A stretch of 39,962 nt of DNA from a virus, in the IMG/VR virus record IMGVR_UViG_3300021479_000043, positions 1-39,962 of that record, one strand, 5' to 3'. Positions 1 to 39,962 of the stretch are shown piece after piece; within the stretch, counting starts at the first letter, position 1, and the number at the start of each line of letters is the position of its first letter. The notes under the pieces were generated by a model. The model saw only the letters and a list, made by a program, of their open reading frames with translations. It did not search any database and was not told where the DNA came from. Both the position numbers and the translations under genes were made by a program.

Positions 1-90
1 CTCATCTTTAATATGTACGCCTTTAGGGAATACAGAATCTTTAGACTTGGAGCCCGCCCAGAACGAATGATCCTCAACGTGCCTTGGCAT
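1..90 (-). CDS. Small virion-associated-type protein, N-terminal part (cut by window edge)
   Basis: An ATG at 90-88 follows the ribosome binding site GAGG, seven bases upstream, and opens a frame that runs off the left edge (30 residues, beginning MPRHVEDHSFWAG). It starts 8 bases after the portal stop codon and is in the same direction, so it is the next gene of the head operon. Function is unknown. The partial gene at the right edge (ending MYRQ) has the character of the missing C-terminal part; in circular form the two would make a protein of about 72 residues. See the finding on circularity. Confidence 0.6.
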   Translation of the reverse strand, partial: MPRHVEDHSFWAGSKSKDSVFPKGVHIKDE

Positions 91-97
91 ATATACC

Positions 98-2218
98 TCA
101 CATATTTTGTTGACCCATCATCTCTTCTTGAGGCTGCTGGGATTGCTGTTCTTGATTATTGTCATTATGCATATTTCCCATTATTTCTTGTAAAAACTTA
201 TTTGATTCAGCGGTATTTTTGGCATCGGCTTTTTCTCTATTTTCATTTTGCTCTTGTCCTGCTTCAATAGATTCCAGTTTATTTTCCTGTAGCATTGTCT
301 CCACTTCGCCGAAACGCTGAATCACATCCATCATCTTCTCAAGAGCTTCCATCTTAGCTTTAGCGGCCATTGCTCTATTGTGTGTGATCTCGGACAATCT
401 CTCTTCAAATAAACCTATGTCAGCTTCGGCTCTGCCATGTCTCTCTCTGGCTGTAGCGATATTAGCAACCGCTTTACTATACAGCTCTTTAAGTTTTGCC
501 TGCTCGACGACATGCTGTAATTGTTGTTGGTCGTGTTGTACTTGCTGCGCTTGCTGTTCTTGCTGCTCCAGGAATGGTATGATCTCACCTTTACCGCTGA
601 TATTGAGTTTGGGCACTATCATCGAGGGCGGGAATACTTCACGGCCAAATACCTGATTAATATCGAGCATATTTTGAGCTTGCAAGTTTTGCTGTGTGAC
701 TGTGAGATCACCTTCAGCAACTACAGTCTTATATTTAGCGAATATCCTACTGTAGAACAACGGTGAAGGCTTCTCTCCTATAAGCATCTCAACTTTGTAT
801 TCATTCCATCCATTAAGAGCTATGCGTAATAATGCCTCTCCAACTAGTTTAAGACAATAATCCCATTGATCGAAGTATTTTTGGAATGGCAAAAGGTTAG
901 CGGCCTGTTTGATAAGAAGTGTAAGACTACTCATCTGCTTCTCATTCTGTCCAGACCAGTTTTCAAGATCAATTCCAGAGGTTTTAAAGACTAAATCTGC
1001 CATTTGTTGCGCTAATGCAAGGTCACTCTCTGGTACTGCTGAAGGAATAATCTTCTCAACGTCAGTCATTTCATATCCTTCATTGACTATGACATCCCAT
1101 CCTTGTCCAGCTTTTTTAAGATTGTCCTCATTAGCAACCGCGCCAGATTTACGCTTCCAACCAGCATTAATAGTAGCAGCGGCGATATCATTGTTATTTA
1201 TTACCTTATAGTTGAATAAGAATTGCGGTGAACGCATCGGGAATATGAGTGAACGCGATCTAAGCTCCTGCTGATTAATGTGAGGGTCATAATTCCAGAA
1301 ATTCGGGATAAAAGGGCATTCTGGACCCTCCCAATAGGGATTATTCCCTTGGAACATCAGTTGATCATTAAGTACCACTGCCACTTTCCAGCATGGTGAC
1401 TCAACAGTTACGGGTTGCATGTCGTCAATGTGATATAGGATCTGTTCCAATTGAGGATCGCCGCCCGCGAAGTCAAAGAATTGTTTCCTCTTCTTACTGT
1501 AAAGCCTTTTTCGCTTGCGTTTCCACTTGTACCATACGTAAGAAAGCACAAATAGATCATTCCGAGACATATAATGGTTTTCAGGGAGGAAGTAAAAGTT
1601 ACCATATCTTTGAGGAGCTCCTGACATAGGCGCGACAGCATTGACCTTATCAGCGAATCGCATCTCTGCTTCTAGCTTTGAGATATACTCTTGACACCAT
1701 ATAATTTGGCAATCGCTCATATCAGGCTGACGGAAGAATGGGTCAACCATAAAACTGTTATATTCCCAAATCTTAAGCTTTAATTGCCCTTGCGCAGGAT
1801 CATCGCCAGTAAAATCAAGATAAGGCTGTAACAAATTAAGACCGGCCACAGCAGCCAGCTCACAGGATTTAGAAAAAGATTCATGTAACCCCTCTAATTG
1901 CGCGGACTCTGTTATTAGCTTGGTATATTGATCTGTAGTCTGAGGATCTGATCCCTGCGATGGCTGATACATCCACCCTTTACGATGCTGCCTTTGATAC
2001 CCTGTCACCATATTAACAGGCTGCTGAACTAGATTGAAATAATAGGATTGTGCAGTTATTCCAGGGGAAAAAGAAAAGTTTTGATTAATGCAAGATTGAT
2101 TACCGGCATAGAAAAGCGTGTCGATATTTGCCTGGTTCCATCGACATTGCTCCATAGGCATCATCTTAGAAGATAGATTATCAAGCCATTGACGCACGTT
2201 TCCCTGATTGGGTTCCAT
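98..2218 (-). CDS. Portal protein, P22-like
   Basis: 706 residues. The portal is the dodecameric ring at the capsid vertex through which DNA is packaged and ejected and to which the tail is assembled. Size, position after the terminase genes, and the sequence pattern fit the P22 gp1-like portal family: an N-terminal region followed by a motif FDQWDYCLKLVGEALLRI in the core, and a long Gln/Glu/Ala-rich coiled-coil C-terminus (about residues 560-706) like the P22 barrel. No frameshift is seen. Identification is from overall pattern recognition, not an alignment. Confidence 0.8.
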   Translation of the reverse strand: MEPNQGNVRQWLDNLSSKMMPMEQCRWNQANIDTLFYAGNQSCINQNFSFSPGITAQSYYFNLVQQPVNMVTGYQRQHRKGWMYQPSQGSDPQTTDQYTKLITESAQLEGLHESFSKSCELAAVAGLNLLQPYLDFTGDDPAQGQLKLKIWEYNSFMVDPFFRQPDMSDCQIIWCQEYISKLEAEMRFADKVNAVAPMSGAPQRYGNFYFLPENHYMSRNDLFVLSYVWYKWKRKRKRLYSKKRKQFFDFAGGDPQLEQILYHIDDMQPVTVESPCWKVAVVLNDQLMFQGNNPYWEGPECPFIPNFWNYDPHINQQELRSRSLIFPMRSPQFLFNYKVINNNDIAAATINAGWKRKSGAVANEDNLKKAGQGWDVIVNEGYEMTDVEKIIPSAVPESDLALAQQMADLVFKTSGIDLENWSGQNEKQMSSLTLLIKQAANLLPFQKYFDQWDYCLKLVGEALLRIALNGWNEYKVEMLIGEKPSPLFYSRIFAKYKTVVAEGDLTVTQQNLQAQNMLDINQVFGREVFPPSMIVPKLNISGKGEIIPFLEQQEQQAQQVQHDQQQLQHVVEQAKLKELYSKAVANIATARERHGRAEADIGLFEERLSEITHNRAMAAKAKMEALEKMMDVIQRFGEVETMLQENKLESIEAGQEQNENREKADAKNTAESNKFLQEIMGNMHNDNNQEQQSQQPQEEMMGQQNM

Positions 2219-2266
2219 GCTGTCGTTCCAGGGCGGAAGGTAGAGAGAAATAGAAACCTCTCTTGC

Positions 2267-2470
2267 TTACTTCGCTTTGTGATGTGGCGAGTGAGCTACT
2301 TTTGCTTTTATAGCTGTCTTAGCACCTGCATGGTGTGCTTTGTGATGCTCGTGGTGCTTTTCCTCTTTCTTGTGATGTTCTTTATGGTGAGCATGATGCT
2401 TTTCTTCTTTATGATGATGCTCTTTATGATGTGCAGAGTGCTTTTCTTCGTGGTGTGCCTTAGACTTCAT
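2267..2470 (-). CDS. Extremely His/Lys/Glu-rich small protein
   Basis: 67 residues, about one third histidine, arranged as repeating HHKEHH, KEEKHH and HHAHHK units, ending in a short Ala/Lys tail (AIKAKVAHSPHHKAK). The start follows AGGTGA, seven bases before ATG. It lies between the portal gene and the sigma-like gene in the same direction. No family is recognised. The composition would suit metal binding or polyanion (DNA or RNA) binding; this is inference. The repeat structure is also visible in the DNA as alternating GTGGTG/CTTTATG-type units, so slippage-driven expansion is possible. Confidence 0.65.
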   Translation of the reverse strand: MKSKAHHEEKHSAHHKEHHHKEEKHHAHHKEHHKKEEKHHEHHKAHHAGAKTAIKAKVAHSPHHKAK

Positions 2471-2480
2471 CTCGTCACCT

Positions 2481-2511
2481 GTTAGATGGTTAAATAAAAA
2501 TTTAATCTAAC
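2481..2511 (-). other. Stem-loop in the leader of the His/Lys-rich gene
   Basis: Perfect 7-bp arms GTTAGAT (2481-2487) and ATCTAAC (2505-2511) enclose an AT-rich loop. On the minus strand the stem ends directly before the AGGTGA ribosome binding site of the 2470 gene. No T-tract follows, so it is not a canonical terminator; it could affect translation or mRNA stability. Confidence 0.4.
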
Positions 2512-2525
2512 ATTTTGCGACTACG

Positions 2526-2544
2526 ATGTAAAGCGGCTTTACAT
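2526..2544. repeat. 19-bp palindrome, copy 1
   Basis: ATGTAAAGCGGCTTTACAT: 9-bp arms around a single central base, perfectly symmetrical. It lies between the stop codon of the sigma-like gene (2546) and the leader of the His/Lys-rich gene. The same palindrome recurs at 4775-4793 (central base inverted) and, with one outer pair changed, at 36130-36146. There is no T-tract beside it. Confidence 0.8.
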
Positions 2545-2545
2545 A

Positions 2546-3232
2546 TCAATTTTCTTCTCCGATTATATCCCTCTTCAATTCTTTGTGCGTTATCTTATCA
2601 ACGAAAGGTTTTCTAACAGGATCGCGACATTTGCGCAAAGCTTTGCATTCAATCTGTCTAATCCGTTCTCTAGTGATTTTTAATTGTTTGCCTGTCTGTT
2701 CTAAAGTTTTTTTCTTTTCTCCGAACAGACCATAACGCAAAATAAGAACTTCGCCCTGCCTTTTTGTTAGTTGCTGTAGAAGATCTCTTAAGCTCTTATT
2801 TGAGTCATCTATTTCCTCTTCTTCATCTAGTTTATCACAGTTCAAGCGCTTCTTAACCAACTCGTAGCCATCCACACTAAACTCAAGCTGAACATTCTTC
2901 TTAATGCCTTCTCTTTTCATCGAAGCGATGTCTTTTTCAATAGAAGTTAGGCGTTTACCTATATACTTTATCTCGGCCACAGTTTTTATTGTGTCAAGAC
3001 TTTTAACGGCATTTATCAAAGGAAATAAAACCCCCCTTAATCCATCCACCAAGTTGTGTAAGTTGCTATCATCTAACTTCAATGGTCGGTTAATACGATC
3101 AAGAAGGTTGTTTAAAGATACATAGTGCCTATCTAGACTTTCCAGTATCCTTGCGTGTGTCTCTAGCTGCTTGTCTTTTATCTGTTCAGGTGGGTTTTCT
3201 GTCTCTTCCATCAATTCCGGGTCTTTTTTCAT
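2546..3232 (-). CDS. Sigma-70 region 4 protein (no region 2)
   Basis: 228 residues. Residues about 155-210 read as a textbook region 4 of an RpoD-type sigma factor: LTKRQGEVLILRYGLFG (4.1), TLEQTGKQLKITRERIRQIE (helix-turn-helix, 4.2) and KALRKCRDPVR. Region 4 binds the -35 element and the beta flap of RNA polymerase. Nothing resembling regions 2 or 3 (the -10-binding and core-binding parts) is present; residues 1-150 are helical and acidic with no family I recognise. It sits inside the packaging operon between TerL and portal and overlaps the upstream zinc-ribbon gene by 47 bases. It might compete with, or redirect, host sigma on RNA polymerase, or act as a late activator. The fold call is strong; the role is inference. 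Confidence 0.8.
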   Translation of the reverse strand: MKKDPELMEETENPPEQIKDKQLETHARILESLDRHYVSLNNLLDRINRPLKLDDSNLHNLVDGLRGVLFPLINAVKSLDTIKTVAEIKYIGKRLTSIEKDIASMKREGIKKNVQLEFSVDGYELVKKRLNCDKLDEEEEIDDSNKSLRDLLQQLTKRQGEVLILRYGLFGEKKKTLEQTGKQLKITRERIRQIECKALRKCRDPVRKPFVDKITHKELKRDIIGEEN

Positions 3233-3416
3233 CTTTTAACGCCTCTTCCCACTCTTTTAGTTTTATAGGATCTATATTCATGTCAAAAATTATTGGAGGA
3301 AATAAACAATCTCTACAAATATCTAGAGGTTCTATTTCACCCGTTGCCATCGTCTCTATTCCTATTCCATGAATAGCACCACACTTACGACAGGGAGGAT
3401 AAATAAGCTCTGTCAA
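3186..3416 (-). CDS. Small zinc-ribbon protein
   Basis: 76 residues with two cysteine pairs, CRKC near residue 9 and CRDC near residue 34, which is a plausible four-cysteine zinc site. The start codon overlaps the TerL stop by ATGA (3413-3416), and its 3' end overlaps the sigma-like gene, so translation of the three is likely coupled. Its role is unknown; the tight coupling to a sigma-region-4 protein makes a part in transcription or packaging possible. Confidence 0.7.
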   Translation of the reverse strand: MTELIYPPCRKCGAIHGIGIETMATGEIEPLDICRDCLFPPIIFDMNIDPIKLKEWEEALKDEKRPGIDGRDRKPT

Positions 3417-4714
3417 TAGTATCTCCTAGGTCCTATATCATATTTTGTTCGATTCCAGTCACTAGGGTTATGACCGTCTTTGTACGGCTTGTATTGCGCT
3501 ACTTTATGGGTCTGGAGGCTATACCTAAGGGCATCTACTGCGTGGTCCGCCTTCTTTACCGGTTCATCCTCTCCTTGTTTGCTTTTCTTTTCATCCCATA
3601 CATATCCTTCAATTTCTCGTATGAGATTGGTGCATCCTTCGCATACAAATAGATTACCTTTTGCCATTTCCGCGCACATGTTTTGAATTCCATTGTACAC
3701 GTCATTATCGGCTTCGACCACATGGATATTTCTTCTTTGTAATTCAATCTTCATGGAAAGGGCGCTAGGATCAATGTATGTACATTTGACAGCATATGGC
3801 TCTAAAAATGATTGTAGATCATCCGCGAATTCCGAATTAGTTTTTTGTCTGCCTGTTTTCTTGCTATCCCAATAATACTCTTTCTCTACCCAAAGGCATT
3901 TACCCATTTGTGAATGCATTCCAGTTGATATGCCAATTAGCAGACAAGCGAATGCATTGCTAACTCCGTAATCAATTGAAGCAATCCAGTATTCGGCAGC
4001 TCTTGGAGGTTTTTTAACTACGTGAATTTTTTTGTCGAAAAAATCAAAGATTGCTCCCTCAGCCAGGCACCATAATCCAAGGTAATTTCGTTTATAGAAC
4101 AGCCCAGACAAACTATTACGAATCCTCTGTTTGTAAGAATCGTCAAGGTAGGGATTGTCGTCGAGAGTGAAGTGTAACGAGTAATAGTTCGAGTCTTTAG
4201 CTTCTGCAAGGTCTATCCATTGTTTGAGTTTGTGTGAAGGATATGAGGGATTCATGCTTGCGAAACCCATCGACCAAGGGTTACTTAATCGAGTATCAAT
4301 CATATCAATGATACTCTCAGGATACAGTGTCATCTCGTCGCAATAAACAAGCGACATTGTTTTGCCTTGAAACTGCCCGATTGCACCTTCGTCTTTCGCC
4401 CCAAGAGTCTGTATAGTTTTATCACGAAACTTAAGCTGTCTCTTACCGGCATACCACGTGCAGAATGGCCTAAATATTGATAGCTGCTCGCTCTCTAGTA
4501 AGAGCCTAATTGCATTCTGATAAATCGTTTCGCTTGAATGTCCCACCATGAATATTTGTGAATCGGGGCAATCATTACACGCTTGCATAAAGCGGAAAAG
4601 AGTACCGACAGTCTTACCAGATCGTACAGATCCATGCGCAAGGTTCCAATGAGCGACACTGTGATTGATAAATTCTATTTGCTTTGGTGATAAGGGGTCT
4701 GGCATAGTGTACAT
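3413..4714 (-). CDS. terL: Terminase large subunit
   Basis: 433 residues. It is the packaging motor: an N-terminal ATPase with Walker A GSVRSGKT (28-35), Walker B SLVYCDE (121-127) and coupling motif SMNP (153-156), then an RNase H-like nuclease with acidic residues D248 (IASIDYG), D315 (YIDPSAL) and D390/D394 (DHAVDALRY). Length is usual for the family. The likely start is MYTM at 4714; MPDP three codons in is an alternative. It lies downstream of the predicted small subunit but is separated from it by a short plus-strand gene, so it may have its own promoter. Confidence 0.95.
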   Translation of the reverse strand: MYTMPDPLSPKQIEFINHSVAHWNLAHGSVRSGKTVGTLFRFMQACNDCPDSQIFMVGHSSETIYQNAIRLLLESEQLSIFRPFCTWYAGKRQLKFRDKTIQTLGAKDEGAIGQFQGKTMSLVYCDEMTLYPESIIDMIDTRLSNPWSMGFASMNPSYPSHKLKQWIDLAEAKDSNYYSLHFTLDDNPYLDDSYKQRIRNSLSGLFYKRNYLGLWCLAEGAIFDFFDKKIHVVKKPPRAAEYWIASIDYGVSNAFACLLIGISTGMHSQMGKCLWVEKEYYWDSKKTGRQKTNSEFADDLQSFLEPYAVKCTYIDPSALSMKIELQRRNIHVVEADNDVYNGIQNMCAEMAKGNLFVCEGCTNLIREIEGYVWDEKKSKQGEDEPVKKADHAVDALRYSLQTHKVAQYKPYKDGHNPSDWNRTKYDIGPRRYY

Positions 4715-4734
4715 ACAATACTACAAGGAATGAT

Positions 4735-4953
4735 ATGCAGCAAGTGGACGAGGAAGGAAACTCAATAATCCCCGATGTAAAGCCGCTTTACATGGCTGAT
4801 GCGAAACCTACAAGGGATGAAATGGTTGACATGCTAGACATGATGATTAAAAAGATTGAAGAGATACCTCATAATGCTATGACGACACCTATAACACACT
4901 TTGACTATTATTCCTTGCTTTGCTTGCTTTCATCGCTTTTTAAAGCTTCTTGA
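4735..4953 (+). CDS. Small conserved-looking phage protein on the opposite strand between terS and terL
   Basis: 72 residues, start preceded by AAGGA six bases upstream. The C-terminal half (DEMVDMLDMMIKKIEEIP, then THFDYYSLLCLLSSLF) is a regular amphipathic helix pattern. It is divergent from terL, with 20 bases between the starts, and its 3' end overlaps that of terS by 46 bases tail to tail. The 19-bp palindrome at 4775-4793 lies within it and encodes DVKPLYM. Function is unknown. It is odd to find it inverted within the packaging genes. Confidence 0.6.
   Translation: MQQVDEEGNSIIPDVKPLYMADAKPTRDEMVDMLDMMIKKIEEIPHNAMTTPITHFDYYSLLCLLSSLFKAS
4775..4793. repeat. 19-bp palindrome, copy 2, inside a coding region
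   Basis: ATGTAAAGCCGCTTTACAT, identical to copy 1 apart from orientation of the central base. It lies 60 bases upstream of the terL start on the other strand, which would suit an operator or an RNA stem in a terS-terL transcript. Confidence 0.8.
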
Positions 4954-5384
4954 GTGCTTTTCATTACGGTGAGAAGCTCATCAATCTTTTGATTTTGTTC
5001 TGATGTTCCCTGTGTTTCTTCTGCTTTTTTCATATCATGGTCAAATTTGCGCTCTTCACGCTGATAATTTCGCACGTCAAGATCATAATTTCCTAAGGTC
5101 TGAGTGTAAATAGATTTTTCTAGTTTAAGTTTACCATTTTCTTCTTTACTGTTATAGTTAAGAGTTGCTTTTAATCTATTATTACCGATATATTCTTTAC
5201 CAATGTTGTACGCCTCACGGAAAAATTTATCTTCTGCAGCCCAATTAACCATCATACCAGAATGAATACCAACAGTTACAGCAAATTGAGGAACAGTTAA
5301 AGCATCTGGATTGTTTTTTGCCCATTCAATGAAGTCGTTAACGATCTTCATTCTATCATGTTCTTTTTGGCGTCCTGACACCAT
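4908..5384 (-). CDS. terS: Predicted terminase small subunit
   Basis: 158 residues. The N-terminal part (residues about 10-75) has a helix-turn-helix-like pattern, with TVPQFAVTVGIHSGMMVNWA resembling the DNA-recognition domain of small terminases; the middle and C-terminus are charged and predicted coiled coil, ending in a disordered KSDESKQSKE tail. It is directly upstream of terL in the same direction, the usual order. Small terminases diverge quickly, so the call rests on position, size and domain pattern. Confidence 0.7.
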   Translation of the reverse strand: MVSGRQKEHDRMKIVNDFIEWAKNNPDALTVPQFAVTVGIHSGMMVNWAAEDKFFREAYNIGKEYIGNNRLKATLNYNSKEENGKLKLEKSIYTQTLGNYDLDVRNYQREERKFDHDMKKAEETQGTSEQNQKIDELLTVMKSTQEALKSDESKQSKE

Positions 5385-5444
5385 AGTAAACTCACTTAAG
5401 TTAACCGTACTTTACTTATGGAAACGATTTAAGACAAGCACGAT

Positions 5445-5552
5445 CTAAAATCCGCTTTTATCAGTAGAAATACGCCCGAGGAAGAAGCCAAGGAAGAATA
5501 CCATTGCACAGAAGACGAAAAATCCAGGGATAAGCATATCTGACAGCGTCAT
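5445..5552 (-). CDS. Tiny single-span membrane protein
   Basis: 35 residues (MTLSDMLIPGFFVFCAMVFF...). A single hydrophobic segment covers residues 6-26, followed by a short polar tail GRISTDKSGF. The start overlaps the end of the upstream gene with only one base between TGA and ATG, which supports translation. With the lipoprotein at 5935 it is a candidate lysis-cassette component (holin-like); that is inference only. Confidence 0.5.
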   Translation of the reverse strand: MTLSDMLIPGFFVFCAMVFFLGFFLGRISTDKSGF

Positions 5553-5553
5553 A

Positions 5554-5733
5554 TCAATACTCGTGAGCTTTTTTAGTTCTTTGCTTTAAATCTTTCGCGG
5601 CAGATTTAGCTTCTTTCTTTTCGATTAGCTCGTGTTTCTTCTTTGCGCCGTGAGCGTATTTCGCTTCGTGTGAATAGTGTTTGGCGTCTTTTTCGAGTGC
5701 TTTCGAGGCTTTTTCCATTATCTTTTTATGCAT
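5554..5733 (-). CDS. Lys/Ala-rich basic small protein
   Basis: 59 residues, rich in Lys, Ala, His and Glu (KKHELIEKKEAKSAAKDLKQ). The start codon overlaps the stop of the upstream gene at 5733. The composition resembles the His/Lys-rich protein at 2267, without its regular repeats. A nucleic-acid-binding role is possible; no family is recognised. Confidence 0.55.
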   Translation of the reverse strand: MHKKIMEKASKALEKDAKHYSHEAKYAHGAKKKHELIEKKEAKSAAKDLKQRTKKAHEY

Positions 5734-5951
5734 TATTTTTTTCCTTTACGAGATTCGCTGTAGCCTATAGCTAGAGCCTGTTTTTTATCAGTTACTCGAT
5801 GACCGGAACCGCTGTTAAGTGTACCACGAGAGAACTCCTTCATAACGACTGGAATTTTTTCTTTTGCAGGAAGAGCCTTTCGTTTCTTAGCGCCTTCTCC
5901 GAGCTTATCAGGATGGTGCATGGCTTCTTTTTTTCTACTTTCCTTGCTCAT
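5733..5951 (-). CDS. DUF6496-like small basic protein
   Basis: 72 residues. The C-terminal half, VMKEFSRGTLNSGSG followed by VTDKKQALAIGYSES, matches the pattern of the short DUF6496 proteins common in tailed phages and some bacteria (VMxEFKxGxLxSGSG, KQAIAIxLSEA). Function of that family is unknown. It overlaps the lipoprotein gene upstream by 17 bases. Confidence 0.65.
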   Translation of the reverse strand: MSKESRKKEAMHHPDKLGEGAKKRKALPAKEKIPVVMKEFSRGTLNSGSGHRVTDKKQALAIGYSESRKGKK

Positions 5952-6087
5952 GACTTTCCGGTAAGTGGGATTTTTCGACAGTCGGTTGTGAAGAAAATGC
6001 GTGAAATCCGACTTCGTGTTTAGCGTAGCAACCCATTAGCAATATCGCTAGAGGAAATAATAGCAGGAATAAGATATACTGTTTCAT
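5935..6087 (-). CDS. Small lipoprotein
   Basis: 50 residues starting MKQYILFLLLFPLAILLMGC: a basic start, a hydrophobic core and a lipobox LMGC with Cys at residue 20. After cleavage a mature lipoprotein of about 31 residues would remain, attached to the outer membrane. The length and anchor resemble an outer-membrane spanin, although it lacks the proline richness of Rz1. It is the first gene after a palindrome at 6130-6146 and overlaps the next gene. It implies a Gram-negative host. Confidence 0.6.
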   Translation of the reverse strand: MKQYILFLLLFPLAILLMGCYAKHEVGFHAFSSQPTVEKSHLPESHEQGK

Positions 6088-6129
6088 GAGATTTAACCCT
6101 TGTAAAATTAAAGTTTAAGTTAAATTTTT

Positions 6130-6146
6130 TTGAGTAAATTACTCAA
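6130..6146. promoter_or_regulatory. 17-bp palindrome upstream of the lipoprotein gene
   Basis: TTGAGTAAATTACTCAA is a perfect inverted repeat with one central base, 43 bases upstream of the 6087 start codon. On the minus strand it is followed by A residues rather than a T-tract, so it looks more like a protein-binding site than a terminator. Confidence 0.4.
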
Positions 6147-6152
6147 GGAAAA

Positions 6153-6440
6153 TCATGTGAGAGGAGGAAAAATTTCCATCCAATGGGTAGGATGGATAAT
6201 TTCACCAACCTTAATAGGGCTGGGGCTATGATGTGCAAATGTAGTGTGTTCAAGGACTATCCAATAATCTTCACCACTTTCATGACAGAAACAAGCGTAA
6301 TATAGATGAGAACCATCCCAGACGGGTTTTATGCTATTAGTGCTGGGTAATATATCATAGACTTTATGCCATAGGTTTTGGGGCGAAGCATAAAAATTGT
6401 GTTGTATTGAACTGATGGGATCATTCTGTAGTGGACTCAT
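6153..6440 (-). CDS. DUF551-like protein
   Basis: About 95 residues from MSPLQND at 6440; the frame is open further upstream to 6497 but that would overlap the RusA gene by 77 bases. LWHKVYDILP, VWDG and a terminal THWMEIFPPL follow the DUF551 pattern (W-x-x-x-x-x-x-P, then THWMPLP), small phage-encoded proteins of unknown function. Two more such proteins are in the early operon (11588 and 12120). Confidence 0.55.
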   Translation of the reverse strand: MSPLQNDPISSIQHNFYASPQNLWHKVYDILPSTNSIKPVWDGSHLYYACFCHESGEDYWIVLEHTTFAHHSPSPIKVGEIIHPTHWMEIFPPLT

Positions 6441-7149
6441 TTTTTTCAGACTCTTTTTTAAGATTTTCGTAATTTTCCATTTCTTGAGATAAGTCACCGA
6501 TCCTTTTTACTTTATTTAACTTTCCACAATACTTGTATGAAAAACAACTCAGAAAACAGGCGGTGGAGGCGAGCCATTCTGATTTAACATTTTCCAGATT
6601 TTTGAAATCAATTCCATGAACCAGCATTTGAAGCGTTTCAACATCTTCATAAAATTCCTGAACAGAGGTTGGATCAAAAATGTTAAGTACTGATCTGACT
6701 TTATCAGGTAAAGGAATTTTTTTGTTTTCCATGATGGTTATCTCGGTTCGGGGTTTAAGGGAAAAGGATTTTCTAGAGCTCAACTCAACAATTTGTTTGT
6801 CATCAGGGATAAGTGTTTTCGACAAAATATCTCCATAGAATTTCTCGCAGTTATCTAGGTCGGGCTTAAAAGTGTGATCATCGAAAAGCCAAGGGTTAAG
6901 CTTTTTTGTCGAGAGAATGGGAAAGAAAAAGTCCAAGTGTACGATGAAAGCGGATGCTTCATCAAAGGACAGGAATTCAGTAGAGAATTCAGATGAATCT
7001 TTTATTCCAGACTGAATCATTTGCGTGATTATCTGCTTGGTGAGTTCTTTCAGGTGTTGCTGAGGATCGTAGGGTTGCAGGTGTTTTCCTCGCCGTCGAA
7101 ACTTTGGGCGTGCTTTAGCTATGGGAATGCCTGGGATGACGAATTTCAT
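6421..7149 (-). CDS. rusA: RusA-family Holliday junction resolvase with C-terminal extension
   Basis: 242 residues. The first 140 follow RusA: GIPIAKARPKF (7-17) is the basic DNA-contact segment, KPDLDN carries D97 and D99, and PDDKQIVEL carries D117, the three metal-binding acids of the active site. RusA is about 120 residues, so residues 145-242 are an extra acidic/helical domain that I do not recognise. The enzyme would resolve branched replication intermediates before packaging. It overlaps the upstream gene by four bases (ATGA). Confidence 0.85.
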   Translation of the reverse strand: MKFVIPGIPIAKARPKFRRRGKHLQPYDPQQHLKELTKQIITQMIQSGIKDSSEFSTEFLSFDEASAFIVHLDFFFPILSTKKLNPWLFDDHTFKPDLDNCEKFYGDILSKTLIPDDKQIVELSSRKSFSLKPRTEITIMENKKIPLPDKVRSVLNIFDPTSVQEFYEDVETLQMLVHGIDFKNLENVKSEWLASTACFLSCFSYKYCGKLNKVKRIGDLSQEMENYENLKKESEKNESTTE

Positions 7150-7340
7150 AGCAATCTTTCTGCCACCCAGTCAATCAGTTGAGTGATGAGCTTATTGGCA
7201 GTGTCATCGAGTTCGAGATGTTGAGCAAGCGTCACAGCTTCTCCGTCTAGCCAGTAGCGAGGCCTGACGACGATTAGCCTAGACTTGGTGTGTATCTCTA
7301 TGTCGTTGAGTTCGACGTTAAGCTCGCGGGTGATTTTCAC
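7146..7340 (-). CDS. Hypothetical protein
   Basis: 64 residues, with an N-terminal beta-rich half (ELNDIEIHTKSRLIVVRPRYWLDG) and a helical second half. It overlaps RusA by ATGA and the zinc protein upstream by 23 bases, so it is translationally coupled in the replication operon. No family is recognised. Confidence 0.6.
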   Translation of the reverse strand: MKITRELNVELNDIEIHTKSRLIVVRPRYWLDGEAVTLAQHLELDDTANKLITQLIDWVAERLL

Positions 7341-7515
7341 GCTTTTTCTCCAGAGTTCTCTCGTTGAAAATAGGTCTATGAGGAGTTGGAATTACATTGA
7401 TCTGTTCAATTTTTTCTCCTAATATCTCAAAAAATACGCATGGATAGCATTTATTGCACCCTATGTCGATTTCTGCATCTGGTAAATTTTTCTTACAGCT
7501 TTGGCATTGCTTCAT
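7318..7515 (-). CDS. Small zinc-ribbon protein
   Basis: 65 residues. CQSC (residues 4-7) and CNKC (19-22), with C26 nearby, form a likely zinc site; the rest is polar. The start overlaps the replication-initiator stop by ATGA. Role unknown. Confidence 0.65.
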   Translation of the reverse strand: MKQCQSCKKNLPDAEIDIGCNKCYPCVFFEILGEKIEQINVIPTPHRPIFNERTLEKKRENHPRA

Positions 7516-8366
7516 AAAAGCCTATAACGTTTGAGTGCTTCTTCAAGTTTTTGTTTAAATCCTTTTTCGTTGTATGGCAAGCAAAAAGGTTGAGATTGTC
7601 CTTGAGTCCGGCCGATTTCGACATAGGTATTTAAGACTTCATAGTAGGAGTTTTCTTTAGGTTGAAGCGCACCTTCGAGTTCTTTGGCGAGCATCTTGTT
7701 CGAGGCTTCGTTTTCCTTGCCTGATTTAGGAATTTCAGGTTGTTCTTTGCATGCCCATTTAAGCGCTTGATCTAAAGTCGTTGAAATTTCCGTCGAGGAA
7801 TGCGTTAACCAGGACAAGGCGCTCAAAATGATGATCGGTGGATAGTTCTTTAGCACGAACTTTTTTGTGGCCTCCTTGACCCCTACAATCGCGAGCTTGT
7901 CGGCCACCTCTTTTTCTTCTGAAGACAAAGAAACAACACCAGCCGGCGCAGCCTCCTGTTGTTGTTTTATGATTGTCTCTCTTGTATTTATACTATCCTT
8001 ATATGGGGTGACATCTGCAACAGGGGGGGGTGACATAGATTTCGGGGGGGGGTGACATGTATGTCGCTTCGTGAATTGTTTTTTAAAATCGTTTATTATC
8101 CAAATATTTCTTTTAGTTTGGAAGCCACCTGTTTCAATTTCAACCACTATATAATCTCTATCAACTAATTGTTTTAACCATCTTTGAATAGTTCGAATAT
8201 CAACCTTGTGTTTCTCTGCAAAATGCTTATTAGAAGCCCAGCACCTTCCTTCCTGGGAATACATTACGATTCTTCCATATAAACGGACCGCTCCATCTTC
8301 GAGAGAGTCGTCATCTAATATAAATGAAGGGATTGAGCCAAATGAGGATTTTGTGTGATTTTCCAT
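7512..8366 (-). CDS. Replication initiator with N-terminal helix-turn-helix
   Basis: 284 residues. Residues about 28-95 read as a winged helix-turn-helix of the HTH_36 type (YGRIVMYSQEGRCWASNKHF, then DIRTIQRWLKQLVDRDYI), found in phage replication proteins of the lambda O/DnaD sort. A Pro-rich linker (PPPKSMSPPP) follows, encoded by the iteron-like repeats at 8005-8058. The C-terminal half is helical. The gene heads the minus-strand operon that contains RusA; the start follows AGGAA. It would bind the origin and recruit a host helicase loader; no helicase is encoded here. Confidence 0.7.
   Translation of the reverse strand: MENHTKSSFGSIPSFILDDDSLEDGAVRLYGRIVMYSQEGRCWASNKHFAEKHKVDIRTIQRWLKQLVDRDYIVVEIETGGFQTKRNIWIINDFKKQFTKRHTCHPPPKSMSPPPVADVTPYKDSINTRETIIKQQQEAAPAGVVSLSSEEKEVADKLAIVGVKEATKKFVLKNYPPIIILSALSWLTHSSTEISTTLDQALKWACKEQPEIPKSGKENEASNKMLAKELEGALQPKENSYYEVLNTYVEIGRTQGQSQPFCLPYNEKGFKQKLEEALKRYRLL
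8005..8058. repeat. Three iteron-like GGGGTGACAT repeats; candidate replication origin
   Basis: GGGGTGACAT occurs at 8005-8014, 8027-8036 and 8049-8058 with an exact 22-bp spacing, that is two helical turns. The last two are extended to eight G residues. They lie within the initiator gene, as the lambda origin iterons lie within gene O, and AT-rich DNA lies on both sides. Confidence 0.65.
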
Positions 8367-8418
8367 TTGTATTTCCTGTAATTAAGTTTTTTAATTACAA
8401 GGATTAAAGCAGAGCTGA

Positions 8419-8448
8419 TTGACAAATCATTATTTAGTGGTGTACTAA
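8419..8448 (+). promoter_or_regulatory. Candidate sigma-70 promoter
   Basis: TTGACA (8419-8424), an 18-base spacer and TACTAA (8443-8448). It would drive a short plus-strand transcript ending at the strong terminator at 8611-8648. It lies between the divergent initiator gene and the repressor gene. Confidence 0.45.
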
Positions 8449-8487
8449 AAATACCGGAATTATCTAAGATAAGAGCGGATGAAGTGA

Positions 8488-8583
8488 ATGACAGCACTGA
8501 GTCTCCTTGTAATGGGATTGGTTCCCTTTATGATGAGCAATCGTATTGGCCCTTGCAAAATGTTAGGTACGTTCAAACGCTAA
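8488..8583 (+). CDS. Possible 31-residue hydrophobic peptide in a short, self-contained transcript
   Basis: An ATG at 8488, with a weak GGAT seven bases upstream, opens MTALSLLVMGLVPFMMSNRI... ending in a Lys/Arg tail. The peptide is hydrophobic enough to enter a membrane. The region has its own promoter (8419) and intrinsic terminator (8611), so the unit could instead be a noncoding RNA of about 190 bases. A third reading, frame +3 from about 8392 to 8618, is open for about 75 codons without a good start. I cannot choose between them. Confidence 0.3.
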   Translation: MTALSLLVMGLVPFMMSNRIGPCKMLGTFKR

Positions 8584-8610
8584 CACTTTTGAACCCAGTT
8601 TCACGAGATG

Positions 8611-8648
8611 CCCCCTGATTCAATCAATCGAGTCAGGGGGTTTTCTTT
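8611..8648 (+). terminator. Strong intrinsic terminator, plus strand
   Basis: CCCCCTGA (8611-8618) pairs perfectly with TCAGGGGG (8633-8640), and TTTTCTTT follows. This ends the short plus-strand unit and protects the downstream minus-strand repressor from read-through. Confidence 0.85.
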
Positions 8649-8671
8649 ATCCCCTGGCCGACGTTCGTTTT

Positions 8672-8902
8672 TCACGCAGATTTACCCTTGCAGCTTTTCT
8701 TGTAAGCTTGGAAAAGCTGAGGGTAGATGTCTTCCGGAGTTATATCCCCTTTTCCCATTTTGATCAATTTTTCAGCGAGCTTCAAAGATGGTATTTGCTT
8801 TCCATTACATATTAACGATAAATGTTGCGGTGTAATTTTTAGCTGTTTAGCTGTATGAATCACTTTCATACGATATGTGAATAAGTACGTACGGACGTCC
8901 AT
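8672..8902 (-). CDS. Cro/CI-like small helix-turn-helix regulator
   Basis: 76 residues. TAKQLKITPQHLSLICNG with the following KQIPSLKLAEKLIKMG is the typical Cro/CI/YdaS-like helix-turn-helix (residues about 17-50). It is transcribed divergently from the early operon at 9076, the usual arrangement for an early switch. The 173-bp gap between them would hold its operators. With no integrase seen, it may be a Cro-type regulator of the early genes. Confidence 0.7.
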   Translation of the reverse strand: MDVRTYLFTYRMKVIHTAKQLKITPQHLSLICNGKQIPSLKLAEKLIKMGKGDITPEDIYPQLFQAYKKSCKGKSA

Positions 8903-8995
8903 TTCTTAACTCCCTGTAAATTGCAGAGTGTTTCATAACAGAGAATTTCAATCAACAGTAAATAATATTTTAATTTTTTATGGCAATCTTTTTTG

Positions 8996-9025
8996 TTGCG
9001 ATAAATAACCGACATTTGCTATATT
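8996..9025 (+). promoter_or_regulatory. Candidate promoter of the plus-strand early operon
   Basis: TTGCGA (8996-9001), an 18-base spacer and TATATT (9020-9025), 50 bases before the first start codon at 9076. The start is preceded by AGGAG. It lies in the divergent regulator/early operon gap. Confidence 0.5.
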
Positions 9026-9075
9026 GAAGATATCGAAATTCATTAAGGCTTTCACAAACAACTCAGGAGATTGAC

Positions 9076-9327
9076 ATGAGAAGTTATACAAGACCAGCAT
9101 TTTTAAGTGAATATGAAGATGATTATGAACATCCTAAGGTTCTAGAGCTAGAACAGCGAATAGATCACTCTATTGAGTGGTTTGAAGAAGTATGCGCTAT
9201 TCTTTATGGGAAAAAGCCTTTTGATTTAGACGACTTAGAGAATTGTCTAGATGAGCTTTCCTCCCACTTGGGTTGCAAGATTCCAAGTAATAATTTACAA
9301 GTTACCTTAAACCAAAAAACAGCCTAA
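9076..9327 (+). CDS. Hypothetical early protein
   Basis: 83 residues, first gene of the plus-strand operon, with a good AGGAG site eight bases before ATG. Acidic N-terminus (SEYEDDYEHPK), otherwise helical. Eleven bases separate it from the ssDNA-binding protein gene. No family is recognised. Confidence 0.65.
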   Translation: MRSYTRPAFLSEYEDDYEHPKVLELEQRIDHSIEWFEEVCAILYGKKPFDLDDLENCLDELSSHLGCKIPSNNLQVTLNQKTA

Positions 9328-9338
9328 CGGAGGCACCA

Positions 9339-10130
9339 ATGATTACATTTTTACCCACAGATTACCAAGCACCTAAAATGAATAGCTCTTATATGAAGAT
9401 TCTTCCTGGGGAGAACAAAATAAGAATCCTTTCCAAGCCCGTGATGGGCTGGGAGGACTGGAAAGATAAAAAGCCAATACGATTTAGAGAACACGCAAAA
9501 CCTCTATCTCCGGTAGATCCAGAGAAACCAGTAAAGTTTTTCTGGTCTTTCATTGTGTGGAACTATAACGAAAAACAGATCCAAATATTACACTTAACAC
9601 AAGCATCTATAAGAAAAAACATAGAAGCTCTATGTAAAGACGCAGACTGGGGACAGCCATTTTTCTACGATATCAAGATCTTAAAAAAAGGTGAGCAGAT
9701 GGAAACTGAATATGTCGTTAATCCATTACCACACAAGCCAATCACCGAAGAGATGATTTCCTGTTTCCACAAGAAGCCGATAAATTTGGAGGCTTTATAT
9801 GACAACTCAGACCCTTTTTCACATCTGCAAGATAATTTTACTCCTGGCGTGTTTACTCAATCTAAGGAATTAGAGTTGCAACCTGTCGCGGTAGAAGTAC
9901 AGCAGATAGAGCTAGAAAAACTTTCAGATGAACAGGCTAAAGAGTTGGTGTCGATAATGGAAGAATGTGACGTCGATTATAGGAAACAAACGTGGAAATT
10001 CTGGAAACAGCAATACAAAATAAATGTGTTGGCAGATCTCCCCGCATCTGTGTACGAAGGAATTAAAAATGGTGCGCTGAGTCGTTTAAATGAGAATGCA
10101 AAGAAAGAATATCAAGGAGAAAAAAAATGA
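9339..10130 (+). CDS. gp32-like single-stranded DNA-binding protein
   Basis: 263 residues. The pattern ENKIRILSKPVMGWEDW, KFFWSFIVWNYNEKQIQIL, TQASIRKNIEALCKDADWG, FFYDIKILKKG fits the phage gp32-like ssDNA-binding OB-fold proteins. The C-terminal 80 residues are an additional helical acidic domain. Such genes commonly stand beside a YqaJ nuclease and act together in replication and recombination; here a homing endonuclease separates the two. The start has GGAGG eight bases upstream. Confidence 0.65.
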   Translation: MITFLPTDYQAPKMNSSYMKILPGENKIRILSKPVMGWEDWKDKKPIRFREHAKPLSPVDPEKPVKFFWSFIVWNYNEKQIQILHLTQASIRKNIEALCKDADWGQPFFYDIKILKKGEQMETEYVVNPLPHKPITEEMISCFHKKPINLEALYDNSDPFSHLQDNFTPGVFTQSKELELQPVAVEVQQIELEKLSDEQAKELVSIMEECDVDYRKQTWKFWKQQYKINVLADLPASVYEGIKNGALSRLNENAKKEYQGEKK

Positions 10131-10729
10131 GCGAGATTATTTCTCGTTTCATGAATAAAGTTGAGAAAACAGAAACCTGTTGGATTTGGAAAGCTCAGAT
10201 CCAACCAACAGGTTATGGTACCTTTTGGATGAATAAAAAGAATCAACTTTCTCACAGAGTTTCCTGGGTTTTATTTAAAGGTGATATACCCAACGGACTA
10301 TGGGTATTGCATAGATGTGACAATCCTTCTTGTGTAAATCCAGATCATCTTTTTTTAGGAACTCCTAAAGATAATACTCATGACATGATGAATAAGGGTA
10401 GAGAGAGAAAACAAATAAGTAAACTTACAGAACGAGATCTGGCTAATGTTTTAGATCTCTATAAAAATGGAGTTTCACAAAGGGAAATTTCTAGAATATT
10501 CAATACAACTCAATTTTTGATCTGGAGACACATTCACAAAAAAGTTCCAGTAAAAAAATGTATTGGAGAAGGTAATAAAAAATCTGTACTAACTGAAATG
10601 CAAGTAAAAGAGATAAGATCTTCTTATATACCAATAAAAGTTAGTTTTAATATTCTGTCGAAAAAATATAATGTTAACAAAAGTACAATTGAAAGAATAA
10701 TTAGGAGAGAAACATGGCAGCATATTTAA
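10127..10729 (+). CDS. HNH homing endonuclease (HNH_3 type)
   Basis: 200 residues. CWIWKAQIQPTGYGTFW, HRVSWVLFKGDIP, then LHRCDNPSCVNPDHLFLG: the nuclease core with H62, N71 and H74 and the cysteines C64/C69 is intact. KDNTHDMMNKGRERKQ and two C-terminal helix-turn-helix-like segments (KNGVSQREISRIFNTT; NILSKKYNVNKSTIERI) supply DNA binding. It overlaps the ssDNA-binding gene by ATGA and the nuclease gene by 16 bases, an exact fit between two functionally linked genes, typical of a free-standing homing gene. Confidence 0.9.
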   Translation: MSEIISRFMNKVEKTETCWIWKAQIQPTGYGTFWMNKKNQLSHRVSWVLFKGDIPNGLWVLHRCDNPSCVNPDHLFLGTPKDNTHDMMNKGRERKQISKLTERDLANVLDLYKNGVSQREISRIFNTTQFLIWRHIHKKVPVKKCIGEGNKKSVLTEMQVKEIRSSYIPIKVSFNILSKKYNVNKSTIERIIRRETWQHI

Positions 10730-11595
10730 TTCAGGGTTCAGATGAATGGATTCAAAAAAGAAAACAATGTATTACAGCTACAGATCTTCCAGTAATTTTA
10801 GAAGATTCACCTTGGAAAACAAGATATAAATTATGGAAGGAAAAGGTTGGGCTATCTGAAGTAGAGAAACCCAATTTAAGAATGATTCGAGGTCTTGAGT
10901 TAGAGCCAATAGCAAGAAAAGAATTCGAGAATGTTACAGGAACTCGGATGAAGCCTGTGGTTGTGTTTCACTCTGAATATCCTTGGATGATGGCATCATT
11001 AGATGGAAGAAGTAAATGTCAGAAATTTATTGTAGAAATCAAATGTGCCTCCAAGGTAGATCATGAAGTAGCTAAAAAGGGACAGATTCCAAAAAAGTAT
11101 TATGCACAGGTTCAAACACAGCTTGCAGTCACTAATCTAAAAATGGCATACTATTTTTCATTCGATGGAAAAGAAGGTGTTATTGTGGAAGTAAACCGAG
11201 ACGACATATATATAGAAAGGCTGATTGAGAAGGCTATAGAGTTCAAGCGCTGTATAGATCAGTTTATTCCTCCTGAAATGACCGACAAAGAGAAAAGAGA
11301 GGCAGAATGTTTGAATATAGAAGACTTAAACGCCGAACGTCTAGCTTCGCGGTATCTAGAGCTAGGTGCCATCTTAGACGATTTGGTAGAACAGAGGGAG
11401 GACTACAAACAACAATTAATCGCGCTTGCTCGTGGATCAAACATTCAGGGAGAGTCTTTCAAATTGTCAAAAGTGCTTACGAAGGGTCGTGTGGACTACG
11501 ATTCTATACTACGAAAGCATGGCATTGATGAAGATTTAGACGCCTTTAGAAAGACATCTACAGAGTCTTGGAGGATAAGTAAAACTGATGACTGA
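10714..11595 (+). CDS. YqaJ/lambda-exonuclease family nuclease
   Basis: 293 residues. Motifs: ITATDLPVIL (20-29), RGLELEP with E62 and E64, MASLDG with D97, and VEIKC with E108 and K110, together the metal-dependent active site of lambda-exonuclease-type viral recombinases. It would process double-strand ends for recombination with the gp32-like protein. The C-terminal part (about 200-293) is helical. The start at 10714 lies within the HNH gene's end; GGAGAG precedes it. Confidence 0.85.
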   Translation: MAAYLIQGSDEWIQKRKQCITATDLPVILEDSPWKTRYKLWKEKVGLSEVEKPNLRMIRGLELEPIARKEFENVTGTRMKPVVVFHSEYPWMMASLDGRSKCQKFIVEIKCASKVDHEVAKKGQIPKKYYAQVQTQLAVTNLKMAYYFSFDGKEGVIVEVNRDDIYIERLIEKAIEFKRCIDQFIPPEMTDKEKREAECLNIEDLNAERLASRYLELGAILDDLVEQREDYKQQLIALARGSNIQGESFKLSKVLTKGRVDYDSILRKHGIDEDLDAFRKTSTESWRISKTDD

Positions 11596-11878
11596 AATCA
11601 TGTGTTTTTTTGTATGGCCCTTATTAGCCGGTTTATTGGCCGTCAATATCGTATATTGGTCCAAGACACGACCCAAAGTCTATACGATGGAATCCGACAA
11701 ATGGATATTTGTGAAGGATCAAGATATTCCCGAAGGCGATTGCTGGGTGACAGACGGTAAAATAGTCAGACACTGCGCGCGCCCTGACTATAACAAAGAA
11801 GGTAAACCAATTCTGTTTCATACTGAAACGGAGATAATCGCATGGATGCCGAAACCTCTTCCCCCGAGGATTAAATGA
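11588..11878 (+). CDS. Membrane-anchored DUF551-like protein
   Basis: 96 residues. Residues 3-23 (IMCFFVWPLLAGLLAVNIVY) are one membrane span; the rest, with DKWIFVKDQDIPEGDCWVTD and a final IIAWMPKPLPP, follows the DUF551 pattern. Overlaps the nuclease gene by 8 bases and the next by ATGA. Confidence 0.55.
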   Translation: MTEIMCFFVWPLLAGLLAVNIVYWSKTRPKVYTMESDKWIFVKDQDIPEGDCWVTDGKIVRHCARPDYNKEGKPILFHTETEIIAWMPKPLPPRIK

Positions 11879-12123
11879 TAGATAGACGAATTGAAGGACC
11901 TAAAATCAGCCTTCAACTACACGATATTTTGCTAAAAGGATTGAATGATATAAAAGATCCTGAAGAAAAAAGGGACAGGATTGATTTTGTCATTGATGCA
12001 TTGATCGTTCAACTTTCGACCGTTTTATCTATATTTACAAAAGAAGAGGATTCAACAGCTGTGGTTTTAGAGATATCAAAATCCTTGTCGCATAATTTAA
12101 ATAATAGGAATAAGTTTAAATGA
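11875..12123 (+). CDS. Hypothetical early protein
   Basis: 82 residues, almost entirely helical and charged (DIKDPEEKRDRIDFVIDALI). Coupled by ATGA at both ends to its neighbours. Unrecognised. Confidence 0.6.
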   Translation: MIDRRIEGPKISLQLHDILLKGLNDIKDPEEKRDRIDFVIDALIVQLSTVLSIFTKEEDSTAVVLEISKSLSHNLNNRNKFK

Positions 12124-12440
12124 CTATATGGCGCTGCTGTAAAAAAGATCCTCCTCCGATGGCATGGAAGGTTTTATGCATGAATCGAGGGGATTTTTTC
12201 GTTGCTCAAAGATTTGAAGATTTCTATTTTCCTATTCCGTTTATTGATAGTAAGTATGCAAAAAATAATTTATTTCCTGAATTATGGTGTGAGATAGATT
12301 TTATGGAACCTTATACCGAATATATGAAATTTATTATTGACGGAAAGAAAATGCTCGCAGATGAATTTAAAATAAAAGATCCAGATGAATATAAAGATTT
12401 ATTAGATTCTTTGATTAAGAGCGTGAAAGATGCAACTTGA
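12120..12440 (+). CDS. DUF551-like protein
   Basis: 106 residues. RCCKKDPPPMAWKVLCMNRG, a central LWCEIDFMEP and a helical tail match the loose DUF551 pattern (dPP...kVLc....g). Third such protein in the window; presence in both operons suggests old duplications. Confidence 0.55.
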   Translation: MTIWRCCKKDPPPMAWKVLCMNRGDFFVAQRFEDFYFPIPFIDSKYAKNNLFPELWCEIDFMEPYTEYMKFIIDGKKMLADEFKIKDPDEYKDLLDSLIKSVKDAT

Positions 12441-12657
12441 TTTATTTGTGAAAGACGAAGTGGCGCTTCTGCATGAAGAACTACACAAGGTAAAAACGTC
12501 ATCTGATAACGTACGTAGGGGTATTTTCCAACGCCATGATGAATTAGCCAAGAAATGGTTGCAGTTATATCAGGAAGTAGAATTACTGAAACAAATTGTT
12601 AAATCTGATAAAAGACCCGCGCAAATGTTTAGCTTTTGCGAGGAGAAGGTGAGTTAA
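12430..12657 (+). CDS. Hypothetical coiled-coil protein
   Basis: 75 residues, heptad-like (EVALLHEELHKVKTSSDNVR; LAKKWLQLYQEVELLKQIV). Overlaps its neighbours by 11 and 1 bases. Unrecognised. Confidence 0.6.
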   Translation: MQLDLFVKDEVALLHEELHKVKTSSDNVRRGIFQRHDELAKKWLQLYQEVELLKQIVKSDKRPAQMFSFCEEKVS

Positions 12658-12887
12658 TGAATAATGAGATTAAACTTTTCTGGCATTGCGGAAAATGTAT
12701 GGAAGAAAAACCTTCGCACCTATCTCCGTGGGATTATGGATTCATCGAGGCAGGATGGACAAGAAAAGGTTTCCAAGTGTGGTGTAAAAGACATGAGTTA
12801 AATATCCTGAATATTGATTGTCAAGGAAACCCATTGACTGTTAGGACGCCTGAAGAGCAGGAAGAGGATTTATCTAATGACTCCTGA
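12657..12887 (+). CDS. Hypothetical small protein with CxxC
   Basis: 76 residues from MNNEIKLFW. The TAATG overlap with the upstream stop and GGTGAG before it support this start rather than the in-frame ATG at 12636. WHCGKCMEEKP carries one cysteine pair; a third cysteine and histidines (WCKRHELN) could complete a metal site. Confidence 0.6.
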   Translation: MNNEIKLFWHCGKCMEEKPSHLSPWDYGFIEAGWTRKGFQVWCKRHELNILNIDCQGNPLTVRTPEEQEEDLSNDS

Positions 12888-13017
12888 GACGCTTTTAGTC
12901 TGCAAACACGCAGTAAAACGCTACGGCAGAGTGAGCGAGGCATATCTGATGAGGAAGTTAAGGATAACATGGGAAGCGGCGCAGGATGTTATAAGAGAAT
13001 TTTATAAACGAAAGTAA
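12877..13017 (+). CDS. 46-residue winged-helix-like protein
   Basis: MTPETLLVCKHAVKRYGRVS followed by EAYLMRKLRITWEAAQDVI. The pattern resembles the DNA-binding gamma domain of FtsK (S-x-x-L-Q-R-x-x-x-I-x-x-x-R-A-A-x-x-I). The start overlaps the previous gene by 11 bases. The spacing of GAGCAGGAAGAGG upstream gives an adequate ribosome site. Confidence 0.5.
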   Translation: MTPETLLVCKHAVKRYGRVSEAYLMRKLRITWEAAQDVIREFYKRK

Positions 13018-13027
13018 GGAGGTTACC

Positions 13028-13204
13028 ATGACCGGTGAAACACAAAAACAGGAACAAGCTTCACCTGAGCTTACACTGTTCTTGAACAGGCTTTTGCAAA
13101 TAAAAAAAGAATTGAAGCAAGCTTCTGAAGACACTCAGGATTCACGATTTACATATTTCTATGAGCAGCTTCACGAACTATTCAAGGCGGTTGATGATGT
13201 TTAA
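13028..13204 (+). CDS. Hypothetical 58-residue protein
   Basis: An AAGGAGG ribosome site stands six bases before ATG. Helical and charged (LFLNRLLQIKKELKQASE). Overlaps the secreted protein gene downstream. Unrecognised. Confidence 0.6.
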   Translation: MTGETQKQEQASPELTLFLNRLLQIKKELKQASEDTQDSRFTYFYEQLHELFKAVDDV

Positions 13205-13430
13205 ATTTCTATTATTAACTTTCTTTTTTTGCAGTTGTTTTTGCAATATGCATGCAAATATAATCAACTACGATCCTTCCACAGGTATTTATCAGGTAGA
13301 TAAATTTGGTGCGAATGTGTTTGATGTATCTACTAAAAAAAAGACAGATGTTTTTTCTGTTCCTAAAAATGAAGAGACTTTATCAATAAAATCAATACAG
13401 AAATTCCGTTGTCAAATTTTAAAACGTTAA
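13194..13430 (+). CDS. Small secreted or lipoprotein-like protein
   Basis: 78 residues from the double ATG at 13194/13197; the frame is open upstream to 13161 but this start gives a proper signal peptide (MMFKFLLLTFFFCSCFCNMH). Several cysteines in the core could include a lipobox. The mature part is about 55 polar residues (DPSTGIYQVDKFGANVFDVS). It is one of the few exported products of the early operon; exclusion of other phages is a possible role. Confidence 0.5.
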   Translation: MMFKFLLLTFFFCSCFCNMHANIINYDPSTGIYQVDKFGANVFDVSTKKKTDVFSVPKNEETLSIKSIQKFRCQILKR

Positions 13431-13531
13431 AATTAAAACTTGAAAGATTTGACATTGCTTTAGATACAGTAGAAAGGCATAAAAATAATAACTTAACAAA
13501 CATAGTTTCCATTATCAGACGTTAGGGACAA

Positions 13532-13801
13532 ATGACAGAAGACACTAAGAATTATTTTATAGAATTATCTAATAAAATACTCAGAGAGTTGCAGGATGAA
13601 TGCATTCGCGATATAGACGGATCAAGGTTGGACAAAGAACATAGTCTGAGAATTCTAGAAGTGATTAGTAAATGTGAATTATGGCTTGATGTGCTTTTAA
13701 CGCAAACTGAGGAAATAGGCGGTTTTGGATCTTCCTATCCGAAGAAATGCTTAGACTCTTTAAAACTGTTTAGGACAATATTAGATATGGAGATTAAATA
13801 A
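13532..13801 (+). CDS. Hypothetical early protein
   Basis: 89 residues, helical and acidic (YFIELSNKILRELQDECIRD). Preceded by a 100-base gap, holding only a short open frame without a good start, and a weak GGGACA ribosome site. Unrecognised. Confidence 0.6.
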   Translation: MTEDTKNYFIELSNKILRELQDECIRDIDGSRLDKEHSLRILEVISKCELWLDVLLTQTEEIGGFGSSYPKKCLDSLKLFRTILDMEIK

Positions 13802-13802
13802 C

Positions 13803-14096
13803 ATGTCCGGCGAATGCTCTGTTTGCGGAGAACATCCAGTTGATGGATATTGTCAATGTGATAGGACAAATAATCCATACAACTTACAACTCAATAGAAT
13901 ATGTAGCGATATTATATTCCATTCCGAACCTGGAATATGGGCGATGAAAATTACAAGAGATGGAATACTTTTCAATAGGGAAGCATATCCGATTTCTCAA
14001 CCTGAAGATTTTGCTCAAGCTGTCATAGATATCCTAGAAAATGTTTTCACTGTTAAGTTTGAAAGAAAAAATCCACCGTATGATAGGAAAGATTAA
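13803..14096 (+). CDS. Small zinc-finger protein
   Basis: 97 residues. CSVCGEHPVDGYCQC (residues 5-19) has four cysteines in a tight zinc-knuckle pattern; the rest (SEPGIWAMKITRDGILFN; FAQAVIDILENVF) is an alpha/beta unit common in small phage proteins. Overlaps the next gene by one base. Confidence 0.65.
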   Translation: MSGECSVCGEHPVDGYCQCDRTNNPYNLQLNRICSDIIFHSEPGIWAMKITRDGILFNREAYPISQPEDFAQAVIDILENVFTVKFERKNPPYDRKD

Positions 14097-14302
14097 TGGA
14101 CATGTGGAATTGGCTACAAATTTGTTACTTAGAGGGATCTTTATCTATAAAAGACATGGAAGATGTATTAGAAGATAGCCAGATGGCAAAAGATCTATGG
14201 AACGAATTCGTTGATAATGAAGATTTCATCCTTCATTGTCAGGAAGAAGTTGCTTCATTCTATAAATACATTAAAAATAAAAATCGAGAAAATGAAATAT
14301 AA
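14096..14302 (+). CDS. Hypothetical early protein, last of the operon
   Basis: 68 residues, strongly acidic and helical (DMEDVLEDSQMAKDLWNEFV). Ends three bases from the converging tail-fibre gene; no clear terminator lies between. An acidic small protein might mimic DNA, but nothing else supports this. Confidence 0.55.
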   Translation: MDMWNWLQICYLEGSLSIKDMEDVLEDSQMAKDLWNEFVDNEDFILHCQEEVASFYKYIKNKNRENEI

Positions 14303-14305
14303 TTT

Positions 14306-15508
14306 TTATCTAGGAGTGGTAAGTACTTGAGTTAGATAAAATAAGTCTATAATAAAAGTTCCTGTGGCAATACTTCCAGCGCTATAAGTCTCATCAAACA
14401 TACATAAAATAGCTGTAGTAGGTATATTGGTAGCAATACTGCCTAGGCTTACACCATCCATCGTAAAGGTGACAGAACTTGCTGCTGCATTGATAGATAT
14501 TTGTGCATTATGCCAACCTGTTGTGACTGCTGTTGAACTGCTGGTTGTTGTTCTGGTAGAAGCACTAGCTGTTTTTATGTTCCAATTTCCGCTATTGATG
14601 TTGTCAGAATATTCGAAATAGCATCCATTAACCTGATCTGCTCCGTTTGTATCTCCCATGCCTATACGTATCGTATATCTATTAGTACCCGTAGACAAGT
14701 TGACAATCTTAAATACCCAATTCAGCGTTAATACTCCTCCTCCTAAAATGAAAGTACCTTGAGTCGTATTTACGGGCGATAGATTTAGGAAAAAACTTGC
14801 TGTGTTTGTTGCTGATGAACTGCGTATGATCCCTGGATGACCGTTTTCCGTTGCTGCGATTGCTCCCCAAGCACTAGCAGGAGATAGATTCCAGATAAGA
14901 CCAGATGTTAACGTTGTTGTAGAAGGATCTACAATACCGATAAAATCGTCTCTAATAGCTACAACGGCATTTGGATTGAATGCTGTCACAGTTATAGCAT
15001 TAGACGCACTGGTTATTGTAGTTCCTGCGCCTGCTGTTATGGTTGCACCCACTGGTGATCCTGCAGTTGATCCTATCAGCACTTGCCCGTCTGTTAGCGC
15101 TGTGAGTTGGGGAACACCACCTGATGTTGTCGTTAAAACTGCTCCGTTAGCAGTAGTTAATCCTCCGATAGTGTTAGTGGCAGACGAGAAAAGAATTTGA
15201 TTTATCGTAGTCGTATTTGGATATGTAGCAGTTGTATAAAGATTATTGGTGCCATCGGAACGCAAAATAGTGCCTGCACTTCCGCTGGCGCTGGGATAAG
15301 TAGGAGTGCTAAAAGATGGATCAGCTGAAGCCCCACCAGACTGCAAAACTTGCCCCGCTGTTGATGTGGGGCCTACGTTTGAAAAAGTGCTTGAAGTAGC
15401 TCCTCCTATAAGAATTGCATGATTTGTAGTAGTTGTCTCTACAAATGCAGTTCCTGTGAATCCAACCATACCCGCAGAGCTTACATTAACAGCATTATTT
15501 GATGGCAT
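14306..15508 (-). CDS. Tail fibre/spike protein with C-terminal carbohydrate-binding-like domain
   Basis: 400 residues. N-terminal half is Ser/Thr/Gly-rich with the repeat GQVLIGSTAGSPVGATITAG shared with the two upstream genes. The C-terminal half (about 185-400) has hydrophobic/aromatic beta strands (GLIWNLSPASAW, RYTIRIGMGD, VTFTMDGVSLGSI) like a jelly-roll lectin or concanavalin-type fold. It is the last gene of the tail operon and the most likely receptor-binding tip. Confidence 0.6.
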   Translation of the reverse strand: MPSNNAVNVSSAGMVGFTGTAFVETTTTNHAILIGGATSSTFSNVGPTSTAGQVLQSGGASADPSFSTPTYPSASGSAGTILRSDGTNNLYTTATYPNTTTINQILFSSATNTIGGLTTANGAVLTTTSGGVPQLTALTDGQVLIGSTAGSPVGATITAGAGTTITSASNAITVTAFNPNAVVAIRDDFIGIVDPSTTTLTSGLIWNLSPASAWGAIAATENGHPGIIRSSSATNTASFFLNLSPVNTTQGTFILGGGVLTLNWVFKIVNLSTGTNRYTIRIGMGDTNGADQVNGCYFEYSDNINSGNWNIKTASASTRTTTSSSTAVTTGWHNAQISINAAASSVTFTMDGVSLGSIATNIPTTAILCMFDETYSAGSIATGTFIIDLFYLTQVLTTPR

Positions 15509-16098
15509 TAGATATAAATCCCCTCAATAAGAAATTGTACTGTTAGCTGTGTACCTGTTAATCCGACAGTGACGTTAACGTTAATAGTAGTACTGGCTTG
15601 GATTATTGCATGCGGCGTTGTCGATATAAATAAACTAGGATCACTTCTCACAAGATCCGTTGCATTCATGGCTCCAGCGAATTGCGCGTTTGAAACGATA
15701 TTATCGTAATTCGCTGCATTCGTTCCTATATTCAACGAGGGGCCTAAACTAACTGCTGTAGCTACTATGACGATAGTGACAACGCGAATAGGTACGAATT
15801 TGAAAGATCCGCTTGTCGTAACTAATGCCTGGACACCTGTGTTAGTGATATCTATCGTACCAGATCGGAGTATGACTGGATTTGTATTGCTTGTTGCTGC
15901 TGAGGCTATAGTAATCGAACCTGATGCATTTGTGATCAGTATTCCAGCTCCTTGGGTCAATGTTGCTGCTGTAGGACTATTATTTGTACGGCCGATTAAT
16001 AACTGAGCATCTGTCTGCACTAGGCCGCTGAATGCGGATGTGCCATCGAAATATTGAATGCCTTTTGAATTTGCATTGAGAGCGTTATTTACTGCCAT
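15508..16098 (-). CDS. Tail fibre-like protein
   Basis: 196 residues. DAQLLIGRTNNSPTAATLTQ repeats the motif of the neighbouring genes; the C-terminal 90 residues are beta-rich (GLTGTQLTVQFLIEGIYI). Stop and start overlap by one base with the gene downstream and a two-base gap with the gene upstream. Confidence 0.6.
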   Translation of the reverse strand: MAVNNALNANSKGIQYFDGTSAFSGLVQTDAQLLIGRTNNSPTAATLTQGAGILITNASGSITIASAATSNTNPVILRSGTIDITNTGVQALVTTSGSFKFVPIRVVTIVIVATAVSLGPSLNIGTNAANYDNIVSNAQFAGAMNATDLVRSDPSLFISTTPHAIIQASTTINVNVTVGLTGTQLTVQFLIEGIYI

Positions 16099-16099
16099 A

Positions 16100-17020
16100 T
16101 TATGCCAACGTCCATGTTCCTATTACTGAAACAGCCATGAAAAACCCTTGCGTAGCATCAAAACGTAATGTCAAACTGTCTCCGATAGCTGTACTGGTTG
16201 CTGTTCCCGCTGCGGAGGAGATTTGGTTGCCTATGCGAATCTTTTGCGCGCCTACAGCCTGAATTACTAATGCTCCCGCCGTAGTACATACATAGATGAA
16301 CAAGTCACCGTCGACCAGTCCTGCCGATACAGGAAGTGTGCGAGTTACCGCTGCTGTGACTATTTCACCTGTGTTTAAAGAAGATGTTCCTGCTCCTCCA
16401 ACTTGAGAGAATGGGGGACTCTTAATAGTAAGTGTAGATCCTGAACCTGATGTTTTACTTCCAGATAATCCGAGAATATTCCAATTATTTGACGATGGAC
16501 TGAGCGCACCGCCTGAGTCACCTGTGATAGTTTTACCCACTCCTGTAGTGCTAAGAGTTACAAATCCTGTGGCTGCTACTGCAAAACTGGAAGAATCGAA
16601 GTTACTCAAACCTATCTTTGTGGCATCTGCTGCAGCTAATGCTTGTGATGTCTGTGCATTGATTGTTAGGGTACTTCCTGCTCCTGCTACTTTTAAAGGG
16701 CTAGTACCTGCTGCTACAGTACCACCGATGATATTAAAGTTATTGGCCAAAGGATTTAACTGACCTCCAGAATCACCTGTCAGATGTTCTACAGCAGATC
16801 CTCCTCCTGTTAACCCTATTGCTATATTTCCATTAGTGTTTGTAATTGTGACGCCTGTACCCGCTGTTAATGTACTTAGTCGCACATGAGGAGATGCAGA
16901 TGATCCAATCCATAGCTGACCATCTGAGGTCATTTTACCGCCTCGGTCTGTACCATCGAAGCTCGCATTATCTGCGAACATGATCGCTTCATCGCCTGTA
17001 ACACTGCTAAAACCTGGCAT
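16100..17020 (-). CDS. Tail fibre-like protein with two GDSGG motifs
   Basis: 306 residues. DGQLWIGSSASPHVRLSTLT followed by two GDSGG motifs (HLTGDSGGQLNPLANN and TITGDSGGALSPSSNN). The C-terminus is a compact beta domain with aromatic ending (GSLTLRFDATQGFFMAVSVI). Repeats shared with the 17022 gene. Confidence 0.6.
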   Translation of the reverse strand: MPGFSSVTGDEAIMFADNASFDGTDRGGKMTSDGQLWIGSSASPHVRLSTLTAGTGVTITNTNGNIAIGLTGGGSAVEHLTGDSGGQLNPLANNFNIIGGTVAAGTSPLKVAGAGSTLTINAQTSQALAAADATKIGLSNFDSSSFAVAATGFVTLSTTGVGKTITGDSGGALSPSSNNWNILGLSGSKTSGSGSTLTIKSPPFSQVGGAGTSSLNTGEIVTAAVTRTLPVSAGLVDGDLFIYVCTTAGALVIQAVGAQKIRIGNQISSAAGTATSTAIGDSLTLRFDATQGFFMAVSVIGTWTLA

Positions 17021-17021
17021 A

Positions 17022-17573
17022 TTAGCTCACAAACCTATAGGTGAATATTGCGTCCCAATGGATCGTTTTTCCGGCAATCCCGACGACTTGGACGAGGATA
17101 TTGTTTCCAGAAACTAGGATATCAATATCAGAGGGAACCATTGCAGCTTCTTCAAATTCTGTTGAAAATTGCGCACCTATCAATACTGTTGCTGCGCCTG
17201 TTGTCCGTATTCCTGCCGTAAAGAAATAGGCAGCTCCGGCGACATCCGTTAAATCATACGCATCAACCTGTCCGGTTATTGCATAAGTTCCGGCAACTGC
17301 ACCCGCTGCGAATGTAATGATATTTGTTGGTGTAGCGTCTGATGTTGTGACTTGTCCTTGCGGCCTATTTGTAAGGGTAAATGTTTCTGTGCTTGTTCCA
17401 GGATTTCCTATGACTGTTATTCCATTAGCATCATTGACTATCGATGATCCACCAACGACATTGATATTATTCGCCGTTGGTGCGACCGGACCTCCGGAAT
17501 TACCTGTAAGGGTTTGTATAGGTGCTCCGCCTCCCCCACCTCCTGCAACATTAATGATTCCAGCCTGGGACAC
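17022..17573 (-). CDS. Tail fibre-like protein
   Basis: 183 residues. Gly-rich start (IINVAGGGGGGAPIQTL), a GNSGGPVAPTANNINVVGG motif shared with the next gene, and a C-terminal beta domain rich in aromatic residues (GKTIHWDAIFTYRFVS). Probably one trimeric module of the fibre. Confidence 0.6.
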   Translation of the reverse strand: MSQAGIINVAGGGGGGAPIQTLTGNSGGPVAPTANNINVVGGSSIVNDANGITVIGNPGTSTETFTLTNRPQGQVTTSDATPTNIITFAAGAVAGTYAITGQVDAYDLTDVAGAAYFFTAGIRTTGAATVLIGAQFSTEFEEAAMVPSDIDILVSGNNILVQVVGIAGKTIHWDAIFTYRFVS

Positions 17574-17580
17574 AGTTTAC

Positions 17581-17913
17581 CTATATTTGAATGATATATT
17601 GGACGACTAAATAGACAAGTCCAACTCCTGCTGATCCCTTAACAGATATCTGTGTACCTTGAGGTAAAAATGGGAAAGCTCCGAATTGAACCATCATAGT
17701 TTCATCATAAAGCCAGAAACTATTGGCAGGGGCTATATCTTTATCATTTATTCCATCATCAGATATAGTGACGAGTACATTTGAGTTATTTACCAATTTC
17801 ACTTTATATGCAGGATGTGCGAATGGAGTAGATAAAGCTTGATAGACTCCTGTAAAGGTAGCAGAATCAATACTTCTTAAATTTTCCCATTCTAGTCTTT
17901 GTGTCAGTCCCAT
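17581..17913 (-). CDS. Small tail-associated protein
   Basis: 110 residues, beta-rich, with KVKLVNNSNVLVTISDDGIN and GTQISVKGSAGVGLVYLVVQ. Stop lies 8 bases from the next gene and the start overlaps the previous one by one base. Such proteins often cap or connect fibre subunits; function is inferred only from location. Confidence 0.55.
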   Translation of the reverse strand: MGLTQRLEWENLRSIDSATFTGVYQALSTPFAHPAYKVKLVNNSNVLVTISDDGINDKDIAPANSFWLYDETMMVQFGAFPFLPQGTQISVKGSAGVGLVYLVVQYIIQI

Positions 17914-18128
17914 TATACCTCTTGCTGTTGTTCGATTTCTTCTACTGGAATTGGCTCTATCTTATTTTGTTCCGCATTAGCTCTTGCAGCATCTTCAATT
18001 TGACCGATATATTTACCAAACTGAAAAAGCGCTTCTTTCACATGCTGAGTAGAAGAATCACTCTCACATAATAATGTGTATGGTTTATTCTCGATTTGTA
18101 TTTCTAGTTTTGAAATTTGTTTTAGCAT
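17913..18128 (-). CDS. Hypothetical small protein, possible fibre chaperone
   Basis: 71 residues, acidic and Gln-rich at the C-terminus (PIPVEEIEQQQEV), with helical centre. GGAG-type ribosome site precedes it. Small proteins next to long fibres may act in assembly; not recognised. Confidence 0.5.
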   Translation of the reverse strand: MLKQISKLEIQIENKPYTLLCESDSSTQHVKEALFQFGKYIGQIEDAARANAEQNKIEPIPVEEIEQQQEV

Positions 18129-18138
18129 ATTTTTCTCC

Positions 18139-20895
18139 TTATGACATAATCCATACGTTAATCAATACATTGTCCCCGGCTCCTAATGCGCCTCCGCCAT
18201 TGTTTTTAGTTGCTACTGTTATTTGACCAGCTGCTTGTGTCACACTGATCAAAGTCATTTGTGCAGCATTACCGGAAGCATTTAGGTTGGTTACAGTAAC
18301 GAAAATACATGATGTAGTTAAAATTTGACTAGATATAATTATAAAAGATTGACTTGCTGCGGAAGCGGTAGAAAAACCAGTCCACGTAGTACAGAGAACC
18401 CGACTATTAAGTGTTACAGTGGTTGTTGCAGAGGCTGTAGACGCTGTGTCTGGTGTAACTGCAACCAAACCGGGGGTTGTAGCACCTGTAGCTAGAGATA
18501 TACCACCTGTGCCTGATCGAAGCACTAAAGAAGCGGACGTAGATAATGATCCTATCGTGACACTGCCAGTCGTTAAACTTCCACCGATCGTTAAAGATCC
18601 AGTCGTTATACTTGTACCAATAGCAATTGTAGAGCTTGTACCGCCTGTTATAGAAAAAGCCTGTCCTGCAACTACAGATAGAGCAAGAGTCGCGCCTGAT
18701 GCAATTGTTACATTTCCTGATGAAGCGGAACCTATTCCAATTACGTGAGCAGCTCCGGTCCCTGTACCTATATTGATGTTAGCAACGGCTGTACCATTAC
18801 CTCCGGCAACAAGATTGAAAGTCGGGGATACCGTCGTGTAAGTGCCATTGAAAATATTGACTGAATTTGTACCCCCAGTAAATGCACCATTGAATAGATT
18901 AAAGCTATTTGTGCCTTGAGTAAGAACACCACCCAATTCATTCACAACCTGATTACCCGCACTTCCAACACCACCCATAATATTTAAAGTAGTCGTGGCG
19001 CCAGGCGTTACACCACTTAAAATATTTACTGTCTGTGCTGCTGTGGAAGATGTTCCCGAAGCGATATTTAGAGTTTGAGCAGTACCAGCCACACCGTTCA
19101 TTAAATCTACGGCAGTTAATCCTGCTGTGGAGTTAGCAATAGATATTTTTCCAGTCTGTGCTGCTGCTCCGATTGTGATTATTTGGGCTGCGTTACCACC
19201 AAGACCTATTCCAATAGTATTTGCCGATCCGGCAATGATCGTTACATTACCACCAGCGTTAGAACCAATTTTTGTAACGTGAGCCGCACCTGTTCCCGTA
19301 CCAATATTCGTTGTGCCTATAGAGGTCGCACCATTGTTAGAAAATAAGTTGAATGTAGCTGCAACTGTCGTAAATGCCCCAGAGAACATGTTGATTGCGT
19401 TTGTACCGCCTGTGAACGCGCCAGAAAATACATTAAATGAGTTTGTTCCACCGGATGCAATACCTCCAAAGAACGTCGCTGTATTTGTGCCCTGTGTTAT
19501 TGCAGCACCTTGGCAAGCGAACACTTGATTTCCAGCAGACCCGACACCTGACATAATAGTTAATGTTTCAGTTGCTCCAGGGGTTGCTCCTGTCATAATA
19601 TTAACGGAGTTTGCTGTGGCAATAGATGCAGCGCTAGCTATATTTACCGTCATCCCTGCTGTGGTGACATTACCGATGGACACGATACCCGTTGCGCCTG
19701 CACCATTTGCAATAAGAACAGATTGACTCGCGCCAGAAGTTGAACCTAAGACGAGGTTTCCTGTTTGTGCTGTACCACCAATTGTTATTGTTCCTGTTGT
19801 TAAACTTGCCCCAAAAGCTACTACTGCCGCAGCAGCAAAATCTAATGTAAATCCTCCACTACCGGATAAAATTGTTGTAGCAGATGTTGAAGTAACCGAC
19901 CCTATTGTGATTGTATTAACGGATGCGCCTGTGCCAATCGTAATTGTATTTGTTCCTGCTCCGTCAGCTATATGCAGGGTATTACCCCCTGTTCCAGTGG
20001 AAATATTGGTTGTATTGGCGCCGTTTCCAATACCTAAATTCAATGTATTTGTGGCTGAACTATTTCCTAGAGTAATTGCACCTGTTGATTGCGCTGTACC
20101 ACCTATAGTGATCGCGCCTGTCGTATTAGCTGCAAACATTGTTACGACTGTTCCAGCTGCCGATGTAAAAGTGAAGTTACCTGTACCTGCTTTCAAAGTC
20201 AAAGCTGCTGCGCCTGTGGCAGAACCGATTGTGACAAGATTGGCTTGGGTCGAGTCACCAATGTGGATTTGTCGAGCTGCTGCGCCCGTACCGATATTAA
20301 TCTGGTCTGTGGTAGCATCTGCGCCTATACTTATAGCTGTTCCACCTGATGCCCATGTGCCTCCAACAGCGAAAGTTATAGTCGATGTTGCGCCTAATGT
20401 TGTGAATGATCCCGCAGCTTGAGATGTGCCACCTATGGCAATACCATTCGCTAATGCAAATGCTAAAGAACCAGGATTAATCACGTGGTTATCTGTTAAA
20501 ACTCCAGAAAGCGCCTGTGCATTTGTAGCTAGGAAAACATATCCCTGTTGACCTATTTGAGCAGGAACACCTGCTCCAACTACAATCGCAGATAGTGCAG
20601 TCGCAACGTCATTTGCCGAAGATACATAATCTGCGCTAGGAGCGCCTCCCCCTTCAGTTTGAGCTAATGTCGCAAGTAATACGGTTCCGGCAACCGTAGT
20701 AGTAGCTAAATTACCACCGGCAGCGTTCCAGGTTTGGCTATTGAATGTGTATTCTGTGGGAGGCACGGTAGAAGTATCGAAATAACTTTGACCGAGTTTG
20801 CCTTTAAAGTTAGTTGGAGGAGGGCCATTACCTGTAATAGGTGGAGGACCTACATTTACAAGACCGCTTATTCCATATGCTGATGTTAAACCCAT
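18139..20895 (-). CDS. Long repetitive tail fibre
   Basis: 918 residues. Very rich in Gly, Thr, Ala, Ser and Ile, with no Trp after about residue 180. Residues 1-60 hold the likely virion-binding part (GKLGQSYFDTSTVPPTEYTF). The shaft is built of TITIG and NTITIGT repeats, a beta-solenoid pattern. An internal duplication of about 190 residues is visible: GVGSAGNQ...TQGTN near residue 455 recurs near 645, as do GGTNSFN and GTGTGAAHV. A C-terminal beta domain (GDNVLINVWIMS) ends it. AGGAG precedes the start. Confidence 0.75.
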   Translation of the reverse strand: MGLTSAYGISGLVNVGPPPITGNGPPPTNFKGKLGQSYFDTSTVPPTEYTFNSQTWNAAGGNLATTTVAGTVLLATLAQTEGGGAPSADYVSSANDVATALSAIVVGAGVPAQIGQQGYVFLATNAQALSGVLTDNHVINPGSLAFALANGIAIGGTSQAAGSFTTLGATSTITFAVGGTWASGGTAISIGADATTDQINIGTGAAARQIHIGDSTQANLVTIGSATGAAALTLKAGTGNFTFTSAAGTVVTMFAANTTGAITIGGTAQSTGAITLGNSSATNTLNLGIGNGANTTNISTGTGGNTLHIADGAGTNTITIGTGASVNTITIGSVTSTSATTILSGSGGFTLDFAAAAVVAFGASLTTGTITIGGTAQTGNLVLGSTSGASQSVLIANGAGATGIVSIGNVTTAGMTVNIASAASIATANSVNIMTGATPGATETLTIMSGVGSAGNQVFACQGAAITQGTNTATFFGGIASGGTNSFNVFSGAFTGGTNAINMFSGAFTTVAATFNLFSNNGATSIGTTNIGTGTGAAHVTKIGSNAGGNVTIIAGSANTIGIGLGGNAAQIITIGAAAQTGKISIANSTAGLTAVDLMNGVAGTAQTLNIASGTSSTAAQTVNILSGVTPGATTTLNIMGGVGSAGNQVVNELGGVLTQGTNSFNLFNGAFTGGTNSVNIFNGTYTTVSPTFNLVAGGNGTAVANINIGTGTGAAHVIGIGSASSGNVTIASGATLALSVVAGQAFSITGGTSSTIAIGTSITTGSLTIGGSLTTGSVTIGSLSTSASLVLRSGTGGISLATGATTPGLVAVTPDTASTASATTTVTLNSRVLCTTWTGFSTASAASQSFIIISSQILTTSCIFVTVTNLNASGNAAQMTLISVTQAAGQITVATKNNGGGALGAGDNVLINVWIMS

Positions 20896-21003
20896 GACAA
20901 ACTCCTGTTTTAAAATTTAACTTTGCCTTTATTTACATGTATTGTCAAATTAAATTTTTTATGTTATTCAGAAGTGAACAATAGAGTATTTTAGTGAGCA
21001 AAA

Positions 21004-21219
21004 ATGGATGATGCGTTCTTTACAATTAAGGAATTTGCCGATAAATTGAAGATACACCCCTCAACAGTCAGAAGGGCAATTAAAAATGGCAGGATTTCCG
21101 CGATCAAAGTCGGAGCCGAGAAGCGACCATTATACCGTATTCCCTGCTCAGAGATTGATAGGATTGCGCTATTTGATCTAAGGGAAATGATGAAGAAGAT
21201 TATTCAGGATGGTTTATAA
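21004..21219 (+). CDS. Excisionase/MerR-type helix-turn-helix protein
   Basis: 71 residues. TIKEFADKLKIHPSTVRRAI KNGRISAIKVG-type pattern with RIPCSEIDRI is an HTH_17 (excisionase-like) domain. It is on the opposite strand from the tail genes on either side and follows a divergent gap. No integrase is seen, so it is more likely a regulator. Weak GTGAG ribosome site. Confidence 0.65.
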   Translation: MDDAFFTIKEFADKLKIHPSTVRRAIKNGRISAIKVGAEKRPLYRIPCSEIDRIALFDLREMMKKIIQDGL

Positions 21220-21258
21220 AAGAACTAAAAGACATAGAAAGATTTTTTAAAAATTAAG

Positions 21259-22128
21259 TTATCTTTTTTTATTTTTAAATCTTAAATCCATAACTTTTTC
21301 CATTCCAAAAGATTCATATTTTATCAATCTCCTAGAAAGACACGCTATACTGCATCCCATTTCCTTTGCCCATTCAGTAATATTTTGAGTTTTTCCATTA
21401 AATGTTATTTGTTTTGAATTGTTTTTTTTATTAAAAGTACTTTTATTTAGTATACAACAATTTTTAGGTGAAAATATAGACTTACCCTCTTTCAAAAAAA
21501 TTCCCTCTCCCTTTTTATATCCATTTTTTAATGCCCATTTTACAAAATCCTTAGCACCATTTCTCCATAACTCACACACTGTATGTCCTAATAAACCATG
21601 ATTTTTATATCTAGAATCTTTTTCATTATAACACGCGGCCACAAAAGCATTCCTTGATTGATAAATAGAAGCTTCTATTTCAGATGTATTTTTTGTTCTT
21701 AACTTATGTGAAGGAGGATATTGAGTGGTATTTATCCATCGGGATTGTAGTTTTCTTGCTAAACAACCACATGATTTGGTAGGATGTTTTTTTGATGTAA
21801 GACGACCTGAATTAAGAGTCTTTTCTACTCCACAATCACATTTCACCAGATATCTTGTCTTGTTTGTGTGCCAAGGAACTTCCTTAATAACTGTTAATCT
21901 ACCAAAAACTTTACCTTGAAGAGGAGGATATCTTCTAAGATATTTACATTTTGAACATTCAAATTTCTTACCACAACACTTTAATATAGAAAGATAATCT
22001 CTTCTAAAAGTTTGTTCGTTTCCGCATTGACATATAGTTTTCCAGAAACTTTTATTTCCTTGCTTTTCTTCTTTTATAAGAGTTAATCTTCCAATAATCA
22101 TACCCTCTTTAAAGTACTTTGATGTCAT
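21259..22128 (-). CDS. HNH-like homing endonuclease, active site apparently degenerate
   Basis: 289 residues. Two copies of a zinc-ribbon-like GRLTxIKE...C.CG unit (GRLTLIKEEKQG..CQCGNEQT and GRLTVIKEVPWH..CDCGVEKT), a SCGCLARK motif, and a nuclease-like core around YKNHGLLGHTVCELWRNG. In related phage HNH-type enzymes the core continues with a DRIDNNGNYEPxNC motif; here the equivalent (IFLKEGKSIFSPKNC) has lost the acidic and asparagine residues. A DNA-binding repeat (ITFNGKTQNITEWAKEMGCS) ends it. It overlaps the ribbon-helix-helix gene upstream. Probably a remnant homing gene. Confidence 0.65.
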   Translation of the reverse strand: MTSKYFKEGMIIGRLTLIKEEKQGNKSFWKTICQCGNEQTFRRDYLSILKCCGKKFECSKCKYLRRYPPLQGKVFGRLTVIKEVPWHTNKTRYLVKCDCGVEKTLNSGRLTSKKHPTKSCGCLARKLQSRWINTTQYPPSHKLRTKNTSEIEASIYQSRNAFVAACYNEKDSRYKNHGLLGHTVCELWRNGAKDFVKWALKNGYKKGEGIFLKEGKSIFSPKNCCILNKSTFNKKNNSKQITFNGKTQNITEWAKEMGCSIACLSRRLIKYESFGMEKVMDLRFKNKKR

Positions 22129-22327
22129 TATTCCTCTTTTTATTTATAAATGTTGTCTGTTTCTCAATCTTCACGAAAGGCTCCACAAGTCCCTTAATAA
22201 ATTCAGATATACCTATCACCTTCCCTTGTTGCTTGCTCATACTGATGCATAGCAGCTTCAACTGACGCTTCATTTCGGTAGGCACTCGTATCGTTATGTG
22301 GTCATCGTTTTCTCTAGCCATTGACAT
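22109..22327 (-). CDS. Ribbon-helix-helix (CopG/Arc-like) protein
   Basis: 72 residues. HITIRVPTEMKRQLKLLCIS is a typical ribbon-helix-helix start, and GISEFIKGLVEPFVK supplies the second helix. Such proteins are small repressors or antitoxin-like regulators. It lies upstream of, and overlaps, the HNH-like gene, and its start overlaps a divergent promoter (22321-22349), so autoregulation is plausible. Confidence 0.65.
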   Translation of the reverse strand: MSMARENDDHITIRVPTEMKRQLKLLCISMSKQQGKVIGISEFIKGLVEPFVKIEKQTTFINKKRNNDIKVL

Positions 22328-22349
22328 TAATCCTCTTATATCATAAAGT
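22321..22349 (+). promoter_or_regulatory. Candidate promoter for the small plus-strand genes
   Basis: TTGACA (22321-22326), a 17-base spacer and TAAAGT (22344-22349). It lies between the divergent ribbon-helix-helix gene and the 22404 gene. Confidence 0.45.
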
Positions 22350-22378
22350 GTTACCGTAGTACGAAAATAACAGGTATG

Positions 22379-22396
22379 TGGAATTGTTCACAAGGA
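22379..22396 (+). repeat. 18-bp leader repeat, copy 1 (ribosome-site region of the 22404 gene)
   Basis: TGGAATTGTTCACAAGGA, ending in the Shine-Dalgarno, repeated exactly at 22641-22658. Confidence 0.8.
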
Positions 22397-22403
22397 AAAG
22401 TCT

Positions 22404-22634
22404 ATGAGCAGTACGTTAAAAATGGAACCAGCTAATCGAAAGAAAAAATCATTATCATATGAATTAAAAAAAGTTCTCCAAAAGAAATTTGGTGGAATAA
22501 TTTCTCATCAACTGATAAATATGAGTGATTTATCATATATTAAAGCCTTAGTGGATATGGAAATTGAAGGTTCATCGGATTTATTAGAATATCTAGAAAA
22601 ACATGAAGAAATTATTTTAGACGAAGAATTTTGA
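22404..22634 (+). CDS. Hypothetical acidic protein
   Basis: 76 residues, basic start (KMEPANRKKKSLSYELKKVL) and acidic end (EKHEEIILDEEF), helical. AAGGA eight bases before ATG. First of three small plus-strand genes. Unrecognised. Confidence 0.6.
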   Translation: MSSTLKMEPANRKKKSLSYELKKVLQKKFGGIISHQLINMSDLSYIKALVDMEIEGSSDLLEYLEKHEEIILDEEF

Positions 22635-22640
22635 TTAAAC

Positions 22641-22658
22641 TGGAATTGTTCACAAGGA
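22641..22658 (+). repeat. 18-bp leader repeat, copy 2 (ribosome-site region of the 22666 gene)
   Basis: Identical to 22379-22396; here AAGGAGG follows directly. Confidence 0.8.
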
Positions 22659-22665
22659 GGAAAAT

Positions 22666-22845
22666 ATGGATTGGACACAAGTTTTAACAATTGTTGGATC
22701 GAACATAGCATTGATTATCGTTATGTTCAGTACGACTATAATGATGTGGCTTCATACTGATAAAAAAATAGAAGCTATTCAGCAAGAAATGAAAGACTTT
22801 CACGGCAGACTTTGCGCAATCGAAGAAAGGAATAGGGGGAAGTGA
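22666..22845 (+). CDS. Membrane-anchored coiled-coil protein
   Basis: 59 residues. Residues 5-28 (LTIVGSNIALIIVMFSTTIM) are a membrane span; QQEMKDFHGRLCAIEERNR is a heptad-like helix found in many small phage membrane proteins. A perfect AAGGAGG lies seven bases before ATG. An inner-membrane spanin or holin role is possible but not shown. Confidence 0.65.
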   Translation: MDWTQVLTIVGSNIALIIVMFSTTIMMWLHTDKKIEAIQQEMKDFHGRLCAIEERNRGK

Positions 22846-22928
22846 TGGGGCCGTTAATCGTCGGAGTTTTTATCTTAGGAAAGTGCATATTTTGGGGATT
22901 GGTAGGATGGTATCTTTTTATTGATTAG
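22845..22928 (+). CDS. 27-residue hydrophobic peptide
   Basis: MGPLIVGVFILGKCIFWGLV and a short tail. The start overlaps the previous stop (TGATG). Its 3' end overlaps the converging ejection-protein gene by 11 bases. It could be a small holin-like peptide or a chance frame; the coupling is the only support. Confidence 0.35.
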   Translation: MGPLIVGVFILGKCIFWGLVGWYLFID

Positions 22929-24693
22929 ATTCAATCAGAGGTTTTTCTTTTGGACTTTCAATTTCCACATGTAATTTTTCAAATTCCTTTTCTGCTTCTG
23001 CAAATTTTCCTGATTTAAGATCATTTACCGCTTTTTTAAACGAGAAACCTATCTGTGGTTTGTCTAACATTGCATTCATTAATGATCGATACCCTTTTTT
23101 GGCAAAATCATATCCTACTTTTGCATATCCAAAGTGAGGACTAAGAAAATAAGCGCCTCCTGTTTTAATTAAATTTTCAACATCTATTCCAGTATTTTGA
23201 GCCACCTTAAGCATTTTATAAGGTTTTTCTGATGTCAACATATCTTTCAGTGCTTGTTCGAAATCTTTGAATCCCTTTTCTCCAAGTGAACGTTTGAATA
23301 TTCTTTGATAATTTTTATCGTTAAGAGCATTTTCAATCTCTTTGAAGTTTATCTTTTTATTTTCAGGAAATATGCTTTCCACTAATTCATCAATCGCTTC
23401 AACATCTTTGATTTTACTCCAACGTGCATTTCCTTCTTTAAAAATTTCAGCTAATTTCGGATCAGTTTTTTCTATAATGATGGCAATAGCTCTATTCTGA
23501 TCTAAGAGTGAATCTTTTTTTGCCCTATTGGCTGCTTTTGAAGATCCTGGTTCATAGTATTCACCCAATGCAGAATTATTCTTTCGATAACTTTCTATCA
23601 ATTCTCCATGAGTCATATTCTGAGCAGGTATATTATCCACTGCATCTTTCATATAACGCATATAACTTTTGTCATACTCATCCAGATGGAAACCTTTTCG
23701 TGATTTAGCAGCTATATCAGCATATTCTTTTTTCACAGATTTTGTAGGTAATGTTCCAGGAATATTATTTGCTATCTCTTGCGCCTGATCTAATAATTCT
23801 GCACTAGTTTGTTTGAATGTAGGATCATTAGCCAGATTATACGCTGTTTCTCCTATTGGACTTTCTGCAATAATCTTGTCGGAAACACTCTTGAAATCAG
23901 ACTCTAACTTCTCATTGATCTGACCGATTTTCTTTTCACTGACTTCTCTGGGTTTCGTCGTCTTCTCGAATTGACGTTCTATTAATCCAGATTCTTTACG
24001 TTTTTTTCCTATATCCAATGATGCAGCACCTTCTGTAGGTTGTTTTAGAATAGCAAAAGATGCTAATTCAGCAACTGGTTCAGGCAATCCTGCTTCTTCT
24101 AAAATCTCTTTTGTCGCCTCTAATCCTGCGCCTAAAATCGGTCTAGGTAAAGATACATTAACACCTCTAAATCCCATAGGTTCATATTTTAGAGCTTCCT
24201 TTCCAGCTGTTAATCCTTTTGATCCTGCTAAAGTACCACCAGTAGAAGCGAATTTAAGAGCTTTTTGAAAACCAGTTTTTGGTGTTAATGGCAATCCTGT
24301 AGATTCCTCAATACCTCTTTCAATATTACTTTGGGTAGGAAATGTTCTTTCTGCTTGTTCTACTGCCTGCATATATTTTTCTTCATCAAAAGGAATACCT
24401 TCACGTTGAGATATCATACGAATATGTTCTATTTCTTCAGGATCTCTAGCCTCACCACTTGCTAGCATACTCATGAGATCTATTGGGTATGTAACAGCTT
24501 GTGCTATTCCAGATGGAATTTGATAAAGTGTGCGAACTAACCAACTTCCCCATCCTTCTTCGTCTTCTGGTTGAGGATGCGGTAAAGGTTCAGGTGTTGT
24601 ATCTGCTTTGAATGGCACAAATCCCGATCCGTCATCATCTTTTGCTAGGTCATTAAAAGAAGTGAATCCAAAATCATCTGTTTGTGTAGTCAT
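22918..24693 (-). CDS. Predicted DNA-ejection (internal virion) protein
   Basis: 591 residues, acidic N-terminus, long helical charged segments (about 220-470) and two small hydrophobic patches. It is third of three adjacent proteins in the place where P22-like phages encode gp7, gp20 and gp16. The N-terminal PSGIAQAVTYPIDLMSMLAS is a possible membrane-contact helix. It overlaps its neighbour by ATGA. Confidence 0.55.
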   Translation of the reverse strand: MTTQTDDFGFTSFNDLAKDDDGSGFVPFKADTTPEPLPHPQPEDEEGWGSWLVRTLYQIPSGIAQAVTYPIDLMSMLASGEARDPEEIEHIRMISQREGIPFDEEKYMQAVEQAERTFPTQSNIERGIEESTGLPLTPKTGFQKALKFASTGGTLAGSKGLTAGKEALKYEPMGFRGVNVSLPRPILGAGLEATKEILEEAGLPEPVAELASFAILKQPTEGAASLDIGKKRKESGLIERQFEKTTKPREVSEKKIGQINEKLESDFKSVSDKIIAESPIGETAYNLANDPTFKQTSAELLDQAQEIANNIPGTLPTKSVKKEYADIAAKSRKGFHLDEYDKSYMRYMKDAVDNIPAQNMTHGELIESYRKNNSALGEYYEPGSSKAANRAKKDSLLDQNRAIAIIIEKTDPKLAEIFKEGNARWSKIKDVEAIDELVESIFPENKKINFKEIENALNDKNYQRIFKRSLGEKGFKDFEQALKDMLTSEKPYKMLKVAQNTGIDVENLIKTGGAYFLSPHFGYAKVGYDFAKKGYRSLMNAMLDKPQIGFSFKKAVNDLKSGKFAEAEKEFEKLHVEIESPKEKPLIESNQ

Positions 24694-25895
24694 AGCGCTT
24701 TATTCCCTGGAACTTCTAGAAACTTCTTAAGATTATCCTTGGGTATATATCCTGTCGTTCCATCTGCTTTTTGTACTCCGACATGATCTTTAGGAATAAT
24801 TGCCTTCTGTTCTTTTACTTTAGCCTGATATTGTTTCTCAAGATTAGCGTCGATTTTTCGGAATTCACCTTTCAATTGTGCAGTTCTTCCTGCTGATTTT
24901 TTCTCTGCCATCCTTTCAGCTTTGTCATAATCTATCTTTCTGATTCCACCATGTTGATCTATAATATCCTGAATGACTTGTTCACGTGTTGAGTTTATTT
25001 CATTAATAATTTGCATTTGTTTCAATATCTGCGCACGACCTTCTTCTGAGTTAGCTAAAGTAGGAAGTCTTCTCATAAATTGCTGAAGATCAAAATTTGT
25101 TACCCTTGCTCCATAAGAATCTTTAGCATTAGTTGTAAAGTCGTTCAGGGTTTTTACATATCTCTGAGCTTCAGGAGAAGCCAAACCAGGAATGAATAAC
25201 TCTCCAGATTGAGGATTGATATTTAATCTCTCAATTGTTCCAATTTGGGGAGAAAGTTCTTCTAATATATTTAAATGATCTTTTTCGGAATCCAATGCGC
25301 GTTTCTTTTCTATTGAAGCTTGAAATAGAGGTAGATTTATTCCGTATCTAGATTCTTCTCTTCTTACTCTTTCACGAGGAGTTAGACCTTTATCGAAATC
25401 TATGAAAGATAGTTTTTCTCTGGGTTCAATTTCTTCTTCCTCATTTAGCACTCCTTGCTCTGCCAAGGTTGTATTTAACGCATTATTGCGATTAGATCTT
25501 TCTATAAGATCTCTTGTAATAGCAGTCTTACCACCTTCTGAAGCCGCTTCATATTTATCAGCTTCTTCGTCTCCATAATATTTCCTTATGACATCACTTC
25601 GGTGTTTATCTTCTATTTTTTCATTCTTAGTTTTTTCATTTTTGAAATTACCTTCCAAAGTGCTCTTTAAAGCCTGCTGTCTTAATCCTGGAGTCCTTAT
25701 ACCTGCAAGATCAACCCCCAGTTTCTTAGCAGCTGCGTTCTCTTCATTATAAAGACGTTCCTGCTCTTTCTTCTGGTGCTGCCCTACCAAGGATTGCGCC
25801 TTATATTGCCCATATGCCTGCCCTGCATTAGATAATCCAATTCCCAGACTATCTAAGAATGATGGTTTTCTGTTTTCCTCTATGATATCAGGCAT
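24690..25895 (-). CDS. Predicted DNA-ejection (internal virion) protein
   Basis: 401 residues. N-terminal amphipathic segment (SFLDSLGIGLSNAGQAYGQY) and otherwise strongly coiled-coil, polar sequence, like ejection proteins of podoviruses. One-base overlap with the gene upstream. A tail-fibre-like role is ruled out by composition. Confidence 0.55.
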   Translation of the reverse strand: MPDIIEENRKPSFLDSLGIGLSNAGQAYGQYKAQSLVGQHQKKEQERLYNEENAAAKKLGVDLAGIRTPGLRQQALKSTLEGNFKNEKTKNEKIEDKHRSDVIRKYYGDEEADKYEAASEGGKTAITRDLIERSNRNNALNTTLAEQGVLNEEEEIEPREKLSFIDFDKGLTPRERVRREESRYGINLPLFQASIEKKRALDSEKDHLNILEELSPQIGTIERLNINPQSGELFIPGLASPEAQRYVKTLNDFTTNAKDSYGARVTNFDLQQFMRRLPTLANSEEGRAQILKQMQIINEINSTREQVIQDIIDQHGGIRKIDYDKAERMAEKKSAGRTAQLKGEFRKIDANLEKQYQAKVKEQKAIIPKDHVGVQKADGTTGYIPKDNLKKFLEVPGNKAL

Positions 25896-26599
25896 TACAT
25901 CCCCCTTTCAAATTCTGATCTAAAATTAGAATTAGTATAAGGATTAGGGTTTGACCCAGAATTCCCCCATGAATTCGACAAATTAGAGATACCTGACCAG
26001 TCAATACCTCCTTGATCCTCTTGACCCATCACGCCTTTTCCAAAAGCACCACCTAAAGAATAACCTGCTGCTGCTCCTTGTGGACCACCAAAGAATCCAC
26101 CTGCTAGTCCTCCTGCAATAGGTGCAGCACCTCCAACCAGACGCTGCCAGAAAGAAGGTTTGCGCTGCTTCTTAACAAGATAGTTCTCATAAGGGCGTTG
26201 CTCCAATAATTCACTGCTGAGACCTCTTAAATCCTGCAAAGCCTGTCTCTGTAGATCTTGACGTTGAGATTGTAATTGCTGAGAAAAATTAGAAGCCTGC
26301 TGACCCGATTCATTCTGGAAACCACTAGTTCTGCGGGAACCTAAACCACCTTGGCTAAATCTTGAAGCTAATCCACCTTGTAACTCACTGAATTGACGCA
26401 ATGCCGGAGCTTCCATCTCTGCAAATGCTGATTGGTCACCACCTGCCAAACGGTTAAGTTGACTGTTCGGTCCTGCGTGTTGAAACATTTGCTGATGCAA
26501 TTTGACTTGGTCAGGAGTATAGATCTGACGTTGACCTTGACTATATCCCGAAGGTGTTTTATTTCCTGCCTTTCCGCTAGCTCCTATTAAAGAAGTCAT
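25895..26599 (-). CDS. Predicted DNA-ejection protein with glycine-rich membrane segment
   Basis: 234 residues. Gln/Ser/Arg-rich first half (QQLQSQRQDLQRQALQDLR) and a Gly-rich hydrophobic segment about 160-190 (GGAAPIAGGLAGGFFGG) able to enter membranes, as in P22 gp7-like ejection proteins. Followed without a gap by the two other ejection candidates. Confidence 0.6.
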   Translation of the reverse strand: MTSLIGASGKAGNKTPSGYSQGQRQIYTPDQVKLHQQMFQHAGPNSQLNRLAGGDQSAFAEMEAPALRQFSELQGGLASRFSQGGLGSRRTSGFQNESGQQASNFSQQLQSQRQDLQRQALQDLRGLSSELLEQRPYENYLVKKQRKPSFWQRLVGGAAPIAGGLAGGFFGGPQGAAAGYSLGGAFGKGVMGQEDQGGIDWSGISNLSNSWGNSGSNPNPYTNSNFRSEFERGM

Positions 26600-26619
26600 T
26601 TGATACCTCGTTTACTACG

Positions 26620-27090
26620 TTATACCTGAGATAACCATTCGAGAACAATATAACCATTTGTTCCTCCTGCCGTTGCTCCTTTCTGAATGTTTATAGTGGT
26701 AGGAGTAACGGAAATCCCTACTTGATTTGTCACGTTGGTAGCCTCCACAAATGGAAGAGGATACCAATTGGTCCCATCTGTGAATGTGCCGAAAATACGT
26801 ATAAATGCAAAGATTCCTTTTAAATTTATACCATGGGTAATCTGTGTTAAGGCACCTGAAAATGTAAATGTAAAAACCTGTCTTAATCCCTGCTGCCTTT
26901 GATTGGTTAAAAACCATGACTCACCTGTAATAGCAGGGCGATTCACAGGAAATATCCCGATAATCCGATTGTTGACGGCATTGGCTATATCTACATAACT
27001 CTTATTGACTTCAACACAAAGTTGATGAAGATCTTCAGGATACTCCCTGGATGTTCTAAGGTAGGCAACTCTATTGACAACATTATTCAT
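26620..27090 (-). CDS. Virion protein, tail-associated
   Basis: 156 residues. RVAYLRTSREYPEDLHQLCV, then RPAITGESWFLTNQRQQGLR and a beta-rich second half form a pattern that I associate with small structural proteins of environmental podoviruses. The start overlaps the 926-residue gene by ATGA. A frame +1 within it is only a shadow. Confidence 0.6.
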   Translation of the reverse strand: MNNVVNRVAYLRTSREYPEDLHQLCVEVNKSYVDIANAVNNRIIGIFPVNRPAITGESWFLTNQRQQGLRQVFTFTFSGALTQITHGINLKGIFAFIRIFGTFTDGTNWYPLPFVEATNVTNQVGISVTPTTINIQKGATAGGTNGYIVLEWLSQV

Positions 27091-29867
27091 ACTAACATCT
27101 GAGAGGGTTGTACGTCTAAAATTATCGAATGTAGTTCAATTTCAGCAAATTGACTGATAGTCGTTCCATCATCATTCAATGCCCTTAACTGCGTGTCATT
27201 CATGGTAAATCCAATTTGAACAGTATCTCCAATAAGTGAAGTATTCATCCGATGCCATGTCTGCGCCTGTTGTTGCGCCGTAGAAATCTGCAAGTTAATA
27301 TTTGCAGGAGTTAAACCAAGATTTGTACTCTCAGGACATGTATAGAGTACTGTTGAATAAATTAATGAATTGTTCTGAGAATTTATCGAAGGTATAATTT
27401 GCACCTCAAAAGGATACTCAGGATTATTATAGGCCGTCCCTGAATTCTGGCTTAAAAATATCAAAAGAGTGATTTGTGCATTTGGAGTGGTCGACAGAAG
27501 ATATTGTTGCGGTCCCAATCTTGTTTTTCTCGATAATTGCCATGCTGCCGGAAACTGTTTTGTTTGAATGAAAGGATTATATATTCGAGTAATTAAACCA
27601 CCACCCTGATATGTTCCAGATCCTATTGATGGATTCAATGTAAACGAATTCAAGTCGGGTATAGTCGCAACAGAAAAGACTTTTCCATTCACGGAAGAGG
27701 CAATCGTTCCTAAAACTCCACTAATTATAATATAATCATTCTGGTTTAAGCAATGATTTGGGCATGTGATAGTGCTTGAGGATATATTCTGAATAGTTAA
27801 AGATGTTGCTTCTGATGTTTCCGAATCCTCGATTGCTCTAAAAACGATAAAACCTTGCTGGTTTCCTGCTATAACAACTGGTTGGCGTAGGTTTGAAGAG
27901 CTCGAATTCCAAGGATCATTCCATGTTTCCCATGTTAAATCAGCCGGTAATATTGCCCATGTTAAACCTGTAGTCGGTCGAAATGTTCCATAGGTAGTGT
28001 AAGATTCATTGAAAATTGCCCAACTCAAGTCCCTGTAGTTATATTGTAGAGTCTGTGTAGGGAAAATATTTGCATTTTGATTTCCACAGTAGGTTAAGTA
28101 AACCCATTCATTTATAAAGTCACGTTGCGATGTGATTCTTTCCGTTCCATTATTATTCAAAGACATTTCAAATACTTGATCAATCACATCTGAATCTATT
28201 CTAGAGCACGATGTTTGAGAAGTTACAACAATTCCCCGATGTCCCCGTGTCATCACGCCTTGATCGAATATTATCGTTGAAAATGTGCTGCTTGAACCCA
28301 ATTCTGAATTGATTAAATAAAACACAAAAGGAACGATATCATTTCCGGTATAGAGAAAGCGGGTTTGAGACCTGTTGAAACCAACAATTAAAGCATCTTC
28401 ATTTACTCCAACTGTAGTGATCTCCTGTGAAATCCCCGCTGTTGCAAACCCTCCGAATCCTGTTTGATCTTCGAACCATGCTGGTGATGTTGCCGTTTGA
28501 TTTATAGGCACTAATATTGGATGGAATGTTGTTCCGGCAGATACAGGAGTATCTATCGCATCATTTGGAATGTTCGTATAAGAGGCTGTATAATAAGGTG
28601 TTCCATTTTGGCTATAGATAACTGTATCCTGAAGATATTTAGGACTACCTGTAGATGATTGTATGACCGGACCAAAGAAAAGAAGTCTGTCTTTAAATGG
28701 AAGCATTAATCTAGCCCCCACAAGATAATACTGAGCCGCAGGAAGATCGGATATCGAATATATAGCCTGTGATAATGGAGGTGAAAAATTCACCCATCCA
28801 TTTCCTTGTACAAACATCTGGTTCGTTGTACTTCCGTTTGTAGGATCTCCATCATACCATCTTAAACAATCAATCGCCGGATTTGCATTGCTTGTAAGAT
28901 ATTGTGCTATTCCTCCAGAAGAATAGGCCCCAGTAAACTTAGAAAAAGGAAAAATAACATTGACATCATTAAGACCTGGCAAAACTTGCACAACATATCC
29001 ACTTTGGAAATTAATCCCTGTGATTCCTTGAACTTCATTAACAAAAACAAAGTCACCTACAACAAGTCCATGACCTACAATTGTTAAATCTGCAACCACT
29101 CCATTCGGAACGCCAGGAGGGGCATTGATATAAGCCGGAATACCTGTAATCGGTTTAAACTGCATTCCGATGGCAGATCCTGTAAATTCAACGTCTATCC
29201 CATTTGTAACCCATAAAGCACCTTGATAATTGGTTGACCAAAATTGCTGATAATTCTGACCATTCCAATTTAATGGTGTTGGAGTGCTTTTAGGAACATA
29301 TGTAGGTAAATTGACTGAATCCGCAGCAGGATTTTTATAAAAGCTGACATCCCAAATATTATAAGGGAAAGCAGTCGAAATATTATAAGAATAAGTCGTA
29401 TCAAAAGCTAAATTGCCTGGAAATTGTGTTTGAGTTAGGTCTAAATCTTCCAATCCCATTACAGGCAATGTTGGAAAATATAATATTGCAGTGCTTGCCT
29501 TAGATCCTAAGATTGTTAGAGTGCCTGCTATTCTATCCAGTACAGCTGACCCAGAACTATTTGTGAGAAGTGTAACAGGATTTGCACCACCCGGATCATA
29601 AAAAATATCTGTTCCGATAGTGAAAGATACTATTCCAGAGGCAATAGGAATTGGAGTAATATTAATAGTTCGATTTCCTGCTCCGTCTGTTTTTGCAAGA
29701 AATCTGGAAAGTCTGCCTAAAAGTGATGTTCCACGTTTCCTTTTAATCCGTCCACGCCATTGGTATGCATTTATCAAAGTAGGAAAGGAATCGTTATCTA
29801 TATTAAATGCTGTACGATCCTTTCTTATACCTTTGTCGATTGGACCGATGACAATTTTTTCACCCAT
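27087..29867 (-). CDS. Tail hub protein, P22 gp10-like stabilisation protein
   Basis: 926 residues. The opening IGPIDKGIRKDRTAFNIDND followed by LINAYQWRGRIKRKRG is the signature of the large tail hub (packaged-DNA stabilisation) proteins of P22-like podoviruses. Two E1-FCCH-like inserts are seen (around residues 255-325, TIVGHGLVVGDFVFVNEVQG, and 690-760, TITCPNHCLNQNDYIIISGV). It would plug the portal-proximal channel and bind fibres. Confidence 0.75.
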   Translation of the reverse strand: MGEKIVIGPIDKGIRKDRTAFNIDNDSFPTLINAYQWRGRIKRKRGTSLLGRLSRFLAKTDGAGNRTINITPIPIASGIVSFTIGTDIFYDPGGANPVTLLTNSSGSAVLDRIAGTLTILGSKASTAILYFPTLPVMGLEDLDLTQTQFPGNLAFDTTYSYNISTAFPYNIWDVSFYKNPAADSVNLPTYVPKSTPTPLNWNGQNYQQFWSTNYQGALWVTNGIDVEFTGSAIGMQFKPITGIPAYINAPPGVPNGVVADLTIVGHGLVVGDFVFVNEVQGITGINFQSGYVVQVLPGLNDVNVIFPFSKFTGAYSSGGIAQYLTSNANPAIDCLRWYDGDPTNGSTTNQMFVQGNGWVNFSPPLSQAIYSISDLPAAQYYLVGARLMLPFKDRLLFFGPVIQSSTGSPKYLQDTVIYSQNGTPYYTASYTNIPNDAIDTPVSAGTTFHPILVPINQTATSPAWFEDQTGFGGFATAGISQEITTVGVNEDALIVGFNRSQTRFLYTGNDIVPFVFYLINSELGSSSTFSTIIFDQGVMTRGHRGIVVTSQTSCSRIDSDVIDQVFEMSLNNNGTERITSQRDFINEWVYLTYCGNQNANIFPTQTLQYNYRDLSWAIFNESYTTYGTFRPTTGLTWAILPADLTWETWNDPWNSSSSNLRQPVVIAGNQQGFIVFRAIEDSETSEATSLTIQNISSSTITCPNHCLNQNDYIIISGVLGTIASSVNGKVFSVATIPDLNSFTLNPSIGSGTYQGGGLITRIYNPFIQTKQFPAAWQLSRKTRLGPQQYLLSTTPNAQITLLIFLSQNSGTAYNNPEYPFEVQIIPSINSQNNSLIYSTVLYTCPESTNLGLTPANINLQISTAQQQAQTWHRMNTSLIGDTVQIGFTMNDTQLRALNDDGTTISQFAEIELHSIILDVQPSQMLV

Positions 29868-29874
29868 AAAATCT

Positions 29875-30453
29875 CTATTGAGCTCCTATAGCTATCCATA
29901 AAAAAGATCCTGCTATTCCCGATCCACTACCATCACGCATCATGACAGAACCTCCGGCACCAGTAGGGAGAGCTGTAAATTGAATAAAACCTCTATTATT
30001 TCCACCAGTTTCTATTCTTGTTAAGGATGCTGAAAAAAATGTTGAAAAATTTGGATTAAAACTGATCGTACCTATTCCAGCACCATTTGTTGTCCCTTGA
30101 CCCCATTGAAGAATAATCCCTCCAGAAAGTGATGTTGATCCTGTTGTCGAGGATGTTGTTGGTCCAGAAATAATCACAGTCGGCCCAAGAGCATTTTGCC
30201 ATATAGGCCAAGAATTTCCATTGATTAAGTTAGCATACAAAACTCCATCAGCATTTGCTCCCAAACCGCCGGGAGCAGATGTATTCTTTAAATGCACCCA
30301 TTTATGATTTCCGCCCGCATTATTGTTAAATCCAAAATGATCTTGTGCTATGAGATTTGCAACTGAAGCATTGTTAGTGGTCATGCTTGGTTGATCAACA
30401 GAAGGATTATTCCCAGAGACAGGTAACGGAGTATTATAAGTCTGAAATGTCAT
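29875..30453 (-). CDS. Tail fibre/knob protein with gp53-like C-terminal domain
   Basis: 192 residues. The C-terminal half (SGGIILQWGQGTTNGAGIGT to SFLWIAIGAQ) matches the gp53-like C-terminal domain (ILQWG ... WIAIG) found at tips of tail fibres of several phages; residues 1-80 are likely the attachment part. Two-base gap from the adaptor gene upstream. Confidence 0.65.
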   Translation of the reverse strand: MTFQTYNTPLPVSGNNPSVDQPSMTTNNASVANLIAQDHFGFNNNAGGNHKWVHLKNTSAPGGLGANADGVLYANLINGNSWPIWQNALGPTVIISGPTTSSTTGSTSLSGGIILQWGQGTTNGAGIGTISFNPNFSTFFSASLTRIETGGNNRGFIQFTALPTGAGGSVMMRDGSGSGIAGSFLWIAIGAQ

Positions 30454-30454
30454 A

Positions 30455-31771
30455 TTAGAACCCTGTGTTACCTAAGTTATTATATCCTGAATAGCCTTGA
30501 TTCATTCCTTGACTATAGATTGTCTGTGTTCGTGTGCTCGTCCACTGTCTTTGACTTCGTTTCCAAACGAGTAATTCTTGTTCTCTAAATAAAGGTTCAT
30601 AGAAATTGAATTGATCCACATCTCCTGTATCCGAGAGAATCTTTCTAGCGGCTCCTCGCGCAATATATTCAGACATATATCCAAATGGAACTGCCGCGGA
30701 AGTAGTAAGGAAAGCTGCCGGAGTTAGATATGCATCCAACTCCACTAGCCATTGTTGAGAGGGAGGGACTCTCAACGTAATCACATTATTATAATAAAGA
30801 ATACCGCGAGGAAGACCAGTATTGAAATAATAACATTGCGCATTGATGTTGGCTCCAGAAGGTATAGAAGAAGGGAAAAACACGTTTGTAGCAATACCTG
30901 TCAGATAATTTATAACATTTTGAAAACTAGTCGCTGTGCCACCTGCGGTATAGGCAGTAAAAGAAGTTGAGTCAACATTTATAGTAATCGTAGTTGGTGT
31001 AACAGCGGTAATAGTGAATGTTTTACCATTCAATTGTGTCATTCCACCCACACCAGTAATTTGAATCGTTTGATTGAGTGCAAAAGTATTATTGGCTGTA
31101 ATTACAGCAGGATTTGCCTGCGTAATAGCTGTTATATTGGATATTTTTGTATAACCACCAGAAAGGGGCAAATTCCCCGTAGGAGCAGGACCTGGTTGCA
31201 TCAAAAGACCTAAGTTTGTATTACCACTCAAAAATTCTCCACTATCGGAAATAGTAATATTTGATCCATCAGCAGCTTGAGAAGTCAAATAAACCGCTGG
31301 AAATACGCTTGTTGTCGGAATTGTAGCGATTAAATTTCCTGCACTAGTGACTACAGGAGGATCTTGATTAACTCCTGTAGCAATAATACCAGTAATATCG
31401 ACATGACCCCGTAACAATGCTTGAATTGGCGGATTGAGTGGAGTCGAATTGCTGTTGATAATCGGAAGATTTATTGAGTATGGTCCCGCACTCCCATTTC
31501 CCGTCGCAACCACATTCAAAGGCTGAACTATATTCTGAAACCAGTTAAAGAATGGTGTTTTTTCAGTATAAAAACCCACCCTTACACCATTCACATAGGC
31601 AGGTTCCATAAATCCTTGATATACCGGAAAAGAAGCTATCGTCTGAGATCCGGGTTCCGTCTGCACATTGTATAAAGGCATATTATATTGATCGACTCCA
31701 GGTTGAGTCTGGAATTGATATTTTGTTTTAAAATCAAAGAGCTGTACCCGAGCATCGACATCCATAATCAA
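30455..31771 (-). CDS. Head-tail adaptor, gp4-like, with inserted FCCH-like domain
   Basis: 438 residues. KYQFQTQPGVDQYNMPLYNV and GFYTEKTPFFNWFQ are typical of podovirus tail-accessory adaptors that bind the portal. An E1-FCCH-like module sits around 210-285 (ITAITQANPAVITANNTFAL, LNGKTFTITAVTPTTITINV). C-terminal half includes a beta domain. Followed by the fibre-tip and tail-hub genes. Confidence 0.6.
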   Translation of the reverse strand: MIMDVDARVQLFDFKTKYQFQTQPGVDQYNMPLYNVQTEPGSQTIASFPVYQGFMEPAYVNGVRVGFYTEKTPFFNWFQNIVQPLNVVATGNGSAGPYSINLPIINSNSTPLNPPIQALLRGHVDITGIIATGVNQDPPVVTSAGNLIATIPTTSVFPAVYLTSQAADGSNITISDSGEFLSGNTNLGLLMQPGPAPTGNLPLSGGYTKISNITAITQANPAVITANNTFALNQTIQITGVGGMTQLNGKTFTITAVTPTTITINVDSTSFTAYTAGGTATSFQNVINYLTGIATNVFFPSSIPSGANINAQCYYFNTGLPRGILYYNNVITLRVPPSQQWLVELDAYLTPAAFLTTSAAVPFGYMSEYIARGAARKILSDTGDVDQFNFYEPLFREQELLVWKRSQRQWTSTRTQTIYSQGMNQGYSGYNNLGNTGF

Positions 31772-31817
31772 AAATCTATTGATATAATCAATAATCAGAT
31801 TATCTGTTATGACTGCA

Positions 31818-31845
31818 TTAGAAGGACTTTTTATTATCCTTCTAA
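31818..31845. other. Stem-loop between adaptor and downstream genes
   Basis: Perfect 9-bp arms TTAGAAGGA (31818-31826) and TCCTTCTAA (31837-31845), with a 10-base loop. No T-tract, so not a canonical terminator; may be an mRNA processing or stability element in the long late transcript. Confidence 0.45.
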
Positions 31846-31863
31846 CGTAAGTAATGATGTCGC

Positions 31864-32154
31864 TTAATAGGTTGATAATAATTCTCCGTACTTTCTAATT
31901 GTTCTTATATTTACTGGTTTTGACAATCCTGCATATGAAGAATATCTACATAATAATTTGTTTACATAATTAGCACCGTCTTTATACTTAAAACTATATT
32001 TTTCTTTAATATATTTTCCTCTTTTCCCATTAAATACTTCTGCGAAAATTTCTTTTCTTCTTATATTTGTCTTTGTTGGATTGTGCGTAGCTTTTTTTTC
32101 TAAAAAAGTCATTAATTCGATCACAGATTTCAAATCTGGGTGAATATTTTCCAT
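31864..32154 (-). CDS. Hypothetical protein
   Basis: 96 residues, basic and helical (KKATHNPTKTNIRRKEIFAE; GKRGKYIKEKYSFKYKDGAN). AGAGGA before ATG; the site overlaps the stop of the upstream gene. An unusual basic, perhaps DNA-binding, gene amid structural genes. Confidence 0.6.
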   Translation of the reverse strand: MENIHPDLKSVIELMTFLEKKATHNPTKTNIRRKEIFAEVFNGKRGKYIKEKYSFKYKDGANYVNKLLCRYSSYAGLSKPVNIRTIRKYGELLSTY

Positions 32155-32168
32155 TTTTAATCATTCCT

Positions 32169-32759
32169 CTAATCAAATTTACCACTAGATCCAAAAAATG
32201 TTGTTCTCGCTGTCGTTACAGGTCTTGCCTCAATACGTGCAATAGTCGTATCCGCTGCCATTGAACCGTAGTAATTTCCTATCCCATCTGCACCAGTATT
32301 TTTTGTTTCCTGCATCACCAAGCGATGATAGAACTTGCGATTAAGCTGCTCAGCAAGATATCTAGGACCCCATACAGGTTTATTAGCCGGAACTACCCAT
32401 TCTTCTGCTGACACACCAGCGAAAGGCTTGGTCCACAGTTCCATAGATTCACCGATCAACTCTTTGTTCTCAGCGACAAACTGGACATACTGTTTGGAAT
32501 ATTCATAATCAGCACGGAAATTTTCATTGAATTTCTCACGAGAAGACACATAACGACGAGGTTTTAAATAGATGTCCTTGCTGTTCTTTATATCATTCTG
32601 AGAGAGTTTTGTCTGCGGTTCTGTCTCTTCTTTTGGCGCCTGATTCATTCGATCCATCGTCATTTGTTGAATGCCTTCATCAAACGCATCAAACTGACTT
32701 TTCGCCTTTTCTATCTCTCTTGCCGATTCTGAATTATTAAGTTTTGGCATTTCTTTCAT
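32169..32759 (-). CDS. Virion protein, unknown
   Basis: 196 residues. Helical charged first half (SAREIEKAKSQFDAFDEGIQ) and second half with EEWVVPANKPVWGPRYLAEQ. Located between decoration proteins and the connector; structural by position. Confidence 0.55.
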   Translation of the reverse strand: MKEMPKLNNSESAREIEKAKSQFDAFDEGIQQMTMDRMNQAPKEETEPQTKLSQNDIKNSKDIYLKPRRYVSSREKFNENFRADYEYSKQYVQFVAENKELIGESMELWTKPFAGVSAEEWVVPANKPVWGPRYLAEQLNRKFYHRLVMQETKNTGADGIGNYYGSMAADTTIARIEARPVTTARTTFFGSSGKFD

Positions 32760-32766
32760 GGTGTAC

Positions 32767-33189
32767 CTACAACGGTGAAATATTAGTAAAACTGCCTGGT
32801 ATTGACAAATTCAAATTTAGATTACCATTGGCATTAATTGCACCTGAATTCACATCGCCAATAGCCATGATTTGGGGTTGTGTTGAAGCATTTGAAGCCA
32901 CAAATTGATCAAAATTTGTGCTATCTATAGCTAAAGTGACCTGATTTGATGCAGGAATAGCGACCACAAGAGCAGATTTCTCATTCAACTGATAGGTTCC
33001 GAATGATGACGGTATTACCAGTCTTACCTGATTTCCTATCACATAATTATGGTTTACAGTCGTAGTGATGATGGTTTGATATCCTAGTGTGATAGCTGAG
33101 ATAAAGAAAAAACTCGGCTGATAGAACTGAGGTTCTATCGGAACATTCGCATAGGCTGGTATTGGATAACTGATGACTGTTGAAGACAT
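32767..33189 (-). CDS. FCCH-like virion protein, paralogue of the next gene upstream
   Basis: 140 residues from MSSTVISYPI; the frame is open further to 33225, but GGTGA lies just upstream of 33189. SAITLGYQTIITTTVNHNYV, VAIPASNQVTLAIDSTNFDQ and PQIMAIGDVNSG repeat the order and residues of the 33253 protein C-terminal half, so the two arose by duplication. Confidence 0.65.
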   Translation of the reverse strand: MSSTVISYPIPAYANVPIEPQFYQPSFFFISAITLGYQTIITTTVNHNYVIGNQVRLVIPSSFGTYQLNEKSALVVAIPASNQVTLAIDSTNFDQFVASNASTQPQIMAIGDVNSGAINANGNLNLNLSIPGSFTNISPL

Positions 33190-33252
33190 ATTCACCAATG
33201 GGTAGAGACAATCGTCTCCACCCACATTACAAAGAAATTATTATAATTTCAA

Positions 33253-34461
33253 TTAAGGACTTGATATATCGTGAAGGTAGGCTCTCCATTCCATGATATC
33301 CCCGTCAGAACCACCTACAAAGGCAGTTGTATCATTACGGGCACCAAAATTACCTATCACAAACCCTTGTCTAGTATTATTTACGAAACTTCCATTAATG
33401 GCAGGTCCGTTAATAGTATTGACACGAGTAGTGCCAATAGGCGAGTAATAAGGAGGTGGATATAGCGGAGATCCTGCGGAAATACCTACTCCGCCTGTAT
33501 TCACATCACCTACCGCTACTATTTGAGGTAAAGATAACCCTGGCTGGCTCGCCACTGTCTGATTAACAGTGAAAGGCGTGTATGCCGATGAGTTAATATT
33601 TACCACAACTGTGTTGTAATCCGTTACCGCAATTACATAACCATATTGGGGTGACCCAGGTGTCTGTAAATTAGGTAAAGAATTTAACTCTACAGTACCC
33701 CAAGCATTCGGAATTCTAAATGCTACCTGTTGACCTACAACAAAATTATGGGCATCTGTTGTATCAATCGTAGTAGTATTTCCAAGGGTTATAGCGCTAA
33801 TAGTTGTTGTTCCAGGGAAATAGAGATATGGATAAAGAACCTTTTTCCATGATCCAATATTACCTGTACTTGTAGCAGTATTGAAAGCAGTGTAATTGCT
33901 TCCCGATGTATCCCAAGGTATTGTGAATGTGGTTGCTGTCAACACAGTCACAGTAAACCAGATATAATTCAATTGAGGCATTCCAGTCGTCGCTGATTGG
34001 AAAAGTCCTTCAAAAATAATTACATCTCCACTCGAAAGATTATGGTTCGTCGCTGTTGTTACAGTCGTCGGACCACCTGCACCAGAAGTAGCAATGGAAA
34101 AATCAGCAGAAGCCACAGAATTGTGCTTATAAATAGGCCCAAACTGTAGAGCCTGTCCTGCTGAAAATACACTAATACCACCTCCCACTTGTACCATATC
34201 AGTTACAAGAGCCGCTCCACTGGATCTTTGGATCACAGTGTCATAGTTGACACCAGCGATCGTAAGAGGAGGAACGCTCGCATCCCAATATGCAAATGGA
34301 ACAGCATCATCTGTCATAACAGAGGCTGCCGTATAGTTGATTAACTCAACAAAATCAGGCATGAAAGGTAATGGGATTACCTTCACATTTGGAGCAGACG
34401 CCCCAATTGAACCACCTGAAACCGTATAATTACCTTTCGCCATTCTAGAATATTCAGTCAT
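33253..34461 (-). CDS. Virion protein with two E1-FCCH-like domains
   Basis: 402 residues, directly downstream of the capsid gene. Pattern (VTTATNHNLSSGDVIIFEGL ... LNYIWFTVTVLTATTFTIPW) and a second copy (IDTTDAHNFVVGQQVAFRIP ... YVIAVTDYNTVVVNINSSAY) match the E1-FCCH fold found in phage structural proteins. PQIVAVGDVNTGG is shared with the smaller protein downstream. A capsid decoration or head-completion role is likely. Confidence 0.6.
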   Translation of the reverse strand: MTEYSRMAKGNYTVSGGSIGASAPNVKVIPLPFMPDFVELINYTAASVMTDDAVPFAYWDASVPPLTIAGVNYDTVIQRSSGAALVTDMVQVGGGISVFSAGQALQFGPIYKHNSVASADFSIATSGAGGPTTVTTATNHNLSSGDVIIFEGLFQSATTGMPQLNYIWFTVTVLTATTFTIPWDTSGSNYTAFNTATSTGNIGSWKKVLYPYLYFPGTTTISAITLGNTTTIDTTDAHNFVVGQQVAFRIPNAWGTVELNSLPNLQTPGSPQYGYVIAVTDYNTVVVNINSSAYTPFTVNQTVASQPGLSLPQIVAVGDVNTGGVGISAGSPLYPPPYYSPIGTTRVNTINGPAINGSFVNNTRQGFVIGNFGARNDTTAFVGGSDGDIMEWRAYLHDISSP

Positions 34462-34470
34462 ATAGCCTCC

Positions 34471-35151
34471 TTATGCTGCTAATGCACTCAAACGAGTACA
34501 TAGAAGGTTTCGGATCGCTGTATCCTGAGTGATGGCCTGTGCCTGACTGAAGCGAACCGCTAAAGTACAGTTTTGAGCCAACATTCCAGAATAGTATTCG
34601 TCACGATAAATCAGTTTCATGGAATCTCCATCCTGATTTATGTGAGTGACTGCCTGTTTACCCAGAACAGTGTTGTAATATACGTCCGCCAATGTTCCAA
34701 GGTTATTTGTTGCAGCATTGCGCGCAACAGGACCCTCAGAGCTTGTCAATATACGAATATTGAACACATTACCCCACTCAGTCGGTAGAGCTGATGTATT
34801 CGACGCATATGACCACTGATTCAATACGCCAACATTACCCACTAATGCGTCAAAGTCCGACTGCAATTCTGTGCTAGATAGCATGAAATAGCAGTTACGA
34901 ACTGGACCTGTGCCGAATTTATCCATTCCAGGAATACCTGTCATGAACTTATAGGCATTGTTAGTGTCCAACGTAGTAGCCACAAGGCTAAAGTCGCTTG
35001 TCCCCAGGTTAGTAGGGTTAAAACCGTTACTTCCACCACCGGCATTTATCTCGGAAGCGGCTGAAACGATATAGTCGCGTAAAATTAAATCTTCTGCTTG
35101 ACGCATTGCCACAGCTAAACGCTCTGACACCCACGCCAAGACTCCTTCTTG
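34471..35151 (-). CDS. Major capsid protein, exon 3 (C-terminal two-thirds)
   Basis: 226 codons plus stop from CAAGAAGGAGTC. QEGVLAWVSERLAVAMRQAE, DLILRDYIVSAASEI, TLDTNNAYKFMTGIPGMDKF and TQDTAIRNLL place it in the N4-gp56-like major capsid family. The capsid has no start codon of its own here: translated from TTG at 35139 it lacks the N-terminal arm, which lies 1.4 kb upstream. The join is inferred to fall after a G at 35152 (or 35164, giving four more residues). It is followed directly by virion genes. Confidence 0.85.
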   Translation of the reverse strand, partial: QEGVLAWVSERLAVAMRQAEDLILRDYIVSAASEINAGGGSNGFNPTNLGTSDFSLVATTLDTNNAYKFMTGIPGMDKFGTGPVRNCYFMLSSTELQSDFDALVGNVGVLNQWSYASNTSALPTEWGNVFNIRILTSSEGPVARNAATNNLGTLADVYYNTVLGKQAVTHINQDGDSMKLIYRDEYYSGMLAQNCTLAVRFSQAQAITQDTAIRNLLCTRLSALAA

Positions 35152-35278
35152 CGAATTGTTACTCCTCTTACGAGGGGTGAAATCATTTCTGTTTCACTCT
35201 CATACTTTCGATATGAGACCCGACTATCGCTTTATCCGTACTAAGGATATCCAACCGCTTTAGTCTGTCAGCCCGAAC

Positions 35279-35307
35279 TTGACTTTAATCAATTCCATGT
35301 GTACACT
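35279..35307 (+). promoter_or_regulatory. Promoter for the antisense endonuclease gene
   Basis: TTGACT (35279-35284), a 17-base spacer and TACACT (35302-35307), 31 bases before the ATG at 35339 that follows AGGAGG. The gene can therefore be expressed independently of the capsid transcript. Confidence 0.6.
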
Positions 35308-35338
35308 AATTAATGAACCTGTAACCATAGGAGGTTTT

Positions 35339-35869
35339 ATGGAGTTCAATAACGTCGATCATAAACATAGATTTTATTATGAACCAAAAATTCACGATCC
35401 ACTGCATCTTGCATATCTTGCTGGAATTGTAGACGGAGAGGGTTGTTTTCATGCCTGTAAACTTAAAAACAAACCTGGAGACGGTTACAAAAACGGTCAT
35501 TATCGCGCTGTGCTTAAAGTTGCTAATACTGACAAACGTCTTTTTGATTGGCTTCAAGAAACATTTAGAGGTACTTGTTCCGCAGCTTTTAAAGAAACGC
35601 GTGATAAAACTCATCGCAGAGATTGTTATGAATGGGTTGTTACTGGACATAGACTTCTCGACATTAGTCGACAAATCTTGCCTTATTTGGTCATAAAAAA
35701 GCGACATTGCGAACTTGTGATTAAGTTTAGAGAAACTTTTCCCTTGAATTTGGGAAGAGGAAATCGGGAAATTACTCCAGAAGAATCTCTTCTTCGAGAG
35801 GATTGTATTGCCGAGATCAAAAAACTTAATGCTAGGGTTCGCGATATTCCGCATTGTAAAATCCTTTAA
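35339..35869 (+). CDS. LAGLIDADG homing endonuclease, antisense to its intron
   Basis: 176 residues from the ATG at 35339, five bases after a perfect AGGAGG; the frame is open to 35279 but that is not needed. LAYLAGIVDGEG is a good LAGLIDADG motif (residues 24-35), with Asp and Glu in place, and HRLLDISRQILPYL suits the second helix. One motif only, so a homodimer. The gene opposes the interrupted capsid gene and intron. Antisense endonuclease genes are uncommon in bacterial-phage introns. Confidence 0.9.
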   Translation: MEFNNVDHKHRFYYEPKIHDPLHLAYLAGIVDGEGCFHACKLKNKPGDGYKNGHYRAVLKVANTDKRLFDWLQETFRGTCSAAFKETRDKTHRRDCYEWVVTGHRLLDISRQILPYLVIKKRHCELVIKFRETFPLNLGRGNREITPEESLLREDCIAEIKKLNARVRDIPHCKIL

Positions 35870-36013
35870 GTTCTTGGCCCTTGTTTCCATGCCACCCATT
35901 AATTTGGGTGGTTTAGGGGTCCAAGTCGATTAGGTCGGATTTAACCAGGACCATTATACAGTAATCCTGGAGAATAACTTGATAATTTATTATGCAGCCA
36001 GTCTTGTAGACGC

Positions 36014-36106
36014 ATAATTCAAGTCACTCATTGTTTCGGCACCAGCTAAAAGACCGAAAAATGCCATTTGTGCGTCTATGATATCCCTTTGAGGCACTTG
36101 CGCTGG
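36014..36106 (-). CDS. Major capsid protein, exon 2 (small internal exon)
   Basis: 31 codons reading PAQVPQRDIIDAQMAFFGLL AGAETMSDLNY (first and second parts). PAQ...IDAQMAFFG fits the segment of N4-gp56-like capsids after the N-terminal arm. The reading frame stays open to 35990, where it stops, showing the intron border lies before that. The exon may end at 36053 (after FFG) instead if the P1 helix there is the true one; then about 13 residues are lost compared with usual spacing. The start follows TTG at 36107 and leaves the preceding DP in frame. Confidence 0.65.
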
Positions 36107-36129
36107 CAATCTGTTACTTGTTGACCAAG

Positions 36130-36146
36130 GTAAAGCGGCTTTACAT
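36130..36146. repeat. 19-bp palindrome, copy 3, in the intron
   Basis: GTAAAGCGGCTTTACAT, the inner 17 bases of the palindrome at 2526 and 4775; the outer left AT is AG here. Flanking CCAA/TTGG extends the stem. Confidence 0.75.
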
Positions 36147-36176
36147 TGGCGGGCCAAATCTTCTCAGCTGGCCTCT

Positions 36177-36443
36177 CTATGTCTCCATAGAGTTCGGAGT
36201 ACCGCATCGATTCATGTGATTTTTATCTGCAAAAATATGTTTATATTCTCCACATCCTGCACATTTCAAATACATGATATCGTCTTCTCGCTTACTGCTC
36301 TCAGGCTGCAAATTTTCACCGCAAAAAGGACAAAAACTTATCTTGAAATCCGTTAGAAATTCCGCATCTTTTTCATAAATCCATATAGAATTTCCTTCAA
36401 TTTCTACATCTACTAAATCTGTCTCTTTTTTACAGTTACACAT
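36177..36443 (-). CDS. Zinc-ribbon protein encoded in capsid intron 1
   Basis: 88 residues in the sense direction of the intron. CNC near the start, CPFCGEN (residues 38-44), KCAGCGEYKH and HMNRCG give six or more cysteines and two histidines, a double zinc site. It is not a recognisable homing endonuclease. GGGGCAAG lies upstream of its ATG. Its 3' end overlaps the hairpin CTCTATG/CATAGAG of the intron. Confidence 0.7.
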   Translation of the reverse strand: MCNCKKETDLVDVEIEGNSIWIYEKDAEFLTDFKISFCPFCGENLQPESSKREDDIMYLKCAGCGEYKHIFADKNHMNRCGTPNSMET

Positions 36444-36537
36444 TAACTTGCCCCTTGTTATCCTTTCTCAGCGATTATGCTGCGATTAGGAACTCCAAGT
36501 CAATCAGAGAAGATTTAAAGACCCCACAGTATTTTCT

Positions 36538-36750
36538 AGGGTCTATTCCACTATTACCAAGTTGTATCGTAGGGGGTTGTAGCGCCCTAGGACGCATAAA
36601 ACGAGCTGTAGTACCACCATGCGCAGGCATGGAGATCTTGTCACAGATCGTTATATAGTTCATGGCGGGGGTGGGTACGTATAACATGGCCGGAGCTAGG
36701 CTCTGGAGTATCATAGGACCCAATGCGCCTGTATTTGTAATCTGACCCAT
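36538..36750 (-). CDS. Major capsid protein, exon 1 (N-terminal arm)
   Basis: 71 codons. MGQITNTGALGPMILQSLAP, ITICDKISMPAHGGTTARFM and RPRALQPPTIQLGNSGIDP match the N-terminal region of N4-gp56-like capsids. Beyond GIDP the frame continues for 20 residues (RKYCGVFKSSLIDLEFLIAA) that do not fit a capsid and then stops: the intron border. AAGG precedes the ATG by six bases. Assembled with exons 2 and 3 it makes about 328 residues, normal for the family. Confidence 0.8.
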
Positions 36751-36876
36751 ACAAACCTTATGGTTGTATGTTATTGTGACATGGTGACCCGTGGACGATA
36801 CGTGCTACGTCCGTTCTCATTCATGTCTGACAGAAGTTGCGAAACTTCCTAACGCGACCTCTTAACGCCGAGAAGC

Positions 36877-36909
36877 GAAAAAAATGTGGGAGTTTTTCGC
36901 CATCTCCCA
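36877..36909 (-). terminator. Intrinsic terminator upstream of the capsid gene
   Basis: On the minus strand, TGGGAG and CTCCCA (36904-36909/36887-36892) pair, and CATTTTTTT follows (36877-36886). It would stop transcripts from the scaffold operon, so the capsid probably starts from its own promoter in the 130 bases between. A hairpin GAAGTT/AACTTC with a TCGC loop is also in that interval, as is a 17-codon frame (MNENGRSTYRPRVTMSQ). Confidence 0.7.
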
Positions 36910-37047
36910 TACAAAACCTAACTTTATCTTACAAAGAGAGTACATAACGCTTGTACGTGCGTGATTTAAAAATATAACTTTTCATAAAAACTATCAATAA
37001 TTTTCTTTTAATAGGTAAAAAACACAATGGAGTGTTAATCTATTGTC

Positions 37048-37437
37048 ATGAATGATGCAATCAAAGGTAAAGGTGCAGTAGGTATAGCAATATCCTATTT
37101 CTCATTAAGGGGGATGGTTAGCATTCCTCTTGAACCATGCTCTTATAACCTAATATTTGATGAAACCTGTGATATGTTTACGATTCCAAAAAGAATCAAG
37201 GTTATTTCATGTTGCTACAAAACTCAATATGGTGTCTTTTCAGCTTCTATACGTACTTCAGGAGGAAATCAACCCAATACAAAGATAAAGGAATTTAGTG
37301 CAAGTTCATGTGACTATCTTTTTGTAGTGACCTCAGAATTGGACATGTATAACATTCCATCGAATGAAATATCAGCAAAAAGACAAATTTCATTGAATGT
37401 ATATGACAAGTATAAAGTCAACCTTATTGCACTGTAG
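37048..37437 (+). CDS. PD-(D/E)XK homing-endonuclease-like protein, active site apparently lost
   Basis: 129 residues. KGKGAVGIAISYFSLRGMVS, YNLIFDETCDMFTIPKRIKV and the ending DYLFVVTSELDMYNIPSNEI follow the group I intron-associated PD-(D/E)XK (PDDEXK_5-like) family. The catalytic segment in that family is YDLIxDxxxxLxRIQVKT: here D is N (YNLIFDE) and QVK is KVI, so catalysis is doubtful. The stop codon lies 10 bases inside the tRNA-Asn. Family call from pattern. Confidence 0.6.
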   Translation: MNDAIKGKGAVGIAISYFSLRGMVSIPLEPCSYNLIFDETCDMFTIPKRIKVISCCYKTQYGVFSASIRTSGGNQPNTKIKEFSASSCDYLFVVTSELDMYNIPSNEISAKRQISLNVYDKYKVNLIAL

Positions 37438-37500
37438 CTCAGTCGGTAGAGCGGGAAACTGTTAATTTCTAGGTCACAGGTTCGAGCCCTGTCGGTGCAG
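37428..37500 (+). tRNA. tRNA-Asn (GUU)
   Basis: Acceptor TGCACTG/CGGTGCA with discriminator G, D arm GCTC AGTCGGTA GAGC, anticodon loop CTGTTAA (anticodon GTT), and T arm with loop TTCGAGC between ACAGG and CCTGT. CCA is not encoded. The phage genes around it are on the opposite strand, except the PD-(D/E)XK-like gene upstream which overlaps its 5' end by 10 bases. Confidence 0.9.
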
Positions 37501-37507
37501 TTATTTT

Positions 37508-37714
37508 TTATATTTCGCAAATCGGATATGCATCAGGAATCTTTGAACACCCAGAACAACATGTATCTCTTGAAAGGATTGATTCAGCATCCTCACAAAA
37601 TCTATATGTCTGATTATTCTTTAAAATATCCGATCTAATAGGCATTGGAATCTGAGGAACGTCTGATTCCTCTTGTTGCCAATGTTCTTTTCCGTCGATC
37701 ATTATCTTTTTCAC
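37508..37714 (-). CDS. Small Cys-rich protein after scaffold
   Basis: 68 residues. CEDAESILSRDTCCSGCSKI has four cysteines in the C-terminal half; the N-terminus has KKIMIDGKEHWQQEES. Overlaps scaffold by ATGA, so translationally coupled. Unrecognised. Confidence 0.6.
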   Translation of the reverse strand: MKKIMIDGKEHWQQEESDVPQIPMPIRSDILKNNQTYRFCEDAESILSRDTCCSGCSKIPDAYPICEI

Positions 37715-38364
37715 AATCTCAACCTAGCCTTAGCTTCTTGCATCTTTTCGTAAGCAGATTTTTGACCTGCGGCACTAAAATCGCTCTGTTGTCCTTGATA
37801 TGGTGAAGAAGCAACCCCGCTTGGATGATAATTGGCTGGATTGCGCTGATTAGCGTTAATTTTATCCTGTATGCCTGCTTGTTCCTGTTTCGGCTTGTCT
37901 ATGCCAAGTTCTTTAATCGTCTGATGGACTAGTTTTTGACGTTCAAAGTTGTCCGGCATCGCTAAAATAGCTCGTGCCATCGCTGGAGCACGTTCCATAA
38001 TCTTTTCTGCATGGGCATTTAAAGTATCATAGAAATCGGGGTTATTCTCTAAAAATGCTTCCCTTTTAGCTTCTTCACGTGCTTGATGAACAGCTTTTTG
38101 AATCTCTGATTGCGTTTCCTGCTTAATTTGTTGTCCTAAACGTTGCTGCTCTTTTTTAAGTTTTTTATGGTCGATATATGGTTCAGAATAATTATCGTCA
38201 TCATCATCTACAGGACGTTTTTGAGCTTCTTGAGCTATTCTTTCGGCTTCCAGTCGCGCTTGTCTCTCTTGCTGTAATAATCGCTCATATTTTGCTTCTT
38301 GAGCGCGAAAGTTAAGTTCTTTATTACTAACTTCTGTCTGATTTTCTTGTGCTGGAACTGTCAT
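37711..38364 (-). CDS. Scaffolding protein
   Basis: 217 residues, Gln/Glu/Arg/Ala-rich, coiled coil (LLQQERQARLEAERIAQEAQ), an acidic run RPVDDDDDNYSEP near residue 50, no cysteines, and a helical basic C-terminus (SAYEKMQEAKARLRL). This is the classical scaffold profile and it stands directly before the capsid gene. AGGGAGG precedes the ATG. Confidence 0.75.
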   Translation of the reverse strand: MTVPAQENQTEVSNKELNFRAQEAKYERLLQQERQARLEAERIAQEAQKRPVDDDDDNYSEPYIDHKKLKKEQQRLGQQIKQETQSEIQKAVHQAREEAKREAFLENNPDFYDTLNAHAEKIMERAPAMARAILAMPDNFERQKLVHQTIKELGIDKPKQEQAGIQDKINANQRNPANYHPSGVASSPYQGQQSDFSAAGQKSAYEKMQEAKARLRL

Positions 38365-38409
38365 TTAGATATCCTCCCTTTAACGCAGGTGTGCGTTGGA
38401 TTTTTTTAC

Positions 38410-38439
38410 AAAATAAATTAAAACTTTAATTTGAGTCAA
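38410..38439 (-). promoter_or_regulatory. Candidate promoter of the scaffold operon
   Basis: On the minus strand TTGACT (38434-38439), an 18-base spacer and TATTTT (38410-38415). Located in the divergent gap between the scaffold gene and 38442. Confidence 0.45.
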
Positions 38440-38441
38440 CA

Positions 38442-38639
38442 ATGCTAATTTATGTACATAAAGTCCGCATGAACCCAATGGATGGTTGGGGAGCATCAAC
38501 AGGGATAAAAGTAGAAATTCTAGGACGCTACAAAGAAAAAGAAAAAGCGCTAGAAGCAAAAAACAAAAGAGATGGTGATAATAATCACACTTTTTGTGAT
38601 GTTGGTAATTCTTGGGTTGAAGAAGAGGTGGTGGAATGA
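38442..38639 (+). CDS. Hypothetical small protein
   Basis: 65 residues, basic with helical RYKEKEKALEAKNKRDG in the centre. Overlaps the next gene by ATGA. No strong ribosome site. Unrecognised. Confidence 0.55.
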   Translation: MLIYVHKVRMNPMDGWGASTGIKVEILGRYKEKEKALEAKNKRDGDNNHTFCDVGNSWVEEEVVE

Positions 38640-39169
38640 AACTAAATAGATTAGAAACACACGACCGCTTACAGCACTTTGTAAAAGATCAATCAATCAA
38701 TATCTTCCAAGGTGCTGACGATTGCCTGAAAGTAAATCCTCTGTCACTTGCCCTGCAAGAAAAGTCACCTTATATTTACATGTTCGCCCATCCTCGCACT
38801 GCTGACGATGGTGTAACAAAGATAATGTACTGGCAGCCCAGATTAACAAAACCAGAAGCACAGACAAACTCCTACCTATTCCGCGCCATATCTAAAACAG
38901 ACAATGTTGAAGTGTGTTGGTTAATACCACCAATAGAAATGTGGCAGCAGTATCATAAAGGCAATGTGACAGAACATGAGATTGTATTGTGGTCTATATC
39001 GCAGTATCAGCACAATAAACACAAATTACAAGCTAGAGAACCTGACGATTTGCCTGACAGTAAAATACAAGATATCTATGCAGAAATTAAGCAGAATATG
39101 AAATATGACAAGATGATGAAAAGCCTCTATACTACGCCATCGAGCGAGGGGCTGTTTTTACTTTCTTAG
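38636..39169 (+). CDS. Hypothetical phage protein
   Basis: 177 residues. FVKDQSINIFQGADDCLKVN, YIYMFAHPRTADDGVTKIMY and VCWLIPPIEMWQQYHKGNVT suggest a compact alpha/beta protein; such sequences recur in environmental podoviruses. It runs against the head operon, converging with 39132-39308 over 38 bases. Role unknown. Confidence 0.65.
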   Translation: MKLNRLETHDRLQHFVKDQSINIFQGADDCLKVNPLSLALQEKSPYIYMFAHPRTADDGVTKIMYWQPRLTKPEAQTNSYLFRAISKTDNVEVCWLIPPIEMWQQYHKGNVTEHEIVLWSISQYQHNKHKLQAREPDDLPDSKIQDIYAEIKQNMKYDKMMKSLYTTPSSEGLFLLS

Positions 39170-39308
39170 AACTCAAAGGTTTCATTCCCATTATATCTTT
39201 AGGCTTCATAATAGGGTTTTTAACACCCTGTCCGTAGAAATCTCCCATTCCTTTCTGACTGGACGAAGTATGGAAATTCTTAGCAGGTTTAAGACTAGCC
39301 TTTTTCAT
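39132..39308 (-). CDS. Small basic phage protein
   Basis: 58 residues. GDFYGQGVKNPIMKPKDIMG and KKVKTAPRSMA at the end: a pattern of short basic proteins common near phage head genes. The start overlaps the previous gene by 14 bases. Overlaps 38636-39169 tail to tail. Unrecognised otherwise. Confidence 0.65.
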   Translation of the reverse strand: MKKASLKPAKNFHTSSSQKGMGDFYGQGVKNPIMKPKDIMGMKPLSSKKVKTAPRSMA

Positions 39309-39549
39309 CTATAACCATAGTATTAACATGACCTTTTGTAAGCGCAGAAACGGTAGTTCTTGCTCCTGATGAATGACCTACAGGTTGCTTATGTCCTTCG
39401 CCGTAATGAGTACCGGCATTGACGAAACAACTAGAACGTTGATCATATTCAGGACAACGAAAATCCCAAGGAGAATTGTTACCATCTTTCGGCTCTGATT
39501 TTGGCTTGTGTTCTTTTGTCTCTATAGGATCTTTGAAACCTGTTTTCAT
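39295..39549 (-). CDS. Small polar head-operon protein
   Basis: 84 residues, Lys/Pro/Glu-rich N-terminus (ETKEHKPKSEPKDGNNSPWD) and a CPEYDQRSSCF segment. Intrinsically disordered character. It lies in the interval between portal and scaffold in the circular order, where phages have several such short proteins. Confidence 0.6.
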   Translation of the reverse strand: MKTGFKDPIETKEHKPKSEPKDGNNSPWDFRCPEYDQRSSCFVNAGTHYGEGHKQPVGHSSGARTTVSALTKGHVNTMVIDEKG

Positions 39550-39568
39550 GATATTACCTTTTGTTAAT

Positions 39569-39673
39569 CACCAGAGGTAAGATTTGCACTTACGACCTCT
39601 CGTCCAAACGACCCAGATTCTGCATCTACATCCCTTGGAGTCATTGCGCTCTAACTAACTGAGCTACTCCGGC
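39569..39673 (-). tRNA. tRNA-like gene, anticodon region abnormal
   Basis: Acceptor GCCGGAG/CTCTGGT, D arm GCTC...GAGC, and a T arm GTAAG TGCAAAT CTTAC are clear and correctly ordered. Between D and T arms there are 54 bases rather than the usual 23 (37 in long-variable-arm tRNAs), and no 7-base anticodon loop with a paired 5-bp stem could be found. The 5' half reads like a tRNA-Ile/Met type. It is a broken, chimeric or interrupted tRNA. Confidence 0.4.
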
Positions 39674-39675
39674 AT

Positions 39676-39709
39676 AAAAAGAGTGGTAGCGTGAACCTAA
39701 CTACCACTC
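39676..39709 (-). terminator. Intrinsic terminator, minus strand
   Basis: On the minus strand GAGTGGTAG/CTACCACTC pair fully (39681-39689 and 39701-39709) and TTTTT follows (39676-39680). It lies directly upstream of the tRNA-like gene. Confidence 0.75.
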
Positions 39710-39742
39710 ACCTAACCATGATTGGAGGTCACGGGTTTAAAA

Positions 39743-39827
39743 TGGGAAACACGGAATTGCACCGTTCAACCAGAGTTCAAGCTTTTTAAGCTACCGCTGG
39801 TAGGCTTCTGTTACCTCATTATTCCCA
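39743..39827 (-). other. Inverted-repeat-bounded segment, possibly tRNA-like
   Basis: TGGGAA and TTCCCA arms lie 85 bases apart, and on the minus strand a T-arm-like stem-loop ACGG TGCAATT CCGT occupies the expected position. D and anticodon arms are not convincing. It could be a degenerate long-variable-arm tRNA. Confidence 0.25.
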
Positions 39828-39831
39828 TAAT

Positions 39832-39962
39832 CTATTGCCGATACATCGGTGGATTAGCATGAGAATGAATCTTCTTAGCACCTTCATTCTGCTGGGCTTT
39901 AATCGCTTGGGTTGTATCTTCATATTTTGAGAGATGTCCCGCACTTGATGCTTCGGACTCTT
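39832..39962 (-). CDS. Small protein, C-terminal part (cut by window edge)
   Basis: 43 residues before the TAG at 39832-39834, frame running off the right edge: SEASSAGHLSKYEDTTQAIK then a basic ending (KKIHSHANPPMYRQ). It reads well as a continuation of the 30 residues at the left edge, apart from a 1-base phase offset, and lies in the same strand and operon position. Confidence 0.6.
   Translation of the reverse strand, partial: ESEASSAGHLSKYEDTTQAIKAQQNEGAKKIHSHANPPMYRQ

What the first reader, a model, noticed from the sequence alone, without database searches (positions are those of the whole stretch)
34471..36750. Major capsid gene interrupted twice, by a group I intron and a second intervening sequence
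Exon 1 ends in GIDP, exon 2 is PAQVPQRDIIDAQM..., and exon 3 begins QEGVLAWV; they make one in-frame N4-gp56-like capsid of about 328 residues. The second interruption has pairing P3, P6, P7, P8 and P9 of group I introns. The first has a proper P1 with T-G at the splice site. Two introns in one capsid gene, separated by an exon of only about 30 codons, is unusual for phages, since the capsid is the most abundantly needed late product.
Basis: partly seen in the sequence, partly recalled or inferred. Interest (0 to 1): 0.9.

Follow-up and report, generated by a model that had tools for sequence, protein, structure and literature searches.

The report
Capsid introns borrowing a neighbour's ribozyme
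A phage coat-protein gene is cut by three inserts, not two: two group I introns and a 50-base mini-intron with no ribozyme that appears to be removed by the ribozyme of the intron next to it, and the inserts also encode what looks like a 'destroy me' tag for protein made from unspliced messages.

Summary
Intact relatives show exon1 / group I intron A (431 nt, zinc-ribbon ORF) / exon2 / 50-nt insert / exon3 (TGCIINYQVILQD) / group I intron B (812 nt, antisense LAGLIDADG gene) / exon4. Capsid group I introns are known. The 50-nt insert is not: it belongs to a recurrent class (51 found, 29-93 nt; seven more of 950-990 nt carry a LAGLIDADG gene) that keeps group I splice guides and lacks the catalytic core. 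All 51 mini-inserts have U before, G at the end and a 6-9 bp P1; 49 have P10, covarying with synonymous exon changes. Every one whose contig continues (56/56) lies 24-170 nt upstream of a complete group I intron, and its 3' segment pairs with exon sequence beside that partner's P1, following partner rather than insertion site. I infer that the partner ribozyme excises it, a natural 'spliceozyme'. Second, reading from the exon into these inserts ends in Ala-Ala-stop (58/64 complete introns, 46/56 coreless; 0 in other frames), as in ssrA degradation tags; complete introns just after a coreless insert lack it (1/56). Splicing and degradation are inferred from sequence; nothing was assayed.

The parts
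36538..36750 (-). Capsid exon 1 (MGQITNTG...GIDP)
   Evidence: aligns to uninterrupted homologues
36107..36537 (-). Group I intron A (431 nt): P1 AGACCCT/GGGGTCT, P3 36513-36507/36289-36283, P4, P6, P7, P9; ends TAACAGATTG
   Evidence: CM R1 hit 36515-36384 E=1.3e-4; pairs checked
36475..36537 (-). In-frame readthrough tag of intron A: RKYCGVFKSSLIDLEFLIAA-stop
   Evidence: translation
36177..36443 (-). Zinc-ribbon ORF (88 aa) inside intron A, overlapping core strands
   Evidence: weak zinc-ribbon and Lar-like hits
36053..36106 (-). Capsid exon 2 (PAQVPQRDIIDAQMAFFG)
36003..36052 (-). Coreless mini-intron, 50 nt: preceded by U, ends in G; IGS P1 strand 36040-36034 pairs exon 36059-36053 (TTTCGGT/GCCGAAA); P10 strand 36048-36041 pairs exon 36002-35995
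   Evidence: one of 51 such inserts
36019..36029 (-). Docking strand GAGTGACTTGA, pairs with exon-3 TCAAGTTATTC (35982-35972), 8 nt before the 5' splice site of intron B
35990..36052 (-). In-frame readthrough tag LLAGAETMSDLNYASTRLAA-stop; the stop lies out of frame in exon 3
35964..36002 (-). Capsid micro-exon 3, 13 codons (TGCIINYQVILQD)
   Evidence: codon alignment with 80 homologues
35152..35963 (-). Group I intron B (812 nt), proposed ribozyme donor: P1 CCAGGAT/GTCCTGG, P3 35939-35933/35256-35250, P4 35925-35922/35883-35880, P6 35879-35876/35273-35270, P7 35265-35262/35225-35222, P8 35248-35245/35237-35234
   Evidence: pairs checked; 5' part shared with 38 contig stretches
35339..35869 (+). 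Antisense LAGLIDADG homing endonuclease gene in loop L6 of intron B (176 aa)
   Evidence: PHROG 5046 E=3e-23, Pfam LAGLIDADG_1 E=6e-4 just under cut-off; 79-85% identical copies in capsid introns of six other contigs and 63% in a seventh
34471..35151 (-). Capsid exon 4 (QEGVLAWV...LSALAA)

Best explanation
The gene holds two complete group I introns and one coreless group I-type intron. The coreless intron keeps the guide that aligns both exons (P1 with a U.G pair at the 5' splice site, P10 with the 3' exon) and a terminal G, but the P3-P9 ribozyme is replaced by a short docking strand. The docking strand pairs with exon sequence directly next to P1 of the complete intron downstream. That intron's core is proposed to excise the mini-intron first and then itself. 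Before splicing, a ribosome reading into an insert ends in an ssrA-like ...LAA tag, so unspliced capsid fragments are probably removed by ClpXP-type proteases. Shown by sequence: architecture, covariation, pairing with the neighbour, in-frame tags and their distribution. Inferred: splicing itself, use of the partner's core, order of events, and degradation.
For: 51/51 mini-inserts have U^ and ^G among protein-equivalent placements and P1 of 6-9 bp; 49/51 have P10 of at least 4 bp. With the guide set by P1 alone, P10 is at least 4 bp in 46/49, against 1% with 3' exons of other sites; P10 follows all four synonymous bases of the exon codon (ACT/ACA/ACC/ACG with CCAGT/CCTGT/CCGGT/CCCGT). Seven 950-990-nt inserts carry LAGLIDADG genes yet have only about 25 nt between guide and 3' end and no core-model hit, while the next intron has one. 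56/56 coreless inserts with enough contig are followed by a complete group I intron; coreless inserts occur in 50/55 loci with a complete intron at residues 95-150 and 2/83 others, both truncated (p=3e-29). The docking strand fits its own partner's flank (mean 9.3) and not other partners' (5.3) or shuffles (5.2), and lies 7-8 nt from the partner splice site in 36/56; specificity follows partner site. Tags: 58/64 and 46/56 in frame, 0 in other frames, 1/56 after coreless inserts; 22/22 exons under the tag use the codons that make GCA-TAA, against 19/116 (p=1e-14). New contigs not used before repeated the pattern. Precedent that a group I ribozyme can remove a coreless intron: engineered spliceozymes (PMC4094466, PMC4509937).
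Against: No RNA or protein data. The docking helix is weak or placed elsewhere in about a quarter of cases (partner sites 121, 145 and some 102). The 29-nt insert of L189 lacks P10 and tag; L114 has 1-bp P10. How a core with its own P1 would accept a second P1 is not modelled. Sequences are related, so counts are not independent. Host unknown, so no host protease or tmRNA tag could be compared.
Confidence: 0.78

Rival explanations
1. The coreless inserts are group I-type introns, but their catalyst is another ribozyme or a protein acting in trans, not the next intron.
For: Guides (P1/P10) do not by themselves name the catalyst; several genes hold more than one complete intron.
Against: Strict adjacency 56/56 and partner-specific docking strands beside the partner's P1.
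Confidence: 0.13
2. The 50-nt insert is a translational bypass element like T4 gene 60, hopped over by ribosomes.
For: Same length in the window, take-off codon Gly at site 89, hairpin at the take-off site.
Against: No matching landing codon in any of 51 inserts; stop codon not next to take-off; lengths 29-93 nt and 950-990 nt; P10 covariation with the 3' exon has no role in bypass.
Confidence: 0.03
3. The mini-insert P1 is an alternative 5' splice site of intron B, so the 13-codon segment is skipped.
For: FFG|QEG would be in frame (sequence).
Against: The segment is conserved at protein level with synonymous change and the mini-insert's P10 pairs with its first bases.
Confidence: 0.02
4. Dead gene or assembly artefact.
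For: Metagenome contigs; three relatives (L185, L194, L220) have a shared frameshift pair with a stop.
Against: Spliced reading frame open in 135/138 loci, covariation, many independent samples.
Confidence: 0.02
5. The Ala-Ala-stop ends are by-products of intron RNA structure or of a need to stop ribosomes early, not protein degrons.
For: In some introns the codons lie in the P5 hairpin or a P6 strand (alignment).
Against: 22 nucleotide forms in several RNA contexts including exon; only in frame; absent in N-terminal introns (0/25) and after coreless inserts (1/56); some tails read EQYALAA, close to E. coli ssrA.
Confidence: 0.15

Closest known systems
Group I intron with antisense LAGLIDADG gene in the capsid gene of mycobacteriophage LittleE (PMC3706429)
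   Same: 819-bp insertion in a major capsid gene, U at exon end and G at intron end, endonuclease gene on the opposite strand; splicing shown
   Different: One intron only; no coreless insert or Ala-Ala-stop tag reported in the passages read; unrelated capsid
Engineered group I spliceozymes (PMC4094466, PMC4509937)
   Same: A group I ribozyme excises a coreless intron (100 nt) from a pre-mRNA
   Different: Man-made, acts from a separate RNA, guides sit in the ribozyme (P1, P9.2); here guides sit in the coreless intron, which docks to a neighbouring intron in the same transcript
Split, trans-spliced group I introns of organelles (e.g. PMC3873408)
   Same: Parts needed for splicing lie in separate places
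   Different: There one core is assembled from pieces; here a complete, self-sufficient intron would also serve a second intron
T4 gene 60 50-nt bypass with the mobE cassette (own knowledge)
   Same: About 50 nt inserted after a Gly codon, linked to homing endonucleases in phages
   Different: Landing-codon match and adjacent stop absent; group I guides present
tmRNA/ssrA tag ...ALAA (own knowledge)
   Same: C-terminal Leu-Ala-Ala on incomplete proteins
   Different: Encoded in the gene's own introns, in frame with the upstream exon, not added by tmRNA

Membership tests
[quoted passage not shown]
   AGACCCT/GGGGTCT and CCAGGAT/GTCCTGG; ends ATTG and TTCG
Group I intron (introns A and B) | Conserved core P3-P8 with P7 | tested here: met
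   family covariation 95.9% pairs, score 0.547 against 0.174 shuffled; A by CM; B by direct pairing only, CM missed it because of the L6 insertion
Group I intron (introns A and B) | Match to Rfam group I models | tested here: not met
   no hit up to E=10 on this stretch or E=1 on six relatives; taken as a gap in Rfam's sensitivity, since the covarying core is present
Group I intron (introns A and B) | Splicing in vivo or in vitro | not testable with these tools
   no RNA data
Group I intron (50-nt insert) | Internal guide sequence: P1 plus P10 | tested here: met
   7 bp P1 and 8 bp P10; class-wide covariation
Group I intron (50-nt insert) | Own catalytic core P3-P8 | tested here: not met
   31 nt after the guide; no core hit in seven long members
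T4 gene 60-type bypass | Matching take-off and landing codons | tested here: not met
   GGT/CAT/GCT against AAG, TAG, ATG, TTG etc. in 51/51
ssrA-like degron | C-terminal (L)AA on translation products of unspliced RNA | tested here: met
ssrA-like degron | Degradation by ClpXP or similar | not testable with these tools
   no protein data; host unknown
LAGLIDADG homing endonuclease (35339-35869) | LAGLIDADG motif and family match | tested here: met
   LAYLAGIVDGEGCF; PHROG 5046 3e-23, Pfam 21.1 bits, just below cut-off 23.1
Phage major capsid protein | Family match of the spliced product | tested here: met
   PHROG 1357 major head protein 6.4e-11; no N4-gp56 Pfam hit

The most novel reading that the evidence does not exclude
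A natural spliceozyme system: non-autonomous, coreless group I introns, some mobile with their own LAGLIDADG gene, that dock onto a neighbouring complete intron and are spliced by its ribozyme, combined with intron-encoded degradation tags acting as quality control for a viral capsid protein.
Probability: 0.7. Interest if true: 0.97.

Novelty: categorically new. Interest (0 to 1): 0.95.

Why it matters
Group I introns are taken to be self-contained ribozymes. A natural set of introns of 29-93 nt that keep only the guide and rely on a neighbour's core would be, as far as my searches went, the first group I counterpart of the step thought to have led from self-splicing introns to the spliceosome (loss of cores, one shared catalyst), and it can be tested with small constructs. 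Coreless introns with their own homing endonuclease would be a minimal mobile intron made of guide plus nuclease. In-frame ...LAA tags would give a direct answer to how phages tolerate many introns in their most abundant protein: unspliced fragments are marked for destruction. Rfam does not detect these introns, so they are likely missed in annotation.

Tried and rejected
Rfam search of the window and six relatives: no group I hit, so an own covariance model was built. -1 frameshift through the insert: the lengths at site 89 fit in the first cases examined, but no slippery site was seen and the required frame has a stop inside the window's insert (TGA at offset 26). Bypass: landing codon absent. 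Cultured relatives: none for the capsid, tblastn of the window and of a distant homologue. Host from genome collection: six MAG contigs in mixed bins (Nitrospiraceae, Chlamydiia, Bacteroidales, Patescibacteria and others), not conclusive. Scan with one coreless-borne endonuclease returned only its own contig. Literature searches for coreless group I introns or intron-encoded ssrA-like tags in the open library found none; subscription papers and preprints were not covered. CM R1 misses introns with large loop insertions, including window intron B.

Full report
OBSERVATION. A codon alignment shows that relatives read ...IDAQMAFFG-TGCIINEQVILQD-QEGVLAWV. In the window the FFG is followed by 50 nt (36052-36003), then ACTGGCTGCATAATAAATTATCAAGTTATTCTCCAGGAT = TGCIINYQVILQD, then intron B, then QEGVLAWV. 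The record is itself an IMG/VR virus record of 39,962 bases.

COMPLETE INTRONS. Intron B carries an antisense LAGLIDADG gene; 79-85% identical copies sit in capsid genes of six other contigs, 63% in a seventh and 44% in six more. A pattern from the 5' part of intron B found 38 contig stretches, nearly all capsid genes. A splice-blind alignment of the capsid profile to 138 distinct loci gave 72 interrupted genes with up to six inserts. Inserts are bimodal: 51 of 29-93 nt and 154 of 196 nt or more, none between. In a sample drawn only through the intron-free C-terminal part, 29 of 80 contigs had no insert, 18 only long inserts, 33 at least one coreless insert. Cores of 37 of the long introns aligned and showed P3-P6 and P8 with strong covariation and an invariant P7 (95.9% of cells paired, covariation score 0.547 against 0.174 in shuffles and at most 0.14 in slid controls). 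The model built from them finds intron A at E=1.3e-4. Intron B is missed because the endonuclease gene fills L6, but P1, P3, P4, P6, P7 and P8 pair. Rfam does not see these introns.

CORELESS INSERTS. All 51 mini-inserts can be placed, without changing the protein, after a U and ending in a G, with P1 of 6-9 bp carrying U.G at the boundary. P10, directly 5' of the P1 strand, pairs with the first bases of the next exon in 49 of 51. With the guide located by P1 alone, P10 is at least 4 bp in 46/49, against 1% for exons of other sites; joint P1+P10 averages 12.6 against 4.6 in shuffled inserts. P10 tracks synonymous changes in the exon through all four bases. They occur at four sites of the capsid (after residues 89, 93, 105, 115), each with its own matched guide, and in two distant homologues of about 33% identity (L108, L112; read by eye, tags). 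Nothing of the core is left: typically 15-30 nt separate guide and terminal G. Seven inserts of 950-990 nt at site 105 have the same ends, with a sense LAGLIDADG gene of about 300 codons in the P1 loop and only about 25 nt from guide to terminal G; the core model finds nothing in them but does find the intron that follows.

PARTNER. Every coreless insert with enough contig downstream (56/56) is followed, after an exon of 24-170 nt, by a complete group I intron. Coreless inserts are found in 50/55 loci with a complete intron at residues 95-150 and in 2/83 others, both cut by the contig or locus end (p=3e-29). This includes loci chosen by mini-insert alone. The 3' segment of the coreless insert, sitting where the core would be, is complementary to exon sequence just upstream of the partner's P1 strand: own-partner score 9.3, other partners 5.3, shuffles 5.2; at least 8 in 41/56 against 3-5%; helix ends 7-8 nt from the partner splice site in 36/56. 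Inserts at one site (89) with different partners carry different docking strands, and inserts at sites 93, 105 and 115 sharing partner 123 carry similar ones. In the window GAGTGACTTGA pairs with TCAAGTTATTC 8 nt before intron B. I read this as docking of the coreless intron onto the partner ribozyme. Exceptions are partner site 145 and several of sites 102, 121 and 123.

TAGS. Translation from the exon into the insert ends in Ala-Ala-stop in 58/64 complete introns at residue 60 or later that do not follow a coreless insert, and in 46/56 coreless inserts (54/56 end in Ala); the other two frames give none. Complete introns right after a coreless insert: 1/56. Introns in the first 60 residues: 0/25. 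There are 22 nucleotide versions of the ending, in several RNA contexts. Where the tag's stop lies in the micro-exon, the exon uses TGC-ATA/GTA in 22/22 (making GCA-TAA), against 19/116 elsewhere (p=1e-14). Some tails read ...AQAEQYALAA, close to the E. coli ssrA tag AANDENYALAA (own knowledge). The simplest reading is that capsid fragments from unspliced RNA are marked for proteolysis; very short N-terminal fragments need no tag, and a coreless insert supplies the tag that its partner lacks.

VALIDATION. A later scan for the site-105 guide brought contigs not used before (L231-L237, L247, L248; L249 continues an earlier one). Of eight coreless inserts recognised there by the length rule, the seven with contig left have a complete partner, P10 of 5-7 bp and docking helices 7-10 nt from the partner (p at most 0.056 each), and seven of the eight tails end in Ala-Ala; three of these contigs (L231, L232, L234) gave identical results, and L237 holds a 325-nt insert not classified.

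COMPARISON. Capsid group I introns with antisense LAGLIDADG genes are known and spliced in LittleE (PMC3706429). Engineered spliceozymes remove 100-nt introns (PMC4094466, PMC4509937), so the chemistry is possible. I found no report of natural coreless group I introns or of intron-encoded ssrA-like tags in the open library searched. The mini-insert fails the defining feature 'own core', so I do not file it as an ordinary group I intron; it uses group I splice guides and would work like one with a borrowed core.

LIMITS. All is sequence inference; sequences are related, so p-values overstate independence; insert ends were chosen among protein-equivalent placements; the host is unknown; three relatives carry a shared frameshift pair I cannot explain.

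Noticed in passing
window 39568-39674 (-): tRNA-Trp(CCA) gene with a 22-nt insertion in the anticodon loop (ARAGORN intron mode), an unusual place for an insert in a bacterial virus.
   Followed up: partly
L185, L194, L220 capsid residues about 82-95: Three related contigs share a +1 and a -1 frameshift that leave a 14-codon stretch out of frame with a stop; unexplained.
   Followed up: partly
L154, L159, L160, L163, L185, L206, L220, site 105: Coreless inserts carrying a complete sense LAGLIDADG gene of about 300 codons: guide plus nuclease without ribozyme.
   Followed up: yes
L237, site 105: A 325-nt insert with tag NLIAA followed by a complete intron; intermediate in size, possibly coreless with a short ORF.
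   Followed up: no
window 36177-36443 (-): Zinc-ribbon ORF inside intron A overlapping core strands; a similar ORF lies in the intron of L133.
   Followed up: partly
window 10127-10729 (+) and 21259-22128 (-): HNH endonuclease genes elsewhere in the same genome (PHROG hits).
   Followed up: no
Rfam group I models against window and L097, L121, L133, L103, L107, L149: These clear group I introns are not detected by Rfam even at E=1, so this class is probably unannotated in viral metagenomes.
   Followed up: partly

Follow-up and report, generated by a model that had tools for sequence, protein, structure and literature searches.

Group I introns with a homing endonuclease gene on the opposite strand, and phage genes holding several introns, have both been described. 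In mycobacteriophage LittleE, the major capsid gene holds a group I intron whose splicing was demonstrated by RT-PCR (PMC3706429; JF937101), and this intron carries a 177-aa, I-CreI-related LAGLIDADG gene on its bottom strand; the accessible part of that report describes one intron, mentions no mini-intron (here, a short insertion with group I splice sites and no catalytic core), and does not remark on its in-frame tail. The Didymium endonucleases I-DirII and I-DsqI are likewise encoded antisense within group I introns and a promoter of their own was proposed for them (PMC9548176, PMC3073962), although they belong to the His-Cys family and reside in nuclear rDNA, with no coding exon. Several group I introns in one phage gene, together with exon skipping, are known from phage Twort (Landthaler and Shub 1999, via PMC3073962 and PMC11878797), where the introns are full and the excerpts describe no core-less partner. 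Our literature search, covering open-licence papers, found no report of intron-encoded degrons or of core-less group I introns. Engineered trans-excision-splicing ribozymes, in which P1, P10, and a terminal G allow a group I core to cut out a segment that has no core, are a further point of comparison, but the case described here would be natural, with the guide inside the excised segment. The tmRNA (ssrA) tag places a C-terminal -AA on incomplete proteins, whereas the tails described below are encoded by an intron or a shifted exon frame rather than added by tmRNA. Phage T4 gene 60 contains a 50-nt insert that is bypassed by the ribosome.

The window analyzed in this study is an entire IMG/VR virus record of 39,962 bases, which encodes a P22-type portal and a terminase and whose head gene, on the minus strand, matches phrog_1357 (major head protein). 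The head protein had no match among the named phages searched, and more than 200 relatives of its gene are present in IMG/VR. Because a Parachlamydia MAG and a Chlamydiia MAG hold intron-bearing head genes of the window's kind, the phage host may be an environmental chlamydia. Our reading, to which we give a probability of about 0.75, is that this head gene contains a mobile group I intron with an antisense I-CreI-type gene, a core-less mini-intron served by the core of its neighbor, and degron tails. The first of these components belongs to an arrangement already known, since LittleE has the same layout, while the 50-base mini-intron and the "destroy me"-like tail peptide look new.

To define the splice sites, 94 head loci were aligned, with insertions allowed, to a profile built from 52 uninterrupted genes; the data are genomic, mostly metagenomic, and related loci are non-independent. 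A single-block alignment with no insertion was obtained for 61 of the 94 loci. The window head gene has three insertions, at 36107-36537 (431 nt), 36003-36052 (50 nt), and 35152-35963 (812 nt), all on the minus strand. Joining the remaining segments yields an open frame of 328 aa that matches intact genes; these segments are exon 1 (36750-36538, placed by alignment to uninterrupted relatives), exon 2 (36106-36053, PAQVPQRDIIDAQMAFFG) and the 39-nt exon 3 or "exon B" (36002-35964, TGCIINYQVILQD), both defined by comparison with intact relatives, and exon 4 (35151-34471), which carries the phrog_1357 match and is also placed by relatives. The initial annotation had taken 35152-36013 as one intron. 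This interval instead covers the 812-nt intron and the 39-nt exon and reaches into the terminal part of the 50-nt insert, and both exon 3 and the second insert had been overlooked. Gene finders that expect complete cores would miss the mini-introns and call such capsid genes broken. The head gene is an intron hotspot in general, with full group I introns at more than 12 sites (loci L009-L301, profile sites 23-426) and as many as five insertions in a single gene (L085).

The first insertion is a group I intron with a P1 of AGACCCU:GGGGUCU and a final G, and it contains a small zinc-ribbon ORF in the sense orientation (about 36177-36443, minus strand); similar small ORFs fill other head-gene introns, often extending into the P7 region (...PERSKRED). 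The main intron, at 35152-35963, has a P1 of CCAGGAU:GUCCUGG with a U.G pair, the U closing the 5' exon, a putative P3-P8 core whose P7 was read by eye as CAGACUA/UAGUC, and a final G. A search with Rfam at its gathering score did not detect a group I intron in the window; in L037, a relative that lacks the endonuclease, the alignment to the Rfam group I model runs end to end from P3 to P9, at 18.2 bits (cut-off 50, E 0.02). Compared with named phages by blastn, the intron of L009 had no match, and the matches of the L305 intron were limited to 50-nt core stretches. At the confidence given above for the whole account, the main intron of this phage head gene is best read as a mobile intron of group I, predicted to splice and to home. 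The intron core of L037 (5793-5905) also matches the Rfam LOOT RNA (RF03000) at 26.9 bits (E 0.003, below the cut-off), for which reason the LOOT family may include group I intron pieces.

The endonuclease that accompanies this intron is an antisense LAGLIDADG protein of the I-CreI/I-MsoI type, located in an extension of P6. Its gene, an ORF for 176 aa starting with ATG, occupies 35339-35869 on the plus strand, opposite to the head gene, and the P6 stem GAACUU (35868-35873)/AAGUUC (35275-35280), identified by eye, brackets it; L037 has a short hairpin at this position. The initial annotation was right on both the orientation and the placement in P6. The protein has a single LAGLIDADG motif (LAYLAGIVDGEG); Pfam LAGLIDADG_1 scores it with an E of 6e-4, just below the family cut-off, a profile search matches it to I-MsoI at 1.7e-5, and its AlphaFold model (pLDDT 76) matches I-CreI (E 3e-9, TM 0.63), so that both the one-motif architecture and the fold are of the I-CreI type. 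Its dN/dS of 0.05-0.12 indicates strong purifying selection, and the many uninterrupted head alleles are candidate targets for it. The antisense orientation is shared by the window's family, by L089-L094 (44% identical), and by L041, L062, and L077. In the head gene of L088 (sites 143-540), the endonuclease is apparently split by a frameshift, while the intron and mini-intron are kept.

A promoter for this gene, TTGACT-17-TACACT (35279-35307, plus strand), had been proposed. Promoter-like sites in the region number 7, with 7.9 +/- 2.7 expected, so that the match means nothing on its own; conservation speaks for part of it. The -10 box, TA[C/T]ACT, is present in eight of eight homologous genes (as TATACT in L087), preceded by a conserved CATGTG-like block, whereas a good -35 is found in the window and L086 only. 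The AGGAGG at 35329-35334 is perfect, as had been noted, but lies four bases before the ATG and not five, and among the eight homologues it is again restricted to the window and L086. Taken together, the conserved -10 box, the purifying selection, and the antisense orientation in relatives support the view that the endonuclease gene has its own, plausible promoter, from which it would probably be expressed independently of capsid translation.

A second property of this region concerns the strand opposite the endonuclease. The codons TTA, CTA, and TCA are absent from the 176-aa frame in the antisense endonucleases of the window's family, and the codon-aligned capsid-sense frame is therefore open; in the window it is stop-free codon on codon over the endonuclease, from 35306 to 35899 (minus strand), with AAAGGA followed by an ATG at 35852-35854. 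None of the 18 leucines of the window endonuclease is encoded by TTA or CTA, against a usual share of 46%. The three codons are used freely by the sense-oriented endonucleases of this head gene, and they are also avoided in most antisense LAGLIDADG genes at other loci, one of them of 299 aa; the exceptions are L119, L173, and one ORF of L144. For comparison, among 500 other genes in which at least five such codons were expected, 12 have one or none, and several of these are the same endonuclease loci. Many of the open sense frames start with an AAGGA-like site and an ATG. Stop-free sense strands opposite an endonuclease were seen in L030, L077, L078, L083, L085-L087, and L144, besides the window. 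The possibility that a functional protein is encoded opposite the endonuclease, on the capsid-sense strand, was considered and rejected, given that the mirror frame has a dN/dS of 0.8-1.7 and shows no purifying selection; for this reason, the better guess is that the capsid-sense strand stays open so that it can be translated, which might, for instance, counter Rho-dependent polarity or termination.

The 50-nt insertion at 36003-36052 carries the splice-site pairings of a group I intron: a P1 with the exon (UUUCGGU:GCCGAAA, IGS at 36034-36040), a P10 with the start of exon 3, and a final G. It has no catalytic core of its own, as its length (32-79 nt in relatives) leaves no room for P3-P8. At profile site 258, mini-introns of 35-79 nt are found in 14 distinct relatives, the window included, and others occur in the head gene at sites 269 (32 nt), 306 (46-47 nt), and 336 (36 nt). 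All 18 distinct mini-introns at these four sites, many of which are homologous and count as non-independent events, have a final G, a P1 of at least 6 bp, and a P10 of at least 4 bp; each begins after a U, its guide pairs with the 5' exon with a U.G at the site, and the adjoining 5' part pairs with the 3' exon. Over 16 distinct rows, pairing is kept in 97.4% of the P1/P10 cells and compensatory change is seen in 11 of 12 pairs, with a covariation of 0.711 versus 0.165 in shuffled alignments (none of 500 reaches the observed value) and at most 0.158 in slid registers. Even the third base of the Thr codon of exon B, which appears as ACT, ACA, ACG, or ACC, is matched in all four forms by its IGS partner. 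A "PX" hairpin between the 3' half of the mini-intron and exon B looks conserved at site 258, but we discarded it because single sequences do not score reliably above shuffles.

The peptide TGCIINEQVILQD of exon B is conserved in 12 of the 14 mini-bearing genes, with many synonymous changes; this conservation at the amino-acid level implies that exon B is retained in the protein and that the mini-intron must be removed. Downstream of every mini-intron, at a distance of 24-85 nt, the next insertion is a full intron that has a P1 of its own, and no lone mini-intron was found; in the window, the main intron follows after 39 nt. Most likely, judging from these sequence patterns, the mini-intron is excised by the core of the neighboring full intron, with a single core for both sets of splice sites. 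The main intron and the mini-intron would then act as one unit, in which the latter supplies its own guide (P1 with U.G, and P10) and terminal G but no ribozyme, and the neighbor's core catalyzes its removal. At site 258, L108 carries a full intron whose P1 is that of the mini-intron, so the mini-introns may be core-deleted descendants of full introns. Further mini-introns are likely in the divergent capsid genes of L186 and L207. A permissive scan for mini-introns in other genes has a false rate of 7%, and we therefore claim them for the head gene only.

When the exons are translated into the unspliced RNA, short in-frame tails appear. Reading on from exon 1 into intron 1 adds RKYCGVFKSSLIDLEFLIAA before a stop (36475-36537, minus strand), and reading from exon 2 into the mini-intron and the +1 frame of exon 3 adds LLAGAETMSDLNYASTRLAA (35990-36052, minus strand); their C-termini, RLAA and LIAA, are ssrA-like. 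Most group I introns are said to present a stop right after the 5' site (PMC3073962). Nearly all head-gene insertions from site 176 onward give tails ending in LAA, LVA, QAA, or close to these, and the tails arise in at least four different sequence contexts; insertions early in the gene lack them, as do main introns directly behind a mini-intron, which itself carries the tail. Considering the IMG/VR and genome matches to the intron core motif, the tail ends in [AV]A in 27 of 39 cases when a frame of at least 50 codons enters the motif, versus 7 of 85 otherwise (Fisher 6e-12); the background of such endings is 0.9%, and the tails have varied codons and stops. Nine mini-introns without an in-frame stop take their tail from the +1 frame of exon B, AC.GG..GC.TAA, a pattern present in one of the 61 intact genes. 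The in-frame tail of LittleE also ends in ...NSVATAAA before its stop, and the tmRNA tags of the two chlamydial MAGs, on whose contigs the intron family occurs, end in ELMAA and DLVAI. There are near misses, such as LLTA (L074) and LLAI (L014), and several other in-frame tails miss. The full-length head protein of the window itself ends in RLSALAA (34471-34485, minus strand), where most relatives end in LGV; an ALAA ending on the full-length protein, seen in the window as one of about 80 relatives, counts against reading the tails as tags. The tail is nevertheless most likely an ssrA-like degradation tag: ribosomes on unspliced RNA would read a short intron-encoded extension ending in LAA or similar, which would mark the truncated head protein for ClpXP-type proteolysis in the manner of the tmRNA tag.

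Other explanations were weighed for each of these components. The main ribozyme could use the 5' site of the mini-intron, so that exon 2 is joined to exon 4 and the head protein is 13 residues shorter; this joint is in frame, and group I exon skipping is reported for phage Twort (PMC3073962), but the amino-acid conservation of exon B, together with a conserved 3' G and a covarying P10 that would be superfluous for skipping, makes it quite improbable. The mini-intron as a segment bypassed by the ribosome in the manner of T4 gene 60 is extremely unlikely: the window insert is of similar length and is likewise a non-coding insert in a phage gene, but the lengths range from 32 to 79 nt, the codons before the 3' border (AAG, AGG, TAG, TTG) vary and differ from the take-off codon, and the P1/P10/G pairing fits splicing.

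As for the tails, several share the core text KSSLIDLELAA, and LAA often falls within the P4/P5 region, so part of the LAA signal could be RNA structure; that the tails as a whole are a by-product of conserved P4/P5 sequence, and not degradation tags, is nonetheless unlikely, as they are also found in the 5' part of the mini-introns and in the +1 frame of exon B, are built in one case (L077-336) from the exon residues ERLA plus an A and a stop, vary in codons and stops, and depend on the exon frame running in. We are similarly doubtful that splicing and capsid output are tuned by base pairing between the endonuclease transcript and the intron RNA. The gene is antisense, its -10 box is conserved, and its transcript, unless terminated early, would span the intron's 5' half; however, we looked for a conserved element for RNA-RNA control and found none, the visible effect on the strands is a mostly stop-free sense frame, which suggests that the sense RNA is translated, and an uncoupling of the endonuclease from the capsid transcript and its translation explains the antisense placement and is an equally simple reading.

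We retain the reading of a mini-intron served by its neighbor's core and of tails that act as degrons. In general terms, it is rather likely that phage capsid genes harbor satellite group I introns without a core, which bring nothing but a guide and splice sites and are cut out by the core of the next intron, together with an ssrA-like degron in the unspliced RNA, by which no stable truncated capsid protein would remain when splicing fails. If this is true, a natural group I ribozyme removes a second, core-less intron, a step toward the separation of catalyst and substrate that is often invoked for the origins of split introns and trans-acting splicing, and bacterial introns have a protein quality-control device of their own.

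Outside the head gene, the window contains a tRNA-like RNA at 39569-39673 (minus strand, 38.6 bits), which is missed by ARAGORN and has about 30 extra nucleotides in its anticodon arm; it is perhaps an interrupted tRNA.
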